DNA of 64,000 nt from assembly GCA_002699025.1 (NCBI GenBank), contig PABA01000182.1, positions 1-64,000 on the forward strand, given 5' to 3'. The notes beneath the pieces are model-generated. The model was not told the DNA's origin. It ran no database searches and worked only from the letters and a program-made list of their open reading frames with translations. Below are positions 1 to 64,000 of the stretch, in pieces; the first letter of the stretch is position 1; each line of letters starts with the position of its first letter. Made by a program: the position numbers and the translations under genes. Source of the DNA: Sandaracinus sp. (lineage in GTDB: Bacteria; Myxococcota_A; Polyangia; Polyangiales; Houyiibacteriaceae).

Positions 1-345
1 CGCTCGCTGCCGCTCGCTGCGCTCGCTGCCGTCCGCTTTCCGCCTTCCGCCGTCCGCCTCGGTTCTTCGGCGGGAGCGGGGCGCGGCCGCTTCGCGGAGT
101 CGGGGGGCGACGCTCGCTGCCGCTCGCTGCCGCTCGCTGCCGCTCGCTGCCGTCCGCTTTCCGCCTTCCGCCGTCCGCCTCGGTTCTTCGGCGGCACGGG
201 GCGCGGCCGCTTCGCGGAGTCGGGGGGCCGCCAGCGCTCGCTCCCGCTCGCTGCCGCTCGCTGCGCTCGCTGCCGTCCGCTTTCCGCCTTCCGCCGTCCG
301 CCTCGGTTCTTCGACGGGACGGTGCGTGGCCGCTTCGCGGAGCCA
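1..345. repeat. Three tandem ~110-124 bp repeat units
   Basis: Three successive units begin near 1, 111 and 235. Each opens with two to four copies of the decamer CGCTCGCTGC, continues with a conserved core (CGTCCGCTTTCCGCC...CTCGGTTCTTCG) and ends with a GCGGCCGCTTCGCGGAG block. The third unit is the most diverged at its end. No gene with recognisable features covers the stretch. The first unit may be cut by the window edge. Confidence 0.85.
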
Positions 346-355
346 CGCTGCGGCT

Positions 356-570
356 GGGCGGGCGCTCGAGCTCGGGCGGGCGCTTCGGCTCGGGCTGGCG
401 CTCTTGCTCGGGCTGGCGCTGCGGCTCGGGCTGGCGCCGCCGCTCGAGCTCGGGCTGGCGCTTCGGCTCGGGCTGGCGCTGGCGTCTCGGCTCGGGCTGG
501 CGCTTCGGCTCGGGCGGGCGCTTCCGCGCGGCTGGGGCTGGCGCTTCGGCTCGAGCTCGGGCCTCGGCCC
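356..570. repeat. 18-bp minisatellite (GGCGCTTCGGCTCGGGCT type)
   Basis: About ten to eleven imperfect 18-bp copies follow the larger tandem repeats and stop shortly before the end of the minus-strand metallophosphoesterase. Because 18 is a multiple of 3, all frames stay open and give simple peptides such as an Arg/Leu-Gly-Leu-Ala repeat. These peptides have no domain, so I treat the region as non-coding downstream sequence. Confidence 0.8.
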
Positions 571-609
571 CCCTCCGCGCCCCGTGGGCGAGGTCCGGGC
601 AAGGGCCGT

Positions 610-1848
610 TCAGCGCCAGACTCGAAGCACGCTCTCCTCCGCCGGGACACCGAGGCGCACCGGGAAGCCGTAGTGTCCCGTGCCGCGGTGCACGTAGAGC
701 CGGTCCGGGCCGCGGGCGAAGAGGCCGTGGTCGGGCATCTTCACGGCCGCCCAGACGACGGTCCAGTCGAGCCCCAGACTGACGAGGCCCACCTGGCCGC
801 CGTGCGTGTGGCCGGCGAGCACGAGGTCCGCCTCCCCCTCCGGCACGTGCCGGAACGCGCCCGGGTCGTGGAGCAGCCAGAGCCGGAGGGCCCCCTCCTC
901 GCGCGGATGACGGCGGGCGAGGCGGGCGAGGCGCGCCTTCCGATCGCGGAAGTGGAAGTCGCTGCCGACGATCTGCACCGGGCCGACGGGCGTGTCGACG
1001 GTCTGCGCGTCGTCGACGAGGAGCGTCACGCCGCAGACGCCGAGGGCCGTCTTCACGACCTCGGGCGCCTCGTGGTCGTGGTTCCCCATGCAGGCGAAGC
1101 AGCGGCCGCGAAGCTGACGGAGGGGGGCGAGCGCGTCCTCGAGGTGCCGCGGCGTGGCCTGGGACTCCATGGTGAGGAAGTCGCCCGTGAGCAGCACCAG
1201 GTCCGGGTCCGCGGCGACGACGCGCTCGCAGAGGCGGCGCAGGCGGCGCGGGCTCATCCAGGGGCCGAGGTGGGGATCGGTGATCTGCGCGAGGCGGAGC
1301 GGGCGCGGGCCGGCGCCGGCGGGGGGCGCGGCGAGCGGGTGGCGCGCGAGGGGGCCGGCGTCGCGGCCGTCGAGGACGATGTCGCGGGTCTCGCGGCGCG
1401 GGCGGAGGGACTGGAGGGCGCCGAAGAGGGCCAGCGCGTAGGGCGCCCACCAGCCCGGGAGCGCGAGGCCGAAGACGCCGGGGAGCGCCCAGGGGAGCGC
1501 GAGGATCGTGCCGCCGACGAAGACGTGACCCGGGAGGCTGACGAGGAGCCGGTAGGGGAGCGAGCGCATCGCCGGCCAGACGAGCCGGAGGAAGTGGAGG
1601 AAGGTCGCGGCCTGCAGGTAGACGAAGAGCGGCGCGGCGGCGTCGGCGCGGACCTGCGGGTAGAGGGCCGCGGCGAGGGCCGTCTGGGTGCCGAGGAGGA
1701 TGGCGAGGAAGGTCGCGTAGAAGCGGTTGCGGAAGCGCGCCGCGAGCACGACGACGAGGGCCCAGGCGGCGACGCCACCCAGGACGAAGGACGCGGGCGC
1801 CGGCATCGCGGCGTTCAGCGCGCGCCAGCCGTCGAGGAGCGGGTGCAC
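610..1848 (-). CDS. Membrane-anchored metallophosphoesterase
   Basis: A 412-residue protein. The N-terminal half carries about five hydrophobic segments (roughly residues 20-38, 45-65, 75-95, 105-125 and 128-148). The C-terminal half has the calcineurin-like metallophosphoesterase motifs in order: DPH (D191, H193), TGD (D223), GNHD (255-258) and GHTHGG (346-351). These residues normally bind two metal ions. The architecture resembles the YkuE family of membrane-associated phosphoesterases; the substrate cannot be read from the sequence. The GTG start lies one base after the TGA of the upstream acyltransferase gene, so the two are translationally coupled. Repeats follow its 3' end. Confidence 0.88.
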   Translation of the reverse strand: MHPLLDGWRALNAAMPAPASFVLGGVAAWALVVVLAARFRNRFYATFLAILLGTQTALAAALYPQVRADAAAPLFVYLQAATFLHFLRLVWPAMRSLPYRLLVSLPGHVFVGGTILALPWALPGVFGLALPGWWAPYALALFGALQSLRPRRETRDIVLDGRDAGPLARHPLAAPPAGAGPRPLRLAQITDPHLGPWMSPRRLRRLCERVVAADPDLVLLTGDFLTMESQATPRHLEDALAPLRQLRGRCFACMGNHDHEAPEVVKTALGVCGVTLLVDDAQTVDTPVGPVQIVGSDFHFRDRKARLARLARRHPREEGALRLWLLHDPGAFRHVPEGEADLVLAGHTHGGQVGLVSLGLDWTVVWAAVKMPDHGLFARGPDRLYVHRGTGHYGFPVRLGVPAEESVLRVWR

Positions 1849-1849
1849 C

Positions 1850-3031
1850 TCAGCCGCCGCCGTCGGGGCCGCGCTTGAAGGGGCCGTGCTCGGCGAGCTC
1901 GTCCATCTGGCGCTGCGTCGAAAAGGCCTCGCGCGGGAGGAACTCGGCGACGGCCTGGCGGAGGCGCGGATCGCGGAGCCAGTGCACCGAGTGGATCTTC
2001 GCGGGCATCAGCCCGCGGCGGAGCTTGTGCGTGCCCTGCGCGCCGGCCTCGAAGCGGGTCATGCCCTGCGCGATCGCGCGCTCGATCAGCGCGTAGTAGC
2101 AGAGCTCGAAGTGGAGCATCTCGTGGTCTTCGAGGCAGCCCCAGTAGCGGCCGTAGAGGTGCGCGCCCTTCTCGAAGTTCAGCGTGCCAGCGACGGGCTC
2201 GTCCTCGCCTTCCGGGTAGGCGAGGGCCGCGACGGCGCGGTCCTTCAGGCGCTCGGGGCCGAGGTCGAAGAAGCGGTTGGTGAGGTAGGGGAAGGAGCCC
2301 TTGCGCGCGCAGGTGTCGCGGTAGAAGCGGCGGAGCGCCTCCCAGTCGGCGGCCGTGAGCTCGGCGCCGCTCTTCACGCGCACCTCGAGGCCCGCTTCGC
2401 CGACCTTGCGGCGCTCCTTGCGGAGCTTCTTGCGGTTCGAGGAGCGGAAGCGCGCGAGGTAGGCGTCGAAGTCCGCGTAGCCCTCGTTGTGCCAGTGGAA
2501 CTGCATGGTGAGGCGCGGGAGGAGGCCCCCCGGCACCTCGAGGGCCTCGCCGGCGCGGATCAGGGCGTCGCGCTCGGCCTCGGTCACGAAGAGGAAGTGG
2601 ATGGAGGAGGCGTCGGAGGCCTCGAGCACCTGGAAGGCGCCGGCGACGAGCGCGCGGACGACCTGGTCGTAGTCGGCGTCCGGGTGGGCGAGCAGGCGCT
2701 TGCCGGTGGCCGGCGTGACGGGCGCCATGGAGACGAGCTTCGGGTAGTACTCGACGCCGACGCGGTGGGCGGCGTCGGCCCAGCCCCAGTCGAAGATGTA
2801 CTCGCCGTAGCTGTGGTCCTTGAGGTAGAGAGGCAGGCCGCCGACGAGCTCGTCGTCGTCCGTGTAGACGGCGAGGTGGAGGGGGAGCCAGCCGGCCTTG
2901 CCGCCGACCGAGCCGCTCTCCTCGAGCGCGTGGAGGAAGGCGTGCTCGACGAAGGGATCGTCGTCGCCCGTGAGGGCGTCCCAGGCCTCCGGATCCACGT
3001 CGCCCAGGCCCTCGAGCACCTTCACGTACAC
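1850..3031 (-). CDS. GNAT-fold acyltransferase of the COG3146/DUF482 type
   Basis: A 393-residue protein matching the family often labelled peptidogalycan biosynthesis protein (COG3146), which has a FemAB/GNAT-like fold. Recognisable family features are an early segment around GDDDPFVEHAFL, a central SSNRKKLRKERR segment and a C-terminal HKLRRGLMP segment. The GTG start at 3031 is preceded by AGGTGA about six bases upstream. Acyl transfer is family knowledge; the real acceptor is unknown. It is the first gene of a two-gene unit with the metallophosphoesterase and is divergent from the SDR gene across 112 bp. Confidence 0.85.
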   Translation of the reverse strand: MYVKVLEGLGDVDPEAWDALTGDDDPFVEHAFLHALEESGSVGGKAGWLPLHLAVYTDDDELVGGLPLYLKDHSYGEYIFDWGWADAAHRVGVEYYPKLVSMAPVTPATGKRLLAHPDADYDQVVRALVAGAFQVLEASDASSIHFLFVTEAERDALIRAGEALEVPGGLLPRLTMQFHWHNEGYADFDAYLARFRSSNRKKLRKERRKVGEAGLEVRVKSGAELTAADWEALRRFYRDTCARKGSFPYLTNRFFDLGPERLKDRAVAALAYPEGEDEPVAGTLNFEKGAHLYGRYWGCLEDHEMLHFELCYYALIERAIAQGMTRFEAGAQGTHKLRRGLMPAKIHSVHWLRDPRLRQAVAEFLPREAFSTQRQMDELAEHGPFKRGPDGGG

Positions 3032-3143
3032 GGCATCACCTGCCTACGGAGGTAGGGCGGGTGCGCGCCCATCGCAAGCGGGGCCCGGTGGAGTCGCCGG
3101 GCGGAGTCGCCGGGCGCCGGGGGAGCCGGCATACTGCCGCGCC

Positions 3144-3947
3144 ATGGACTTCCGCGGACGCTCCGTCGTGCTCACCGGCGCCTCGAAGGGGATCGGCGCT
3201 CGCCTCGCCGAGCGGCTGGCCGAGCGGGGCGCGCGGCTGACGCTGGCGGCCCGGAGCGCGGGCGCGCTCGAGGAGGTGGCCGGGCGGTGCCGGCAGCTCG
3301 GGGGCGAGGCGATCGTGGCGCCGACGGATGTCGCCGATGCGGAGGCGTGCGGAGCGTTGGTGGCGCGCGCGGTGGAGGCCTGGGGCGCGATCGACGCGGT
3401 CGTGCACAACGCGGGCATCTCGATGTGGGCGCGCTTCGACGAGGTCGAGGACTTGGGCGTCTTCGAGCGGATCATGCGGGTGAACTACCTCGGCCCGGTG
3501 TACCTGACGCACCACGCGCTGCCGCACTTGAAGCGCTCGCGCGGGCTCCTGGTGGCGATCAGCTCGCTGACGGGGAAGACGGGGGTGCCGACGCGCTCGG
3601 GCTACGCGGCGAGCAAGCACGCGCTCCAGGGCTTCTGCGACAGCCTGCGCATCGAGCTGCGGCACACGGGGGTGGACGTGTGCGTGATCAGCCCGGGGTT
3701 CGTGGACACGGACATCCGCGCGACGGCGCTCGGGGGGGATGGGGCGTCGCTCGGGGCGAGCCCGCGGGACGAGCGCGAGAACATGAGCGTCGACGAGTGC
3801 GTGGAGATCGTCGTCGAGGCGATGGAGGCGCGGCGGCGCGAGGTGGTGATGACGGGCCTCGCGAAGGCGGGCATGGCGCTGAAGCTGATCTCGCCGCGGG
3901 CGGTCGACTGGATCACCGCGCGGAAGATCGGCGACCCCGGGAAGTAG
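3144..3947 (+). CDS. Short-chain dehydrogenase/reductase (SDR)
   Basis: A 267-residue classical SDR. The nucleotide-binding TGASKGIG motif is at residues 11-18, the structural NAG at 89-91, a catalytic Ser near 140-141 and the YxxxK catalytic pair at Y154/K158. The PGFVDTD segment after the active site is typical of the family. The ATG at 3144 was chosen because it sits directly before the first beta strand; an in-frame upstream extension is low-complexity. No strong Shine-Dalgarno is visible. The substrate is unknown; the C-terminal tail suggests the large fatty-acyl/steroid-like SDR group, but only weakly. Confidence 0.88.
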   Translation: MDFRGRSVVLTGASKGIGARLAERLAERGARLTLAARSAGALEEVAGRCRQLGGEAIVAPTDVADAEACGALVARAVEAWGAIDAVVHNAGISMWARFDEVEDLGVFERIMRVNYLGPVYLTHHALPHLKRSRGLLVAISSLTGKTGVPTRSGYAASKHALQGFCDSLRIELRHTGVDVCVISPGFVDTDIRATALGGDGASLGASPRDERENMSVDECVEIVVEAMEARRREVVMTGLAKAGMALKLISPRAVDWITARKIGDPGK

Positions 3948-3954
3948 GGGCGCG

Positions 3955-4073
3955 GACGCAGGCGTCGACGTCGCGTGGTCGACGCTTTTCGGTCGACCTC
4001 GCTCAGCCGAGCGCCGCGTAGCCGACGCCCTTCGGTCGACGCTGCGTGATCGACGCTGCGTGATCGACGCCGC

Positions 4074-4076
<3 letters not shown>
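3955..4076. repeat. GTCGAC-rich short tandem repeats
   Basis: Imperfect units around GTCGACGCTGCGTGATC (15-21 bp) fill the gap between the SDR and the kinase. A 13-14 bp copy of the kinase gene's last bases plus stop (GCTCAGCCGAGCG) recurs near 4000, showing that the array has copied gene-end sequence. Confidence 0.65.
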
Positions 4077-5009
<933 letters not shown>

Positions 5010-5366
5010 GGTGCCTCGCGGGGCCCCCGAGGTGGGGGAACGGGTAGGTGTACGGGAGCTGCGCGATTGAGATTCCCCGTGGGGCCGGGCCAATCACGTC
5101 TCACGTGAGCGATCGCACGATTTCGAGGCGAACGTCGGGGGAAGCCCCGACGCGAGGATGGCCCGCCCCCGGGCCCGGGTCGAGCCGCCCCACGCCCCGC
5201 ATCTCGTCGCCCTTCATCGAACGATCGACCCCGAATTCGTTCGAGACATCGGAACGACGAGCATCGCACGCGATACACCCACCCTGCCCTCGCGCCCCCT
5301 CTCCCGAAGCAGAACCGAACGATATCCAGCCCTTACCCCCGCTGCTTTCGAGCTCGATCGAAAGAA
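5010..5366. other. Gap upstream of the kinase, no gene seen
   Basis: This stretch should hold the kinase promoter. It contains less GC than its neighbours around 5220-5350. I see no convincing promoter boxes, RNA structure or coding frame with recognisable features. It runs into the 23-bp minisatellite at 5367. Confidence 0.5.
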
Positions 5367-5587
5367 CGTCCGCAGGACACCTGACGGCGTCCGCAGGACT
5401 CCTGGGTAGGCGTCCGCAGGACTCCCAGGTAGGCGTCCGCAGGACTCCCCGGCAGGCGTCCACAGGACTCCCCGGCAGGCGTCCGCAGGACTCCCGGGTA
5501 GGCGTCCGCAGGACTCCCCGGCAGGCGTCCGCAGGACTCCCCGGCAGCGTCCGCAGGACTCCCCGGCAGCCGTCCGCAGCCGAGCGG
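5367..5587. repeat. 23-bp minisatellite, ten copies
   Basis: Ten near-identical head-to-tail units begin with CGTCCGCAGGACTCC and end with variants of CCGGCAGG or GGGTAGG. Unit starts are near 5367, 5388, 5411, 5434, 5457, 5480, 5503, 5526, 5548 and 5571; the first, eighth and last are shorter. There are no spacers, so it is not a CRISPR. It lies between the stop of the M23 peptidase gene and the kinase promoter region. Confidence 0.92.
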
Positions 5588-5629
5588 CACGGGTGGTGGC
5601 TCGGGCGCGCGGGCCTGGCGCGGCTGGGC

Positions 5630-6955
5630 CTAGGCGAGGGGACGGCGGCGGCGGAGGGCCCAGAGGCCGAGCAGCAGCCAGGGGAACGCGACCTCGCCGC
5701 GCCCGGCCGTCCGGCAGCTGCAGCCCGCCCCGACGGCCTTGCGGAGCTCGCGCGGCTGGAAGGTCCCCGCGTCGAGGCCCGGCGCCCCGGCGTCCGGTCC
5801 ACCGACGCCCGCGTCCACGCCCGGCCCCCCATCCACGCCCGGCCCCGCGTCGGTCCCCGGGCAGACCGGATCGACCCCGTCGCAGTCCGAGTCCACCCCG
5901 TCCCCGCAGGCGTCCGCCGCCCCCGGGTAGATGGTCGGGTCGTCGTCGCGGCAGTCCACGCTCGTGTTCGCTCCGTCCATGTCCGCGTCGACCGGCGCGC
6001 TCCGGCAGACGTCGTCGCCCGCCTGCACCATGCAGCCCGCGTCACAGTCCTCGCGCGTGACCTCACCGTCGACGCAGCGCGCCCGGCCGGTCCCGTCGCA
6101 GCTCCACTCGGCGCCGAGCCCATCGGGGCAGGCCGGCGGGTCCGCGCAGACGTCGTCCGTGCCCGTCGGCATGGCGACGCAGCCGTAGGGGCAGGCCTCC
6201 CGCATCACCTCGCCGTCGATGCAGCGCACCCGCTCGGTGCCCGCCATCTCGCAGGTCCAGATCGGATACGTGCCCTCCGGGCAGGTCGGCGTGGTCGGCC
6301 CGCAGGTGGTCCCGGGGAGCCCGCGGTAGCTCCCCTGCTCGTTCCAGAGCGTGGACGCGATGTCCGAGCAGTCCCCCTCGAAGGGGTCGAACGCCGTCGT
6401 GTACCCCCCGCCGAGCGGCCGCGTCTCGAAGTGCAGGTGCGCGCCCGTGCTGCAGCCCGAGCTCGCCACCTGCCCGACCACGTCCCCGCAGCGCACCGTG
6501 TCGCCCACGCCGAAGCGGATCGAGCCGTTCCGCATGTGCGCGTAGGTGACCTTGTAGGAGCCGTGGTTGATGACGAGGTGGTTGCCGTAGCCGAAGCCGA
6601 AGTCCGTGCCACAGCCCGAGCCGCCGCAGGCCGTGCACATGTCGAAGTGCCCGTCCTCGGCCCGCTCGACGACCCCGTCCGCGGCGGCGACCACGTCGTG
6701 GCCCGCGGCGATGGCGCCGTTGCCCCCCGAGAGGCTGAAGTCGGAGCCGCGGTGCCCGTCGTAGGAGCTGCTCCCGCAGTTCCAGTCGAGGTCCCCCGCG
6801 TCGCCGCCGTTGTTGTCGAAGTAGTACCAGTTGCCGATGGGCACGTCGCTGGCGAGCGGGCGGCTCAGCTGCGCGGCAGCGGGCGCGGGCCCGGCGAGCG
6901 CGTGCAGGGCGAGCGCGGCGAGGGGAGCGGCGATGGCGAGAGGCAGGCGGCTCAT
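5630..6955 (-). CDS. Secreted M23 metallopeptidase with MopE motif and MYXO-CTERM tail
   Basis: A 441-residue protein. Residues 1-28 form a signal peptide ending APAAAQ. The M23 (lysostaphin/LytM-type) domain has HRGSD (H68, D72), H140 in TYAHMRNG and HLHFE (H173, H175), the expected zinc ligands and catalytic His. Cys-rich modules follow (each with a C..G...W.C pattern around residues 210-325). Near residues 335-375 is a MopE-like metal-binding motif (DMDG...DCRDDD...PGA...CGDGVDSDCDG). A Gly/Asp/Ala linker leads to a GCSC motif, a hydrophobic stretch and RRRR: a MYXO-CTERM sorting signal. Likely a surface-anchored peptidoglycan-type endopeptidase. Its start overlaps the upstream lipoprotein stop (ATGA), so the two form an operon. 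Confidence 0.93.
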   Translation of the reverse strand: MSRLPLAIAAPLAALALHALAGPAPAAAQLSRPLASDVPIGNWYYFDNNGGDAGDLDWNCGSSSYDGHRGSDFSLSGGNGAIAAGHDVVAAADGVVERAEDGHFDMCTACGGSGCGTDFGFGYGNHLVINHGSYKVTYAHMRNGSIRFGVGDTVRCGDVVGQVASSGCSTGAHLHFETRPLGGGYTTAFDPFEGDCSDIASTLWNEQGSYRGLPGTTCGPTTPTCPEGTYPIWTCEMAGTERVRCIDGEVMREACPYGCVAMPTGTDDVCADPPACPDGLGAEWSCDGTGRARCVDGEVTREDCDAGCMVQAGDDVCRSAPVDADMDGANTSVDCRDDDPTIYPGAADACGDGVDSDCDGVDPVCPGTDAGPGVDGGPGVDAGVGGPDAGAPGLDAGTFQPRELRKAVGAGCSCRTAGRGEVAFPWLLLGLWALRRRRPLA

Positions 6956-7743
6956 GGCGCGCCCCTCCAGCGGCGGCGCACGGGCCGCGCGTCGGCGCCG
7001 TCCCAGACGACCTCGTCGCCCTCGAAGCGGAGCGCCGAGGCGCTGCCGGGCGGGCGCACGTAGCGGTCGCCCCAGTCCTCCCCGACGCGCAGATCGCAGT
7101 TGCTCAGGCAGCGCGCCTCGCCGCCCTCCGCGTCGATCCGCCAGAGCCCCGCGACTCCGCTCGGCTGCGCGCCGACCCCGAGCACGCTCCGCCCGTCCGG
7201 CGCCCAGCGGAGCGCCCCGAGGCTCTGCAGCCCCGTCGGGAATCGCGCGATCTCACCGCCGCGCGGCGCCTCCCCGGCCGCGAGCGCGCCAGCCACCGCC
7301 GCGAGCCCATCGAGCTCGGCGACCCAGAGCTCGGCCTCGAGCCGCGGTCCCTCCTCCCGCGCCACGACCCAGGCGGCCCGCGCGCCGTCGGGCGAGCGCC
7401 GCGGCGCCGCGAAGACGCCCCGGGCGAGCACGACCTCGTCGAGCCGCAGCACGCGCTCCCCGTCCACCCAGGCGATGGCGTCGCCGAAGGCCACCGCGTC
7501 CACGACCGGCGGCAGCTCCACCGGCGTCCGCGTTCCGTCGCCATGCTCCCAGGCGAGCGCATGGAGCGGCGCGCCGTCTCCGCCCGGCGGCGGCGCCCAG
7601 ACCTGCTCGGCCTTCACCAGCCGTCGCCCGGAGGACCGCGCCCCCTCGAGCGCCTGGGCCTCCGCGCCGACCTCCCCACCGGAGCGCCCCGGCGTGCAGC
7701 CCACGAGGCCGACCAGGAGCGCGGAGACGAAGAGGGAACGCAT
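6952..7743 (-). CDS. Lipoprotein with beta-propeller-like repeats
   Basis: A 263-residue protein with a short lipoprotein signal (MRSLFVSALLVGLVGC, lipidated Cys at 16). Segments such as RRSPDGARAAWVV and LRWAPDGRSVLGVG resemble TolB/WD40-like propeller blades that recur in periplasmic proteins. There are too few blades to be a complete propeller alone. It is the first gene of an ATGA-coupled pair with the M23 peptidase, which suggests a shared envelope role. No enzyme motif is visible, and I do not recognise a named family. Confidence 0.75.
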   Translation of the reverse strand: MRSLFVSALLVGLVGCTPGRSGGEVGAEAQALEGARSSGRRLVKAEQVWAPPPGGDGAPLHALAWEHGDGTRTPVELPPVVDAVAFGDAIAWVDGERVLRLDEVVLARGVFAAPRRSPDGARAAWVVAREEGPRLEAELWVAELDGLAAVAGALAAGEAPRGGEIARFPTGLQSLGALRWAPDGRSVLGVGAQPSGVAGLWRIDAEGGEARCLSNCDLRVGEDWGDRYVRPPGSASALRFEGDEVVWDGADARPVRRRWRGAP

Positions 7744-7852
7744 CAGGTCCCGAGCATAGCGCGGTGAACCGCTCTCGCGCAGCGCCGTCAGCGCAGTTCA
7801 GCCCGCCGCCGCTTTCTGGCCCGGTCCCGGCCGCGCGAGCGACCCTCGCGCC

Positions 7853-8023
7853 ATGCCGCAGCCCCCGAAGAAGCGCGTCCTCCGCTCCAGCGCCGGCTCC
7901 ACCTGGCGCATGGCCAGCTACGAGCCCGTCCCGCCCCCTCCCCCCGAGCTCCCCGAGCCGCGCCCCCCGCGCCGCCGCGAGCGCCTCGACCGCCGGCTCC
8001 TCGCCGCCCTCCGCCGCATCTGA
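7853..8023 (+). CDS. Possible small Pro/Arg-rich protein
   Basis: An open frame of 56 codons between the divergent lipoprotein and xdhC. The product has a basic N-terminus (MPQPPKKRVLR), a proline-rich middle and an Arg-rich amphipathic end (RRRERLDRRLLAALRRI). No clear Shine-Dalgarno precedes the ATG. The composition could be real, but such frames also arise by chance in DNA this GC-rich. No function is proposed. Confidence 0.3.
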   Translation: MPQPPKKRVLRSSAGSTWRMASYEPVPPPPPELPEPRPPRRRERLDRRLLAALRRI

Positions 8024-8080
8024 GCCCGCAACCCAGCACGACCCCCGGCGACGCCCTCCCGCGCATGCCATGATCGCCTC

Positions 8081-8932
8081 GTGCGCGAGGTGACCGAGGC
8101 CCTGCTCGAGGTGCTCCGAGGGGGCGGCCGCGGCGCGCTCGCGACCGTCGTCCGCACGGCCGGCTCGGCCCCCCAGGTCCCCGGCGCCCGCCTGCTCCTC
8201 CGCCCGGACGGCCAGCTCGTCGGGACCGTGGGCGGCGGCGCCATCGAGCAGGTCGTCGTCGAGGAGCTCCGCGCCTGCCACGCCGACGGCCGGCCGCGGG
8301 TCGTCCGCCGCGATCTGGGGCGCGACCTCGGCATGTGCTGCGGCGGCCGCATGGAGGTGTTCGTGGAGCCCATCGAGAGCGCGCCCCGGCTGATCGTCTT
8401 CGGCGCCGGCCACGTCGCCAAACCCACGGCGGCGCTCGCCCGCACGGTCGGCTTCGAGGTGGTCGTCGTCGACGACCGGGAGGAGCTCAACACGGAGGCG
8501 CGCTTCCCCGGCTGCACCCGGCTCCCCTTCGAGCCCGAGGAGGCCGTGGAGGATCTCGCGCCGCGCGCGAGCGACTGGCTGCTCATCGTCACGCACGACC
8601 ACCACCTCGACGAGCGCGCCCTCGACGTCTACGCGCGCCGCCCGCACCGCTACATCGGCATGATCGGGAGCCGCCGGAAGGTCTTCCGCGTGCTCCAACG
8701 CATCCACGCCCGCGCCGCGCTGCCGCCCCTCGAGAGGGTCTACGCGCCCGTCGGCCTCGACGTCGGCGCCGTGACGCCGGAGGAGATCGCCGTGAGCATC
8801 GTCGGCGAGCTGGTCGCGCTCCGGCACGCGCAGCCGGCGGCGCACATGCGCGCCGTGGAGGACCCGCGCCTCCGCAAGGTGCTCGAGGGGCAGCTCACCC
8901 CCGAGGCCGCCGCGAAGCTCCCGGCCGAGTAG
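8081..8932 (+). CDS. xdhC: XdhC-family molybdenum cofactor insertion/maturation protein
   Basis: A 283-residue protein starting at GTG. Residues 1-100 form the N-terminal XdhC domain, with GTVGGGAIEQ (48-57) and MCCGGRMEVF (85-94). A Rossmann-type half follows with VFGAGHVAKP (106-115) and IGMIGSRRK. In known systems XdhC binds the molybdenum cofactor, supports its sulfuration and delivers it to xanthine dehydrogenase-type enzymes. No molybdopterin hydroxylase subunits lie in this window, so the client enzyme is encoded elsewhere. The end is only 11 bp from the convergent YdcZ gene. Confidence 0.92.
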   Translation: MREVTEALLEVLRGGGRGALATVVRTAGSAPQVPGARLLLRPDGQLVGTVGGGAIEQVVVEELRACHADGRPRVVRRDLGRDLGMCCGGRMEVFVEPIESAPRLIVFGAGHVAKPTAALARTVGFEVVVVDDREELNTEARFPGCTRLPFEPEEAVEDLAPRASDWLLIVTHDHHLDERALDVYARRPHRYIGMIGSRRKVFRVLQRIHARAALPPLERVYAPVGLDVGAVTPEEIAVSIVGELVALRHAQPAAHMRAVEDPRLRKVLEGQLTPEAAAKLPAE

Positions 8933-8943
8933 CGCGCCGGCGC

Positions 8944-9390
8944 TCAGGCGCGCTTGCCGAAGACCGCGAGGGCGACGCCGGCCAGGCAGAGCAGCGCGCC
9001 GCCGACGCGCGCCGGGCTGAGGGCGATGCGCTCGACGACCGCGTCCCAGATCAGGCTCGCCGCCATCTGCGCCGCGACCACGCCGACGAAGACCTCGAGG
9101 GCGCCGATGCGCGCGACGGCCCAGGGGAGCCCGGTGATCAGCAGGAATCCGAAGACCCCCGGGAGCAGCCACCAGATCTTGAGCTGCGAGGGCGAGGCGC
9201 CGGGAGCGACGGCGTCCAGCCAGCCCCGCTGGGCCGCGAAGAAGAAGCCGCCCGCGAGGAGCGCCACCATCACGCCGTTCAGGAAGATCGTCGGCGCGAG
9301 CCCCCACGTCGCGGCGATGCGCCGGTTGAGGCCGGCCTGGAAGACGGCGATGGCGCCCAGGGAGAAGGCGACGGCGAGCGCGGCGGGCAT
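8944..9390 (-). CDS. YdcZ/DUF606-type small DMT-superfamily membrane protein
   Basis: A 148-residue, highly hydrophobic protein with about five membrane segments. Family-typical features are the N-terminal FQAGLNRRIA loop, the PGVFGF and GLPWAVARIGALEV segments and the C-terminal GGALLCLAGVALAV helix. The ATG at 9390 was chosen because it begins the first helix; a 27-residue longer frame is polar and unlike the family. Family members are thought to be small-molecule exporters, but the substrate is not known. It converges with xdhC. Confidence 0.85.
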   Translation of the reverse strand: MPAALAVAFSLGAIAVFQAGLNRRIAATWGLAPTIFLNGVMVALLAGGFFFAAQRGWLDAVAPGASPSQLKIWWLLPGVFGFLLITGLPWAVARIGALEVFVGVVAAQMAASLIWDAVVERIALSPARVGGALLCLAGVALAVFGKRA

Positions 9391-9540
9391 GGGGGCCAGA
9401 CGCGTTACCCGCTCCGGCGCGGCGGGTCCAGCCACGATGGACATCCCCCGGACACGAGGCCGAAACACCACGCGCTCGCGGCTCGGCTCGGTCCCCCTTC
9501 GCCCCGACCCGCGTGAAGAGGTGAAGGGGTGCAGCGGCGC

Positions 9541-9942
9541 TCAGGCGGCGGGCGGGAGGTAGCGCAGGCGGCGCTGGGGCACGGGCGGGGGCGTGCCGCG
9601 GAGCTCCTCGCCGAGGCGGATGCGGCTCTCGAGGGCGATGTTCGTGAAGCGGAGCCCGACCGCGTAGCCCGGGTCGCCCTCGCGCCAGCCGCCGACGACC
9701 CGCGCGACCTTCGCCTCGGCGTCCACCCAGGTGTCCGAGCCGGGGATCTGGAAGCTCACGACGACGTCCTGCCCGACGCGCGCCTCGGCGTCGGCGGCGA
9801 GGAGCATGCCGTGCGGCGAGACGTCGAGGACGCGCTCACCGAGGAGCTCGAAGCCGTCGAGGAGAGCGGCCTGGCAGGGGGTGCGGAGGGCGCGCCGGAC
9901 GATCTTGCGGCGCGCGACGGAGGAACGGGACGAGGTGCGCAT
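9541..9942 (-). CDS. PilZ-domain protein
   Basis: A 133-residue protein. The N-terminal RRKIVRRALR segment and the following DVSPHGMLLAAD segment match the PilZ pattern RxxxR ... (D/N)xSxxG, the c-di-GMP binding signature. The C-terminal GYAVGLRF strand is also typical. Almost the whole protein is the PilZ domain, so it is a stand-alone c-di-GMP receptor or adaptor. It is the nearest gene, divergent, to the thioredoxin gene 132 bp away. A second PilZ protein is encoded at 13389-13712. Confidence 0.85.
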   Translation of the reverse strand: MRTSSRSSVARRKIVRRALRTPCQAALLDGFELLGERVLDVSPHGMLLAADAEARVGQDVVVSFQIPGSDTWVDAEAKVARVVGGWREGDPGYAVGLRFTNIALESRIRLGEELRGTPPPVPQRRLRYLPPAA

Positions 9943-10074
9943 GATGTGCTCCGATGTAGGACACGAACGTACCTGCGCCCGATCCCCGCTCCAAGAAAGC
10001 GGCGGCCCGCCCCGGCGGCGCGCCTTCGACGGCGCGCCTTCGACGGCCCCGAAGCCCGCTGCTATGGGGAGGGC

Positions 10075-10434
10075 ATGGGTCTGCTCGGCAAGCTGTTCGC
10101 CAAGAAGAAGATGCCCGTCCACCTGGACGATGCGTCGTTCACCGAGGAGGTGCTCCAGAGCGACCTCCCGGTCATCGTCGACGTCTGGTCCCCCGGCTGC
10201 GCGCCCTGCAAGAAGCTCGAGGAGATCATGGTCGGGCTCGCGACCGAGTACGACGGCCGCGTGAAGGTCTGCGAGCTCGGCACGCACATCGCGCCGCAGA
10301 CGGCCGCGAAGCTGCGCATCAGCGCGACGCCGACGGTCCTCTACTTCCAGAAGGGCCGCGAGAAGGATCGCGTGATGGGCTTCCGCGGCAGCCTCTACCA
10401 CCAGCAGGCGATCGAAGAGCTCTTCGAGGTCTGA
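10075..10434 (+). CDS. Thioredoxin-family protein with CAPC active site
   Basis: A 119-residue protein with a thioredoxin fold. The active-site motif is CAPC (42-45), preceded by VDVWSPG where classical thioredoxin has WC. The cis-proline is in ISATPTV (P86). The N-terminal extension (MGLLGKLFAKKK) is positively charged and could lie along the membrane, but it is not a signal peptide. A strong Shine-Dalgarno (GGGGAGG) precedes the ATG at 10075. The dithiol should be redox-active; the partner is unknown. Confidence 0.9.
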   Translation: MGLLGKLFAKKKMPVHLDDASFTEEVLQSDLPVIVDVWSPGCAPCKKLEEIMVGLATEYDGRVKVCELGTHIAPQTAAKLRISATPTVLYFQKGREKDRVMGFRGSLYHQQAIEELFEV

Positions 10435-10436
10435 GC

Positions 10437-10515
10437 CGACGCGCGGTGCCGACGCGCGGTGCCGACGCCCGGCCGCCGCTGTCGACGCCCGGTGCCGACG
10501 CCCGGCCGCGCGCCT
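10437..10515. repeat. GCCGACGC(G/C)CGGT short tandem repeat
   Basis: Imperfect copies of a 12-13 bp unit follow the thioredoxin stop and occupy much of the leader of the PNGase F-like gene. In-frame translation of the stretch gives only Pro/Arg-rich peptide, which supports starting the next gene downstream at 10627. Confidence 0.7.
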
Positions 10516-10626
10516 CCCGACCCGCCTCGCGTTCCCCGCCGTCGACGCGCACCGCGGCGCGAGCGGGCGACGCTCCGACGCACCTCTGCGCTCGCGTTCT
10601 CGCGCGGATCCGCTACCTTCCGCCGG

Positions 10627-12363
10627 GTGGATCGCGTTCTAGCTTTCATCTCTTGCGTCTGTCTGCTCGCCCTCCCCGCCTGCGGTGACGACGACGGCAC
10701 CTCCCTCGACCGCGGCGACGCCAGCCCCGACGCCACCACGCCCGACGCAGGCGCCCTGCCGGACACGGGCCCCCCGGGCGACGCCGGCTCCCCGGTCCCG
10801 GACGACGTCTGCGCGCGCCTCGACCTCCCGCGCGACGGCTTCGACGCCGACGCCGACGGCCTGGTCTTCGGCGAGCCCGCCGGCGACTTCACCGTCACCG
10901 AGCTCGATGGCTCCACCTGGAACCTCCGCGAGGAGTGGACCGGCTGCGAGAGCTTCGTCTTCCTGATCTACTTCCCGAGCACCTACGGCGACGCGCTCTT
11001 CTCCACGGTCCCGGAGCCCCTCGTCGATCGCAGCCCGGAGAACGCGCACTTCTTCCTCACCTCCTACGAGGAGAGCGAGGCCGACCGGCGCGCCACCATG
11101 GAGCGCATGAGCGCCGCCCTCGAGGAGGGCTTCGACTTCCTCGAGTGGACCGACGAGCAGCGCGAAGCCGCCCGCGAGCGCGTCCACTTCGTCGTCGATC
11201 GCGTCGACCAGATCGAGGGCAGCGTCGGCCCCTTCGTCACCGACTACATCGAGTACATGCAGGACTCGGACAACCGGGTGGACCTCGGCGACCGGGGCCT
11301 GATCCGGCCGCCGGCGCCCTTCGTCTTCGGCATCGACCGGGAGCAGCGCTGGGACGCCGGCGGCAGCCTCGACGAGTTCGTCGGCGGCGAGCCGCGCCTC
11401 TCCATGGCCGCCTACCTGCCGCACTTCTACGACCACCGGGCGGCCCTCCGGCATCGCCTCGAGGGCGAGGAGGGCGTCGAGGAGATCGTGGTGCTCGACG
11501 AGGACGTGACCGACCGCGTGCTCACCCGCGAGGTCACGCTCCCGGACGCCGAGACCATGGCCGCCTTCGACACGCTCGAGATCGACGTCGCCGTGAACTG
11601 CCCCCACCGGAGCCCCTTCGCGTGCTCCGAGTGGGATCGCATCGCGCGCATCGAGCTCTGCCTGGACGAGGGCTGCGAGGAGCGGCGCGAGCTGGTGCGC
11701 TGGATCACGCCCTACTGGCGGCGCGGCCTGCGTCGCTGGGCCCTCGACGCCTCGCCCCTGCTCGGCCTCCTCCGCGAGGGCGGCGCGCAGACGCTCCGCG
11801 TGGTGATGGGCCCGGAGTGGGAGCGCGCCACCGAGCGGCATGCGCGCGTGGCCCTGCGGCTCTCGGAGCGAGGCGGCCCGCGCGCCATCGGGGCGGCCCT
11901 GGCCTTCCGCGGCGGCAACCTCGACGCGAGCTACAACGAGCGCGAGCCCTTCGCCTTCACGCCCCCCGAGGGCGCGACGCGCGTGGAGCTCGTGACGATC
12001 CTCAGCGGCCACGGCCAGGCCGAGGGCACCAACTGCGCCGAGTGGTGCGACCACCGGCACCGCTTCCGGGTCGACGGCACGGACCTCGAGGAGATCGCCT
12101 CGGGCCCGGGCATCGGCTCGGCGCGGGGCTGCGCGGAGCTCGCGGCCGAAGGCGTGCCGCCCGGTCAGTGGGGCAACTGGGCGCCGCAGCGCGCCTACTG
12201 GTGCCCCGGCCTGCCCGTGACGCCGCAGCGGGTCGACATCACGGACCACGTCACGCCCGGCAGCGAGAGCACGCTCGAGTACGCGGCGCGCTACCGCACG
12301 GAGGCCCCGGACGGAGCGGGCGGCAACGTCGACCTGAGCGCCTACGTCGTCTGGTACGAGTGA
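10627..12363 (+). CDS. PNGase F-type lipoprotein with N-terminal thioredoxin-like domain
   Basis: A 578-residue protein from a GTG start. A lipoprotein signal ends in LLALPAC (Cys19), followed by an Asp/Pro-rich linker. Residues about 85-300 look like a redoxin/thioredoxin-like fold (GDFTVTELDGSTWNL, then GPFVTDY and PFVFGIDREQRW) without a catalytic CxxC. From about residue 310 the sequence follows peptide-N-glycosidase F: CSEWDRIARIEL, RWITPYW, NCAEWCDHRHRF and GNWAPQRAYWCPG. PNGase F catalytic Asp60, Glu118 and Glu206 appear as D337, E397 and E472, so an active amidase that releases N-glycans from glycoproteins is plausible. It is probably exported and lipid-anchored. The domain fusion is inferred by eye. 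Confidence 0.85.
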   Translation: MDRVLAFISCVCLLALPACGDDDGTSLDRGDASPDATTPDAGALPDTGPPGDAGSPVPDDVCARLDLPRDGFDADADGLVFGEPAGDFTVTELDGSTWNLREEWTGCESFVFLIYFPSTYGDALFSTVPEPLVDRSPENAHFFLTSYEESEADRRATMERMSAALEEGFDFLEWTDEQREAARERVHFVVDRVDQIEGSVGPFVTDYIEYMQDSDNRVDLGDRGLIRPPAPFVFGIDREQRWDAGGSLDEFVGGEPRLSMAAYLPHFYDHRAALRHRLEGEEGVEEIVVLDEDVTDRVLTREVTLPDAETMAAFDTLEIDVAVNCPHRSPFACSEWDRIARIELCLDEGCEERRELVRWITPYWRRGLRRWALDASPLLGLLREGGAQTLRVVMGPEWERATERHARVALRLSERGGPRAIGAALAFRGGNLDASYNEREPFAFTPPEGATRVELVTILSGHGQAEGTNCAEWCDHRHRFRVDGTDLEEIASGPGIGSARGCAELAAEGVPPGQWGNWAPQRAYWCPGLPVTPQRVDITDHVTPGSESTLEYAARYRTEAPDGAGGNVDLSAYVVWYE

Positions 12364-12383
12364 GCCGCTTCGCCGCGCGCCGG

Positions 12384-12437
12384 GTCGATCCGATGCGCGG
12401 CGTCGACCCGATGCGCGGCGTCGACCCGATGGCGAAG
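12384..12437. repeat. 18-bp repeat, three copies
   Basis: Three units of GTCGACCCGATGCGCGGC type fill the short gap between the PNGase F-like gene and the convergent hypothetical gene. The third copy is diverged at its end. Confidence 0.8.
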
Positions 12438-12478
12438 GCGTTCGCGCAGCGCTCGGTCAGCGAAGGAGCGCGGGCGGG

Positions 12479-13318
12479 TCAGTAGGCGCGCCGCTGGGCG
12501 GCGAGCGCGTGGTTCCGCATGCGGAGGTCGCCGGTCTCCGCGTAGAGCTCCCCGAAGATCGCCGCCGCGTCCATCATGCGGCCCTCGCGCATGGCGAAGA
12601 TCGCCTCCGCCTCGCGCGCCCCGGCGCCGCCCGCCTCCGCGAAGGCCCGGAGCGCCGCCGCCCGCCGGTCGAGGGGCGCGTCGTGCACCTCGAGGGCGAG
12701 CCAGCCGTGGTAGGCCTGCAGCTCGACGGGCGCGAACCCCTCGGTGAGCGGGCGCCGATGGATGCCGTTCCAGCGCGCCCGGAAGAGCGCCCAGACGACT
12801 GGCGCCGGCGCGACAATCCGCCCGCCTTCGCTGGCGTGGTAGCGATCGAGCATGCGCGGGAAGGAGCCGAGCACCTCTTCCTCGGTCTCCTGCTCGAGCT
12901 CGCCCGCGAGCGCCGGCTCGAGCTGCTGCATGGCCTCCGCCCGGAGCGCGGCGATGGCGTCCGGTCCCTGCTGCTGCCGGAGGGTCGCCACGGCGCCGCG
13001 GATCTGCCGCTCGCGCGCGGCGAAGGCCTCCTGCGACTCGCCCTGCCCGACCTCCGCGCGCCCCTGCGCCGCGTAGAGCGCGCGGAGCCGATCGGCGACC
13101 CCGCCTTCGGGCGCCTGGCCGGCGAGGCGCGCGCTCTCCGCACGCACCTCGGCGAAGGCCCCGTCGTCGAGGCGGAGGGGCGGCAGCTCGTGCGGCGTGA
13201 CCGGCTTCGGCAACACGAGGAAGAGGGCGCCGAACGCGGCCGCGAAGGTCGCGAGGATGAGGCGCGCACCGGAGGGCGTGAGGCGCGAGCGAGGCGCCTT
13301 GACGGGGGGCTCGGCCAA
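12479..13318 (-). CDS. Single-pass membrane protein of unknown function
   Basis: A 279-residue protein, apparently starting at TTG (13318) with AAGGGG upstream. One membrane segment lies at about residues 18-37 (ARLILATFAAAFGALFLVLP), leaving a short cytoplasmic tail and a large periplasmic part. The rest is rich in Ala, Glu and Arg and predicted helical, with TPR-like spacing near the C-terminus (AEAIFAMREGRMMDAAAIFGEL). No family was recognised. The start abuts the divergent PilZ gene, and the first codons lie in its leader. Confidence 0.7.
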   Translation of the reverse strand: MAEPPVKAPRSRLTPSGARLILATFAAAFGALFLVLPKPVTPHELPPLRLDDGAFAEVRAESARLAGQAPEGGVADRLRALYAAQGRAEVGQGESQEAFAARERQIRGAVATLRQQQGPDAIAALRAEAMQQLEPALAGELEQETEEEVLGSFPRMLDRYHASEGGRIVAPAPVVWALFRARWNGIHRRPLTEGFAPVELQAYHGWLALEVHDAPLDRRAAALRAFAEAGGAGAREAEAIFAMREGRMMDAAAIFGELYAETGDLRMRNHALAAQRRAY

Positions 13319-13388
13319 GCGCTACCCCTTGGGCCCCGTCGGGCGCGACGCCCGCGGGCCCACCCGAGCAGGCTCCCCGGAGGCCCCC

Positions 13389-13712
13389 GTGACCGGACGT
13401 CGCGTCCACGAACGATACGACTGCGAGCTCCCCGTCACCCTCGTCCACGGCGAGGAGGAGACCCCGGGCAAGGCGACCAACATCAGCCTGGGTGGGATGT
13501 ACGTCGTGACGCCCCTCGAGCTCGCGTACGGCACGCCGGTGAAGGTACGTTTCCGCGTCCCCGCGCTCAAGGAAGACGCGCTCGTGGAGTGCACCGTGCG
13601 CTGGGCGAAGGACGACGGGATCGGCGCGCAGTTCGGCAGCCTGCGCGCGATCGAGGTCTGGGCGCTGAACCAGTACTTCAAGGGGCTGGAGCCCTCGCCG
13701 GTCCCGGAATAG
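13389..13712 (+). CDS. PilZ-domain protein
   Basis: A 107-residue stand-alone PilZ protein. It has the RRVHERYDC segment at the N-terminus (RxxxR-type arginines) and NISLGGMYV in the middle, the c-di-GMP binding pattern. The subtype resembles the short PilZ proteins found in several copies in myxobacteria. A GGAGG site five bases before the GTG at 13389 fixes the start; a longer in-frame extension overlaps the divergent gene. It converges with maeB across a repeat-filled 351-bp gap. Confidence 0.87.
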   Translation: MTGRRVHERYDCELPVTLVHGEEETPGKATNISLGGMYVVTPLELAYGTPVKVRFRVPALKEDALVECTVRWAKDDGIGAQFGSLRAIEVWALNQYFKGLEPSPVPE

Positions 13713-13738
13713 CTGGCAAGAGGCCAGCGACTCCACCC

Positions 13739-14036
13739 ATGCCCGTGCCCCTGCCCCTGCCCGCCACCTCCCATGAGAGGCCGGCGAGCAGGCTCGTGCT
13801 CCGACACGCCTGACCCGCTCGCGGCTCCACGTCCGAACCCGAAGCCGGGCACGGGCGCGATGGGCACGGGGGCTCGTCCTCGTGCCTGGCCGCTCGCGGC
13901 TCCATGTCCGAACCCGAAGACGGGCACGGGCAGGGGCACGGGCACGGGGGATCGTCCTCGCGTCTGGTCCGCTCGCGGCTCCATGTCCGAACCCGACCGC
14001 GGGCAGGGGCAGGGGCAGGGGCAGGGGCACGGGGGG
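13739..14036. repeat. Composite repeat element: inverted C/G-rich ends around three ~75-79 bp direct repeats
   Basis: Cores reading CGCTCGCGGCTCCA begin near 13816, 13891 and 13970, each continuing with GTCCGAACCCGA and a (GGGCACGGG)-type tail. A C-rich stretch at about 13739-13765 (GCCCCTGCCCCTGCCC) is the reverse complement of the G-rich tail near 14001-14030, so the whole unit could fold back. It fills the gap between two convergent genes. Confidence 0.75.
14001..14036 (+). other. G-quadruplex-forming G-tract array
   Basis: At least five runs of three to six G separated by CA dinucleotides occur in 36 bases on the plus strand. This matches the usual G3+N1-7 quadruplex pattern with very short loops. 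It would lie in the RNA downstream of the PilZ gene; the complementary C-rich strand is downstream of maeB. Confidence 0.6.
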
Positions 14037-14063
14037 TCGGCGTCGCTTCGCTCCTCCGATCCC

Positions 14064-16313
14064 TCACCCCATACGGCCCGCCCGCGCCACCGTCAGCGCC
14101 GTCATGTGCACCACCGTCGACACGCTCGCCCCCTGCTGGAGCACGTTCACCGGCCGCCGCATCCCCAGCACCAGCGGCCCGATCACCTCGCTCCCCATCG
14201 CGCTGAGCAGCTTGTAGGCGATGTTGCCCGCCGAGAGGTTCGGGAAGATCAGCACGTTCGCCGCCCCCTCGAGCGACGCGAACGGGTACGGCCCCCGCGC
14301 CGACTCGAGCAGCGCCACGTCCGCCTGCATCTCCCCCTCCACCTGCAGGTCCGGCCGCAGCCGCTTCACCCGCGCGGTCGCCTCCGAGACCTTCCGCTGG
14401 TGCGGGTGCGGCGCGTCCCCGAAGTTCGAGAAGCTCAGCATCGCCAACCGCGGCTCGATCCCCAGCTCCCGCACGAGATCCGCCGTCAGCACCGCGACCT
14501 CCGCCAGCGTCTCCGCGTCCGGGTCGATGTTCACGGTCGTGTCCGCGAAGAACTTCACGCCCTCCTTCGCGACGACCATGTAGCAGCCGCACGCGCGCCT
14601 CACGCCCTCGGCCACGCCGACGATCTGCAGCGCCGGCCGGATCGTGTCCGGGTACGGCGACGTCAGCCCGCTCACGAGCCCATCCACCTCGCCGCGCTGC
14701 ACCATCATCATCCCGTACGCCGTCCGGCTCTTCTCGAGCGCCCGCCGCGCCCGCGCCCGCGTCATCCCCTTGCGCCGGCGCAGCGTCCACAGGGCCTCCG
14801 CGTACTCGTCCAGCGCCGGCAGCGCGCTCCGGTCCACGATCTCCACCCCCTCGAGATCCACCCCGAGCTCCTCGGCCCGCGCGCGCATCACCGCCGGCCG
14901 CCCGATCAACACCGGCCGCGCGATCCCCTCGCTCTCGACGATGTCCGCCGCCCGCAGGATCGTGTCCTCCTCCCCCTCCGGGAAGACCACCCGCCGCGGG
15001 TCCTTCCGCGCCATGCTCGTCACCTGCCACATGACCCGCCGCGTCGGATCGAGCTTCCGCTCGAGCTCGTGCCGGTAGGCCTGCACGTCGAGCTCCCGCT
15101 GCGCGAGCCCCGACGCGATCGCCGCCTCCGCCACCGCCGGCGCCACCCAGTGGAGCGAGCGCATGTCCATCGGCTTCGGGATCACGTAGTCCGGCCCGAA
15201 CTTCATCGCCTCGCCGCCATAGGCCGCGAGCACGTCGTCCGAGACCCCCTCCCGCGCGAGCCGCGCCAGCGCGTCCGCCGCCGCCAGCTTCATGCGATCG
15301 TCGATGCCCGTCGCGCCCACGTCGAGCGCCCCGCGGAAGATGTAGGGGAAGCCGAGGACGTTGTTCACCTGATTCGGGAAGTCGCTCCGCCCCGTCCCGA
15401 CGATCGCGTCCGGCCGCGCCGCCCGCGCCTCCTCGTAGCCGATCTCCGGATCCGGGTTCGCCAGCGCGAAGACGATCGGCCGCTCGGCCATCGTCTTCAG
15501 CATCTCCCCGGAGACGATGCCCCCCGCCGAGAGGCCGATCATCACGTCCGCCCCCTCGAGCGCCTCGGCGAGCGTCGAGCGCGGGTCGTCCGCCGGCCGC
15601 GCGAAGGCCCGGCGCGTCTCGTCGAGCCCCTCCCGGTCCACCTTCACCACGCCGTCCACGTCGACCAGGGTCACGTGCGCGGGCTTCACGCCGAGCTTCG
15701 TCCACAGGCGCATGCAGCCCATGGCCGCCGCCCCGGCGCCGATGCAGGTCACCTTCAGATCCTCGAAGCGCTTGCCCTGCAGCTCGCAGGCGTTCGTGAG
15801 CGCCGCCGCGCTGATGATCGCCGTGCCGTGCTGGTCGTCGTGGAAGACCGGGATGTGCAGCCGCGAGCGGAGCTGCTCCTCGATGTAGAAGCACTCGGGC
15901 GCCTTGATGTCCTCGAGGTTGATGCCCCCGAAGGTCGGCTCGAGCGCCGCCACGACGTCGATGAAGCGCTCCGGATCCTTCGCGTCCACCTCGATGTCGA
16001 AGACGTCGATGTCCGCGTACTTCTTGAAGAGGACCGCCTTGCCCTCCATCACCGGCTTCGCCGCGAGCGGCCCGATGTCGCCGAGGCCGAGCACGGCCGT
16101 GCCGTTGGTGATGACGGCGACGAGGTTGCGGCGGGCGGTCAGCGTGTCGACCTCGGCCGGGTCGGCGTGGATGGCGCGGCAGGGCTCGGCGACCCCGGGC
16201 GAGTAGGCCAGGCTGAGCTCGCGCTGGCTGCTCACGGGCTTGGTCGGGACCACCTCGATCTTCCCGGGCCGACCGGCGCGGTGGTAGGCGAGCGCGTCCT
16301 CTTTGCGGGTCAT
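14064..16313 (-). CDS. maeB: NADP-dependent malic enzyme with C-terminal phosphotransacetylase-like domain
   Basis: A 749-residue protein with the MaeB architecture. Residues about 1-420 are the malic enzyme part: YSPGVAEPC near the start, [12 protein letters not shown], the HDDQHGTA metal/substrate segment and the IGAGAAAMG nucleotide-binding loop. From about 430 to the end the protein resembles phosphate acetyl/butyryltransferase ([31 protein letters not shown]-like segments and the MRRPVNVLQ end). It oxidatively decarboxylates malate to pyruvate and supplies NADPH; in known MaeB proteins the second domain binds acetyl-CoA as a regulator and does not act as a transferase. Monocistronic as seen. 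Confidence 0.96.
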
Positions 16314-16557
16314 GGGCGGACACTAAACCAGAGCGCCCGCCTCCGGTGGCCTTCCCCACGACGATCGCCCTTTGGCCCGCGCGCACCTCGGGCTCCGACC
16401 GGGTCGACCGGCTGGACAGCCCCCCGCCCTTCCCCTAGCTTCGACGGGGCGAGGAGCGCTGCGGGGCGCCCGCGGTCGAGCGCTCGGTCGAGCGCCGCCA
16501 ACCCCCGCTCCCCGAGGTGATGAGGACCGGAGACCGACCAGCGCAGAGGGTGCGGAC

Positions 16558-17364
16558 GTGAAGGTCGATCTCCGCAAGAGCCTCTTCATCCTGCCGAACC
16601 TCTTCACGCTCTCGAGCGTGCTGTGCGGCTTCTACGCGATCCTCACCAGCACCCACCCGGAGGCGGGGAGCGACGACTTCTACCGCGCGTCGCTGCTGAT
16701 CATCTTCGCGATGTTCTTCGACACGATCGACGGGCGCGTCGCGCGGCTGACCAAGACGCAGAGCGCCATCGGCGTGCAGCTCGACTCCCTCGCCGACGTC
16801 CTCTCCTTCGGCGCCGCCCCGGCCGTGCTCGTCTACCGCTGGGCCCTCGAAGAGTACGGCACCGTCGGCGTGCTCGTCTGCTTCGCCTACATCGCCTGCG
16901 GCACCATCCGCCTCGCCCGCTTCAACGTCCTCACCATGGGGGAGGCGGGCGCCCCGAAGAAGCCCGGCAAGTACATCATGGGCCTGCCCATCCCCGCGGC
17001 GGCCGGCATCCTCATCTCGCTCGTCGTCGCCAACACGGCGGCCCGCGAGACCGCCGCCCGGGACGTCCTCGGCTCCCCCTCGATCGTCCTCGCGGTCGTG
17101 CTCGCGCTGGCCTTCTTCATGGTCAGCACGATCAAGTTCCGCTCCTTCAAGGACATCAAGCTCTCGGCGCGGACGGCGATCTTCGTGGTCTTCGCCATCG
17201 GCTCGACGATCTTCGTCGCCTGGCGCTTCCACGTCTCCTTCGCCCTCGTCTGGCTCCTCGCCAGCTACATCGTCATCGGCCTCGCCGAGTCGCTCCTCAG
17301 CCTCGCCGGCCGAGCCCGGCGCCGGGGCGAGCACGACGACGAAGAGGCCGAAGAGCCGAGCTGA
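16558..17364 (+). CDS. pssA: CDP-diacylglycerol-serine O-phosphatidyltransferase
   Basis: A 268-residue integral membrane enzyme. The CDP-alcohol phosphotransferase signature DGxxAR(x8)GxxxDxxxD is exact: D58, G59, A62, R63, G72, D76 and D80. The N-terminal ILPNLFTLSSVLCGF segment is characteristic of PssA. It makes phosphatidylserine, the precursor of phosphatidylethanolamine, at the inner membrane. About seven to eight hydrophobic segments follow, and the C-terminus is an acidic/basic tail. The GTG start at 16558 has GAGGG upstream; longer frames are low-complexity. No phosphatidylserine decarboxylase gene is adjacent. Confidence 0.94.
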   Translation: MKVDLRKSLFILPNLFTLSSVLCGFYAILTSTHPEAGSDDFYRASLLIIFAMFFDTIDGRVARLTKTQSAIGVQLDSLADVLSFGAAPAVLVYRWALEEYGTVGVLVCFAYIACGTIRLARFNVLTMGEAGAPKKPGKYIMGLPIPAAAGILISLVVANTAARETAARDVLGSPSIVLAVVLALAFFMVSTIKFRSFKDIKLSARTAIFVVFAIGSTIFVAWRFHVSFALVWLLASYIVIGLAESLLSLAGRARRRGEHDDEEAEEPS

Positions 17365-17385
17365 GCGGGCGGGGCGGCGCGCGCC

Positions 17386-17913
17386 CTACTCCATCACGTC
17401 GCGCGCGCCGAGCGTGTAGGGGACCTCGAAGCTCTCGCTCTGGCAGGTGCCGCCGACGCAGGTGCCGCTCGAGCAGTCGGCCGGCGCGCGCGTCCGGAAG
17501 AGGAGCGTCACGTCCTGGCTCGACGGGATCTCCGGGCCGATGAAGGGGTTGTCGATCGTCTTCTCGACCAGCCCGTCGCCGGCCATCGCGTCGCCGCCCT
17601 CCCCGTCGTCGCGGAGCGTGACGAGGTCGAAGATGCGCGGCGTCTCGCCCCCGGTGCGTAGCTGGATGGCGACCTCGTGGTTCCGCTCGAGGCGCGGGCA
17701 GCGGTCGAAGGCGACGCGCACGTCGAGGGTCTCGAGCGGATCGCCGACGGTCACGCCGCCCGGCTCCACGCTCGCCGCCGTGATCACGGCGTACTCGTAG
17801 GGCAAGCAGTTCGGCACGGTGCCGCCGCCGCAGCTCTTCTCGAGGAGGGTCTCGTCGCCGCAGCCGGCGAGCAGCCCGAGCGCGAGGATCGACAGGGAGA
17901 TCGGGAGCTTCAT
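17386..17913 (-). CDS. Small lipoprotein
   Basis: A 175-residue protein with a clear lipobox (LALGLLAGC, Cys18). Several Cys pairs (CSSGTCVGGTCQ near the C-terminus) suggest an oxidised periplasmic or surface domain. No enzymatic motif or named family is recognised. Its ATG overlaps the stop of nothing upstream but is itself coupled: the mannosyltransferase-like gene's stop lies at 17910-17912, giving an ATGA overlap. It is therefore the last gene of the three-gene unit 20761 to 17386. Confidence 0.78.
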   Translation of the reverse strand: MKLPISLSILALGLLAGCGDETLLEKSCGGGTVPNCLPYEYAVITAASVEPGGVTVGDPLETLDVRVAFDRCPRLERNHEVAIQLRTGGETPRIFDLVTLRDDGEGGDAMAGDGLVEKTIDNPFIGPEIPSSQDVTLLFRTRAPADCSSGTCVGGTCQSESFEVPYTLGARDVME

Positions 17914-19619
17914 CGGGCGCGTCCTCGGCGGCGGGGGTTCTCGTAGACGGTGATGATCGGCACGCCGTCGTAGGTGAGCACGTGCGCGGGCTCCGTCGAG
18001 CCGAAGGCCACCCAGGCCTGGTGGTCGACCTCCGCGAAGTGCAGCTCGTGGTGCACCATCACGTAGTCGGCGCGCGCCATGCTCGGCGCCCAGCGGATGT
18101 TCCGCGGCAGCCGCCCGTCCCGGTGCAGCATGGCCCAGGCCCCGGGCGTCGTGTCGCAGAGCCAGACCGTGCCCCCGTCCGGGAGCTCCTCCTCGAAGAA
18201 GTCCACGAGGCTGCCGGTCGTGAAGCCCCAGAACTGCCGGTTCATGCCGAGGTCCGCCGCGCCGGGCGCGCCGCCGGCGAGGACCGTGTAGTGCGAGAGG
18301 CCGAAGGGGTGGCTGTGGTGGGTCTCGAGGGCGAGGGGCGCGATCAGCACGCCGGCGACCACCAGCCGCGCGAGGTGCCGGGCCGCCGGGAGCCGCTTGC
18401 CGAGGCCGTGGCGGAAGAGGTGCGCGACCCGCCAGAAGCCGAGCCCCGCGTAGAGGCAGAGGAAGGGGTAGGCGGGGAACCAGTGCTTGGTCGCCCCGAA
18501 GATCGGCGTCGAGGGGAGCGCGATCATCACCATGGGCGCGAGCATGGCGCCGACCAGGAGCACGTCCGTATGGGCCGCGTCCGCCTTCGCCTCGCCCTTC
18601 GGCCAGACGCGGCGCGCGAGGGGCGCCGGCAAGAGCGCCCGGAGCCGCTGGCCGAGCCCGAGCGCGGCGAGCACGAGCGTCGTCAGCGGCACCGTGAAGA
18701 GGGTCAGCACGAAGGGGTAGGCCACCGGGAAGGGGGGCTCGAAGTACGTCGTGCCGAAGTAGGCGATGTTGTAGTACTCGTGGCTCAGGTGGAAGCGCGC
18801 GTACCACCCGAAGCGCTCGAGGGTGGTCGAGAGGTCCCAGAGCCAGGGCCAGGTCGCGATGAAGATCGGCGGCCCGAGGATCGTCAGCGAGATCATCCAC
18901 CAGGGGCGGGTGGAGAGCCGCGAGGGCACGTGCTCGCCGCGCTTGCGCATGCCGCGCACGCCGAGGCTCATCCACGCGAAGTGGATCAGGAAGATCCCCG
19001 GGAGCACCCAGCTGTTGTGCTTCGTCGCGAGCCCGAGCCCCCACGCGAGGCCGACGCCGATCACCCACCAGCGGCTCGTGAGCGCGCGCCAGTAGGCGTA
19101 CACGCAGAAGGTGATCGCGAGCACGATCGGGATGTCGAAGCAGTCGAGGTGCGCGTGGTAGAAGGGCCGCGGCATCAGCGCGTAGGCCACGGCCGCGAAG
19201 GCGCCCGCCTGCCGCCCGAAGACGCGCGCCCCGAAGATGTAGAGCAGCCAGAGGAGCAGCCCGGCGCTCAGCATGCCCGGGAAGCGGAAGGCCGCGGCGT
19301 CGCTCGGGAAGAGGCCGTCGCCGCCGTCCTCCTTCGCGTGCTCGTGGAGCCGCCAGGAGATCGCGAAGAGCCCCTTCACCAGGCCCGGGTGCTCGTGGTT
19401 GTAGTCCCAGGCCTCGTCGATGGCCTCCTTGCGCATCGCCGCCGGGCGGTCCTCGAGGAAGAGCTCCATCCAGCGGCCGTAGTCCTGCGCCGCCGCCACG
19501 TAGAAGCTCTCGTCGCGGGACATGGCGAGGTCCGCCGAGCCCGCGAGGAGCAGCGCGACGTAGGCCGTGGCGAGGGCCGCGCCGAGCAGGTGGTCGAGCA
19601 GGCCGATGCGCGGCTTCAC
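17910..19619 (-). CDS. GT-C membrane glycosyltransferase, PMT/ArnT-like
   Basis: A 569-residue polytopic protein with about ten or more membrane segments. The first periplasmic loop carries the acidic pair of this superfamily in MSRDESFYV (residues near 33-41), and a PRPFYHAHLDCFD segment follows in the next loop, as in the dolichyl-phosphate-mannose protein mannosyltransferase/ArnT group. Such enzymes move a sugar from a polyprenyl-phosphate donor onto a protein or lipid acceptor on the periplasmic face. The donor and acceptor are unknown. The start GTG overlaps the upstream stop (GTGA), and its stop overlaps the downstream lipoprotein start. Confidence 0.85.
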   Translation of the reverse strand: MKPRIGLLDHLLGAALATAYVALLLAGSADLAMSRDESFYVAAAQDYGRWMELFLEDRPAAMRKEAIDEAWDYNHEHPGLVKGLFAISWRLHEHAKEDGGDGLFPSDAAAFRFPGMLSAGLLLWLLYIFGARVFGRQAGAFAAVAYALMPRPFYHAHLDCFDIPIVLAITFCVYAYWRALTSRWWVIGVGLAWGLGLATKHNSWVLPGIFLIHFAWMSLGVRGMRKRGEHVPSRLSTRPWWMISLTILGPPIFIATWPWLWDLSTTLERFGWYARFHLSHEYYNIAYFGTTYFEPPFPVAYPFVLTLFTVPLTTLVLAALGLGQRLRALLPAPLARRVWPKGEAKADAAHTDVLLVGAMLAPMVMIALPSTPIFGATKHWFPAYPFLCLYAGLGFWRVAHLFRHGLGKRLPAARHLARLVVAGVLIAPLALETHHSHPFGLSHYTVLAGGAPGAADLGMNRQFWGFTTGSLVDFFEEELPDGGTVWLCDTTPGAWAMLHRDGRLPRNIRWAPSMARADYVMVHHELHFAEVDHQAWVAFGSTEPAHVLTYDGVPIITVYENPRRRGRAR

Positions 19620-20761
19620 GGGCGCGCCTCCAGGGCCTCGGTGATCGACGGCGGCCGGGCCGCGGAGAAGTCCGGCCCGTCCTCGACCTCTCGCCGCGGG
19701 CCGCGGGTGGTGGCGGCCCAGCAGAGCGTGCGGAGGTGCGGATCGTCCGCGCGCACCTCGACGCTCACGTCGCCGGTCGACGCGCCCGTGCCGAGCGGAT
19801 CGGTCTCGGCCTCGAGGCGCTTCCAGCCGTCCCCGTCGCGGTGGACGAGGCGCCCGACCTCGCGATCGTCGATCAGGACGCGGGCCTCGACGGGCCCGTG
19901 ATCCATCGAGCGCTCGTGGACGTAGTAGAGGCCCGCGTAGAAGACGAGGCGCTCGCCGAGGGGCACGTCCTCGAAGGTCGTGCGGACGACGTCCCCGGCG
20001 GCCGGGTGCTGCCAGACGCAGTGGCGCGGCTGCTGGTCGAGGTCCTCGACGACGGTCTCGCCGACGAAGAGCCAGGGCTGGGGCCCGCAATGCCAGCGCT
20101 CGGCCGGCCAGAGCGGGCCGCGCCCGAGGCCGCCCCCGTCGGCGCCGCGCGCCTGCCAGCGGCAGCTCCGCTCGCCGATCTTCACGCTCGCCTGCCGCAG
20201 GTGCGACACGAAGTCGTAGCGCACGGGGCTCGGCCCGAGGTCCCAGCGGCGGACGGTGAGCGCCCCATGGGTCTCGAGCAGGGCCGGCTCCTGCTCACGC
20301 AGCGCGCGCGCCCAGGGGCTCGCCTGCCCGCCCACGGAGATCTCCCAGACGCGCTCGAAGGGGGCGAGATCGCTCCGCCCGGCGTGCGCCAGCGGGAGCC
20401 TTTGCCCGAGGTGGAGCCGGAGCAGCGGGTCGGCCCAGGCGGGCCCCACGACCACCGTGTCGCCCTCCTCCCAGGCCCCGTCGACGAACGCCGCCGCGGC
20501 CTCCCAGTCGCCCTCCGGCGGGACCCGCGCCCGGATGACCGCATGCCCGACGAGCTCGTAGAGCACGACCAGGGCCATCAGCCACCAGGGCCACTGCTTC
20601 CAGGACAGCCGGAGCGCCTTGGCGTCGCGTGGCGCGTGGTCCTGCGGAACGCCGGCGTGGGGCTCCACGGCCTCGTCGCTCATGGAGCCGGAGGTCAGGT
20701 CCGCGAGCCCGGGCGCGGAGCTGCGCTCGCGCTCCGCGCCGCTCTCGTCGGGCGAGGCCAA
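19616..20761 (-). CDS. Single-pass membrane protein of unknown function in a GT-C operon
   Basis: A 381-residue protein. A polar N-terminus of about 55 residues precedes one hydrophobic segment (WPWWLMALVVLYELVGHAVI); the rest should be periplasmic. It has several Trp and Cys residues and a segment that reads like a sugar-binding or jelly-roll sandwich (RLVFYAGLYYVHERSM, EVRADDPHLRTL). Positions 65-130 (ARVPPEGDWEAAAAFV, VVVGPAWADPLL) resemble the soluble tail of GT-C enzymes such as ArnT/GtrB-type proteins, as if a split partner of the next gene. Function not established. An alternative start is the ATG at 20683. Confidence 0.75.
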   Translation of the reverse strand: MASPDESGAERERSSAPGLADLTSGSMSDEAVEPHAGVPQDHAPRDAKALRLSWKQWPWWLMALVVLYELVGHAVIRARVPPEGDWEAAAAFVDGAWEEGDTVVVGPAWADPLLRLHLGQRLPLAHAGRSDLAPFERVWEISVGGQASPWARALREQEPALLETHGALTVRRWDLGPSPVRYDFVSHLRQASVKIGERSCRWQARGADGGGLGRGPLWPAERWHCGPQPWLFVGETVVEDLDQQPRHCVWQHPAAGDVVRTTFEDVPLGERLVFYAGLYYVHERSMDHGPVEARVLIDDREVGRLVHRDGDGWKRLEAETDPLGTGASTGDVSVEVRADDPHLRTLCWAATTRGPRREVEDGPDFSAARPPSITEALEARP

Positions 20762-20839
20762 AGCCCCCGGATGGTAGGCAACGGGCCGCCCCGCGCAAGG
20801 GAGCGGCCCGGCCTCGAGGCAGCGTCGGCGCGAGCGTCT

Positions 20840-20868
20840 GCACGAGCGCCCGGCGGGCGCGCTCGTGC
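20840..20868 (-). terminator. Hairpin downstream of the VWA gene
   Basis: An inverted repeat GCACGAGCGCCC ... GGGCGC-GC-TCGTGC with a 3-base loop and a 2-base bulge begins eight bases after the VWA stop. A strong stem without a clear U-tract, as is common in high-GC genomes. It is also between that gene and the next operon's promoter. Confidence 0.5.
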
Positions 20869-20875
20869 CCCGCCA

Positions 20876-23845
20876 TCACTCCATCGGGATGCAGGTCCAG
20901 TCGAGGTTGGTCTCGGTGAGGACCGGGGCCTCGGTGCGGTCGACGCTGCCGGAGAGGATCGCCGTCATCTGCAGGTAGGGCAGGTTCGAAGGCAGGCCCG
21001 CCGCGCGCAGCCGGTCGTCGAGGTTCACGGGCGGCGACATGACCTCCGTCGGCACGACGAAGCGCATGGGCGTCGCCGCCGCGAGGCCGGCCTCCGTGGC
21101 CGCCGTGCGGAACTCGAAGGCGATCGTCGTGGAGCTCGGCGTGGACGCCGTCCAGGTGAAGTCACCCCAGCTCGGACGGGTCGGCGGGATCTCGCAGGTC
21201 GAGGTCGCGTCGTAGACCCGCCAGTAGGAGCCGGTGACCGGCGGGCAGGGGAACGAGCCCGTCACGGTCGCGTCCGGATCGGTCTGCAGCTCGAGGCAGG
21301 CCGCGCCGAGGAGCTCGATGGTGTCGTCGTCGACCCGGCGCCAGCCGTCGGGATCCTCGCAGGCCAGCTCACGGCCGCTGAGCCGCACCTCGCCGAAGCA
21401 GGCCACGTCCTCGTCGATCACGCCGTCCGTGTCCATCTCGCAGGAGATCTCGCCGCGGATGATCGCGGCGAGCGCCGTCTCGAGGCCCGAGGCGTCCGTG
21501 GCGACCCAGTAGGGCGCGCCCGCGGGCACGCCGACGCCCGCGTTGGCGACGTCCTGGAGGTGGCTCTCGGCGACGCCGGTGCCCACGCTGATGACGAAGG
21601 TCCGGATGCCCGCCGCGAAGCCGCGCTGCACCTGGGCCACGACCGCGTCCCGCGGCCGGCGCGCGCAGCCGTTCGGCTCGCCGTCGGTCGCCAGGATGAC
21701 GATGGGCGGCCCGTCCGCCGGCGGCGAGGCGATGATCTGGTCGTAGATCTCCTCGAGGGCCTCCGCCGTCGGCGTGCCGCCGCCCGGTCCCTGGGAGCGG
21801 TAGAAGGTGTTGATGGGCGGGAAGTTGTTCAGGATCATCGAGTCCACGCCGCGGACGGCCGACCCGCTGCACCGCCGCGAGTCGGAGAAGTGGCTCGACG
21901 TGTAGGTCTGGAGCCCGAAGCGGACCTGCTCCTCGAACTCGCCGATGATGCCGCGGTCCGTGCCCGTGCCCGAGCCGCCGACGAGGGCGTTCCGGACGGC
22001 GAGCCATCGGTTGGTCGCGCCCGGGAAGCTCCAGCCCATGGAGCCGGACTCGTCGACCAGGAACATCACGTTCGGGATGATGCGCGAGGCGCCGATCTCG
22101 ACCGTCGCGCAGGCCGGGACGGCCGGCGGGATGACGATGCGGACGGGCTTCTCGTAGGCGACCGTCGAGTCGTTGTAGAGGACGCGGATCCAGAACTCGT
22201 AGACCTGGGCCACGGAGGTCCCCTCGACCACGTCGTTCCGGAAGCTGACCTCGAAGTTGGTGTCCGTGCCGGGGAGGCAGCCGAGGAAGCGCGCGCCGCT
22301 GAAGCTGTTGCAGCTCCCGCGCGGGCCGACCGAGCGGGCGACGATGGACTCGACGAAGTCGCACTCGTCGAAGCCGGGCGTCGCCGGGTTGTCGAAGCAC
22401 TCCGCGGAGACGTCGACGCGCGAGTAGTCGGCGAGCTCCCGGACGGCATTGACGACCGTGCTGTCGAGGCCCGAGCCGTTCGAGGGGATGCTGAAGATGA
22501 AGGGGGCGCCGGCGGCGTTCACCGAGTTGGTCGCGAAGGACAGGCCCTGGAGGTCCTGCATCACGTAGGGGTGGCGGCCGCTCGACTCGATCGAGATGAC
22601 CTTCACGCCCCGGTCGACCAGCGACGTCACGGCCTGCGAGGCCGACGCCGCGATGGTGCCGATGCCGCCCGTGTAGTTGTAGGCGCCGATGGTGCCGTTG
22701 TGGAACGGCGCGTCCGTGAAGAGGATGACCACCGGGATCGCGTCCGGCCGGAAGCAGGGGTAGCCCCATCGCCCGGCGGGGCAGCCGCCGCGCGCGCCGA
22801 GATAACCGCCGAGGCCATTGCCCGTCGCGACGGCGTAGAGGGCCTGCGACTGGGACTCGGGCCAGTCGTAGCCGTAATGCGTCGTCAGCGAGTTCACCGA
22901 CGTCTGCGCGAGCGCCGGGTTGTCCGCCATGTCCATCAGGTGGCGGTAGACGTCGTCGATGCCGGCCCAACCCCAGGGGCTGACCGGGTAGTCGTCGTGA
23001 TAGCCGACGCCGAACCAGGCGTCCGGGATCTCGCAGCGGATCGCGCCGATCACGCCGCCGCCGCAGCCGGCGATCAGCGTCCCCGAGGTGAGCCGGTTGC
23101 GGAGGTTGGCGATCTCGCCGCCCATGGACCCGGTCGTGTCCATGAGGAAGTAGACGTCGACCGTGCGCACCTGGACGTTGATCTCACAAGGGTCGATCTC
23201 GACCGGACCGCCGAAGGGGAGCTCGTGGTAGATGCCGGGCGGCGTCCCATCGGGCGGGCAGCCGAAGTACTCCTCCACGCCGGGCGTGCGCGGGCAGTCG
23301 TCGGCGAGGTCCGGGATGCCGTCCCGGTCCGTGTCCGTGCTCGTCGGCGTGCCGAGAGTGCTCGGCGGGATGGTGATGCCGGGCCCGGAAGGGTCGTACT
23401 CGACGTTGTCCGAGTTGTCCTCGGTGAGGTCGTCGTCGTCGGGCCGGTCGGTGGCGGTCGTGCAGTCCGGGTTGCAGGGGTTGCAGGTGCCGGCGGAGAA
23501 GGTGCCGAAGCCCTCGAAGGTGTACTCCTCGACGTGCTCGCAGGCGCCCCAGACGCCGTCCTGGCAGTAGCGCGTGCCGGCCCCGCAGAGCAGGTCACCG
23601 CCATCGAGGACCGGGTCCGTGTAGCAGGAGACGGGCTCGGTGCCGGGGTCGCAGGCGCAGCCCTCGGCGGGCTCGTCCGCGAAGCAGCCCGTCGGCGAGC
23701 CGAGGCCTCCGTCGCTGGCGATCGGCGCCGGGTCGATGCCGTCGAGCCCGTCGCCCCCGCCGAGGGGGGCCGGGTCGCCGTCGGCGCAGCCCGCCGCGAG
23801 GGCGACGACCACGATCCCGAGCTTGATACCGATCAACCTGTGCAT
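20876..23845 (-). CDS. Lipoprotein with two von Willebrand factor A domains
   Basis: A 989-residue protein from the ATG at 23845, which has GGAGG four bases upstream. The lipobox is in VVVALAAGC. A TSP3-like calcium loop (DTDRDGIPDLADDCPRTPG) precedes the first VWA domain, whose MIDAS motif is DTTGSM (D236). A second VWA starts at DESGSM (D598). Both DxSxS-type motifs look intact, so metal-dependent ligand binding is plausible. Many Cys residues flank the domains. It is probably displayed on the outer surface or in the periplasm. An upstream in-frame ATG at 23938 is less likely because it lacks a signal sequence next to it. Confidence 0.88.
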   Translation of the reverse strand: MHRLIGIKLGIVVVALAAGCADGDPAPLGGGDGLDGIDPAPIASDGGLGSPTGCFADEPAEGCACDPGTEPVSCYTDPVLDGGDLLCGAGTRYCQDGVWGACEHVEEYTFEGFGTFSAGTCNPCNPDCTTATDRPDDDDLTEDNSDNVEYDPSGPGITIPPSTLGTPTSTDTDRDGIPDLADDCPRTPGVEEYFGCPPDGTPPGIYHELPFGGPVEIDPCEINVQVRTVDVYFLMDTTGSMGGEIANLRNRLTSGTLIAGCGGGVIGAIRCEIPDAWFGVGYHDDYPVSPWGWAGIDDVYRHLMDMADNPALAQTSVNSLTTHYGYDWPESQSQALYAVATGNGLGGYLGARGGCPAGRWGYPCFRPDAIPVVILFTDAPFHNGTIGAYNYTGGIGTIAASASQAVTSLVDRGVKVISIESSGRHPYVMQDLQGLSFATNSVNAAGAPFIFSIPSNGSGLDSTVVNAVRELADYSRVDVSAECFDNPATPGFDECDFVESIVARSVGPRGSCNSFSGARFLGCLPGTDTNFEVSFRNDVVEGTSVAQVYEFWIRVLYNDSTVAYEKPVRIVIPPAVPACATVEIGASRIIPNVMFLVDESGSMGWSFPGATNRWLAVRNALVGGSGTGTDRGIIGEFEEQVRFGLQTYTSSHFSDSRRCSGSAVRGVDSMILNNFPPINTFYRSQGPGGGTPTAEALEEIYDQIIASPPADGPPIVILATDGEPNGCARRPRDAVVAQVQRGFAAGIRTFVISVGTGVAESHLQDVANAGVGVPAGAPYWVATDASGLETALAAIIRGEISCEMDTDGVIDEDVACFGEVRLSGRELACEDPDGWRRVDDDTIELLGAACLELQTDPDATVTGSFPCPPVTGSYWRVYDATSTCEIPPTRPSWGDFTWTASTPSSTTIAFEFRTAATEAGLAAATPMRFVVPTEVMSPPVNLDDRLRAAGLPSNLPYLQMTAILSGSVDRTEAPVLTETNLDWTCIPME

Positions 23846-23913
23846 TGCGCCTCCGAGTGGGGAGCGTCGCGACCCCCGTCCAATCGCGTCCTGCTCCTCG
23901 GGCGAGAGGAAGA

Positions 23914-23930
23914 TTGCAACTTTCATTCCC
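23914..23930 (-). promoter_or_regulatory. Possible sigma-54-type -24/-12 element
   Basis: On the minus strand GGGAAT-N5-TTGCA has the invariant GG and GC spaced ten bases apart as sigma-54 promoters require, but matches only half of the -24 box. It lies about 70 bases before the VWA start in the most AT-rich patch of the surrounding DNA. An inverted repeat GTCAGG-N2-CCTGAC lies upstream near 23968. Confidence 0.25.
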
Positions 23931-24029
23931 TGGCGCACAGATCGGAAACCATTGATGTTTTGTCGGGTCAGGCCCCTGACGAATTGCGAGGCTACGAAAA
24001 AAGTGCGGACCGTTCGCCAGGCGATCGGC

Positions 24030-25058
24030 TCAGGTCGCGTCGCTGACGCAGGTCATGGCCCCGTCTTCCGTGAGCGAGCCGCAGATGCCGGGCGGGGTGC
24101 AGTCCTGGACGACGTCGCAGTCGCCCGCCGTCGGCACGCATTCGACGAGCCCATCGCCGTACACGTCGGCGCACTCGAATCCGCTCGGGCAGCTGATCAT
24201 CTCGCCGGCGCACGGGCCCTGCGCCTGGCAGGCGCCCGCGGACTCCGGCGTCGTGCCACAGACCTCGCCCGGGCAGTCCATGAAGGTGTCGCAGTCGCCG
24301 CCGTTGGCGCGGCACTCGCTCTCGCCATCACCGTCGACGTCCACGCAGCTGAAGAAGGGCGGGCAGGCGTCGAAGGTCTCGCAGGCCCGGTAGACACGCT
24401 GGCAGTAAGGCTGCGCGACCTGCTGGTCGAGCTCGTTGCAGAAGTAGCCGAAGGGGCAGGCCGGGCTCTCGGGATCGCAGGGCACGCGGCGGTTCACGCA
24501 GCTGCCCTCGTCGCAAGAGTGGCCGGCCGGGCAGTCGCGGCTGTCGTTGCAGCCTCCGTCCGCCTTGCGACATACCGGCGGGATCGTCCCCGTGAAGCAC
24601 TCGCTGCCCTCGGCGCAGTCGCCGGGGGCGCCGCAAGGGAGCCCGCCGAGCTGGCAAGTGTTGCGGCCGCATCCGTCGGGCAGGCACGCGGTCCCGTCCC
24701 CGCACTCGCTCGAGTCCTCGCACTCGAAGACGTCGCAGAGGCAGAGGTCGTAGACGCCCGCGTCGTCGAAGCAGGACTCGATGCTTCCTGCATCGAGGGG
24801 TCCGACGTCGGGGATCGAGAAGCCCGAGTCGGTGCCCGCGTCGACCTCGCCGCCGCCGTCCATCTCTTCCCCGCCGCCATCCAGCCCGCCGCCGGCGTCC
24901 ATGCCGTCCCCGGCGTCCATCTCGTCGCCACCCGCGTCCCGGCCACCCGCGTCCCGTCCCGGAGGCGGAGTGGAGTCGTCGCCGCAGGCCGCGGCGGTCA
25001 GGACGAGGGAGAGGGAGAGCAGCGCATGGCTCGGCAGCGCGTGGTTCAGCCGTCGCAA
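24030..25058 (-). CDS. Cys-rich lipoprotein
   Basis: A 342-residue protein. The start is a TTG at 25058, supported by GGAGGATCCG immediately before it and an overlap of 13 bases with the upstream gene's stop. A signal peptide ends in LTAAAC, followed by an Asp/Gly-rich linker (DAGG, DGGG repeats to about residue 75). The remainder has more than 30 Cys residues in short modules of the type C..D.DC..G..C, like the small disulfide-bonded repeats frequent in myxobacterial surface proteins. Likely structural or adhesive; no enzyme motif. Confidence 0.8.
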   Translation of the reverse strand: MRRLNHALPSHALLSLSLVLTAAACGDDSTPPPGRDAGGRDAGGDEMDAGDGMDAGGGLDGGGEEMDGGGEVDAGTDSGFSIPDVGPLDAGSIESCFDDAGVYDLCLCDVFECEDSSECGDGTACLPDGCGRNTCQLGGLPCGAPGDCAEGSECFTGTIPPVCRKADGGCNDSRDCPAGHSCDEGSCVNRRVPCDPESPACPFGYFCNELDQQVAQPYCQRVYRACETFDACPPFFSCVDVDGDGESECRANGGDCDTFMDCPGEVCGTTPESAGACQAQGPCAGEMISCPSGFECADVYGDGLVECVPTAGDCDVVQDCTPPGICGSLTEDGAMTCVSDAT

Positions 25059-26356
25059 CGGATCCTCCGGACGAAGGTGTCGGTCCCGTCCTCGGAGTCG
25101 CTCGCCCAGCCGACGAGGATCGCCGTGCCGTCGAGGCTCACCGCGACGGTGACGGGTCCGCCCGTCGCGGTGGTCGGGTCCAGGTCGAAGGTCTCGACGA
25201 CCTGGCCGCGGATGTTCGTGAAGGCGAGCCGGATCGTCGGCCCGTCGAGGCCCTCGGTCTCAAGCCCGCGGTACGCGATGACGAAGCCACCGGCGAAGGC
25301 ACCGATGCCTGGGTCGCGGCCCGTGTCGAGGTCGGTGATGACGGCCTCCACGCCGACGGGCGTGCCGGTCTCGTCGAGCTGGCGGAAGCGCACCTCCTGG
25401 CGCGAGCCGCCGCCGCCCACGTCGACGTCGAAGACCACGCCGAGGAGCCCGTCCGGGGTCCCGGCGACCGCGGTGGTGCCCGCCGCGTCACCGCCCTCGT
25501 CGACCTGGATGGCCGCCGCCGTCGGGGCCCCACTCGCACCCAGGGGCCGGAGCTGCACCGTGTCCGGATCGTCGCCCGGCGTGAGGTTCGCCCAGACCAG
25601 CGCCGCCCCGTCCCCGAAGGAGCTCATCGCGGGCAGGAGCACGGGGCTCGGCCCGACCTCCGCCGGCGTCCCGGCGGCGGCACCGGAGGCGTCGAGCGCG
25701 ACGGACTGCAGGATCCGCGAGCCCATCGTGTCGTCCTCGACGAAGGCCGCCACCACGCCGGTGGAGGTCCGCGCGAGGGCGACGTTGTCGTGGGCGACGG
25801 TCCGCCCGCCGTCCGTGATCTCGAGGCTCTCGGCCGTCGGGCTCCCGCTCGCATCGAGCAGGCGCGTGCGCACCTCGAAGCCGCTCTCGCCGGCGTTGTC
25901 GTGCCAGCCGAGCACGAAGCCGCCATCCCGCCGCGCCAGCGCCGGCGCGCGCTGGCTGGCGAAGTCGTCCGTGACCTGCTGCTGCTCGCCGATCTCGCCC
26001 GTGCTGGGCACCCAGCGCAGGAAGAGGTCGTCGAAGACCCCGCCGTTGTGCACCCAGGCCGCGACGAAGCCCCCCTCGCCGCCCGCCACGGCCACCCGCC
26101 GATCGCGACGCCGCGCGTCCGCGAAGAGCGGGAAGAGGTCGCCCTCGTCCGTGCTGCACTCGCCGGGCGTGATCAGCCCCCCGTCGCCCGGGTCACCGGC
26201 GTCTGGGTCCGTGCCGCCGTCCGGGTCCTCGCCGCCATCTGGCTCGACGCCCGTGTCGCGCCGCACGGACGCGTCCCGCGGCGGCGGATCCACGTCGTCG
26301 TCTCCGCAGGCCCCGAGGAGGGCGAGCGCGGTCAGAAAGGCCGAGAAGCGAAGCAT
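25046..26356 (-). CDS. Lipoprotein with repeated beta-strand segments
   Basis: A 436-residue protein with a lipobox (ALALLGAC, Cys17) and an Asp/Pro/Gly linker to about residue 60. The remaining sequence is built from repeated segments such as GGFVAAWVHN, GGFVLGWHDN, GVVAAFVEDD and GGFVIAYRG, roughly 45-60 residues apart, which look like blades of a propeller. No catalytic residues are evident. It is the first gene of the pair with the Cys-rich lipoprotein. Confidence 0.78.
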   Translation of the reverse strand: MLRFSAFLTALALLGACGDDDVDPPPRDASVRRDTGVEPDGGEDPDGGTDPDAGDPGDGGLITPGECSTDEGDLFPLFADARRRDRRVAVAGGEGGFVAAWVHNGGVFDDLFLRWVPSTGEIGEQQQVTDDFASQRAPALARRDGGFVLGWHDNAGESGFEVRTRLLDASGSPTAESLEITDGGRTVAHDNVALARTSTGVVAAFVEDDTMGSRILQSVALDASGAAAGTPAEVGPSPVLLPAMSSFGDGAALVWANLTPGDDPDTVQLRPLGASGAPTAAAIQVDEGGDAAGTTAVAGTPDGLLGVVFDVDVGGGGSRQEVRFRQLDETGTPVGVEAVITDLDTGRDPGIGAFAGGFVIAYRGLETEGLDGPTIRLAFTNIRGQVVETFDLDPTTATGGPVTVAVSLDGTAILVGWASDSEDGTDTFVRRIRCDG

Positions 26357-26554
26357 CGAACTCCCGAGGTCGTGCGCCCGGCCGAGCGGGCGCGGCTCCC
26401 GAATCGTACGCCGCGCCGCCCCGAGAGGGCGAATTGTCGCGACCTACGGGCCCAGCATAGCCCGAGCCCGGCGTGGGGGTGCAACGATCCCGCGCGATTG
26501 GAACGCCCGCCGAGCGCGCTTGCGGAGGGGCCCTCGCCAACCCAGCCTCTCTCC

Positions 26555-27958
26555 ATGAGCCTCGACCGCGCCCTCGTCGCCATCGATCGCGCCTGCGCCA
26601 GCGGCGCCGTCGTGCGGGACGTGGACGTGCGCGAGGCCCACTCCCACGACGAGAGCGAGGCGACGCCGATCGTCCCCGAGGCCGTGGTGCGGGCGCGATC
26701 GACCGAGGAGGTCTCCGCGATCCTCGCGGCCTGCCACGCCCACCGGATCCCGATCACCCCGCGCGCCGGCGGCACCGGGCGCGTCGGCGGGGCCGTCCCC
26801 GTCGCCGGCGGGCTGGTCCTCTCGCTCGAGGGCATGGACACCATCCGCGGCGTCGAGGCCGACGATCTGCGCGCCATCACCCAACCCGGCGTGGTGCTCC
26901 GCGATCTCCACGACGCGGTCGAGGCCGAGGACCTCTTCTACCCGCCGGACCCGAACTCGCTCGAGAGCTGCCGCATCGGCGGCAACCTCGCCTGCAACGC
27001 CGGCGGCCCGCGCGCCTTCAAGTACGGCGTGACGCGCAACTGGGTGCTCGGCCTCCAGGTCGTGCTCGCCGACGGCACGGTGCTGCGGGTGGGCAAGCCG
27101 ACGGCGAAGGGCGTGACCGGCTACGACCTCGCGGGGCTGCTCGTCGGGAGCGAGGGCACGCTCGGCGTGATCACCGAGGCGACGCTGAAGCTCGTGCCGA
27201 AGCCCGAGGGGGTCGCGACCCTCCTCGTCTTCCTCCCCGACCAGCGCACGCTCGGCGAGGCGATCACGGCGACGCTCCGGCGGCGTATCGTGCCGCGCTG
27301 CCTCGAGTTCCTCGACCCGCTCGCCCTCGACATCCTCCGCCCGCAGGCCGGCCTCGACGTGCCCGCCGCGGCGAAGGCCATGCTCCTGGTCGAGGTGGAC
27401 GGAGACCAGGGCGACCTCGAGCGACAGATGGAGGAGGTGGGCGGCGTGATGCTCGACGCCGGCGCCCTCGACGTGCTGGTCGCGCGCTCGGGCGAGGAGC
27501 GCGAGAGCCTCTGGGCGGCGCGCCGGGAGATGAGCTACGCGATGCGCCGCCAGGCGCGACGGAAGCTCAGCGAGGACGTGGTGGTGCCGCGGACGCGCAT
27601 CGGCGATCTGCTCGAGCGCTGCAGCGTCCTCTCCGAGAAGCACGGCGTGCGCGTCGCCACCTACGGCCACGCGGGCGACGGCAACCTGCACGTGAACTTC
27701 CTCTGGGACGACCCCGCGGACCGGCCGAAGGTCGACGCGGCGATCCGCGGGCTCATGGAGGCCACGGTGGAGATGGAGGGGACGCTCAGCGGCGAGCACG
27801 GCATCGGCGTGCTCAAGGCGCCCTACCTGCCCATCGAGCAGCCGCCCGCGCTCATCGCGCTGCAGGAGCGCATCAAGGACGTCTTCGATCCGCGCGGCGT
27901 CCTCAACCCCGGCAAGATCTTCCCGGCGGGGGCCAAGCGCTTCCACGGCGCCTGCTGA
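26555..27958 (+). CDS. FAD-linked oxidoreductase, GlcD/D-lactate dehydrogenase-like
   Basis: A 467-residue protein of the vanillyl-alcohol oxidase/GlcD fold. The FAD-binding loop PRAGGTGRVGGA is at residues 69-80, followed by PPDPNSLESCRIGGNLACNAGG and KGVTGYDLAGLLVGSEGTLG. The C-terminal cap has HAGDGNLHVNF and SGEHGIGVLK, the catalytic/metal region shared by glycolate oxidase GlcD and D-lactate dehydrogenases. It should oxidise a 2-hydroxy acid, passing electrons to another carrier. GlcE and GlcF genes are not adjacent, so the exact substrate is open. Start is the ATG at 26555. Confidence 0.92.
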   Translation: MSLDRALVAIDRACASGAVVRDVDVREAHSHDESEATPIVPEAVVRARSTEEVSAILAACHAHRIPITPRAGGTGRVGGAVPVAGGLVLSLEGMDTIRGVEADDLRAITQPGVVLRDLHDAVEAEDLFYPPDPNSLESCRIGGNLACNAGGPRAFKYGVTRNWVLGLQVVLADGTVLRVGKPTAKGVTGYDLAGLLVGSEGTLGVITEATLKLVPKPEGVATLLVFLPDQRTLGEAITATLRRRIVPRCLEFLDPLALDILRPQAGLDVPAAAKAMLLVEVDGDQGDLERQMEEVGGVMLDAGALDVLVARSGEERESLWAARREMSYAMRRQARRKLSEDVVVPRTRIGDLLERCSVLSEKHGVRVATYGHAGDGNLHVNFLWDDPADRPKVDAAIRGLMEATVEMEGTLSGEHGIGVLKAPYLPIEQPPALIALQERIKDVFDPRGVLNPGKIFPAGAKRFHGAC

Positions 27959-27979
27959 GCGCCGGACGCCGGCCGGCGC
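27959..27979 (+). terminator. GC-rich hairpin right after the GlcD-like gene
   Basis: GCGCCGG and CCGGCGC form a 7-bp stem with a 7-base loop, starting at the base after the stop codon. It could terminate transcription before the convergent pdh operon. No U-tract is visible. Confidence 0.4.
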
Positions 27980-28053
27980 GGGAGCGGCGTTCCGGAGCCC
28001 CCCGCGAGAGACCGGCCCCGGGCCGTGACGCGGCTCGGACGGGCCGAGTCACC

Positions 28054-28106
28054 GGACCGAACTCTCCGGACCGATTCGCCGGACCGACTCTCCGGACCGA
28101 GCGACC
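28054..28106. repeat. 13-14 bp GGACCGA repeat
   Basis: Four imperfect copies of GGACCGAACTCTCC type lie in the 227-bp gap between the convergent GlcD-like and pdhC genes. Nothing else was seen in this gap. Confidence 0.7.
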
Positions 28107-28185
28107 GGCTCCGGAGCGGGGCACCGACGCCCGGCGCGGCGAAGGGGCGTCGAGCCCGCTCTCCCTCGGCGAACCGCGCCGCTGC

Positions 28186-29487
28186 TCAGAGGAGCATGGC
28201 GAGGGGGGCTTCGAGGAGCTTCTGCAGGGCGGCGAGCCACTCGGCCCCCACGGCACCGTCGACCACCCGGTGGTCGCAGCTGAGCGTGAGCTTCATGCGC
28301 TTGCCCGGGCGCACCTCGCCCTCCTCGACGACCACCGCGTCGCGGAGCGCGCCCACGGCGAGGAGCGCGCCCTCCGGCGGATTGATCACCGCGGCGAACT
28401 CCTCGATGCCGTACATGCCGAGGTTCGAGATGCTGAAGGTGCCGTTCTGCATCTCCTCGGGCTTCAGCTTCTTGTCGCGGGCCCGCCCAGCGAGCTCCTT
28501 CACCTCGCGCGAGATCGCGAGCACGCCCTTGCGGTCCGCGTCGCGCACGACGGGCGTGACCAGCCCCTCGGGCACGGCCACGGCCACCGACACGTCGACG
28601 ACCTGGTGGTAATGGATCTCGCCGTCCATCCAGCTCGCGTTCGCCGCCGGCACCTTCCGCAGGGCGAGCGCCGCCGCCTTGATGACGAGGTCGTTGAAGC
28701 TGACCTTCTCGCCGTCCAACGCGGCGTTCATCTGCTTGCGGGCGGCGACCAGCGGCGCCGCGTCCACGTCGATGGTCAGGTAGAAGTGCGGGACGTTCTG
28801 CTTCGACTCGGTGAGCCGCCGCGCGATCGCCTTGCGCATCTGGCTCGCCTTCTCGACGCGCGGAGGCTGGCGTACCCAGCCGCCCTCGGAGCCCTGCGCG
28901 CCGGCCGCCGCCGCGCCGCCGCTCTCGAGCCACTCGTCGAGGTCGCGCTTGACGATGCGCCCGTGCGGACCGGAGCCCGGCACCTGCGAGAGGTCCACGC
29001 CCTCCTCGCGCGCCAACCGCCGCACCAGCGGCGAGGCGAAGACGCGCCCATCCGCGCGAGGCTGGGCGGGGGGCTTCGCCTGGGAGGTGCCCGCGGCCTT
29101 CGAAGCGCCCTCGGCCTCCGCGCCGCCGGCCTGCTTCGACGCGTCGGCCTGCGCGGAGTCGTCCGAATCGCCTCCGTCCGCGCCGCCGGAGTCCGCGCCG
29201 CCCGCGCTCCGCGCCTCCGCCTCGGCGATGAGGTCGGCGATGTCCTCGCCCTCCTCGCCGATGATCGCCACGGGCACGTCCGGCGCGAGGGTCTCGCCCT
29301 CGGGCACGAGGATCTTCAGGAGCACGCCGCGGTCGAAGGAGCGGAACTCCATGGTCGCCTTGTCGGTCTCGACCTCGGCGAGCAGGTCATCGACCTCGAC
29401 CTTCTCCCCTTCCTTCTTCACCCACTCGACGAGCGTCCCCTCCTCCATGGTCGGGGAGAGCTTCGGCAGTCCGACGATCTTGGCCAT
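28186..29487 (-). CDS. pdhC: Pyruvate dehydrogenase E2, dihydrolipoamide acetyltransferase
   Basis: A 433-residue protein with the standard order of parts: one lipoyl domain at the N-terminus (lipoylated lysine K43 in ETDKATMEF), an Ala/Gly/Ser-rich linker, a peripheral subunit-binding domain (FASPLVRRLAREEG...GPHGRIVKRDL) and the acetyltransferase core ending in CDHRVVDG (H406, D410). It transfers the acetyl group from lipoate to CoA and forms the core of the complex. It is the last gene of the pdhA-pdhB-pdhC operon, with a 36-bp gap after pdhB. The E3 subunit gene is not adjacent. Confidence 0.95.
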   Translation of the reverse strand: MAKIVGLPKLSPTMEEGTLVEWVKKEGEKVEVDDLLAEVETDKATMEFRSFDRGVLLKILVPEGETLAPDVPVAIIGEEGEDIADLIAEAEARSAGGADSGGADGGDSDDSAQADASKQAGGAEAEGASKAAGTSQAKPPAQPRADGRVFASPLVRRLAREEGVDLSQVPGSGPHGRIVKRDLDEWLESGGAAAAGAQGSEGGWVRQPPRVEKASQMRKAIARRLTESKQNVPHFYLTIDVDAAPLVAARKQMNAALDGEKVSFNDLVIKAAALALRKVPAANASWMDGEIHYHQVVDVSVAVAVPEGLVTPVVRDADRKGVLAISREVKELAGRARDKKLKPEEMQNGTFSISNLGMYGIEEFAAVINPPEGALLAVGALRDAVVVEEGEVRPGKRMKLTLSCDHRVVDGAVGAEWLAALQKLLEAPLAMLL

Positions 29488-29523
29488 CGCTTGCTTCCTG
29501 GCTGGGGGTTCGGCCGTGGCCGT

Positions 29524-30510
29524 TCAGAGGTAGGCGACCTGGCGCACGGCGTCGACGATGCGGTCGACGGTCGGCAGCACGAGGTCCTCGAGGTTCGTGG
29601 CGTAGGGCATGGGCACGTCGAGCCCGGCGACCCGCGCGATCGGCGCGTCGAGCCAATCGAAGGCGTTCCACTGGATCTGGTCGACGATCTCCGCGCCCGG
29701 CCCGCCGTGGGGCCAGTGCTCGTGGACGATCACGCAGCGCTTCGTCTTCTTCACGCTCTCGACCATCGTCTCGACGTCGAGCGGCCGCACCGTGCGCGGG
29801 TCCACGATCTCGCACTCGAGGCCGTGCTCCTTCGCGAGCACCTCGGCCGCCTCGAGCGCCGTGTAGTAGGGGCGCCCCCAGGCGACGATGGTGCAGCCGT
29901 CGCCCTCGCGGCCGACGCGCGCCTTGCCGAAGGGGATCAGCTCGTCCTCGCCCTCGTCGGGGACCTCGCCCTTCACGTTGTAGAGCGTCTCCCCCTCGAG
30001 GAAGACGACCGGGTTGTCGTCGCGGATCGCCGTCTTCAGCAGCCCCTTCGCGTCGCGCGGGGTCGAGGGCATGGCCACGAAGAGCCCGGGCACGTTCGTG
30101 TAGAAGGGGTCGACCGAGTGGCTGTGCTGCGAGGCGACCTGCTTGGCGGCGCCGTTCGGGCCGCGGAAGACGATCGGGCACTTCACCGTCCCGCCGCTCA
30201 TCTGGTGGACCTTGGCCGCGTTGCTGAGGATCTGGTCGAAGGCGACGAAGCTGAAGTTCCAGGTCATGAACTCGATGACCGGCCTCAGCCCCGTCATGGC
30301 CGCGCCCACGCCGATGCCGGCGAAGCCCGCCTCCGCGATGGGCGTGTCGATGACCCGCTTCTCGCCGAAGCGCGAGAGCAGCCCCTCGCTGACCTTGTAG
30401 GCGCCCTGGTAGTGGCCGACCTCCTCGCCCATGAGGAAGACGCGCTCGTCGCGCTCCATCTCCTCGAGCATCGCCTCGCGGAGCGCCTCGCGGTATCGGA
30501 TCTCACGCAT
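29524..30510 (-). CDS. pdhB: Pyruvate dehydrogenase E1 beta subunit
   Basis: A 328-residue protein beginning MREIRYREALREAM, matching the E1 beta/transketolase pyrimidine-binding part, with FLMGEEVGHYQGAYKVS, DTPIAEAGFAGIGVGAAM and a C-terminal transketolase domain (VEIVDPRT-type segment, IVHEHWPHGGPGAE). Together with PdhA it decarboxylates pyruvate. The ATG at 30510 has GGAGG upstream and overlaps the pdhA stop by eight bases, so they are coupled. The longer frame to 30537 is rejected on that ground. Confidence 0.95.
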   Translation of the reverse strand: MREIRYREALREAMLEEMERDERVFLMGEEVGHYQGAYKVSEGLLSRFGEKRVIDTPIAEAGFAGIGVGAAMTGLRPVIEFMTWNFSFVAFDQILSNAAKVHQMSGGTVKCPIVFRGPNGAAKQVASQHSHSVDPFYTNVPGLFVAMPSTPRDAKGLLKTAIRDDNPVVFLEGETLYNVKGEVPDEGEDELIPFGKARVGREGDGCTIVAWGRPYYTALEAAEVLAKEHGLECEIVDPRTVRPLDVETMVESVKKTKRCVIVHEHWPHGGPGAEIVDQIQWNAFDWLDAPIARVAGLDVPMPYATNLEDLVLPTVDRIVDAVRQVAYL

Positions 30511-31507
30511 CGCTCGCCTCCTGGGCGTCGACCTCACCGAGGGCGAAGGAGGGCGCGAGCACCGTGCTCCACATGACCTCCTCCTTGGCCGGCTCCGTCT
30601 CGCCGGCGAACTTCACGGCTTCGTCGATCTCCGCCTCGATCTCCTCCTCGAGCGCGTCGAGCTCCTCGGCCTTCACGCCGGCCTCCTCGAGGCGCCCGCG
30701 GACGATCACCAGCGGGTCCTTCTTCTTGCGCTCCTCGAGCTCGGAGCGGCTCCGGTACTTCGCCGGGTCGCTCATGGAGTGACCGCGGAAGCGGTAGGTC
30801 TCGATCTCGATGAAGGTCGGGCCCTCGCCCTTCCGGGCGCGGTCGACGGCCTGCTGGACCCGCTCCTTCACGACGCTCGGGTCGTGACCCTGGAAGCGGT
30901 CGCCGGCCATGCCGTAGCCCTGCGCCTTCTTCGTGAGGTCATCGAGGGGCGAGGTCCGCTCCATGGGCGTGCCCATGGCGTACTGGTTGTTCTCGCAGAT
31001 GAAGACGATGGGGAGCTTCCAGAGGCCGGCGAGGGAGAGGCCCTCGTGGAAGCCGCCGATGTTCGTCGCGCCCTCGCCGAAGAAGCAGACGGTCACCTCG
31101 CCGCTGCCCTCGTACTTCGACTTGAAGGCCGCGCCGGCGGCGACCGCGACGTGCCCCCCGACGATGGCCCAGCCCCCGTAGAAGCCGTTCTTCACGTCGA
31201 AGAAGTGCATGGAGCCGCCGAGGCCGCGCGAGCAGCCGGCGTCCTTGCCGAAGAGCTCGGCCATGGCCGCCTTCGGCTCCATGCCGAGCGCCAGGGCGAT
31301 GCCGTGGTCGCGGTAGGTCTGGAAGACGTAGTCGCCGTCCTTCAGGGTCTCCGCCACCCCCACCGCGATGGCCTCCTGCCCGATGTAGAGGTGCAGGAAG
31401 CCGCCGATCTTCCCCATCGCGTAGGCGCGGGCCGACTCTTCTTCGAAGCGCCGGATGGTGAACATGGTGCGGTACTGGCTGCGCAGCTCGTCGACTCCGG
31501 ATGCCAC
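30503..31507 (-). CDS. pdhA: Pyruvate dehydrogenase E1 alpha subunit
   Basis: A 334-residue protein from the GTG at 31507, which has GGGAG upstream. Motifs follow the family: MFTIRRFEEES at the N-terminus, YRDHG, then the thiamine diphosphate site from GEGATN to ENN, and a phosphorylation-loop-like region (RGHSMSDP). It binds thiamine diphosphate and performs the decarboxylation step with PdhB. A longer in-frame ATG at 31663 would add about 52 low-complexity residues that cover leader stem-loops and is rejected. First gene of the operon. Confidence 0.95.
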   Translation of the reverse strand: MASGVDELRSQYRTMFTIRRFEEESARAYAMGKIGGFLHLYIGQEAIAVGVAETLKDGDYVFQTYRDHGIALALGMEPKAAMAELFGKDAGCSRGLGGSMHFFDVKNGFYGGWAIVGGHVAVAAGAAFKSKYEGSGEVTVCFFGEGATNIGGFHEGLSLAGLWKLPIVFICENNQYAMGTPMERTSPLDDLTKKAQGYGMAGDRFQGHDPSVVKERVQQAVDRARKGEGPTFIEIETYRFRGHSMSDPAKYRSRSELEERKKKDPLVIVRGRLEEAGVKAEELDALEEEIEAEIDEAVKFAGETEPAKEEVMWSTVLAPSFALGEVDAQEASDA

Positions 31508-31532
31508 TCGTCGTCTCCCTTCGAGGTGCTCT

Positions 31533-31568
31533 GGGGCGGTTGCCCCGTGGCTCTGGGGCAGAGGCCCC
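31533..31568 (-). promoter_or_regulatory. Two tandem GGGGC/GCCCC stem-loops in the pdhA leader
   Basis: Two copies of a 22-bp unit each hold a five-base-pair GGGGC-N4-GCCCC hairpin (31533-31546 and 31555-31568), ending about 26 bases before the pdhA start. Their position suggests control of translation or transcript processing, but only the structure potential is seen. Confidence 0.35.
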
Positions 31569-31671
31569 GTGGCGGTGCATGGTGAGACCGCGCCCCCCGC
31601 CTTGCCGAGCGAGGCGGGACGATAGGCGGCGTCCCCCAGCCCCGCAAGGATTTCGTGACGCATGAGAGAGA

Positions 31672-31721
31672 CACGCTTTCGCGTGCTCCCCAGACATAGC
31701 GCCCGAGGGGGTGGAAGCCAG
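31672..31721 (-). promoter_or_regulatory. Weak promoter candidate and GAAA-loop hairpin upstream of pdhA
   Basis: On the minus strand CTGGCT (31716-31721) and TATGTC (31693-31698) are 17 bases apart; the -10-like box is fair, the -35-like box poor. Directly downstream a CACGC-GAAA-GCGTG hairpin (31672-31685) with a GNRA-type loop would sit at the 5' end of the transcript. Confidence 0.22.
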
Positions 31722-31875
31722 GGGTTTTCCGGCCTCGCACCGCGAGACTATGGGCAACGGGCGGCGATTGGAACCCTCGCCCGGCGGCGCCGAGACGACT
31801 CTCACGCCCGGACGAGAACCCGGCCGATGCGCGGGCTCCGGCCCGAGTCCCGCGGCGCCACGCCGACCCACCAAC
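31722..31875. other. Rest of the gap between the metalloprotease and pdhA, no gene seen
   Basis: The 445-bp gap 31508-31952 holds the pdhA leader elements and the metalloprotease terminator listed separately. In the remaining stretch I see no coding frame or clear signal. Confidence 0.5.
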
Positions 31876-31909
31876 GAGAAGAGCCCGACCACATGGCCGG
31901 GCTCCTCTC
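31876..31909 (-). terminator. Terminator-like hairpin after the metalloprotease pair
   Basis: A 12-bp inverted repeat GAGAGGAGCCCG / CGGGCTCTTCTC with one G-U pair and a 10-base loop lies 43 bases past the downstream metalloprotease stop on the minus strand. It is the best stem-loop in the window. Confidence 0.6.
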
Positions 31910-31952
31910 GGTGTCTGGGCGAGGCGAGGCCCGAAGGCCCCGCCTGCCGCGC

Positions 31953-34900
31953 TCAGATCCCGAAGTAGTTCGAGATGCCGTACTGCGCCTGGAGCTGGAT
32001 GAGGTTCTCGAGGAAGCTCTCCTGCTCCTGCAGCTCGATGCGCGCCGCCTCGATCTCGGCCGGCGTGCCGGAGCCGCCCTCGAGCTCGTTCACCCGAGCC
32101 TGCAGCGCGATGAGGCGCGACAGGAGCTGGAAGCCGAGCTGCTCCTCCTCGAGGTTGTAGGAGAGGCGGGGCCGGACCTTCACCGCCACGTACGGCGTGT
32201 GGAGGCGCTCCGAGTTGTACACGACGTAGGTCGCGTCCTCGAGCGTGTTGCAACCGTCGTCCACGCCCGGGTCCACCACGTTGTGGCTCGGGTCGATGGC
32301 CTCACCCAGGGCGCAGGCGGGCGAGCCGTCCGGCTGCACGTCCGGGATGTCGTGGCCCGTGCCCTCGCCGAGGCGGAACACGATCAGGCGCTGCTCGAAG
32401 CTCGAGTCGTAGAAGACCGGAAACTGTGCCAGGGCGAGGATGGTCGCCCAGTTCCGCAGCACGGTGTTGGTCGTGCCCTCGATGGCGGGCTCCGGGTAGA
32501 CCAGGTCACGCTCCGGCTCACACGGGGTTGCAAGGCGACCACGCTGGCACTCACCGAGGCCGAGACCCCGGTAGAAGGCCATGTTCACCAGCTCGTCCTC
32601 ATCGTCCACGCGCGGGGCGAACCAGCGCGCGTCGTCGATGGCGATGCCACCGAAGACCTCCGTCATCGGGACGGCGAAGAGGTCGTAGTAGTTGATGAAG
32701 TAGCGCTCATCGATGGTGAAGTTCAGACCCCAGTCACGAATCGCGAGGGCGAAGAGGGCGTAGAACTTGTCCCAGAAGACACCGCTCTTCTCCGCTCGGA
32801 AGAAGCCCTGGTGGCCGTCCTGGAACTCGGTCCACATGCCGAAGCCCTGACCCGGCTCCATCACCATGTCGGCGCCCGGCATGTCCATCTCCTCCCCGAG
32901 GAAGGTGTAGGCGTTGCGCTCGGCGTCGAACTGGTAGGAGCCCTCCTGCGGGAGGTTGATGAGCTCGATGAGCCAGTGCATCGAGTCCACCGAGGCCGAC
33001 CACTGGTCGTCGAAGCCGAGGGGACCGCTGTTATCACCCGAGTTCGCTCCGAAGCCCGGCTCGAAGAAGAGCCGGAAGAAGAGGTGCTGGTAGATCTTCG
33101 CGGCGTCGACGACCGAGCCGAAGCTCACCGCCGTGCGGGGACCGCTGCGGCGGAAGCGCCGGTAGTAGTTCGAGGCGTAGCCCTCGTACCAGTTGCGGCG
33201 GTAGTGGTCGATGGCCTCCTGGAAGGACTCGCCCGCGTCAAAGGCCGAGCACCAGGAGATGTCGTTCAGGCGCTCGTCACCGCAGAACTGGTAGCGAACC
33301 GGCCAGAAGTCGCGCTCGCCGTCTCCGTCGACGTCGTTGTTGTAGGCGACGCCATCGTAATAGTCCCGCATGTCCTCGTCGAAGTTCGAGCAGATGCAGT
33401 TCCGGTCGCCGTCGCAGGGCTCGGGCAGGCGGGTGTAGCGCGGGTGGCGCACGCAGCGCTGCGAGATGGGCTGACCCTCCGCGAGCGCAGCCGAGCCGGC
33501 CTGGAAGGGGCAGTCCGTGTCGACGTTGCAGCTCTCACCGCCCGCGTAGGTGGTCATCCACCGACGGCCGGTGTTCGCGCTGTCGAGGAGCGGGTTGAAG
33601 AGCGGGTCGACGTTCTCGACCCGCGGGTCGCCCTCGTAGGCTTCGACCTTGTCGAAGTAGTTCCAGATGGTGGCCGCCACGTCGTACTTGCCGAGGCCGT
33701 ACACGTCCGAGCGGTCGCCGTTGTAGTCCATGATGGAGCCCGTCATGTAGTTGTGGGCACCACGGCGCGCGCGCTCATTCCGGACTTCGCGAAGGTCGGC
33801 GTAGTACTGCTCGAGCTCGTCGGCCTCGACGAAGTCGCTGCCATCGAGATCGTAGTCGTCGATTCGGGGCAGCTCCAAGCCCTCGTTGAGGACGAGGTTG
33901 AAGTAGCCCTCACCGTAGTTGTTGCGGTCGAAGCTGCCGCCGAAGTTGTGGCGGAGGCCGACGCTGTGGCCCACCTCGTGGTGCTGGACGGCCTTCATCT
34001 GCATCTGCTGCAGACGAATGGACGCCTCACCGAGCGGGCGGCCGCGGAAGGCCTCGGCCCAGTACTCCCAGTACCGGCTGCGGAGGAAGCTCCGCGGGTC
34101 GGTCAGGTTCATGAAGTCGTAGCCGAGCATGCCGGCGCGCTGCTGGATCTCCCGATCCCGGCCGATCTCGCGGACCATGTTGTTCCCGCGGAAGGGCGAG
34201 ATGCGGTCGAGGACGTCCTCGTCCATCACGCGCTGGCCGGGATCCACATCCGTCGTGGCCAGGTTGGTGTTGGCGAAGTGCGCGTTCATGGCCTGGGACC
34301 CGAGGGCCTCCATCATCTGCGACTCGAAGGACGTGCCCTCGAGGTTGCGCAGGCGATCCTGGAAGATGTTGAAGCGCGCGTCCTCGCCGCGGAGCGTCTC
34401 GATCTTGGGAAGACTCTCTTCCACCCGGTCGAACGCCATGGCAGCCCGGAGGTCACCCACCGGCAGGGCCGGACGACCGAAGTCGTCCGTGGTGAAGCCG
34501 TCGGAGCCCGAGGGCGCCGTCTGGATCGGGAGCTCGGAGCGCCCCTCCACGGCCTCGAAGTAGTCGCGGAAGTTCTCGCCACCGAGCCAACGCTCGGCCG
34601 CGCCCTCTTCACCCGGCGCGCAGCCCTCGTCGGACGTGCAGCGGATGACGGGGAACCACTCGGTGGCCACGAAGGCCATGTTCTCGCCGACGATGCCGGC
34701 GTAGTTCGCGTCGGCCGTGATGAGCTCGCCGCTCGTGGGATCCGCGCGGAGCTCGGAGACGCCTCCGAAGCGGGTGCCGATCTGGTCGATGTAGTTGAAG
34801 AACTGGTAGCGGATGTCGCCCTGCTGCTGCCAGGCCACCGCGTCGCCGTTCTCGTCGGTCACGGCGTCGCAATGCGTGCCCGGCTCGGTGCGCCACCAGT

Positions 34901-36566
34901 CGCAGGCGTTCGTCTGGAGGAAGAACATGCACTCCTCACCCTGGAACTCCCAGCGGTAGGCGTCCGGCATGGGGTACTCGTCGTAGGACGAGGGGTTGGC
35001 CGGCTCGTCCCAGCCCGCCGTGTTCACGATCTGGCAGTCGTAGGGCTCGGCCACGCCCATCGCCTCCCACTCGGAGGGGGCCATGAACGGGTTGTACTTG
35101 CCGGCGCAGGTGCCGTCCGGGCCCACGTCGGGCGAGCCCTCGAAGCAGTAGGCGGTCGGGTTGTCGGTCTGCGGCGTCATGCGCACCGAGGCGTAGTCCG
35201 GAATGGTGCGGTCCTGGACCGCGCGCCAGCCGCGCATGAAGGCCTCGTTCCAGTTGCCCACCGTCTCGAAGGCGGTCTTCACGAGGTGCTTCGGGAAGCC
35301 GTCGTTGAGGTGGTAGGTGACCGGGCGGAGGTCACGCTCGCGGAGAGGCACGGTGCACCGGCGAGCGGCGCGGTCGCAGACCGAGCCATCGGCGCCGGGG
35401 GTGTCCGGGTAGAGGCCGTTGCACTCCCAATCCGCGCGGCACGTCGTGTCCGTGAGCGAGTTCCGGAAGAAGTTGTGGCGCGGCCGGTAGAACGTCATGA
35501 AGTCGGTCTCGCCGTAGTCGGACGTCAGACCGCCGTCGCAGATGTTCCGCTCGAGGTCGCAGTAGCCACCCGAGGCGCAGTCCGCGTCGCTCGAGCAGCG
35601 CTCGCGAAGGCTCTCCGGATCCTGACCGCCGCGCACGTAGGTGCGCTGGTAGGTGCGGAAGAGACCGAAGCGGTCGAACTGCTGGTGCGACTGGGTCGCC
35701 GCCGCGTACTCGTGGTTGGGCGGCACGCGGAGGAAGGCCGTGCGCACCGGCACCGACACGGTCTGACAGATGCTGTTCGAGCCGATGAGGAGGCAGTTCC
35801 CGCCCGGCGAGAACATCGTCATCGTGGTGAACGACATGTAGTGGACCGTGTCCGCCATCTCGGCGGGCCACTCGTCGGCGAAGCGGTACTCCGGGTCCTC
35901 GGCGACGCGCACGAACTGCGGCGCGTAGCTCTCCGGGAAGTCCGGGTGCGAGCCCTCTTCCTGGATGAAGGCCGCCGACTCGTGCTGCCAGCTGCTGCCG
36001 AAGTCGACCCAGTCGGTGAGGTAGGCGAAGGACTGGGCGTGGTTCATCGACCAGTCGACGCGCATGAACTCGCGCTCGTACCAGCGACGGTCCGACGTGT
36101 TCTCGACGAGCACGTTGGTGACCTCACCGGTGAGCGCGCTGTACTCGCGCCGGATGTCGACGTGGTCCTCGATGGCGAAGGCCGCGAAGGGCTGACCCCG
36201 GAAGGTCGGGTCCCGGCCGTCGTCGTTGCCGCCGTCGATGAGCTCGTAGCTCCGGTAGGCGTAGAGGAAGTCCTCGTCGACGACCCACCGGATCTTGCCC
36301 ATCGTGGCCGACTGGCCGCTGTCGAGGGCGAGGTCCGTGAAGGCGCTGCCGCCGGAGAACATGTAGAGAGAGGCGCCGGAGCCCGCGAGGGTGGCGTCGC
36401 CATCGGCGTCGACCACGCTCTGGAGCGTCCACCACTCACCCTCGAAGATGTTCTTCGCGACGAGGTTGGTCTGGACCCGGTTGATCGTGTCGCCCTCCTG
36501 GTTGCAGCCGACGATGGCGAAGGCTGCGGCGGCCAGGATGAGGCTCTTTAGGTAACGGAAGCGCAT
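31953..36566 (-). CDS. Giant zinc-dependent metzincin-type lipoprotein, copy A
   Basis: A 1537-residue protein from the ATG at 36566 (AGGG five bases upstream). A lipoprotein signal ends in AAFAIVGC. The metalloprotease site is HEVGHSVGLRH (zinc ligands H863, H867, H873; catalytic E864), followed by a SIMDY Met-turn (M946), the arrangement of metzincins and of large HExxHxxGxxH proteases found in Bacteroidota and myxobacteria. Small Cys-rich insertions occur (CSSDADC..GGYC). It shares long segments with the gene upstream, including INRVQTNLVAKNIFEGEWW and the C-terminal LQxQYG tail. It probably cleaves proteins outside the inner membrane. The start is 80 bp after the upstream stop. Confidence 0.88.
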   Translation of the reverse strand: MRFRYLKSLILAAAAFAIVGCNQEGDTINRVQTNLVAKNIFEGEWWTLQSVVDADGDATLAGSGASLYMFSGGSAFTDLALDSGQSATMGKIRWVVDEDFLYAYRSYELIDGGNDDGRDPTFRGQPFAAFAIEDHVDIRREYSALTGEVTNVLVENTSDRRWYEREFMRVDWSMNHAQSFAYLTDWVDFGSSWQHESAAFIQEEGSHPDFPESYAPQFVRVAEDPEYRFADEWPAEMADTVHYMSFTTMTMFSPGGNCLLIGSNSICQTVSVPVRTAFLRVPPNHEYAAATQSHQQFDRFGLFRTYQRTYVRGGQDPESLRERCSSDADCASGGYCDLERNICDGGLTSDYGETDFMTFYRPRHNFFRNSLTDTTCRADWECNGLYPDTPGADGSVCDRAARRCTVPLRERDLRPVTYHLNDGFPKHLVKTAFETVGNWNEAFMRGWRAVQDRTIPDYASVRMTPQTDNPTAYCFEGSPDVGPDGTCAGKYNPFMAPSEWEAMGVAEPYDCQIVNTAGWDEPANPSSYDEYPMPDAYRWEFQGEECMFFLQTNACDWWRTEPGTHCDAVTDENGDAVAWQQQGDIRYQFFNYIDQIGTRFGGVSELRADPTSGELITADANYAGIVGENMAFVATEWFPVIRCTSDEGCAPGEEGAAERWLGGENFRDYFEAVEGRSELPIQTAPSGSDGFTTDDFGRPALPVGDLRAAMAFDRVEESLPKIETLRGEDARFNIFQDRLRNLEGTSFESQMMEALGSQAMNAHFANTNLATTDVDPGQRVMDEDVLDRISPFRGNNMVREIGRDREIQQRAGMLGYDFMNLTDPRSFLRSRYWEYWAEAFRGRPLGEASIRLQQMQMKAVQHHEVGHSVGLRHNFGGSFDRNNYGEGYFNLVLNEGLELPRIDDYDLDGSDFVEADELEQYYADLREVRNERARRGAHNYMTGSIMDYNGDRSDVYGLGKYDVAATIWNYFDKVEAYEGDPRVENVDPLFNPLLDSANTGRRWMTTYAGGESCNVDTDCPFQAGSAALAEGQPISQRCVRHPRYTRLPEPCDGDRNCICSNFDEDMRDYYDGVAYNNDVDGDGERDFWPVRYQFCGDERLNDISWCSAFDAGESFQEAIDHYRRNWYEGYASNYYRRFRRSGPRTAVSFGSVVDAAKIYQHLFFRLFFEPGFGANSGDNSGPLGFDDQWSASVDSMHWLIELINLPQEGSYQFDAERNAYTFLGEEMDMPGADMVMEPGQGFGMWTEFQDGHQGFFRAEKSGVFWDKFYALFALAIRDWGLNFTIDERYFINYYDLFAVPMTEVFGGIAIDDARWFAPRVDDEDELVNMAFYRGLGLGECQRGRLATPCEPERDLVYPEPAIEGTTNTVLRNWATILALAQFPVFYDSSFEQRLIVFRLGEGTGHDIPDVQPDGSPACALGEAIDPSHNVVDPGVDDGCNTLEDATYVVYNSERLHTPYVAVKVRPRLSYNLEEEQLGFQLLSRLIALQARVNELEGGSGTPAEIEAARIELQEQESFLENLIQLQAQYGISNYFGI

Positions 36567-36646
36567 GGTGACCCTGAAGCTGGGGGTGACCTGATTGAAG
36601 GTTCGGAGAGAAGCGTCGTGTTCGTGCGTCATGGTCGTTCTCTCCA

Positions 36647-39600
36647 TCAGAAGCCCAGGTAGCTACGGACGCCGTACTGCTGCTGCAGCTGGACGAGCTG
36701 GAAGAAGAACGACTCCTGGTCGCGGAGCCAGCGGTCGAGCCGCTCGATCTCGTCGTCGGCGCGGGCCTCGCTGCCGGGCAGCGTGTAGCCGAGCTCGGCG
36801 ATGCGGTCCTGCTGGTCGGGCGTGAGGTTGTCCGTGGACAGCGCGTCCCCCCCGAAGTCGCCGCGGTAGGTGCGGACCGCCTCGAAGAGGAACTGGGTCT
36901 CCTCGGCGCGGCGCACCATCTCGAAGCCGATGGACTGCTGATTGGGGACGTTCACGCTCGGCTCGACCTGCCAGGCGATGAAGCTCTTGCCGTAGCGCTC
37001 GCTGAAGAAGCGAACGTAGTCGGCCTCCTCGATGGTCGTCACGCCGACCTCGTACTCCACGTCGGACGCGGAGGGCTCGAAGCAGGCGCCGTTGCCCTCG
37101 ACGCAGACGAAGAGCTGGTTCTGGAAGGCCGTGTCCCAGAAGACCGGGAACTCGGAGAGGGAGAGCGCGGCGCCGAGGAAGCTCAGCGTCACGTTCGTGC
37201 CCGAGTTGACGATGGGCAGCCCCTCGAAGTTCTCCTCCGGGGAGGGCCGGCAGGTGCCCGGCTCGCTGCAGTCGCCGCGGTAGAAGTCCATGTAGACGAG
37301 GCGCGGGTCGTTGCAGCGCGGGAACTCGCCCGAGCCACACTCGAGACGGGGCGCGAGCGCCTCCGGCTCCTCGAGGATCATGCCCTGGAACATCTGCTGG
37401 AGCTCGACCGGGAAGAGGTCGTAGTAGTTGGTCCAGAAGGGCACGTCGCGGGTGTAGCTGCTCGTGTAGCCACGCTCGGTGAGCATCTGCATCGTGAACC
37501 ACTTCTCGTAGAAGGTTCCGATGAGCTCGATGCGCTGGATGCCCGTGAGGCCGGCCTGGTACTCGGAGCTCGGGTAGCGGGCCATGCCGAGCGGCAGCGC
37601 GAGCTGCGCGCCGGGCGTGTCGGCGTCGTTGTTGTAGCGCTCGTAGCGCTGCCAGCCCTCGTCGAAGCGGTAGGCACCGATGCCCGGCTGCGCGAGGATC
37701 TTGCCGTAGAAGTTCAGCGTGTCGGCCGTCGCCATGAAGTGGTCGTTGAAGCCGAACGGCCCGGTCGTGTTCCGGTACTCCGGGTCCTGCTGGTAGCGGA
37801 AGAGGAGGTCCTGGAACATCGACTGGAGGATGTTGAACTGCCGGCCGATCAGGCGGTTGAAGAGGTAACCGCCGAGGCTGAAGCCCGCGCGGTAGCGCCG
37901 GAAGTTCGTGAAGATGTACTGCCGGTCGTACTGCTCGGTGAGGTTCCGAACGATCTCGCGGTAGCTATCACCCTCGTCGAAGCGGTGGCACTTGGCGTCG
38001 GTCCCCACGCGGTCGTCGGTGCAGAAGGCGTACTCGACGGGAACGTAGGGGGGAGCCTCGCCAGCGCCCTCGAGCATGGCCCGGGCGTCCTGGTCGAAGT
38101 TCGAGCAGATGTTGCCGAAGGCGCCCCCGTTCGGGTGCGGCTGGCAGGTCTGCGTGAGGCCCGTGCTCATGTTGGCCGGGAGCAGCTCGCCGGCCATCGC
38201 GCCGCCGGCCGCGTAGGGGCAGTCGGCGTCGACGTTGCAGTCCTGGCCGCCCTGGTACCACTTGGCCCAGACGCGCGGCGTGTTCGCCGGGTTGATGTCG
38301 TCGAGCGAGTTGCCGGTCGACGTGTTGTCGTAGACCTCCACGACGTCGGCGTAGGCGAAGCTGATCGCCATGTTGTCGTAGGAGCCGACGCCCTGGGAGC
38401 CGCCGGTGGCGCGCTGATACCACTGCGCCGTGTACTCCATGATCGAGGAGTCCATGAAGCGGTCGATGCCCGCCAGCTCGCGACGCTCCTTGGCGGCGTC
38501 GTAGGCGTCCTCGAAGGCCTGGATCTCGTCGGCGCTGAGCCCGTTGGTGCCGTCCGTGTCGAAGTCGGCGGGATCGGGCAGCGGGATGCGCTCGTCGATC
38601 AGGTAGTAGTTCGGGTCGTACTGGTCGACGTCCGCGCTCGCCGCGAAGCTGTGGCGGAGGCCGAGGCAGTGGCCCATCTCGTGGAGCTGCGTCTGGTAGT
38701 AAAGCAGCTGGTTGAGGGCGATCTCGAGGCGGGCCCGCGGCCAGTCACGGTGCCGGTTCACGAACTCGAGGACCGAGTTGTCCACGAACTCGTTCGGCAT
38801 CATCACGTTCGCCTTGCCGATCCGCGTCTCCATCTCGTTCTGGTAGCGGAGCTGGTCGAAGGCGCTGGTGCGGAAGGGCGACACGCGGTCGAGGATGTTC
38901 TCGTTGATGTCGTCCACGCCGCGCCCCTCGGGGAGCACGTCGAGGACGGCCATCATCAGCGTCTCGCGGTTGGCCATGAGGCGCCGCTCGATGTCCGTGC
39001 CGGCCAGGGTCCGCCGGCGGTCGCTGAAGGTGTTGGCGCGACCCTCGGGCCCGGCCAGGCGCTGGGCACGCTGAGCGAAGCGCTCCATCTGGTTCCGGAT
39101 CATCGAGTCGTCGACGAGCTCCGGGGCGCGGGTCGCCACCGAGAAGTCCTCCCGCGGCGGGGCCGGGTTCTCGATGTTGTTCAGGTTCTCGAGGTAGCTC
39201 CGGACGTCCTCACCGATGAGGAAGTCGCGGTCCGTGATGCGACCGTTGATGAGGTCGTAGGCCTGGAGGGCCGAGGTCCGGTAGCCGTCGAGGGCCGGGC
39301 CGCCGATGTTGGCGTCGCCCGTGATGAGCTCGCCCGTGACGGGGTCACCACGGAGCGTGGCGACGCCGAGGAAGGCCGTGCCCGGCTGGTCGACGTAGCT
39401 GAGGTACTTGTAGCGGAGGTCACCGCGCTCCTGGCACTCCATGCCGTCCGTGGTGCCGCCGTTCTCGTCGATGCTGAGGCGGTTGCAGGTGTTCGGGCGC
39501 AGGACGACGACACACTCGCTGCCGACCATGCGGGCGTTGAACCACTGGTAGAAGTCCTCGTCGCCGAGGTCCGGCGCGTTGAGGTCCGGCCGGGCGCCGT

Positions 39601-41011
39601 CGGGCACCTCGACGTGGCAGTCGAAGGGGTTCGTCGCCGTGCTCTCGGAGGGCGGGACGAAGGGATCGTAGCCCCCGGCGCAGGTCGGGTTGAGGACGTC
39701 ACCCGTGTCCGGGTCCGTGATGCAGTAGCAGTAGCCGTCCGGGTTCTCGGTCTGGCAGGAGACCTCGGGGTACTCGGGGAGCGGCTCGCCGCGGAGGTTG
39801 CGGACGAGGCGCATGTAGACCTCGTTCCAGCGGCTGACCAGGTCGTAGCTCGGCTCGACGAGGTGGGCCGGGAGCTCCGGGGTCGTGTACCAGACGACCT
39901 GGCGGACGCGGCGGTCGGCGTAGGGCACCGGGTTGCCGGCGTCGTCGACCCAGTCGTACCAGATGTTCTGGCGGTTGGCGCTGTAGTTCAGGAAGTCGGT
40001 CTGACCGAAGGCCGGGTCGTCGGCCGCCGAGCTGCGGTCGTAGGTGTTGCGCTCGAGGCGGAAGTAGCCGGCGCGCTCGAAGCGGGTGTCGTTCCAGTTC
40101 TGGGCGACGTACTCGCGGCTGTCCGAGACCTTGAGGAAGCTGTTGCGGACGTAGACGGCGGTCGTCACGCAGTTCGGCGCGTCCGCGTAGGGGCTGATGC
40201 ACCAGTTGATGGGCGCGCCCGTGAACGGGTCGGGCACGTTGCCCGGGGAGAGGAGCTCCTGGGTGACGAAGCTGAAGTGGTAGAGCTCACCCTGCTCGTA
40301 GTCGGCGGCCCAGTCGCGCTCGCCCTCCGAGCAGCCCTCGCTCGTGTCGTCGAGACCGGCGCAGGGCATGAAATGGAACTGGGGGCGCCAGCTGTCCGGG
40401 AAGTCCGAGGAGCCCTGGATGAAGAGGTCCGCCGGCTCGCGGTTGTAGAAGCCGATCACCTCGTAGAGGTTGGCGATCTGGCCGTAGTAGCCGGGGAGGT
40501 GGTTCTTCGACCAGTCGACGCGCATGTAGTCGCGCTCGTACCAGCGGCGGTCGCTCGTGTTCTCCACGAGCACGTTCCGCTCCTCGCCGGTCTGCGCGTT
40601 GTAGTCGCGGCGGATGTCGAAGTGGCTGTCGATGGCGAAGGCGGCCACGGGGTGCGTGACCGACTCGCCCGGGGTCGCCTCGGCGGCGTCTTCCCCGTTG
40701 ATGCCTTCGAAGAGCTCGTAGTCCCGGTAGGCGTAGATCATGTCCTCGTCGATGACCCAGCGGACGCGGGGCATCACGCCGAGGTCGGAGCCGACGAAGT
40801 CGATGGCGGCGTCACCCGGGTACGTCCCGATACCGGCGGCCTCGTAGTCCACGTCGATGACGACGCGGCTGTAGTACCAGCTGCCGGTGAACAGACCCTT
40901 GTCCACCACGTTCACGCCCACGCGGTTGATCGCGGGCGTCTCGTCGACACACGAGGCCGTCATGGCCGTCAGTGCCGCGAGAGCAATCCAGGAAAGATAC
41001 GAGCGCTTCAT
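36647..41011 (-). CDS. Giant zinc-dependent metzincin-type lipoprotein, copy B
   Basis: A 1454-residue paralogue of the next gene. The signal peptide starts MKRSYLSWIALAALTAM and ends in TASC. The active site is HEMGHCLGLRH (H777, H781, H787; E778) with Met-turn SIMEY (M858). It keeps NTSDRRWYERDYMRVDWSKN and the LVQLQQQYGVRSYLGF ending seen in copy A. The extra Cys inside the zinc motif (HC in place of HS) is unusual and could affect redox behaviour. The ATG at 41011 has GGAGG ten bases upstream. A sigma-54 promoter lies about 300 bp ahead. Expression of both genes from it is inferred. Confidence 0.88.
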   Translation of the reverse strand: MKRSYLSWIALAALTAMTASCVDETPAINRVGVNVVDKGLFTGSWYYSRVVIDVDYEAAGIGTYPGDAAIDFVGSDLGVMPRVRWVIDEDMIYAYRDYELFEGINGEDAAEATPGESVTHPVAAFAIDSHFDIRRDYNAQTGEERNVLVENTSDRRWYERDYMRVDWSKNHLPGYYGQIANLYEVIGFYNREPADLFIQGSSDFPDSWRPQFHFMPCAGLDDTSEGCSEGERDWAADYEQGELYHFSFVTQELLSPGNVPDPFTGAPINWCISPYADAPNCVTTAVYVRNSFLKVSDSREYVAQNWNDTRFERAGYFRLERNTYDRSSAADDPAFGQTDFLNYSANRQNIWYDWVDDAGNPVPYADRRVRQVVWYTTPELPAHLVEPSYDLVSRWNEVYMRLVRNLRGEPLPEYPEVSCQTENPDGYCYCITDPDTGDVLNPTCAGGYDPFVPPSESTATNPFDCHVEVPDGARPDLNAPDLGDEDFYQWFNARMVGSECVVVLRPNTCNRLSIDENGGTTDGMECQERGDLRYKYLSYVDQPGTAFLGVATLRGDPVTGELITGDANIGGPALDGYRTSALQAYDLINGRITDRDFLIGEDVRSYLENLNNIENPAPPREDFSVATRAPELVDDSMIRNQMERFAQRAQRLAGPEGRANTFSDRRRTLAGTDIERRLMANRETLMMAVLDVLPEGRGVDDINENILDRVSPFRTSAFDQLRYQNEMETRIGKANVMMPNEFVDNSVLEFVNRHRDWPRARLEIALNQLLYYQTQLHEMGHCLGLRHSFAASADVDQYDPNYYLIDERIPLPDPADFDTDGTNGLSADEIQAFEDAYDAAKERRELAGIDRFMDSSIMEYTAQWYQRATGGSQGVGSYDNMAISFAYADVVEVYDNTSTGNSLDDINPANTPRVWAKWYQGGQDCNVDADCPYAAGGAMAGELLPANMSTGLTQTCQPHPNGGAFGNICSNFDQDARAMLEGAGEAPPYVPVEYAFCTDDRVGTDAKCHRFDEGDSYREIVRNLTEQYDRQYIFTNFRRYRAGFSLGGYLFNRLIGRQFNILQSMFQDLLFRYQQDPEYRNTTGPFGFNDHFMATADTLNFYGKILAQPGIGAYRFDEGWQRYERYNNDADTPGAQLALPLGMARYPSSEYQAGLTGIQRIELIGTFYEKWFTMQMLTERGYTSSYTRDVPFWTNYYDLFPVELQQMFQGMILEEPEALAPRLECGSGEFPRCNDPRLVYMDFYRGDCSEPGTCRPSPEENFEGLPIVNSGTNVTLSFLGAALSLSEFPVFWDTAFQNQLFVCVEGNGACFEPSASDVEYEVGVTTIEEADYVRFFSERYGKSFIAWQVEPSVNVPNQQSIGFEMVRRAEETQFLFEAVRTYRGDFGGDALSTDNLTPDQQDRIAELGYTLPGSEARADDEIERLDRWLRDQESFFFQLVQLQQQYGVRSYLGF

Positions 41012-41089
41012 GTCGATGAGGCCTCCGGGAAGCCGTCCGCTTCCGAAATCCCAAGGGCGCCGGGCGTGCCCGGTCGCGTTGTCGTGTGC

Positions 41090-41168
41090 CCCGAGGCGTT
41101 TGCCTGAGGCGGGTTGCCTGAGGCGGGTTGCCGTGAGGCGGGGTGCCTGTGGCGGGGTGCCTGTGGCG
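41090..41168. repeat. 15-16 bp GGCGGGTTGCCTGAG repeat in the metalloprotease leader
   Basis: Five to six imperfect copies lie between the sigma-54 promoter and the start of copy B, so they would be transcribed as part of a long 5' leader. Confidence 0.75.
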
Positions 41169-41593
41169 ATGTTCCGGTTCGTTCGTGAGTGAGTGAGTGC
41201 TGGGAGCGGGCTGGAATGACTTCCGGCGGCGATGCGTCCCCTCTGAGGGGACCCCGGCGTCAAAGCACGCACGGTCGAGGGCGGAGGGATACCGCCCGAC
41301 GCCCCGTATCGCAACCCGTGTGCCACCGGGGTGACGATCGATCCGAACCAGTCGGAATCGCTATGGAATCACCCGAATGGCGCGAATTGCGGCCAAATTG
41401 GGGGGTGCGACAGGGTGTCACGGGAAGGCCGTGGAAACGGAGATCGGGGCGTTTCGTGGTGGGATCGAGGCCGTAAGAGATTTGACGGGCGGCCCGAGCC
41501 TACGGGGATCACAGGGTTTTTGGAGGTGCGGGGAGCGCCGCAGGGCAGGCCGAGCGGATCGTTTCAGGGAGAGCGTGGAGGGGGTGTGCGGCT
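41169..41593. other. Gap between metalloprotease and esterase genes
   Basis: Apart from the repeat and the sigma-54 promoter, this stretch is comparatively AT-rich between about 41330 and 41530. It contains GGAATC twice at an 11-bp spacing (41354 and 41365), on the promoter's upstream side. No coding frame with recognisable features is seen. The esterase promoter must also lie here. Confidence 0.45.
41310..41326 (-). promoter_or_regulatory. Sigma-54 (-24/-12) promoter for the metalloprotease pair
   Basis: On the minus strand the sequence is TGGCAC-ACGGG-TTGCG: six of six -24 bases, the required five-base spacer and the TTGC -12 core. This is a near-consensus RpoN promoter. It would start transcription close to 41299, giving a leader of about 290 bases before copy B. 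Confidence 0.7.
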
Positions 41594-42355
41594 ATGCTCG
41601 GCGTCATGCGCGAGGCGACGTTCGGTGAGCTGAAGGTGCGGCTGGTGGGCGGTGAGGACCGTCACGGTGGCGGGGACGGCCCCCTGGTGGTGCTGATGCA
41701 CGGTTTCGGGGCGCCGGGGACCGATCTGGTGGCGCTCCCGCGGGTGATGGACGTGCCCCGGGCCGTGCGCTTCGCCTTCCCCGAGGCGCCGCTGGCGCTG
41801 CCGGCCGCGTACGGAGCCGGGCGGGCCTGGTGGATGCTCGATGCGGCCGCGCTCGAGCGGGCGATCGCGAGCGGCGAGCCGCGGGACCTGCGCGGCGAGG
41901 ATCCGGAGGGGCTCGCAGCGGCGCGGGACGCGATGGGGGAGGCGCTCGAGGCGATGGTCGCGGAGCTCGCTCCTCGGGGGCTGGCGCTGGGGGGCTTCTC
42001 GCAGGGGGCGATGCTCGCGACGGAGCTCACGTTGCAGGGGGCCGGGGCGCTCGAGGACGCGGGGGCGCTGGACGGCCTGGCGCTTCTCTCGGGGGCCTTC
42101 CTCGCGGAGGCGCGCTGGCGGCCGCGGATGGCGGGGCGCGCCGGGCTCGAGGTGTTCCAGAGCCACGGGGAGCAGGACGCGCTGCTCTCCTTCGCGGCGG
42201 CGGAGGCGCTCCGGGACGCGCTCCGGGAGGCCGGCCTGTCGGTGGAGTGGCGGCCGTTCCGCGGCGGTCACGAGATCCCCATGGGGGTGCTCGACGACCT
42301 GGCGGCGTTCCTACGCCGGGTGCTTCCGGCGGAGGAAGACGAAGGGGACGAGTAG
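41594..42355 (+). CDS. Alpha/beta-hydrolase, carboxylesterase/phospholipase family
   Basis: A 253-residue cytoplasmic hydrolase of the carboxylesterase/phospholipase group. It has the oxyanion-hole HGFGAPG (36-42), nucleophile motif GFSQGA (S136) and catalytic D195 and H226 (GGHEIP). Members of this group act on short acyl esters or lysophospholipids; which one cannot be said. The ATG at 41594 and a second at 41606 are both possible; GGAGG lies 12 bases before the first. Its 3' end overlaps the convergent permease gene by 45 bases. Confidence 0.87.
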   Translation: MLGVMREATFGELKVRLVGGEDRHGGGDGPLVVLMHGFGAPGTDLVALPRVMDVPRAVRFAFPEAPLALPAAYGAGRAWWMLDAAALERAIASGEPRDLRGEDPEGLAAARDAMGEALEAMVAELAPRGLALGGFSQGAMLATELTLQGAGALEDAGALDGLALLSGAFLAEARWRPRMAGRAGLEVFQSHGEQDALLSFAAAEALRDALREAGLSVEWRPFRGGHEIPMGVLDDLAAFLRRVLPAEEDEGDE

Positions 42356-43555
42356 GTAGAGGGCGCTGATCAGCGTGGCGGCGGCGAAGACGGCGCCGAA
42401 GCCGCGCGCGTCGCCGAGGAGGCCGGCGATGGGGCCGGCCGGGGCCTTGCCGAGGACCTCCACGCTGGCGAGCACGGTGTAGTGGGTCGCGCCGATGCGG
42501 CGGTCCACGCGCGACATCATGGTGGCGAACATCACGGTGGTGAGGGCGCCGCCGAAGAAGGCCTCGGCGCAGGTGATGCCGATGACGGCGCCGTCGCCCG
42601 GGACGCCGGCCTCGGCGAGCCACCACTGGCCGCCATGGGGCAGGACGCGGAGCGCGGCCGTGAGGAGGAGGGCGGCGCGGAGCGGGAGGCGGCTCGCGAG
42701 GAGGCCGCCGACGACCGAGCCGGCGAGGGAGCAGCCCATGCCCCAGGTGCCGAGCCAGAGGCCGAGCTGGGCCGGGGTGTAGCCGGCGTCGACGAGGAAG
42801 GGCCCGTACATGGCGTCCGCCATCTTCTCGCCGACCTTGTAGGTGCCGACGACGACGAGGAGCTTCGCGGCGTCGGCGTTCAGGAAGGCGGCCTTCAGGC
42901 GGCGACGGAGGGCGCCGGGAGCGGCGACGTCGGCGGGGGCGCTCCGGGGCTCGCGCTGGGTGAGGGAGATCAGCCAGCCCAGGAAGGTGAGCGCGGCGAT
43001 GGCGCCGAAGAGGCCGCGCCAGCCGATGCGGCCGCTGAGCCAGACGAGCAGGCCCCCGCCGAGGAGCATGCCGACCTTGAAGCCGACGACCTGGGCGGTG
43101 TTGCCGAGGCCGAGGTGGCGCTCCTCGAGGAGATCGACGGCGAGGCCGTCGACGGCGATGTCGAGGGTGGCGGCGACGAGGTTGGCAGAGAAGACGAGGC
43201 CGAGGAGGAGGCCGAGGGCGCGGTCCGGCGGGGCGAAGGCGGCGGCGAGGGCGACGAGGGCGAGGAGGAGCTGGAGCGGGAGGATCCAGGAGCGGCGGCG
43301 ACCGAGGCGGGGGGAGTGGAAGCGGTCGACGGCGGGGGCCCAGAGGGCCTTGAAGAGCCAGGGGAGCGCGAGGAGGTCGAGGAAGCCGATCTCCGTGAGG
43401 GAGACGCCGGTCTCGCGGAGGTAGGCGGGGAGCGCGGTGGCCTGGAAGCCGAAGGGGAGCCCCTGGACGACGTAGAGGGAGGCGAGCCAGGCGAGGCGCG
43501 GAGCCAGGCCGCGGGGGCGGGCGTCGGCGGCGGGGGCCGGCGGGGCGGCGCTCAC
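42311..43555 (-). CDS. AmpG-like MFS permease
   Basis: A 414-residue protein with about 12 hydrophobic segments. The N-terminal ASLYVVQGLPFGFQATALPAY and PWLFKALWAPAVDRF segments match AmpG, the muropeptide importer, and closely related MFS permeases. AmpG-like proteins move anhydromuropeptides or other compounds across the inner membrane; the substrate here is not proved. The GTG start overlaps the amine oxidase stop (GTGA), so the two genes are coupled. It overlaps the convergent esterase by 45 bases. Confidence 0.85.
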   Translation of the reverse strand: MSAAPPAPAADARPRGLAPRLAWLASLYVVQGLPFGFQATALPAYLRETGVSLTEIGFLDLLALPWLFKALWAPAVDRFHSPRLGRRRSWILPLQLLLALVALAAAFAPPDRALGLLLGLVFSANLVAATLDIAVDGLAVDLLEERHLGLGNTAQVVGFKVGMLLGGGLLVWLSGRIGWRGLFGAIAALTFLGWLISLTQREPRSAPADVAAPGALRRRLKAAFLNADAAKLLVVVGTYKVGEKMADAMYGPFLVDAGYTPAQLGLWLGTWGMGCSLAGSVVGGLLASRLPLRAALLLTAALRVLPHGGQWWLAEAGVPGDGAVIGITCAEAFFGGALTTVMFATMMSRVDRRIGATHYTVLASVEVLGKAPAGPIAGLLGDARGFGAVFAAATLISALYLLVPFVFLRRKHPA

Positions 43556-44919
43556 GGCTCGCGCTCGAGGATCTCGCGGGCGGCGCGCTCGGCGGACTCG
43601 AGGGCGCCCTCGAGGTAGCCGGTCCACTCGACGGCGGTCTCCGTGCCGGCCCAGTGGAGGCGGCCCTCCGGCGCACGGAGGGCGCCCTCGAGGCCCGTGA
43701 GGGCGCCCGGCCCGAGGAGGGCGACGGGGCAGCCGCGGCTCCAGGGCTCCCGGGACCAGTCGGTGATCTCGACGTGCTCGACCTCGGCGGCGGCGGGGCC
43801 GAAGCCGCGAACCAGGGCGGAGAGGCAGCGCTCGCGGGCGACCTCGGGGTCGAGCTCGGCGAGGGCGCGGGCGTGGCGGCCGCCGACGAAGCCGACGAGG
43901 GCGGGCTGGGCGTCGTCGTGGGAGGAGTTGTCGTAGGTGACGGCGAGGGGACCGTCGCTCGAGACGAGCTCGCCGGAGTAGCCGGCCTCGCGCCAGAAGG
44001 GGCGGCGGTAGAGGAAGAGCACCTTGGCGATGGCGCCCATGAAGTAGCGGTGGAGGAGCGCGGCGCGGCGCGGCGAGAGGGCCGGCTCGAAGTCGATGCG
44101 GGCGGCGAGGGGTGGCGGAAGCGCGAGCACGGCGCGGCGAGCGCGGACGACGGCGCCGTCGGCGACGAGGGTGACGCCGCGCTCGTCCTGGGCCACGCGG
44201 CGGACCGGGCGGGAGAGGCGGACGTCGAGGTGCTCGGCGAGGCGGGTGCAGAGGGTCTGGGCGCCGTCGACGAAGCGGTCCTGCTGGGCGCCGCCGCGGG
44301 CCTCGGCGAGGGAGAGGAAGCCGCCGCCGGCGTTGAGGTAGGCGAGGAAGTGGAGCGCGGAGAGCTCGGCGGCCTCGGCCCCGAAGATGACGCGGAGCGC
44401 CGCGTCCATGGCGCCTCGGACCTCGCGGCGGAGGAGGAGGCGGCGGCGGAAGGTCTCGAGGGTGGCGCCGTCGAGGGCGGCGGCGAAGCGGGCGCGCGCG
44501 GGCTCCTCCGGGGGGATGGAGGCGCGGGCGCGCTCGATGAGGCTGAGGGAGAGCTGCATCTGGGCGAGGCCGAGGGGCGAGAGGCTCGGGATGTCGCTCG
44601 CGTACTCGCTCCGGCGGCCGTCCAGCTCGAGGATCTTCGTGCCCTCGACGCGGGTGGGGAAGGTGGCGAGGCCGAGCTGGCGCACCAGGGCATGCACGCG
44701 GCGCTGACCGGGGCCGAGCCACTGGCCGCCGACGTCGAAGGTGCCGCGGCCGATGCGCCGGGTGTGGGTGCGGCCGCCGACGCGGTCCCGCGCCTCGAAG
44801 ACGCGCACCGAGCGCCCGGCCGTGGCGAGGTCCCGCGCGCACTTCAGACCCGCGAGGCCCGCGCCGACCACCGCCACGTCCACGTCGAAGGCGTCGCCCT
44901 TCTCGCTTGCACCGCTCAT
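43552..44919 (-). CDS. Flavin monoamine oxidase-type enzyme
   Basis: A 455-residue protein of the amine oxidase/phytoene desaturase superfamily. The ADP-binding VVGAGLAGL is at residues 17-25 with E42 ending the beta-alpha-beta unit, and RVGGRTHTRR follows. The C-terminal FAD segment is WAGTETAVEWTGYLEGAL. It should oxidise an amine with FAD and oxygen; the specific amine is not visible. It starts 36 bp from the divergent dehydratase and is coupled to the permease. Confidence 0.88.
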   Translation of the reverse strand: MSGASEKGDAFDVDVAVVGAGLAGLKCARDLATAGRSVRVFEARDRVGGRTHTRRIGRGTFDVGGQWLGPGQRRVHALVRQLGLATFPTRVEGTKILELDGRRSEYASDIPSLSPLGLAQMQLSLSLIERARASIPPEEPARARFAAALDGATLETFRRRLLLRREVRGAMDAALRVIFGAEAAELSALHFLAYLNAGGGFLSLAEARGGAQQDRFVDGAQTLCTRLAEHLDVRLSRPVRRVAQDERGVTLVADGAVVRARRAVLALPPPLAARIDFEPALSPRRAALLHRYFMGAIAKVLFLYRRPFWREAGYSGELVSSDGPLAVTYDNSSHDDAQPALVGFVGGRHARALAELDPEVARERCLSALVRGFGPAAAEVEHVEITDWSREPWSRGCPVALLGPGALTGLEGALRAPEGRLHWAGTETAVEWTGYLEGALESAERAAREILEREP

Positions 44920-44955
44920 GGCCCGACGGTACCTCCGATCGGGTTGGCCTCCACC

Positions 44956-45975
44956 ATGGACCGCCCCACCCCGCCTCATAGCCCACGCCCGGATCTGCCC
45001 CCGAACGCGCCGACGGCCGCCGAGCTCGAGGCGGCGGCCGCGCGGATCGCCCCGCACGCGCACCGGACGCCGGTGCTGACGAGCCGCACCTTCGACGGCT
45101 GGTCGGGGGCCTCGCTCTTCTTCAAGTGCGAGAACCTGCAGCGGGTCGGCGCCTTCAAATTCCGGGGCGCGTGCAACGCGGTCTTCGCGCTGGACGAGGC
45201 GACGGCGGCGCGGGGTGTGGCGACGCACTCCTCGGGGAACCACGCGCAGGCGCTGGCGCTGGCGGCCAAGCTCCGGGGGATCGCCGCGCACGTGGTGATG
45301 CCGACGGACGCGCCGGCGGCGAAGCGGGCGGCGGTGGAGGGCTACGGGGCGCGGATCGTGAACTGCGCGCCGACGCTCGAGGCGCGGGAGGCGACGCTGG
45401 CGGAGGTGGTGGCGGCGACGGGGGCGACCGAGGTGCACCCCTACGACGATCCGCGGGTGGTGGCGGGGCAGGCGACGGCGACGCTCGAGCTGCTGGAGGA
45501 GGTGCCCGAGCTCGACGTGGTGCTGGCGCCGGTCGGCGGCGGCGGGCTGATCAGCGGGGCCTGCCTGGCGGTGGCGGCGCGGGGGGCGCGCGCCGAGGTG
45601 GTAGGCGCGGAGCCGGCGCTGGCGGACGACGCGGCCGAGGGGCTGAGGCGGGGGGAGCGCTTGGCGCCGCGGCCGCCGAAGACGATCGCCGATGGGCTGC
45701 GGACGGCGCTCGGCCCGCTGAGCTTCGGGGTGCTCGCGCACCACGGCGTGCGGATCGAGACGGTGGACGAGGAGACGATCGCGGCGACGACGCGGCTCGT
45801 CTGGGAGCGGATGAAGATCGTCGTCGAGCCCTCGGCGGCCGTGCCCGTGGCCGTGGCGCTGCGTCCGGGGGCCTTCGCGGGCCGGCGCGTGGGCGTGCTC
45901 CTCAGCGGGGGAAACCTGGACCTCGATCGGCTGCCCTGGCACAACGCGGGGGCAGCCCGGAGCAGCACCCGATGA
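44956..45975 (+). CDS. PLP-dependent threonine/serine dehydratase-like enzyme
   Basis: A 339-residue fold-type II PLP enzyme. The Schiff-base lysine is K68 in GAFKFRGA, the SSGNHAQ segment binds substrate, and the phosphate-binding GGGGL is near residue 194. The set is typical of serine/threonine dehydratases and serine racemases (IlvA/TdcB/Srr group); it lacks the regulatory ACT domain of biosynthetic IlvA. Its stop overlaps the start of the small membrane protein (ATGA). Confidence 0.88.
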   Translation: MDRPTPPHSPRPDLPPNAPTAAELEAAAARIAPHAHRTPVLTSRTFDGWSGASLFFKCENLQRVGAFKFRGACNAVFALDEATAARGVATHSSGNHAQALALAAKLRGIAAHVVMPTDAPAAKRAAVEGYGARIVNCAPTLEAREATLAEVVAATGATEVHPYDDPRVVAGQATATLELLEEVPELDVVLAPVGGGGLISGACLAVAARGARAEVVGAEPALADDAAEGLRRGERLAPRPPKTIADGLRTALGPLSFGVLAHHGVRIETVDEETIAATTRLVWERMKIVVEPSAAVPVAVALRPGAFAGRRVGVLLSGGNLDLDRLPWHNAGAARSSTR

Positions 45976-46367
45976 CCTCCTACGACCCGCGCGGCAATTT
46001 CGGCGGCCAGAAGACCGAGCTGACGAAGTTCGACAAGCTCGCCGTCAGCATCTGCTGGTTCGGCGCGCTCATCATCATCGGCGTCCACGTGATCGTCGCG
46101 GACCGGGCGCGGAGCCTCTACTCGCCGCTCGAGGGGCTGATGCCCGGGCTGACGAAGATCGTGACCTCGCCCGGCTACGCCGTGTCGATGGCGATGCTGA
46201 TGGCCTTCCTCGGCTGGTACGGCTCGCGGATGCGGCGCCTCTACGACAACCAGACGGCGAGCACGATCCTCTTCTTCGGGCTGCTCGTGTCGATCGCGGC
46301 GAACGGGCTGCTCATCTGGGGCGTGTACGCGCCGGCCGGGCGCTCGATGCAGCTGCTCGGCGGTTGA
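45972..46367 (+). CDS. Small three-helix membrane protein
   Basis: A 131-residue protein with three hydrophobic segments (about 27-47, 75-95 and 105-125). The N-terminal part is polar, with FGGQKTELTKFDKL. No family is recognised. It is translationally coupled to the dehydratase gene by ATGA, so it may assist that enzyme or simply share its transcript. It converges with the GT-C-like gene. Confidence 0.75.
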   Translation: MTSYDPRGNFGGQKTELTKFDKLAVSICWFGALIIIGVHVIVADRARSLYSPLEGLMPGLTKIVTSPGYAVSMAMLMAFLGWYGSRMRRLYDNQTASTILFFGLLVSIAANGLLIWGVYAPAGRSMQLLGG

Positions 46368-46425
46368 CGCGACCGGGCTTCGCTGCCGCGCCGAGCCCCG
46401 CTACCGCGACCTCGGAGAGAGGCCG

Positions 46426-48198
46426 TCAGCGGCGCCGAGCGGCCGGGCGAGCCACGGTTCCAGCGACTGGGCGCTCCATGCGACGCGTGTCGCCGCGGGC
46501 CCGCCGGGCCACGGGACCGGCCGACGCGGGCGGCGCCCCTTCGGCGACGGCGTGGGCGGCGTGGAGGACCCACCCACCGCCGCGGCCGAGCTCGGTCCAG
46601 CGGTCGCGGAGCGCCTCGTCCACCGGGGAACCCTCGGGCACGAGCGCGTGGCTGGCGCCGCGGCGGGCGAGCACCTCGCGGACGTAGCGCGCGGCCTGGC
46701 CGGGCCGGCCGAGCTCGAAGGCCTCGCGGGCGACGTCCGCCGGGTAGCAGTCGTTGCGCGGGTCGTAGAAGGGGCGGACGCCGTCCTCGCCGCGGAGCCA
46801 GATGAGCCGCCCGCCGTAGCGCATGGGCACGAAGACGCGGGCGCTTCGCGGGAGGGCCGCGGCGAGCTCCTCGAAGCCCAGCCCGCCGAGGCCGGTGGCG
46901 GGAGGCCTGGCGAAGACGGCGGCGGCGAGGCCGAGGGCGACGGCGGGGCCGGCGGCGAGGGCGGCGAGCGTGCGAGGCGGGGCCGGGAGCCGGAGGGGCG
47001 GCAGGCGCGCGGCGAGGGCGGGCCGGAGGAGCGGCACGGCGAGGAGCACGACGAGCGGCAGATGGCGCTGGTGGCGGAGCGCGAGGACGGCGAGGACGAG
47101 CACCACGGCGGCGCGGCCGGGCCAGCGGCGGAGGGCGCTGGCGGCGAGGAGGACGACCAGCGCGAAGACGACGAGGCCGGCGGCGACCAGGCCGTCGAGG
47201 TGCGCCCAGGGCGGCTGGAACTCGCGCACGTACTGGTGGACGACGGCGAGGGTCTCGGAGCGGCCGAGGACGTAGTCGAGGACGAGGCCGTGGAGGGCGG
47301 CGCCGTGGGGCGTGAGGAAGCTCAGCCCGAAGCCGGCGAGGGCCGTGCCCCAGCGGGCCCGGGCGTGGCCCTCGAGGCCGGCGGCGCCGAGGAGCACGAA
47401 GGCGAGCGGGAAGCTGCCATGGAGGTTGGCCCAGAGGAGGATCAGCGCCAGGCAGCCGAGGGCGCGCCGGAGGTCGAAGCGCGGGCCGAAGGCGAGGAGC
47501 ACGAGGCCGAGGGGGAGCGCCCGGACCCAGACGGTGACCCGCGCGCTCATGCCGTGGAGGCCCACCGAGAGGGCCCAGCCGCCGGCGAGGAGGAGCCCGG
47601 CCGCGCGGAGGCGCGCCGGATCCGCGACGGCTGCCCGCTCTTCGGTGGAGGCGCTGGGCTCCGGCGACCGCTCCGGCGACGGCTCCGGCGACAGCGCGCC
47701 CCCGGCCGGCCCGCGGAGCGCCGCGAAGAGAACGAGGGCGCCCTGGAGGAGGAGCCCCGCGAGCGCGACCCAGGCGAGGAAGCGCGCGCCCAGCCCCTCG
47801 AGCCCCGCCGCGTAGGCGGGCCCGGCCAGCCACTCGTGGAAGACCCAGGGGGCGTCCGGGGCGGTGAAGGAGAAGTGGTTGGCGTCGAGGGGCGGCCAGG
47901 CGGACGCCCGGCCGGCGGCGGCCACCCACCAGACGTCGGGGTCGTTCACGGCGACGCCCCCCGTGGCGGCGCCGAGCGCGGCGAGGGCCAGGACGGCGCC
48001 GATCGCGGCCGCCACGTAGAGCGGCCAGCGGCGCCGCGCCGCGCCCTCGTCTTCCGCACCCTCGTCTTCCGCACCCTCGTCTTCCGCGCGCCCGTCGCCT
48101 GCGCGCTCGTCCTCCGCGGGCTCGGCGTTCGCGCCCTCCCCCTCCGCGCGCTCGTCTGCGCGATCGGTGTTTCCGCCCTCCCCGTCCATGGCCTTCAC
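46426..48198 (-). CDS. Polytopic membrane protein, GT-C-like
   Basis: A 590-residue protein with an acidic N-terminus, then about ten or more hydrophobic segments. The first loop DPDVWW...PPLDANHFSFTAPDAPWVFHEWL resembles the donor/acceptor loop of GT-C membrane glycosyltransferases. The C-terminal soluble part has LPRSARVFVPMRYGG and LVPEGSPVDEAL, as in a family of uncharacterised myxobacterial membrane proteins. Function is not established. Residues about 35-50 are EDEGA repeats and about 170-185 SPEP repeats, both from in-frame minisatellites. An alternative ATG lies nine bases downstream. Confidence 0.72.
   Translation of the reverse strand: MKAMDGEGGNTDRADERAEGEGANAEPAEDERAGDGRAEDEGAEDEGAEDEGAARRRWPLYVAAAIGAVLALAALGAATGGVAVNDPDVWWVAAAGRASAWPPLDANHFSFTAPDAPWVFHEWLAGPAYAAGLEGLGARFLAWVALAGLLLQGALVLFAALRGPAGGALSPEPSPERSPEPSASTEERAAVADPARLRAAGLLLAGGWALSVGLHGMSARVTVWVRALPLGLVLLAFGPRFDLRRALGCLALILLWANLHGSFPLAFVLLGAAGLEGHARARWGTALAGFGLSFLTPHGAALHGLVLDYVLGRSETLAVVHQYVREFQPPWAHLDGLVAAGLVVFALVVLLAASALRRWPGRAAVVLVLAVLALRHQRHLPLVVLLAVPLLRPALAARLPPLRLPAPPRTLAALAAGPAVALGLAAAVFARPPATGLGGLGFEELAAALPRSARVFVPMRYGGRLIWLRGEDGVRPFYDPRNDCYPADVAREAFELGRPGQAARYVREVLARRGASHALVPEGSPVDEALRDRWTELGRGGGWVLHAAHAVAEGAPPASAGPVARRARGDTRRMERPVAGTVARPAARRR
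47657..47692. repeat. 12-bp in-frame minisatellite inside the GT-C-like gene
   Basis: Three copies of GGCTCCGGCGAC-type units encode the SPEP/SPER repeats in a loop of the membrane protein at 46426-48198. Confidence 0.8.
48041..48120. repeat. 15-bp in-frame minisatellite at the N-terminus of the GT-C-like gene
   Basis: At least three good and two diverged copies of GCACCCTCGTCTTCC encode the acidic EDEGA repeat. The unit length is a multiple of three, so copy-number change would keep the frame. Confidence 0.8.
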
Positions 48199-48382
48199 GT
48201 CGCCCGCTCGGGCGGGCGCCGCGGCAGCGCGCCTCTCGAGCTCCCGGAGCTCGCGGGACGGGGAGCCGTGGTCGACCCCCTACGGGCGACGCCCGGTCGG
48301 CGAAGACCCCGTCGGGAGAAGGCGAGCGTGTCCACGGGCGGGCCTGGCGGGCGAGCTCCATCCACCAAGCGGATCTCCGGAG

Positions 48383-49069
48383 TCAGTTGATGCGCGTGAT
48401 GCGGATCGGCCTGGGCCGCGGACGCCGACGCCGGCGCCGACGACGCCGCGGCGGCTCCTCCACCTCGAAGTCCTGCGCGAAGACGAAGACGTCGTCCCGG
48501 TCGCCGAGCTGGAACTGCGTGTAGGGGTCCTGCGGGCGCATGCGCTCGTTGCCGGACGTGTCGATCTTCAGCCGGAAGACCGACTGCGGCGCCGCGTCCC
48601 GGATGATGTGGGCGACGCCCGCCTCGTTCGTGCGCGCGACCTCCTGACCGTTGATCAGGATCGGCAGGTTCGCGTGACCGTTCGTGCGCACCACGAAGGC
48701 CGCCTGCCGCTCGTTCGGCAGGCAGGAGAGCTTCATGCTCAAGCCCGTGCGCGCGCTGGGGTCGAGGGAGGCGAAGCGGTTCAGCCGGAGCGTCTTCGCC
48801 TCCTCCGGCTGCCGGTGCCCCTCGGGGCACTCGTAGGTGATCTGGACCCCGGCGCCCTCCGGGCCGCGGAGCATGGTCTGGATGAGCCCGTCCTCGTCGG
48901 ACTGGCCGATCTCGTTGCCGTTGGCCTTCACGAGCACGCCCTCGAGCGGGACGCCCGGATCGGACTCGGCCGTGAAGGTCACGGAGAAGGTCGGCGGCGG
49001 CGCCTCCTGCTGCGCGCCGCAGCCGAGGGCGAGGAGGAGCGGGACGAGGGCGGGGCGGGTGCGGGTCAT
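48383..49069 (-). CDS. Lipoprotein with basic C-terminal tail
   Basis: A 228-residue protein with lipobox LLLALGC near residue 17. The body has a carboxypeptidase regulatory-like/PEGA-type beta fold (LPILINGQEVARTNEAGVAHII), and the C-terminus is an Arg-rich stretch of about 20 residues (PPRRRRRRRRR). The tail may bind DNA, acidic polymers or a partner. It follows the FHA protein gene and is probably part of the Tad accessory group. Not a recognised Tad component. Confidence 0.75.
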   Translation of the reverse strand: MTRTRPALVPLLLALGCGAQQEAPPPTFSVTFTAESDPGVPLEGVLVKANGNEIGQSDEDGLIQTMLRGPEGAGVQITYECPEGHRQPEEAKTLRLNRFASLDPSARTGLSMKLSCLPNERQAAFVVRTNGHANLPILINGQEVARTNEAGVAHIIRDAAPQSVFRLKIDTSGNERMRPQDPYTQFQLGDRDDVFVFAQDFEVEEPPRRRRRRRRRPRPRPIRITRIN

Positions 49070-49100
49070 GCGGTACGAGGGCGGTGGCGGGGGCGGGAGC

Positions 49101-50558
49101 TCACTCGGAGCAGGGGCGCCCGTCCGGCCGGACACCGTCGCGGCAGCCGACCTTGGCCCGGAGCACGTGGACCATGCCCGCGTAGGGGCCGCCCGGGTGC
49201 TCGCGAGCGAGGCGCTGGTAGTAGACGAGCGCGTGCCGGTAGTTGTTGGAGGTGAGCGCGTCGACGGCGAGCTTCTCGAGGGCCTGGCGCTCCGCGTTCG
49301 TCACGGCCGCCTCGGTCTCCTCGTCGGTGGCGCGCCGCCCGAGCCCGTCGATGGCCTCGGCCCGTGCCGCCTCGAGCGCCTCGCGGATCGTGTCCTCGAG
49401 CCCGGCCGCGGCCCGCGCCTCGAGCGCCCGCTGGGTCTCGCGCTGGGCCTGGAGCGTCTGGCGGTGCTCGTTGGCGGCCGTGTCGGCCTGGGCGGCCTGC
49501 TGCTCTTCGCCGCTCGCCGCCGCCGCGGCCGCCGCGTCCGCCGCCGCGCTCTTCTTCCACATGATGAAGCCGAGGCCCCCGAGGGCGACGACCAGGGTCA
49601 CCCCGAGCAGGATGAGCGTGCGCGTCGGCGGCAGCTCGAGCTTCTTCTTCTCGCCCCCGTCGGCGTCGAGACCGGAGGGCGGCGGCGCGAACTTGCCCGT
49701 CGCCTCGGCCTTGCCCCCGGCCGCCGGAGCGCCCCCTTCGGGGCCCCGCGGGAGGACGTCCGTCGGCATCTGCGACGCCATCAGGGTCGGGCGCTCGTCG
49801 GACATGTTGCCGCTGCCCTGACCCATGCCCGGCGCCGGCGCCGGCCCGCCCCCCGGTTCGGGCATCGGCGGCAGCCCGAGGGACTCGGTGTCGAGGATCT
49901 GCGTCTTCATGCCCCCGCCGATGGGCGCCGAGGGCGGCGGGGCCGGGGCCTGACCGCTCCCGCCGAGGCGCGGCGCACCGAGGGAGGGCGCGCCCCCGCT
50001 CGGCTGCTGCCCGCCGAGCGCCGGGCGCCCGGCCATCCCGGAGGGGTCGACCATCTGGGTCGCGTCGCCCTGGAGCGGCGGCACGGAGTCGGCGACCGGG
50101 GCCTCCTGGTAGACGAAGGTGGCGTCGTCGTCGTCGTAGTCCGAGAGATCGGCCGGGGCCTCGGGCGCCGCCGCGGCCGGGGCCGACGAGACGACCGCGC
50201 CGGGGACCGCGATGGACTGGGAGGACTCGACCATGAAGGCCGCGCGCCCGAACTCCACGCGGCAGCGGCCCGCGAGCTGGCGCCACTGCTGCACGCGCTC
50301 GCCATCCACCGTCAGCGTGCCCGCCATGGGCGGAGAGACCCAGAGGCTGCTCCCGTCCCAGTAGAGCTCGAAGTGGACGGGGGCCACGCCCTCGCCCTGG
50401 ACGTTCCAGCCGGCCTCGGGCCCCGAGCCGACGGTGACCCGGGCCTCCGGGAGCTGGGTGGAGAGATCCCAGAGCCCCGCGCTCGATTGGCCCTGGGCCA
50501 GTTGTACACGGGCCCAATGCTCGGGCGTCGGAATCGGACCTGCGGAACCCTCGGACAC
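49101..50558 (-). CDS. FHA-like domain protein with membrane segment
   Basis: A 485-residue protein (GTG start at 50558). Residues about 25-110 form a degenerate FHA-like domain: VGSGPEAG, HFELYWDG and LTVDGERV are in the right order, but the RxxS-H and NGT residues of canonical FHA domains are absent. A Pro/Gly-rich region follows, then one membrane segment (TLILLGVTLVVALGGLGFIM) and an Ala-rich helical domain ending with a possible TPR-like repeat. Position in the Tad locus suggests a scaffold role; the function is inferred. Confidence 0.78.
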   Translation of the reverse strand: MSEGSAGPIPTPEHWARVQLAQGQSSAGLWDLSTQLPEARVTVGSGPEAGWNVQGEGVAPVHFELYWDGSSLWVSPPMAGTLTVDGERVQQWRQLAGRCRVEFGRAAFMVESSQSIAVPGAVVSSAPAAAAPEAPADLSDYDDDDATFVYQEAPVADSVPPLQGDATQMVDPSGMAGRPALGGQQPSGGAPSLGAPRLGGSGQAPAPPPSAPIGGGMKTQILDTESLGLPPMPEPGGGPAPAPGMGQGSGNMSDERPTLMASQMPTDVLPRGPEGGAPAAGGKAEATGKFAPPPSGLDADGGEKKKLELPPTRTLILLGVTLVVALGGLGFIMWKKSAAADAAAAAAASGEEQQAAQADTAANEHRQTLQAQRETQRALEARAAAGLEDTIREALEAARAEAIDGLGRRATDEETEAAVTNAERQALEKLAVDALTSNNYRHALVYYQRLAREHPGGPYAGMVHVLRAKVGCRDGVRPDGRPCSE

Positions 50559-50751
50559 GGTGACGGCGAACCTCTCGGTGGGCGTCTGTCAGATACGATG
50601 CAGAAAGGTGCCCATCAAGGCAGATGACGCGGCGCGCCACTCTCGGCGCTGACCGGAATGATACCCGGAGAGGGGCCTCGGGGCGAAGGGGCGTGAAGGA
50701 TCGCCCTCACGATGGGGCCGCCGGGCCGGCGCCCAGCCGGCTCCGACCGTC

Positions 50752-50800
50752 CGATCGGCAGTGCGATCGGCAGTGCGATCGGCAGTGCGATCGACTGCGC
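50752..50800. repeat. 12-bp GCGATCGGCAGT repeat, four copies
   Basis: Perfect or near-perfect units lie between the second ATPase gene and the FHA-like protein gene, within a 259-bp gap. No other element was seen in that gap. Confidence 0.85.
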
Positions 50801-50817
50801 GATCCACCGCTCGCTCC

Positions 50818-51972
50818 TCAGTGCGATGACATCCCCGGCGGCGGCTCCTCGGCCTGCAGGACGCCCCGCTGGGCCGCCTCGTACACGCTCTGGGGCAGCT
50901 CCAGCCCGAGCGCGCGGATCATCTCGATGCACTGCGGGATGCGCCCGGTCGGCACGAACTCGGAGATCACCCGCCCGTCGTCGTCGCGGCCGAGGTAGCG
51001 GCGGATGAAGACGTCGCCGAGCTGGTAGCCCGACTCCGGCTCGTAGCCCAGCACCTCGGTGATGTGCGTGACGCAGCGGGAGCCATCGAGGAGGCGCGTC
51101 GTCTGCACGATGAAGTTGATGGCCGACGCGATCTGCGCGCGCATGGCCTGCAGCGGGATCTCGACGTCGCTCATCATCGCCATCGTCTCGAGGCGGTTGA
51201 GCGTGTCGATCGGGTAGGTCGCGTGGACCGTGGAGAGACAGCCGCCGTGGCCGGAGGTCATGGCCTGGATGAGCTCGAGGGCCTCACCGCTTCGAATCTC
51301 ACCGACGACGATCCGGTCGGGGCGCATGCGGAGCGTGGCCTTGAAGAGGTCGCGGATGGTGACGCGCCCCCGGCCGCGCGGGTCCGGCGGCTGGGCCTCC
51401 ATCTGCACCACGTGCGGGAGCTGAAGCTGCAGCTCGCGCGCGTCCTCGATCACGACGATGCGCTCGTCCTGCCCGGCGAAGGACGAGAGGCAGTTGAGCA
51501 GCGAGGTCTTCCCCGAGCCCGTGCCGCCGGCGACGATCACGTTCTGCTTGCAGGCGACGACGGCGCGCAGCACCTCGGCGGCGTCCGGCGTGAAGCTCTT
51601 GAACTGCAGGAGCTTCTCGATGGTCAGCGTGTCCTTCGAGAAGCGCCGGATGGCGACGCTCGGGCCATCGGGCGAGGCCGGCGGGATCACCGCCTCCACG
51701 CGGGAGCCGTCCGGGAGGCGTGCCTCCAGGATCGGGTTCAGCTCGTTGAGCTGGCGCCCGACGAACTGCGAGAGGTTCCGCAGAGCGCTCATCAGCGCCT
51801 CGTGCGAGGGGAAGGAGGCGTCGACCTTGTGCAGCCGGCCCTTCTTCTCGATGAAGATCTCCTTGGGGCCGTTGATCATGACCTCGGAGACGCCGGCGTC
51901 CTCGAGGTAGGGGCGGATCGGATCGAAGAACTTCAGGATGGTCTGTTCGAAGACCTCGCGCGGAATCGTCAC
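50818..51972 (-). CDS. Second CpaF/TadA-type secretion ATPase
   Basis: A 384-residue protein. It has the P-loop GGTGSGKTS (lysine K155), an arginine-rich RMRPDRIVVGEIR Walker B region and the THxxxx sensing segment STVHA. These are the marks of PilT/VirB11-type secretion ATPases of the CpaF family. Unlike the TadA in the same locus it has no FHA domain. GTG at 51972 overlaps the TPR gene's stop. It may power a variant filament or a related secretion step. Confidence 0.92.
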   Translation of the reverse strand: MTIPREVFEQTILKFFDPIRPYLEDAGVSEVMINGPKEIFIEKKGRLHKVDASFPSHEALMSALRNLSQFVGRQLNELNPILEARLPDGSRVEAVIPPASPDGPSVAIRRFSKDTLTIEKLLQFKSFTPDAAEVLRAVVACKQNVIVAGGTGSGKTSLLNCLSSFAGQDERIVVIEDARELQLQLPHVVQMEAQPPDPRGRGRVTIRDLFKATLRMRPDRIVVGEIRSGEALELIQAMTSGHGGCLSTVHATYPIDTLNRLETMAMMSDVEIPLQAMRAQIASAINFIVQTTRLLDGSRCVTHITEVLGYEPESGYQLGDVFIRRYLGRDDDGRVISEFVPTGRIPQCIEMIRALGLELPQSVYEAAQRGVLQAEEPPPGMSSH

Positions 51973-52700
51973 GACGTGCCTCCCTGGGCCTCGGGCTGCG
52001 GAGCCTCGCTCTCGGCGGGGCTCGGGATCGGAGCGGGGGTCGCCGCGGCGCCCCCGGGCGCTTCGGCGGGCGGGACGGCCTCGGCGGCCGCGTCCTCGGT
52101 GGGCGCGACCTCGGCGCCCTCGGGTGGCGGCGCGAGGTGGTGCACCTCGACGGCCGAGCGCGCCTCGTCGGCGTGGTTCCCCTCGGGGGCGAGCTCGAGG
52201 TAGCGCTCGAAGTAGGGGCGCGCCCGGTCGATGTCGTGGAGGTGCTCGAAGTGGAGGGTGCCGAGGGCGAACCAGGGGTCGGGCTCGTCGGGCGCGTCGC
52301 GGATGACGCGCTCCAGGTGCTCCTTCGCCTGGGCGATCTGACCCATGCCGAGGTGCAGGCTCGCCACGACGTAGCGCAGGGCCCAGTCGTCCGGGTGCTC
52401 CTCGAGGTAAGGCTCGGCGTGGTGCACGGCGGCGCTCAAGCGTGAGGCCGCCACGCAGACCTGGATCAGCATGGGGAGAGCCTCGCCGCGGTCGTAGCCG
52501 CGCTCGATGGCCGCCCGGATGTACTGCTCCGCGCGCAGATGGTCGCCCCGATGCGCGAGGGCCACCCCGTGCTCGTAGAGGCGCTGCGCCTCCACCCCGT
52601 CGAGCGGGTCAGGCATGGGCTCCCGGCCCGACTCCGCCGCCGCCCCCCCACAGGCGACGAGCCAGAAGGCGAAGAGCGCTGCACCGATCCGGGCCGTCAT
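51969..52700 (-). CDS. TPR-repeat lipoprotein
   Basis: A 243-residue protein with a lipobox (FAFWLVAC, Cys17). Residues about 35-170 contain three to four tetratricopeptide-like repeats (LYEHGVALAHRGDHLRAEQ, WALRYVVASLHLGMGQIAQA, PWFALGTLHFEHLHDIDRA). A long Pro/Ala/Glu-rich tail follows. TadD-type lipoproteins of Tad loci are also TPR proteins, so this is the likely TadD-like pilotin or assembly factor. Its stop overlaps the second ATPase start by GTGA. Confidence 0.82.
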   Translation of the reverse strand: MTARIGAALFAFWLVACGGAAAESGREPMPDPLDGVEAQRLYEHGVALAHRGDHLRAEQYIRAAIERGYDRGEALPMLIQVCVAASRLSAAVHHAEPYLEEHPDDWALRYVVASLHLGMGQIAQAKEHLERVIRDAPDEPDPWFALGTLHFEHLHDIDRARPYFERYLELAPEGNHADEARSAVEVHHLAPPPEGAEVAPTEDAAAEAVPPAEAPGGAAATPAPIPSPAESEAPQPEAQGGTS

Positions 52701-52788
52701 CGGACCTCGGATGATGCCCCCCGCCCGGCCCGGGCGCCAGCCTGGAGCGACGAGCGCGTCGACGCGGAGCAGAGCGGCCGCGCAGGCG

Positions 52789-52861
52789 ACGACGCCCAGC
52801 GCGACGACGCCGCACGCGACGGCACCGCACGCGACGGCATCGCCCCCGACGGCATCGCGCG
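52789..52861. repeat. 15-bp GCACGCGACGGCA-type repeat
   Basis: Four to five imperfect copies occupy the gap between the TPR lipoprotein and the FHA-like gene. No gene is seen here. Confidence 0.7.
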
Positions 52862-52959
52862 CTTCTTCGACCCCAGCGCCTCCGCCCCCACCCGGGAGGA
52901 TGGAGGCGCCATGTCGAGCGACGGAGGACCGGGCGCCCGACGACCCGCCGAGGCCGCCC

Positions 52960-53826
52960 TCAACGCGACTCGCGCATCCGGTCGTAGCGGGCCTGCACGA
53001 TCCGCCGCGTGCGCTCGAGCCAGGTCACGTAGGCGTCGTCGCCCTCGAGGTGCGAGGTCAGCTGCGCGAGCGAGCGGGTCTCCACGGAGGCCGACTCCCA
53101 GTCCTCGGTCTGGAGCGCGTGGTGGAGCCGGAGCCGGCGCGCCGCGTAGTCGGACTCGATCGTGTCCTTCATCTCGTCGCGCTGGCGGACCATCTCCTCC
53201 GCCTGGCTCGTGTTGCCGGCCGAGCGGTAGCAGGCCGCCGCCTGGTCGTAGAGCTGCACGGCCTGCACGCCGTCGCGGAGGTTGTAGCGGTAGCGATCGC
53301 CCCGGCTGTGCGCCCGGTACTCGATCTGCTGGGCCTGCGTCCCCGGATCGCCCCCCTCGGGGCAGCTCCCGGCGAGGTTCGTGAAGAGCTCCGGCGGCTC
53401 GATGCCCTCGGCCGAGGGCAGGGACTCGGTCCCGCCCTGGAGGAAGACGTAGGCGGCGAGCGCGATCACGACGACGGCCGCGAGGAGGATCACCGGGCTG
53501 ACCTGCCCCTCCTTCTTCACCGACGCGCGCTTGTTCGTGACGCGAATCCGGAGCTTGCCGATCGCGAACTCGCTGCCCCAGGGCACCATGCCGCTCGTGA
53601 AGGGCTTCCCCTTGAGCATCGTGGGCGTGAGCGCCCCCTGCGACGTGGAGACCCAGCAGCCCTCCTTGCCGCGCGGCGCGATCAGCAGGTGCTCGAGCTC
53701 GAGCTCGCTCGCCGTGGGGATCGAGATCGCGGCCGTGCCGGACTTGCCGACGGTCGCCTGCGCCCCCTCGATCGGGAAGCGCTCCTGGGTCCCGTCGGGC
53801 TGCACCACTTCGACGAAAGCATCCAT
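52960..53826 (-). CDS. FHA-like domain protein with one membrane segment
   Basis: A 288-residue protein. Residues about 18-105 follow an FHA-like pattern (VGKSGTAAISIPTAS, LEHLLI, NTxxG-like GKPF), but the pThr-contacting Arg-Ser-His residues are replaced, so phosphothreonine binding is doubtful. A membrane segment lies near 131-151 (SPVILLAAVVVIALAAYVFL), and the remainder is a helical periplasmic part. The shape FHA-like domain, membrane helix, periplasmic domain resembles inner-membrane ring subunits such as SctD of type III secretion systems. The comparison is inference. Confidence 0.78.
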   Translation of the reverse strand: MDAFVEVVQPDGTQERFPIEGAQATVGKSGTAAISIPTASELELEHLLIAPRGKEGCWVSTSQGALTPTMLKGKPFTSGMVPWGSEFAIGKLRIRVTNKRASVKKEGQVSPVILLAAVVVIALAAYVFLQGGTESLPSAEGIEPPELFTNLAGSCPEGGDPGTQAQQIEYRAHSRGDRYRYNLRDGVQAVQLYDQAAACYRSAGNTSQAEEMVRQRDEMKDTIESDYAARRLRLHHALQTEDWESASVETRSLAQLTSHLEGDDAYVTWLERTRRIVQARYDRMRESR

Positions 53827-53855
53827 CCGCTCGTTCCCCTACCGTCCCGTTTCCA

Positions 53856-53985
53856 GTGTCCAGGCGTCTGTCCGGGCGTTCGTCCAGGCGTCTGTCCGGA
53901 CGTCGCGTGACCGGGCGACCCGTCTCCGGGCGTCCGTCCGGGCGAGCCATGTCCGGGCGAGCCATGTCCGGGCGACCCGTGACGA
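53856..53985. repeat. ~15-bp GTCCGGGCGAGCCAT-type repeat
   Basis: Eight or more variants of a GTCCGGGCG core lie between the FHA-like gene start and tadC. The gap contains nothing else recognisable. Confidence 0.75.
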
Positions 53986-54011
53986 CCGGCCCGCGTCGTG
54001 CGCTCCGCGGG

Positions 54012-54917
54012 TCATCCCGAGAGCCCCGTGCCCATCCACTGCACCACGAAGGGCCCCAGGAGCAAGAGGATGATGCACATGAACATCATCATCAGCGGGC
54101 CCATCATCATCAGGCCGGCCTTCGCGGCCGACTCCTCGGCGCGCACGCTCCGGCGCATCCGCAGCATGCGCGCCTGGATCGAGAGCACCTCCGCGAGCGG
54201 CGTGCCCTTCGCCTCCGCCTGCACGACCGTGCCGACGAAGTCCTTCACGGCCTCGATGGGCACGCGCTCGGCGAAGCCCTCGAGCGCCTTCCGGCGCGTA
54301 TGACCGAGCTCGAGCTCCTGGAGGATCCGCCCGAGCTCCTCGACGAGCACCTTGTCCTTGGAGCTCGACTTCTCGACGATCTGCCGGAGCGCGCCCGGGA
54401 AGTCGAGGCCGGCGCCCATGCAGAGCGAGGCGAGGTCGATGGCCGTCGGCAGCGAGCGGTTGACCTCCTTGAAGCGGAGCTGCGCCTCGCCGCTGACCTG
54501 CATGATCGGCAGGTAGGCGCCCAGGCCGACGCCGAAGATCACCATGATCACCGGGATGTCGGCCATGTAGCTCATCCCCAGGCCCACGGCGGCGAAGCTC
54601 ACCGAGGAGAGGATGCAGAGCGCGAGCAGCTCGTTGGCGCTGAGGCCCAGGTAATCACCGGCGTAGGTGATCTGCTGCTGCATGTTCTTGCGGGTCTGGT
54701 GAATCGGCAGGCCCTGCATCCAGCCGGCGACGAGCCGCATGGCCGGCTCGAAGGCCTTGAAGATGCCGCCTTCCTCGAGGGCCCGGCGGCGCTTCAGGCC
54801 GCGGGAGCCGAGCTCGGGCCGCTCCACGGGCGGGTTCCGGCCGAGGATGAAGGTGACGACGAAGAGGCCGCCGCCGATGCACGCGAGCGCCGCGTAGCCG
54901 ATGATGCGCGCCGTCAT
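54012..54917 (-). CDS. tadC: Tad inner-membrane platform protein TadC
   Basis: A 301-residue protein of the type II secretion F/TadC group, with hydrophobic segments near 5-25, about 90-110 and 265-295 (MMMGPLMMMFMCIILLLLGP). The central GAGLDFPGALRQIVE and ELELGHTRRKAL segments are typical of T2SF domains. TadC forms the inner-membrane platform with TadB. Its start overlaps the tadB stop by one base (TGATG), so both are translated in a fixed ratio. Confidence 0.92.
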   Translation of the reverse strand: MTARIIGYAALACIGGGLFVVTFILGRNPPVERPELGSRGLKRRRALEEGGIFKAFEPAMRLVAGWMQGLPIHQTRKNMQQQITYAGDYLGLSANELLALCILSSVSFAAVGLGMSYMADIPVIMVIFGVGLGAYLPIMQVSGEAQLRFKEVNRSLPTAIDLASLCMGAGLDFPGALRQIVEKSSSKDKVLVEELGRILQELELGHTRRKALEGFAERVPIEAVKDFVGTVVQAEAKGTPLAEVLSIQARMLRMRRSVRAEESAAKAGLMMMGPLMMMFMCIILLLLGPFVVQWMGTGLSG

Positions 54918-55783
54918 CAGATGTCCACCGCGAGGATCTTGCGGGCCCAGAGGATGGCGCCGAGCCAGAGCACCATCGCGATCGTGATGATGATGTAGCC
55001 GACGAAGTTCGTGGTCAGCGGGGTGAGCCAGTTCGGGTCGATCCAGCTGAGCAGGAGGGTCATCGCGAAGGGCATCACGCCGAGCACGAGCGACTGGCCC
55101 TTGCCCTCCGCCGTCTTCGTGCGGACGACGCCCTCGAGGCGGGCCATCTCGCGGAGCGAGGCCGCGCTAGTCTCGAGGATCGTCGGCAGGTCGCCGCCGG
55201 TCTGCCGGGCGATGACGAGGGTCGCGAGGGCGCCGCTGATGACCGGGCTGCCGATGCGCTCGGACATGTTGAGGATCGCCTGGTCGAGCGGCGTGCCGAG
55301 CTGGTTCTCCTTCACGAGGAGGTCGAGCTCCTCGCTCATGGGCGGCTGCACCAGGTTGACGGTCGACTTGATGGCCTCACCGATGGCCGGCGTCGCCTTC
55401 AGCGAGTTGGCGAGCATCAGCAGCCAGCCGTCGAGCTGCTCCTCGAGCTTCTCGATGCGCTCGGTCTTCCTCCGCCCGAGCACGACGGGCGGGCCCGCCG
55501 CGACCAGCACCATCAGCGCCAGCGTGAGCACGTTGCCCGTGGCCGCGAGGATCACGAGCAGGATGGCGATGACGACCGCCTGCTTCTGGGCGATCGACTG
55601 CGCGCTCTCCTTGAGCAGCAGAAAGCGCACGTACTGGTTCAGGTACGCGACGTAGGCGTCCCACTTCTCCTTGAAGGGGCTGTTCGGCAGGCTGATCGCG
55701 AGGAAGACGGTCAGCGCCCCGCCGACGGCCATCAGCGCGATCGCGACCCAGCCCGCGATCGGGCTCGCGAAGAAGTCGTTCAT
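54917..55783 (-). CDS. tadB: Tad inner-membrane platform protein TadB
   Basis: A 288-residue protein with about four membrane helices (near 13-31, two between 65 and 100, 225-245 and 255-280) and the central T2SF segment (LANSLKATPAIGEAI, VIARQTGGDLPTILE). GGAGGAGG precedes the ATG at 55783. Works with TadC and TadA in pilus assembly. It lies 43 bp after the tadA stop. Confidence 0.92.
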   Translation of the reverse strand: MNDFFASPIAGWVAIALMAVGGALTVFLAISLPNSPFKEKWDAYVAYLNQYVRFLLLKESAQSIAQKQAVVIAILLVILAATGNVLTLALMVLVAAGPPVVLGRRKTERIEKLEEQLDGWLLMLANSLKATPAIGEAIKSTVNLVQPPMSEELDLLVKENQLGTPLDQAILNMSERIGSPVISGALATLVIARQTGGDLPTILETSAASLREMARLEGVVRTKTAEGKGQSLVLGVMPFAMTLLLSWIDPNWLTPLTTNFVGYIIITIAMVLWLGAILWARKILAVDI

Positions 55784-55826
55784 CGCGCCTCCTCCTCTCG
55801 GGCGCGTCGCGCTCGTCGGGCCGCGC

Positions 55827-57566
55827 TCACAGGTAGTCTCCGTCGTCCACGAGGCCGTAGGTGATGAACTCGTCGAGGAACGAGGGCAGGTAGCCGGTCG
55901 CCCGGAACTCGCCGAGGATCGTCCCGTCCGGCTCCGTGCCCGTGCGGACGAAGCGGAAGATGTCGTTCAGCACGAACTCGCCGTTCTCGTCCAGGCCCGA
56001 GACCTCGGTGATGGCGCTGACCCGGCGCGAGCCGTCGCTGAAGCGCGACTGCTGCACGATGATGTGGACGCTGCCGGCGATCTGCTCGCGGATCGCGCGC
56101 GAGGGCAGGTCGAGGCCGCTCATCAGGCAGAGCGTCTCGATGCGCTTGACGCCCTCCTCCGGGCTGTTGGCGTGCGTCGTCGTCATCGAGCCCTCGTGGC
56201 CCGTGTTCATCGCCTGGAGCATGTCCAGCGCCTCGCCGCCACGGCACTCGCCCACGACGATGCGGTCCGGGCGCATGCGGAGGGCGTTCTTCACGAGGTC
56301 GCGGATCGAGTACTCGCCCTTGCCCTCCATGTTCGCCGGGCGCGTCTCGAGGGAGACGACGTGGGGCTGCTCGAGGCGGAGCTCGGCGGCGTCCTCGATC
56401 GTGACGACGCGCTCGCGCTTCGGGATGGCCGCGCTGAGCACGTTGAGGAGGGTCGTCTTACCGGAGCCCGTGCCGCCGGAGATGACGACGTTCTTCCGCA
56501 CCTTCACCGAGCGCACGAGGAACTTCGCCATGCGGTCCGTCATGGAGCCGAAGCCGACGAGGTTCTCGATGGTGAGCGGGTTCTTCTGGAACTTCCGGAT
56601 CGTGATGCACGCACCGTTGATGGCGAGCGGCTTGATCACGGCGTTCACGCGCGAGCCGTCCTTGAGGCGCGCGTCGACGAGCGGGTTCATCTCGTCGATG
56701 CGGCGGCCGAGGGGCGTGACGATGCGCTCGATGACGGCGCGCGCGGACTCGTCGTCCGTGAAGCGGAGATCCGTCGCCCAGAGCTTGCCCCCCTTCTCGA
56801 TGTAGATCTTGTAGGGGTGGACGACCATGACCTCGCTGACGTCCTCGTCGGCGAGGAGGCGCTCGAGCGGGCCGAGGCCGAGCGCCTCGTCGGCCATCTC
56901 GCGCATGAAGGCCTGCTTGTCGGCCGAGGGCGGGATGTCGTGCTGGAGCTGGGTCATGATGCGCGTGAGCGCCTGCATGACCTTCGGGCGCATGATCTCG
57001 TCGTCCATCGCCGAGCGATCGAGGCTGACGAGGTCGAGGTGGTCGAGGAGCATGCGGTGCACGCGGCGGCGGAGCTCGACGGCGATCTCCGCGGTGCCTC
57101 CGGCGACCTGGAGCACCTCCTCGCCGGCCTCGTTCATCTTCGTCGGGCCGGGCGCGGCCTTCTTCTTCTTCGGCGGCGGCGGCGGGGCGGCCTGCCCGCC
57201 CTGGGGCGGCGCGGGCGGCCCGCCTTGCTGCTGCTGGGGCCGGAGCGGCGGCGGAGGCGGATCGCCGATGCGCCGCAGCCGCACCAGGTAGGGCCCGATG
57301 CGGAGCGGGATGTTCGGCGGCGTGTCGACCTTGGAGCGCTTGACGCGCTGGTTGCCCATGAGGGTCCCGTTGGCCGACTGGTCGGTCAGCTTGAACCCGC
57401 GGGCGCTCGGCTCCACGACGAGGTGCCGCCGGCTCACCTCGGGCGAGGGCAGCACGACGTGGCAGCTCGGATCACGACCGATGACCACGGGCCCCTGCGC
57501 CTGGATGGGCAGCTCCTCCACGGACCCGTCCGGCATCTCGATCGCGAGCAGCACGCCAGTCGTCAT
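55827..57566 (-). CDS. tadA: TadA/CpaF ATPase with N-terminal FHA domain
   Basis: A 579-residue protein. Residues about 20-95 are a complete FHA domain: VVIGRDPSC (R31), EVSRRH (S45, R46, R47, H48) and SANGT (N66-T68), the residues that bind phosphothreonine. A Pro-rich linker follows. The ATPase region has the P-loop GGTGSGKTT (K370), RMRPDRIVVGECR and the THANSP motif, as in CpaF/TadA. Normal TadA proteins lack the FHA domain, so ATP-driven pilus assembly is likely tied to Ser/Thr kinase signalling. Strong GGAGG at 57579 fixes the start. Confidence 0.93.
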   Translation of the reverse strand: MTTGVLLAIEMPDGSVEELPIQAQGPVVIGRDPSCHVVLPSPEVSRRHLVVEPSARGFKLTDQSANGTLMGNQRVKRSKVDTPPNIPLRIGPYLVRLRRIGDPPPPPLRPQQQQGGPPAPPQGGQAAPPPPPKKKKAAPGPTKMNEAGEEVLQVAGGTAEIAVELRRRVHRMLLDHLDLVSLDRSAMDDEIMRPKVMQALTRIMTQLQHDIPPSADKQAFMREMADEALGLGPLERLLADEDVSEVMVVHPYKIYIEKGGKLWATDLRFTDDESARAVIERIVTPLGRRIDEMNPLVDARLKDGSRVNAVIKPLAINGACITIRKFQKNPLTIENLVGFGSMTDRMAKFLVRSVKVRKNVVISGGTGSGKTTLLNVLSAAIPKRERVVTIEDAAELRLEQPHVVSLETRPANMEGKGEYSIRDLVKNALRMRPDRIVVGECRGGEALDMLQAMNTGHEGSMTTTHANSPEEGVKRIETLCLMSGLDLPSRAIREQIAGSVHIIVQQSRFSDGSRRVSAITEVSGLDENGEFVLNDIFRFVRTGTEPDGTILGEFRATGYLPSFLDEFITYGLVDDGDYL

Positions 57567-57594
57567 CGAAGCGCCTCCACCTCCTCAGGCTCTC

Positions 57595-58755
57595 TCAGTC
57601 GTCTTCGTCTTCGGTGGACGTGGTCACGCGCACGCCCTGGACGCGCGGCTGCTCGAGCAGCTCCACCTCGTCGACGCCCCCACGGTACTCCTCGTACGCG
57701 CGGATCGCCTCCTGGATGCGGTTGCGCTGCTGGAGCGGGACCGCCTCGACGACGCTGGGCACGATGAACATCAGCGCCTCGCTCTCCTCGAAGCGCCGCG
57801 AGTGCGTGCCGAAGAGGGCGCCGAGGATGGGGATCTGGCTGAGGCCGGGGAGACCGGCGCGGGTGCGGGCCTCGGCCCGGGCGATGACGCCGCCGAGGAC
57901 GATCGCCTGGCCGAGCTCGAGGTTCACGAGGGTCTCGAGCGTGCTGACGCTCCGGCCCGGGACGCCCGTGCCGCGGTCGTCGGCGAGGTCCGAGACGTCG
58001 GCCGTGATGCGGAGCTCGATGCGGCCGGTCTCGCGGTCGAAGCGCGGCTGGCAGGTGAGCTCCGTGCCGAACTCGATGGTCCGCAGCTCGCCGCCGAGCG
58101 AGCCCTGGACCGGCACGTTGACCTCGCCGCCGGAGGTGAAGGTCGCCTCCGTGCCGTTGGCCGTGATCAGCGCCGCTTGCCGGTAGAGGCGGGCCCAGCC
58201 GTTCGACTGGGCGATGTCGACGCGCGGCAGGGCCGAGGCGGCGATGAGGTTGAGCTGGGTGTTGGTGCCCTGCCCGGACTGCCAGAGCGTGTTGAGCTGC
58301 GCCGTGCTCGAGTCGGAGCCGATGCTCGACGGGAAGTTGATGCCGATCGCGTGCGAGTAGGTGTCCGAGAGGAGCACGAAGTAGAGGTCCAGGCGGATGT
58401 TCTCGCGCGCCTGCACGGAGCCCTCGCGGACCTCCTCCTCCTCGGGCTCGTCGCCCTCGACCGTGATCCGGTACTGGACCTGCGAGCCGTCGCGCATGAT
58501 GAGCAGCAGCGAGGTCGTGCCCGGCCGCATGCCCACGATGATGAAGCGCGTCTGGTCGCTCGTGAGGCGCACGTCGGCGATGCCGCGCACGCCCTCCGAG
58601 TAGCTGCGCACGCCCTCGGCGGAGATGCTGGTCTGCTCCCCCTCCTGGACGGTGAGCTCGCGCGTGTCGCGCTGCGCCTGGGCGGGGGTGGGGGCGGCGA
58701 TCGCGAGCGCGAGCGCCGCGCCGAACGCGAAGAGGGCCTTACTCGATCCGCTCAA
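57595..58755 (-). CDS. cpaC: Tad secretin CpaC/RcpA
   Basis: A 386-residue secretin. A signal peptide (ALALAIAAPTPAQA) follows a TTG start at 58755, which has GGAG nine bases upstream and a 17-base overlap with the cpaB stop. The N-terminal part contains the VQEGEQTSISAEGV/IADVRLTS segment of pilus secretin N-domains. The C-terminal secretin region ends with the GVIARAEAR and LSQIPILGALF signatures. It forms the outer-membrane pore for the Tad pilus. Confidence 0.92.
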   Translation of the reverse strand: MSGSSKALFAFGAALALAIAAPTPAQAQRDTRELTVQEGEQTSISAEGVRSYSEGVRGIADVRLTSDQTRFIIVGMRPGTTSLLLIMRDGSQVQYRITVEGDEPEEEEVREGSVQARENIRLDLYFVLLSDTYSHAIGINFPSSIGSDSSTAQLNTLWQSGQGTNTQLNLIAASALPRVDIAQSNGWARLYRQAALITANGTEATFTSGGEVNVPVQGSLGGELRTIEFGTELTCQPRFDRETGRIELRITADVSDLADDRGTGVPGRSVSTLETLVNLELGQAIVLGGVIARAEARTRAGLPGLSQIPILGALFGTHSRRFEESEALMFIVPSVVEAVPLQQRNRIQEAIRAYEEYRGGVDEVELLEQPRVQGVRVTTSTEDEDD

Positions 58756-59533
58756 TGGTCTGCTGCTCCTCGGGCTGGCGACGAATCTGGATGCGGCGGC
58801 GCCGCTCAGCCTCGATCAGATCGGTGTCCGTGGTCTCCGGGACGCCGCCGACGATCTCGACGTCATCCGGGTTTCGAAGGATGAGCTGGAGCTCACCCCG
58901 GTCGCGGGCGTGCGTGAGCAGGGTGGCCTGCTCGAGCGTCACGGCGAGGCTCACGTCCCGGCCGCGCCGGTTGTTCGCCTGCTCCGCTTCCTCGTCGCTC
59001 TGATCCGGGCCGCCGGTGTCGGCGCCCACGGCGAGGACGAGAACGTTCTGGAGGAGCGGCACGGTCACGCGCTCCTCGCCGCCGGGTCGGTTGGCCGTGA
59101 GCAGCACGTCGACGCGATCGCCGGCGCGGAGCAGCCCCCCGAAGGCGCTCGTCACGCCGGTGCGGACGGTCAGGGCACGCATGCCCTCGCGCAGGAGCGT
59201 CGAGAGATCGCGGCGCTCGGACGCGGTGGTCGCCAGGTCGGTCCAGAGGAGCGACTGGTTGGCGCGGACGGGCGTGTTCACCCGGATGCCGAGGACGCGC
59301 TGCTGGTCCGACGAGAGGACGTGACGGTCCTCCACGTACGCCTGCGGGAGCTGGCGCACGCCGAGCTTCTGCATGGTCAGGGGCTCACCGAGGTCGATGT
59401 CCCCGGTGACCATCAGCACCTCGACGGGCTCGCCACCGGCGGCCTCCGTCTCGAAGCGCTTCATGTAGAGACCGAAGAGGGCGACGCCCACGATGGCGAC
59501 CGCGGCCGCGGCCAAGAGAGCCGTTCGATTCAT
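58739..59533 (-). CDS. cpaB: Flp pilus assembly protein CpaB/RcpC (SAF domain)
   Basis: A 264-residue protein with a single N-terminal membrane segment (LLAAAAVAIVGVALFGLYM). The SAF domain follows (EVLMVTGDIDLGEPLTMQKLGVRQ), and the Rcp C-terminal domain includes GLLRAGDRVDVLLTA. RcpC/CpaB helps stabilise the secretin and couples it to the inner assembly in the periplasm. GAGG lies eight bases before the ATG. It is the first clearly Tad-specific gene after a 247-bp gap, suggesting its own promoter. Confidence 0.93.
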   Translation of the reverse strand: MNRTALLAAAAVAIVGVALFGLYMKRFETEAAGGEPVEVLMVTGDIDLGEPLTMQKLGVRQLPQAYVEDRHVLSSDQQRVLGIRVNTPVRANQSLLWTDLATTASERRDLSTLLREGMRALTVRTGVTSAFGGLLRAGDRVDVLLTANRPGGEERVTVPLLQNVLVLAVGADTGGPDQSDEEAEQANNRRGRDVSLAVTLEQATLLTHARDRGELQLILRNPDDVEIVGGVPETTDTDLIEAERRRRIQIRRQPEEQQTIERIE

Positions 59534-59780
59534 CTCGCCTCACCCAGCTTGCTCACCGGCCTCCGCCGGCCGGCCGACCATACCTCAGTCATCCTGCGGA
59601 GAATAGACCGGATTCGCGTCGGGTTGGGGTTCGTTCCGATGACGCCCCCCGCTCCGCTCGAAGTCGGGGCCGGTCTCGTCCGCCCTCCCCCGACGTGGAC
59701 AGCTCGCCCCGAGGTCATGCGCAACGCTCCAAGGGGCATGCGCGACTCACGAAACGCGCGCGCACCGCGCGGCCGCGAGC

Positions 59781-60782
59781 TCAGGGCTCCCGATCGGAGG
59801 TCAGCACGGTCGCCGTCGTCGGCGTGCCCTCGGCGCCGGGGGCGACGACCACGGAGACGATGCGCTCGCCCTGGCTCACGGCCTGGATGAGCTGCCCGTC
59901 GATGCGCACCCGCTCGCCGTCACGCATCTCGATCGGCGCCCAGCCGGCCTCGCCGAGCGCGTCCCGGTACCAGCGGTCGAGGGCCTCGGGCTCGCTGCCC
60001 TCGACGGCGTAGATCGTCATGCTGTAGGGCTTGCCGTCCTCCCAGGCGGAGAGCAGGCGCCGGCTCCCGTCGGGGCGCGGCACGCCGTCCGGGTCGACGC
60101 CGACCGCGTCGCCCTCCTCGGGGAACATGTCGAAGACGTCGAGCGGCCCGTCGCTGAAGATGCTGACGAGGTGCGTGCCCCGGCGCCCGTCGGGCTCCTC
60201 GAAGGGCGTCGCGTAGAGGTAGCGGAGGGCGCCGATCTCCGAGAGGTCGCCGGTGCGCAGGAACTGCTGGACGCGCTCGCCGAGGCTCTCCGGGTCACCA
60301 TTCGACTCACCGTCGACCGGGTCCAGGCAGGCGACGACGCCGCGGGAGCCGAAGGTCCGCCGGAGCACGCCGTCGACCTCCTCGACGTCGATGGTCGCGT
60401 CGAGCTGGCCGCCGGCCTGGAGCTCGCGCAGCCGCTCGGCCACGTCGTCCTGCTCCATGCACTCGGCCTCGAAGTGGTCGAGGACCGTCTCCACGTCGTG
60501 GTCCGTGGTGCCCGTCATCAGGTGCACGGTCTGACCGTTGAAGTGCATGGCGCGCGCCTCCCCCTGCGTGGAGCCGGGGTAGCGCATCATCTCGGCGCCG
60601 ATGCCGACCATGATCTCCTCGACCTCGGCCTCGGCCTGCTTCACGGCGAGGAAGGTCATCCCCACGTAGAGCGCCACGAAGAAGAGGACGAGGCGGAGCA
60701 CCCCCGGCAGGGACCGGAGGGCGCGCTGGTGCCAGCGCTCGCGCGGGGCGTTTCGGGGCGTGTTGCGGGCGTCGCGGCTCAT
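59781..60782 (-). CDS. Single-pass membrane protein of unknown function within the Tad locus
   Basis: A 333-residue protein from the ATG at 60782. One membrane segment lies near residues 30-50 (VLRLVLFFVALYVGMTFLAV); the remainder should be periplasmic. It contains YPGSTQGEA, a HDVETVLDHFEAEC segment and a C-terminal half with EALDRWYRDALGEAGW. The last segment and earlier VETVLDHF are similar, suggesting two related sub-domains. No family is recognised. It follows the TadE-like gene by 13 bp. Confidence 0.72.
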   Translation of the reverse strand: MSRDARNTPRNAPRERWHQRALRSLPGVLRLVLFFVALYVGMTFLAVKQAEAEVEEIMVGIGAEMMRYPGSTQGEARAMHFNGQTVHLMTGTTDHDVETVLDHFEAECMEQDDVAERLRELQAGGQLDATIDVEEVDGVLRRTFGSRGVVACLDPVDGESNGDPESLGERVQQFLRTGDLSEIGALRYLYATPFEEPDGRRGTHLVSIFSDGPLDVFDMFPEEGDAVGVDPDGVPRPDGSRRLLSAWEDGKPYSMTIYAVEGSEPEALDRWYRDALGEAGWAPIEMRDGERVRIDGQLIQAVSQGERIVSVVVAPGAEGTPTTATVLTSDREP

Positions 60783-60795
60783 GGCGGAGACCTGC

Positions 60796-61338
60796 TCAGA
60801 AGATGCTGTCCCAGACCGAGCTGAAGGCGCTCGACACCAGGTCCCAGAGCGTTTGTCGCTCCGGGTTGCACATGATGGTGTATCGGGTCGTGACGTCGGT
60901 GCTGCCCCCGCCGAGGTAGGAGGGGCGATTGAAGCTCTCGGTGGCGGCGATGGTCGTCTCGGTGCCGAGGAGCCCGTCGACGACCCCCGAGAAGATCGGA
61001 CCGAAGATGGGGATGTCCCCGATGCCTCCGACCGCATCCTCGACGCCGCCGAAGAGACCGCCGGACTCGCCCTCGGTGCAGCTCGGGCAGCCCTCGGAGC
61101 CGGCGGAGCCCTCGCACGAGTTGTAGCTGAGCAGCCAGGCCGAGGAGCGCGCCTGGGCCATGGTCTTCAGCTTCGTGTCGGTGGCGTCGTGCACCAGGTA
61201 CATCAGCGCGAAGATCGCGATGTACGCGGGCAGCATGATGACCGCCTCGGCGTAGGCGGCCCCCTCCTCGTCCCGCAGGAGCGCGCGCAGGCCGCGGCGA
61301 AGCGGCGGGCGATGGGTGCGGGTGTGGGTGCGGTACAC
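60796..61338 (-). CDS. TadE-like minor pseudopilin
   Basis: A 180-residue protein with the TadE hallmark: a basic N-terminus then EEGAAYAEAVIMLPAYIAIF, in which the E five residues past the processing point and the following hydrophobic helix fit a TadE domain. The GTG at 61338 has GAGG upstream. The tail contains a short Cys-containing region. TadE proteins are processed pseudopilins needed for Tad pilus biogenesis. Confidence 0.85.
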   Translation of the reverse strand: MYRTHTRTHRPPLRRGLRALLRDEEGAAYAEAVIMLPAYIAIFALMYLVHDATDTKLKTMAQARSSAWLLSYNSCEGSAGSEGCPSCTEGESGGLFGGVEDAVGGIGDIPIFGPIFSGVVDGLLGTETTIAATESFNRPSYLGGGSTDVTTRYTIMCNPERQTLWDLVSSAFSSVWDSIF

Positions 61339-61349
61339 GGTGTGGATCC

Positions 61350-63653
61350 TCAGTGGGAGATGAGGTTGCCGAGGAAAGCGGAGAAGCCGCCGCTCCCGCC
61401 GCAGGCGCCGCCGGAGCCTCCGGCCTCGGAGCAGGAGTCGGCCACGCTGCCGGCGTCGGCGTCGCCGAAGCTCACGCGACGCAGGCGCGCGCGCCAGGCC
61501 ATGTCCCACATCCACTCGATGCGGGCCTTGTCCGCCTCGCCGGAGCGCTCGCAGCAGTAGAGGCCGCGCTCGAGCGGGCCGTCGCGCCAGCCCTCGTCCT
61601 GGTTCCAGTAGAACTCGGCCTGGGCGAGGCTGAAGTGGGACATCGTCTCGGCGAGGGTCCGGAAGGCCTGCATGACGCCGCCCTCGGCCTCGTCGGGGTT
61701 CTCCGCCCAGGTGGCGATGCGCACGCCGGCCTCGCCCGTGCCGGGCAGGTCGTTGGCGTAGGCGATGGCGCGGAGCTGGAAGTCCCCGTCGCCGAGGTAG
61801 AGGTCGCCGTCGCCGGAGCTCTCGTTCCGCGGGCAGGCCGTGCGCGGGAAGCCGCGGCTCCGCCAGCGACAGACCTGATCCGGGCAGCCCCACTCGCCGC
61901 CGGTGCAGCTGGTGTTCGTGGCCGGCTCGCCGAGCTCCATGGAGACCGTGTCGGTCGAGGTCTTCGTGCAGTTGGAGATCTCGTAGACGATGCGCACGCG
62001 GCGGGTGAAGTCCTCCACGTTCGAGGGCGTGGCGCTGGTGCGCATGCGCTCGAGGGCGCGGTCCCGATCGGGGAGTGAGGTGCAGTTCTCGTTCAGGAGA
62101 CAGGTCGGGAGCGCGCCCGGGCAGTCGCCGTCCGGCACCTCGTACTGGCAGGCGGCCCGCCAGGGACCGAGGCGCGGCCCCCAGCCCTCGCGCTGGCAGA
62201 TGAGGATGTTGCTCGCGCCGCGCCGGTTGTTCTGCTCGAGGAGCTGCCAGTTGGTCTCGCTCCGCTCGACGGTCTCGCTGCGGACCTCGCAGGTGCCGTC
62301 GCCGGGCTCGACCTTGTAGTACATCAGGTACCGGTTCTCTTCCGTGTAGCTGAAGTTCTCGAGGTCCCGGTCGCGGCTCCGGTTGCACTGGCTCGCGGCG
62401 TCGGTGGCGTTGTTCTGGCAGTCGTTGAGCTGCCCCGAGTCGAGCGAGGGGATCGTGTAGGTCGTGCCGGGCGCCGACTCGCCGGGGATCTCCGCCTTGT
62501 CCGCGCAGGGGCCCCGCGCCTCGAAGTCGCGGTTCTCCTCGCAGGCGGTGCCGTCCATGCACTCGAAGATGCCGACGACCCGGAGCTGGTCCCGGTAGTC
62601 GTCGCAGACGCTCTCACGCGCCGACTGGCAGGCCGCCGAGTCGCGGTCGCTCGAGCAGGGAGAACAGCCTGGATAGGAGACGACCGTTCCATCCGGGTTG
62701 ATGCAGTTCTGCGCGCACGCTTGCTGGACGTCGCTCTCCGGGTAGCCGACTTGGTTCTCGACTTCGACCGAGGGTGGGTCGACCGATTCTCCCGGTCTCG
62801 CCCCGCAGAAGTACACGGCGAGGGCGCGGACCATGCCGCCGATGGCGCCGGAGACGGCGTCGCCGATCTTGTCGCCGAAGGGCAGGATGCGGAAGGGCGC
62901 GGCCATGAGCTCGGCCACCATCACCGAGGCGCGGTCGCATATCTCGCGCACCTCGTGGTCTTCGACTGGGAGGGCGCCCCATGGGGGCCAGACGAAGCCG
63001 AAGGTCGATGGCGGTGAATAGGTGTCCGTCGCCGACATGGTGTCGACGGCTCTCGCCTGTCCGAGCGCGGGCCAGGCCAGGCGTATGGCGTTCTGGATCT
63101 GGCTGCAGACCACCGTGACCCGCTTCACGGCGCGCTCGACCTGCTGGATGACGCGGTTGAGCTGGGTGTTCATCTGCCCGAGGGTGGGCAGGGCGGCGCA
63201 GCCGACGCCGGGGAAGAAACAGAGGGCGGTCGCGATGATCGTGCCGATGGCGAGGAGCACCTGGACGATCTTCAGGGCGATCAGGATCGCCATGGCGACG
63301 GCCATGATGATGTTCAGCAGGACGATCAGGTTCATCCCGCGCGCGTTCATCACGGCGGCCGAGAAGGCGCCGGCGTCGGCGGCGTCCTGCATGCGCTCGC
63401 GGAAGGCGATCGACTCGCCGATGCCGACCATGTAGTAGAGCATCCCGACCAGGAACACGGCCATGAAGATGCCCATCAGCATGATGGCGCCGCTCGTGTC
63501 CCGGCGGAGGCTGCGCCGCACGGGCCCGTCGACCTGGTGCGCGTCGACCTGGTGCGCGTCGACCCGGTGCGCTTCGAACCGGTGCGCGTCGACCGCCCGC
63601 TCTCGGGAGCCGCCCGTGCCCGTGTCGAAGAGCAGGCTTCGCAATCCATCCAT
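61350..63653 (-). CDS. Tad-domain (TadG-like) membrane protein, large
   Basis: A 767-residue protein. The N-terminal segment RRDTSGAIMLMGIFMAVFLVG and DAGAFSAA match the Tad/TadG N-terminal domain, an inner-membrane anchor of pilus-associated proteins. Two further hydrophobic stretches lie near 120-150. The large C-terminal part is Cys-rich (over 40 Cys) and low in recognisable domains. Residues about 20-42 are VDAHQ repeats encoded by a minisatellite. TadG-like proteins carry the sequence to the cell surface; the exact role is inferred. TGATG overlap with the upstream gene. Confidence 0.8.
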   Translation of the reverse strand: MDGLRSLLFDTGTGGSRERAVDAHRFEAHRVDAHQVDAHQVDGPVRRSLRRDTSGAIMLMGIFMAVFLVGMLYYMVGIGESIAFRERMQDAADAGAFSAAVMNARGMNLIVLLNIIMAVAMAILIALKIVQVLLAIGTIIATALCFFPGVGCAALPTLGQMNTQLNRVIQQVERAVKRVTVVCSQIQNAIRLAWPALGQARAVDTMSATDTYSPPSTFGFVWPPWGALPVEDHEVREICDRASVMVAELMAAPFRILPFGDKIGDAVSGAIGGMVRALAVYFCGARPGESVDPPSVEVENQVGYPESDVQQACAQNCINPDGTVVSYPGCSPCSSDRDSAACQSARESVCDDYRDQLRVVGIFECMDGTACEENRDFEARGPCADKAEIPGESAPGTTYTIPSLDSGQLNDCQNNATDAASQCNRSRDRDLENFSYTEENRYLMYYKVEPGDGTCEVRSETVERSETNWQLLEQNNRRGASNILICQREGWGPRLGPWRAACQYEVPDGDCPGALPTCLLNENCTSLPDRDRALERMRTSATPSNVEDFTRRVRIVYEISNCTKTSTDTVSMELGEPATNTSCTGGEWGCPDQVCRWRSRGFPRTACPRNESSGDGDLYLGDGDFQLRAIAYANDLPGTGEAGVRIATWAENPDEAEGGVMQAFRTLAETMSHFSLAQAEFYWNQDEGWRDGPLERGLYCCERSGEADKARIEWMWDMAWRARLRRVSFGDADAGSVADSCSEAGGSGGACGGSGGFSAFLGNLISH
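63528..63597. repeat. 15-bp minisatellite inside the TadG-like gene
   Basis: Five copies of GTCGACCTGGTGCGC-type units encode VDAHQ-like repeats directly before the membrane helix. Being a multiple of three, the array can expand or contract in frame. Confidence 0.85.
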
Positions 63654-64000
63654 CACGGGCAGACCTCGCTGGAGTTGCAGGCGCAGCCGCGGCCCACGTG
63701 GCAGGTGTTCGAGCGGCTGATGCAGGTGTCGCCGCAGGCGTAGCCGGAGCTGCAGACGCGGCAGCACGAGCCGCGGTCCACGCAGCTCTCGCTGCCGCCT
63801 CCGCTACCGCCGCCGCCGCTGCCCCCGCTCGAGCTGGCGTCGGACTCGGCGCCCTGCTCGCTCGCGTACTGATACTCCGCGCCCTGGTAGAGCATCGTCG
63901 ACTCGGCGCGGAGGATGTGGAAGCAGGACTGGAGCAGGTTGGCGAGCATGCCGAGGAAGCCGCTGCCCTCGCCCATGATCGGGTACATGGCGCCGCCGAG
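63653..64000 (-). CDS. Partial or small Cys-rich protein ahead of the TadG-like gene
   Basis: The frame is open to the window edge, so the gene may continue beyond it; an internal ATG at 63988 would give 111 residues. The product has a short hydrophobic N-terminal stretch (GFLGMLANLLQSCFHI), a Ser/Gly linker and a C-terminal Cys cluster CCRVCSSGYACGDTC followed by CHVGRGCAC. This Cys pattern I have seen in many uncharacterised bacterial proteins, but no function is known to me. Its stop overlaps the TadG-like start (TGATG). Confidence 0.6.
   Translation of the reverse strand, partial: LGGAMYPIMGEGSGFLGMLANLLQSCFHILRAESTMLYQGAEYQYASEQGAESDASSSGGSGGGGSGGGSESCVDRGSCCRVCSSGYACGDTCISRSNTCHVGRGCACNSSEVCP

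Follow-up and report, generated by a model that had tools for sequence, protein, structure and literature searches.

How is the transcription of a tandem pair of genes for very large lipoproteins with metzincin motifs controlled? The question is raised by a 64,000-nt stretch of Sandaracinus sp. DNA (contig PABA01000182.1, here referred to as the window), for which a preliminary description had proposed that a sigma-54 (RpoN) promoter drives the pair. Here, the two genes, the DNA upstream of them and their relatives among the Polyangiales were analyzed in order to answer it.

Gene pair and encoded proteins

The two genes are located on the minus strand at the following positions:

36647..41011, minus strand: gene 1 (ATG at 41011, stop at 36647), encoding a 1454 aa lipoprotein with the metzincin motif HEMGHCLGLRH and SIMEY
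31953..36566, minus strand: gene 2 (ATG at 36566, stop at 31953), encoding a lipoprotein of about 1537 aa with the metzincin motif HEVGHSVGLRH and SIMDY

The earlier description of tandem metzincin-motif lipoproteins of about 1,450-1,540 residues was borne out, the two proteins being 31% identical; the open reading frames given there extend further 5′ than the likely start codons of both genes. Gene 1 and gene 2 are separated by 80 bp and are presumably co-transcribed as one operon. A search for a promoter module belonging to gene 2 itself found none. Both proteins are cysteine-rich and start with a lipoprotein signal peptide, and a location in the outer envelope would be expected for both. 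HExxHxxGLRH followed downstream by a Met-turn is found in both, the zinc motif is present in most of the homologues read, and on the basis of these motifs both products are probably zinc-dependent proteases. Between the zinc helix and the Met-turn both proteins contain a DxDxDG-type loop (DFDTDGTNGLSADE, DYDLDGSDFVEADE) resembling a calcium-binding loop, and the gene 2 protein additionally has a weak match to Myxo_Cys_RPT. Following the pair on the same strand, look-alikes of pyruvate dehydrogenase E1-alpha (confirmed by PF00676), E1-beta and E2 are encoded at 28186-31663; these genes probably form a separate operon.

The profile PF16313 (DUF4953, Met-zincin) matched gene 1 with 34.9 bits, above the gathering cut-off of 24.2, and gene 2 with 22.3 bits by hmmscan, which is below the cut-off, and with 26.3 bits in the genome search. 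The alignments were limited to the surroundings of the zinc motif, covering 22-25 of the 316 profile positions and not the full-length domain. All 20 gene-1 orthologues matched PF16313 as well (E ≤ 0.01). For the equivalog TIGR03952 (metzin_BF0631) the scores were 15.1 and 11.9 bits compared with the 208.1 bits required. The proteins resemble the Met-zincin family PF16313 and the Bacteroides lipoprotein metalloproteinase of the BF0631 type (TIGR03952) in HExxHxxGLRH, the SIMxY Met-turn and the lipoprotein signal, but differ from them in their far larger size, their richness in cysteine and the few profile positions aligned. Structure models built for two halves were of low confidence at the active site and in the catalytic part, and a PDB fold search with these low-confidence models yielded no meaningful match; a PDB search by sequence found no relative of the proteins. 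Literature searches on DUF4953 and on such lipoproteins in myxobacteria returned nothing.

Conserved sigma-54 promoter sequence upstream of gene 1

The promoter region and the 5′ leader of gene 1 contain the following features:

41311..41325, minus strand: sigma-54 promoter TGGCACACGGGTTGC (-24/-12), matching TGGCAC-N5-TTGC exactly with 0 mismatches
41299, minus strand: predicted transcription start, about 12 bases after the GC of the -12 element according to standard sigma-54 geometry, giving a leader of about 288 nt
41093..41168, minus strand: a 14-bp unit in about 5 tandem copies, situated in the gene 1 leader and belonging to an expansion of about 150 bp

The sequence TGGCACACGGGTTGC is the sole exact match in the window, the 20 other matches listed having 2 mismatches each. 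Throughout the genome (G000, 9.24 Mb in 238 contigs), 15 exact occurrences of TGGCAC-N5-TTGC were counted compared with 5 of the reversed pattern. By inspection, many of the other exact matches are located closely upstream of correctly oriented genes, several of which encode lipoproteins, so that the pattern appears to recognize genuine promoters in this genome.

A perfect TGGCAC-N5-TTGC precedes gene 1 in seven of the seven closest orthologues, i.e. in the window and in six relatives, together from five genera, although these seven are mutually related and do not represent seven independent events. The six relatives, which belong to genera g6, g7, g9 and g11, encode proteins with 63-72% identity to the window protein. 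When the seven sequences were anchored at the promoter, the ten consensus bases showed an identity of 1.00, compared with 0.29 at positions -60 to -5 and 0.31 at positions -140 to -61. One relative, G089, has two whole gene-1/gene-2 pairs (L150, i.e. G089:C192, and L025, i.e. G089:C591), and the second gene-1 copy, like the first, is preceded by an exact sigma-54 promoter. The distance between promoter and start codon is 159-166 bp in five relatives, 119 bp in G089 and 314 bp in the window; the long distance in the window is due to the leader expansion, which is found in the window genome only and is missing in the six nearest relatives. The genes upstream of the promoter vary among the genomes, being esterase, oxidoreductase, dehydratase-like or GAF/GGDEF-like by sequence, and therefore promoter and dyads (see below) belong to the pair. 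An rpoN gene was found in 26 of 27 genomes checked, the window genome among them; the gene may be essential, as is stated for Myxococcus xanthus (PMC12316311). With the promoter kept in every one of these orthologues despite diverged flanks, with rpoN present, and with the arrangement of promoter and paralogue pair found again in related genomes, the proposal that a sigma-54 promoter drives the pair is strongly supported at the level of sequence comparison.

Dyads on both sides of the promoter

Two related dyads flank the promoter:

41472..41487, minus strand: candidate upstream activator site, the imperfect dyad CGTCAAATCTCTTACG, 162 bp upstream of where the -24 box begins
41258..41273, minus strand: related downstream dyad CGTGCGTGCTTTGACG, at about +26 from the predicted transcription start

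An upstream dyad of the form CGT..N10..ACG is present 150-162 bp before the promoter in each of the seven orthologues, and in the orthologues the downstream dyad follows the -24 box at about +52. The two elements of the window were independently paired as inverted-repeat partners by a repeat search. At the second of the two G089 gene-1 copies both dyads read CGTGCG..CTAACG, which suggests two sites for one protein. Compared with the family consensus CGTYAG-N4-CTRACG described in the next section, the upstream dyad of the window has 2 mismatches, while a gene-1 dyad of G089 matches exactly. No other conserved element was found upstream of the promoter in the seven orthologues, and a search of Rfam found no element. 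GGAATC repeated with an 11-bp period, which the preliminary description had put forward as a possible activator site, occurs as a pair of copies in the window genome and in 0 of the 6 nearest relatives, and was rejected for this lack of conservation. The dyad at 150-162 bp, which recurs before paralogues, is the better candidate.

The same module upstream of distant paralogues

The dyad consensus CGTYAG-N4-CTRACG was recognized upstream of distant paralogues with 24-31% protein identity. In 34 kb of upstream DNA of the family, 6 exact and 10 one-mismatch dyads were found, compared with 0 and 7, respectively, in 561 kb of downstream sequence. Among 87 family upstream regions, 20 contain the dyad with no more than 1 mismatch (mean of 0.55 and maximum of 2 in shuffles) and 27 contain the module of a sigma-54-like box and a dyad with no more than 2 mismatches (mean of 0.35 and maximum of 2 in shuffles); as the consensus was derived from some of these same regions, the two tests that follow are cleaner. 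First, forty paralogues selected solely for homology of the protein have 7 one-mismatch and 6 two-mismatch dyads, against 0 in reversed sequence. Secondly, a strict gene-blind scan of 317 genomes gave 7 matches, 4 of them before family members, and 1 control match. A gene-blind scan of 115 genomes with a loose module found it before a family member in 6 (G006, G094, G020, G012, G030 and G054), with 4 control matches overall. Due to the fact that family genes are a small part of a genome, the enrichment in the gene-blind scans is large. In 12 genomes, the exact dyads found elsewhere are mostly located within coding sequence, and their number is near the chance expectation.

The dyad of the paralogues is located 53-116 bp ahead of the sigma-54-like promoter, and an exact dyad is found at the third paralogue in the window genome. 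Many paralogues are without the module, and in some the -24 box is weak, GC or GA standing in place of GG. These comparisons suggest that the module extends beyond the pair to other lipoprotein paralogues as an order-level regulon, which the preliminary description had missed.

The surroundings of the third paralogue were also recorded. In the Sandaracinus-like genomes G012 and G030 (L195 and L174; around G012:C1:7301718-7301910) one dyad region is common to two divergent sigma-54-like promoters, of which one belongs to the third paralogue and the other to a gene whose 439 aa product is predicted to be secreted and has no Pfam match. In two genomes (L104:11186-11905, and L107) the third paralogue is followed by a gene for an LTXXQ (Spy/CpxP-like) periplasmic protein, with PF07813 matched in L104; this neighbor is a possible hint at envelope stress.

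Distribution and evolution

A search with the gene-1 protein in 115 genomes of the order found a homologue in 89, and the gene-1/gene-2 tandem pair is present in many. Neither promoter nor dyad could be recognized at the orthologues of the pair from genus g2 or from families f3, f4, f6, f8 and f9. Loss of rpoN was rejected as the reason, because the gene is nearly universal in these lineages; the promoter is missing from these more distant orthologues in spite of it, and control of this operon is therefore clade-specific. The seven gene-1 orthologues with the module fall into a single clade of a tree calculated from 59 proteins. The module precedes other paralogues in families f1, f3, f5, f6 and f12, and on the same tree its distribution takes 9 changes, at least 7 of which are forced by well-supported branches. 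Compared with 500 shuffles, this distribution is more clustered. Accordingly, the operon of the pair came under the module, or stayed under it, in part of family f1 only.

Proposed mechanism and alternative explanations

In sigma-54 systems an enhancer-binding protein bound at its site acts on the closed complex formed at the -24/-12 promoter and remodels it. Applied to the present locus, RNA polymerase with sigma-54 would transcribe the pair operon from the promoter at 41311-41325, and one enhancer-binding protein would bind the CGTYAG-N4-CTRACG dyad about 160 bp upstream and switch transcription on. The same protein would probably also occupy the related dyad in the leader, at about +26, and from there, speculatively, it might restrict expression or maintain a loop. 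Very probably this regulator also controls other lipoprotein paralogues across the order, the pair being one member of its regulon. From the promoter and the dyads observed, their conservation and their recurrence before paralogues, we infer with good confidence that the pair operon depends on RpoN and one enhancer-binding protein, within a regulon centred on large metzincin lipoproteins. A bolder version, in which a single dedicated enhancer-binding protein serves an order-wide regulon consisting almost wholly of giant metzincin lipoproteins and the promoter of the pair lies inside a loop between two activator sites, is regarded as tentative and rather doubtful. If it were true, a looped promoter between matching sites would be an unusual architecture, and activation and self-limitation would be brought about by the same protein.

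The alternative which survives best is that the pair is sigma-54 controlled while its likeness to the paralogue promoters is convergent, different enhancer-binding proteins having similar sites. It is consistent with the spacing of 150-162 bp at the pair compared with 53-116 bp at the paralogues, with the tree, which requires the module to have been gained or lost at least 7-9 times, and with the many enhancer-binding proteins that the genomes encode. However, dyad consensus and half-site sequence are the same in the two groups, and the exact agreement of the G089 gene-1 dyad with the family consensus speaks for a common regulator, so that convergence appears unlikely.

Less probable still is a real sigma-54 promoter whose dyad is bound by a separate repressor or nucleoid protein, with the activator acting at other, unrecognized sites. 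The dyad at about +26 does sit where a repressor could block transcription, and the upstream dyad of the pair is slightly past the range usual for activators; against this, 27 of the 34 dyad-bearing genes have a sigma-54-like box at limited spacing, and the DNA upstream of the promoter in the seven orthologues holds no further conserved element at which the activator might act. That the promoter match is due to chance and that transcription of the operon starts from a different promoter was conceivable at the outset, when the consensus match stood alone and 15 exact genome matches compared with 5 for the reversed control, but is strongly disfavored by the footprint of a promoter invariant among diverged flanks with positioned dyads and is now very improbable.

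The regulator which the preferred reading, i.e. RpoN with one enhancer-binding protein, calls for was also sought among the neighbors of the paralogues. At least 39 regions of the window genome match an enhancer-binding protein. One of them (L049:2478-3629; PF00158 and HTH_8), in which HAFTGA replaces GAFTGA, precedes the third paralogue by about 2.6 kb. In G041 this protein is best matched (68%) by one encoded on contig C404, where no lipoprotein-family match was present among the matches listed; because of this, and of the many such proteins in the genome, adjacency to the paralogue makes it a weak lead only. Scans for ELFG/FTGA motifs in the flanks of other paralogues gave only two more, both unconvincing.

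Comparison with known systems

Sigma-54 together with an enhancer-binding protein is a well-known type of system, while the regulon and its target family appear to be undescribed: in the literature searched, no description of the lipoprotein family or of the CGTYAG-N4-CTRACG site was found. Site and target gene set provide a handle for the identification of the regulator and its signal. Moreover, a large and expanded lipoprotein family of the Polyangiales becomes linked to inducible control, and its role becomes directly testable.

Sites of enhancer-binding proteins are usually located 80-150 bp from the promoter (PMC7910581), and the spacing found here agrees with this range, which is slightly exceeded at the pair (150-162 bp). 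The nearest comparison is the Nla28 regulon of Myxococcus xanthus (PMC9765219, PMC7910581), which shares with the present system a promoter of the form TGGCACG-N4-TTGC, activator half-sites upstream of it and, as predicted for the genes described here, several operons under one activator with targets including envelope functions. Nla28 recognizes direct repeats of CT[C/G]CG[C/G]AG (PMC9765219), whereas the site described here is a CGTYAG-N4-CTRACG dyad that, by inspection, does not correspond to the Nla28 half-site. In contrast to the Nla28 regulon, the predicted targets belong to a single large lipoprotein family in the Polyangiales.
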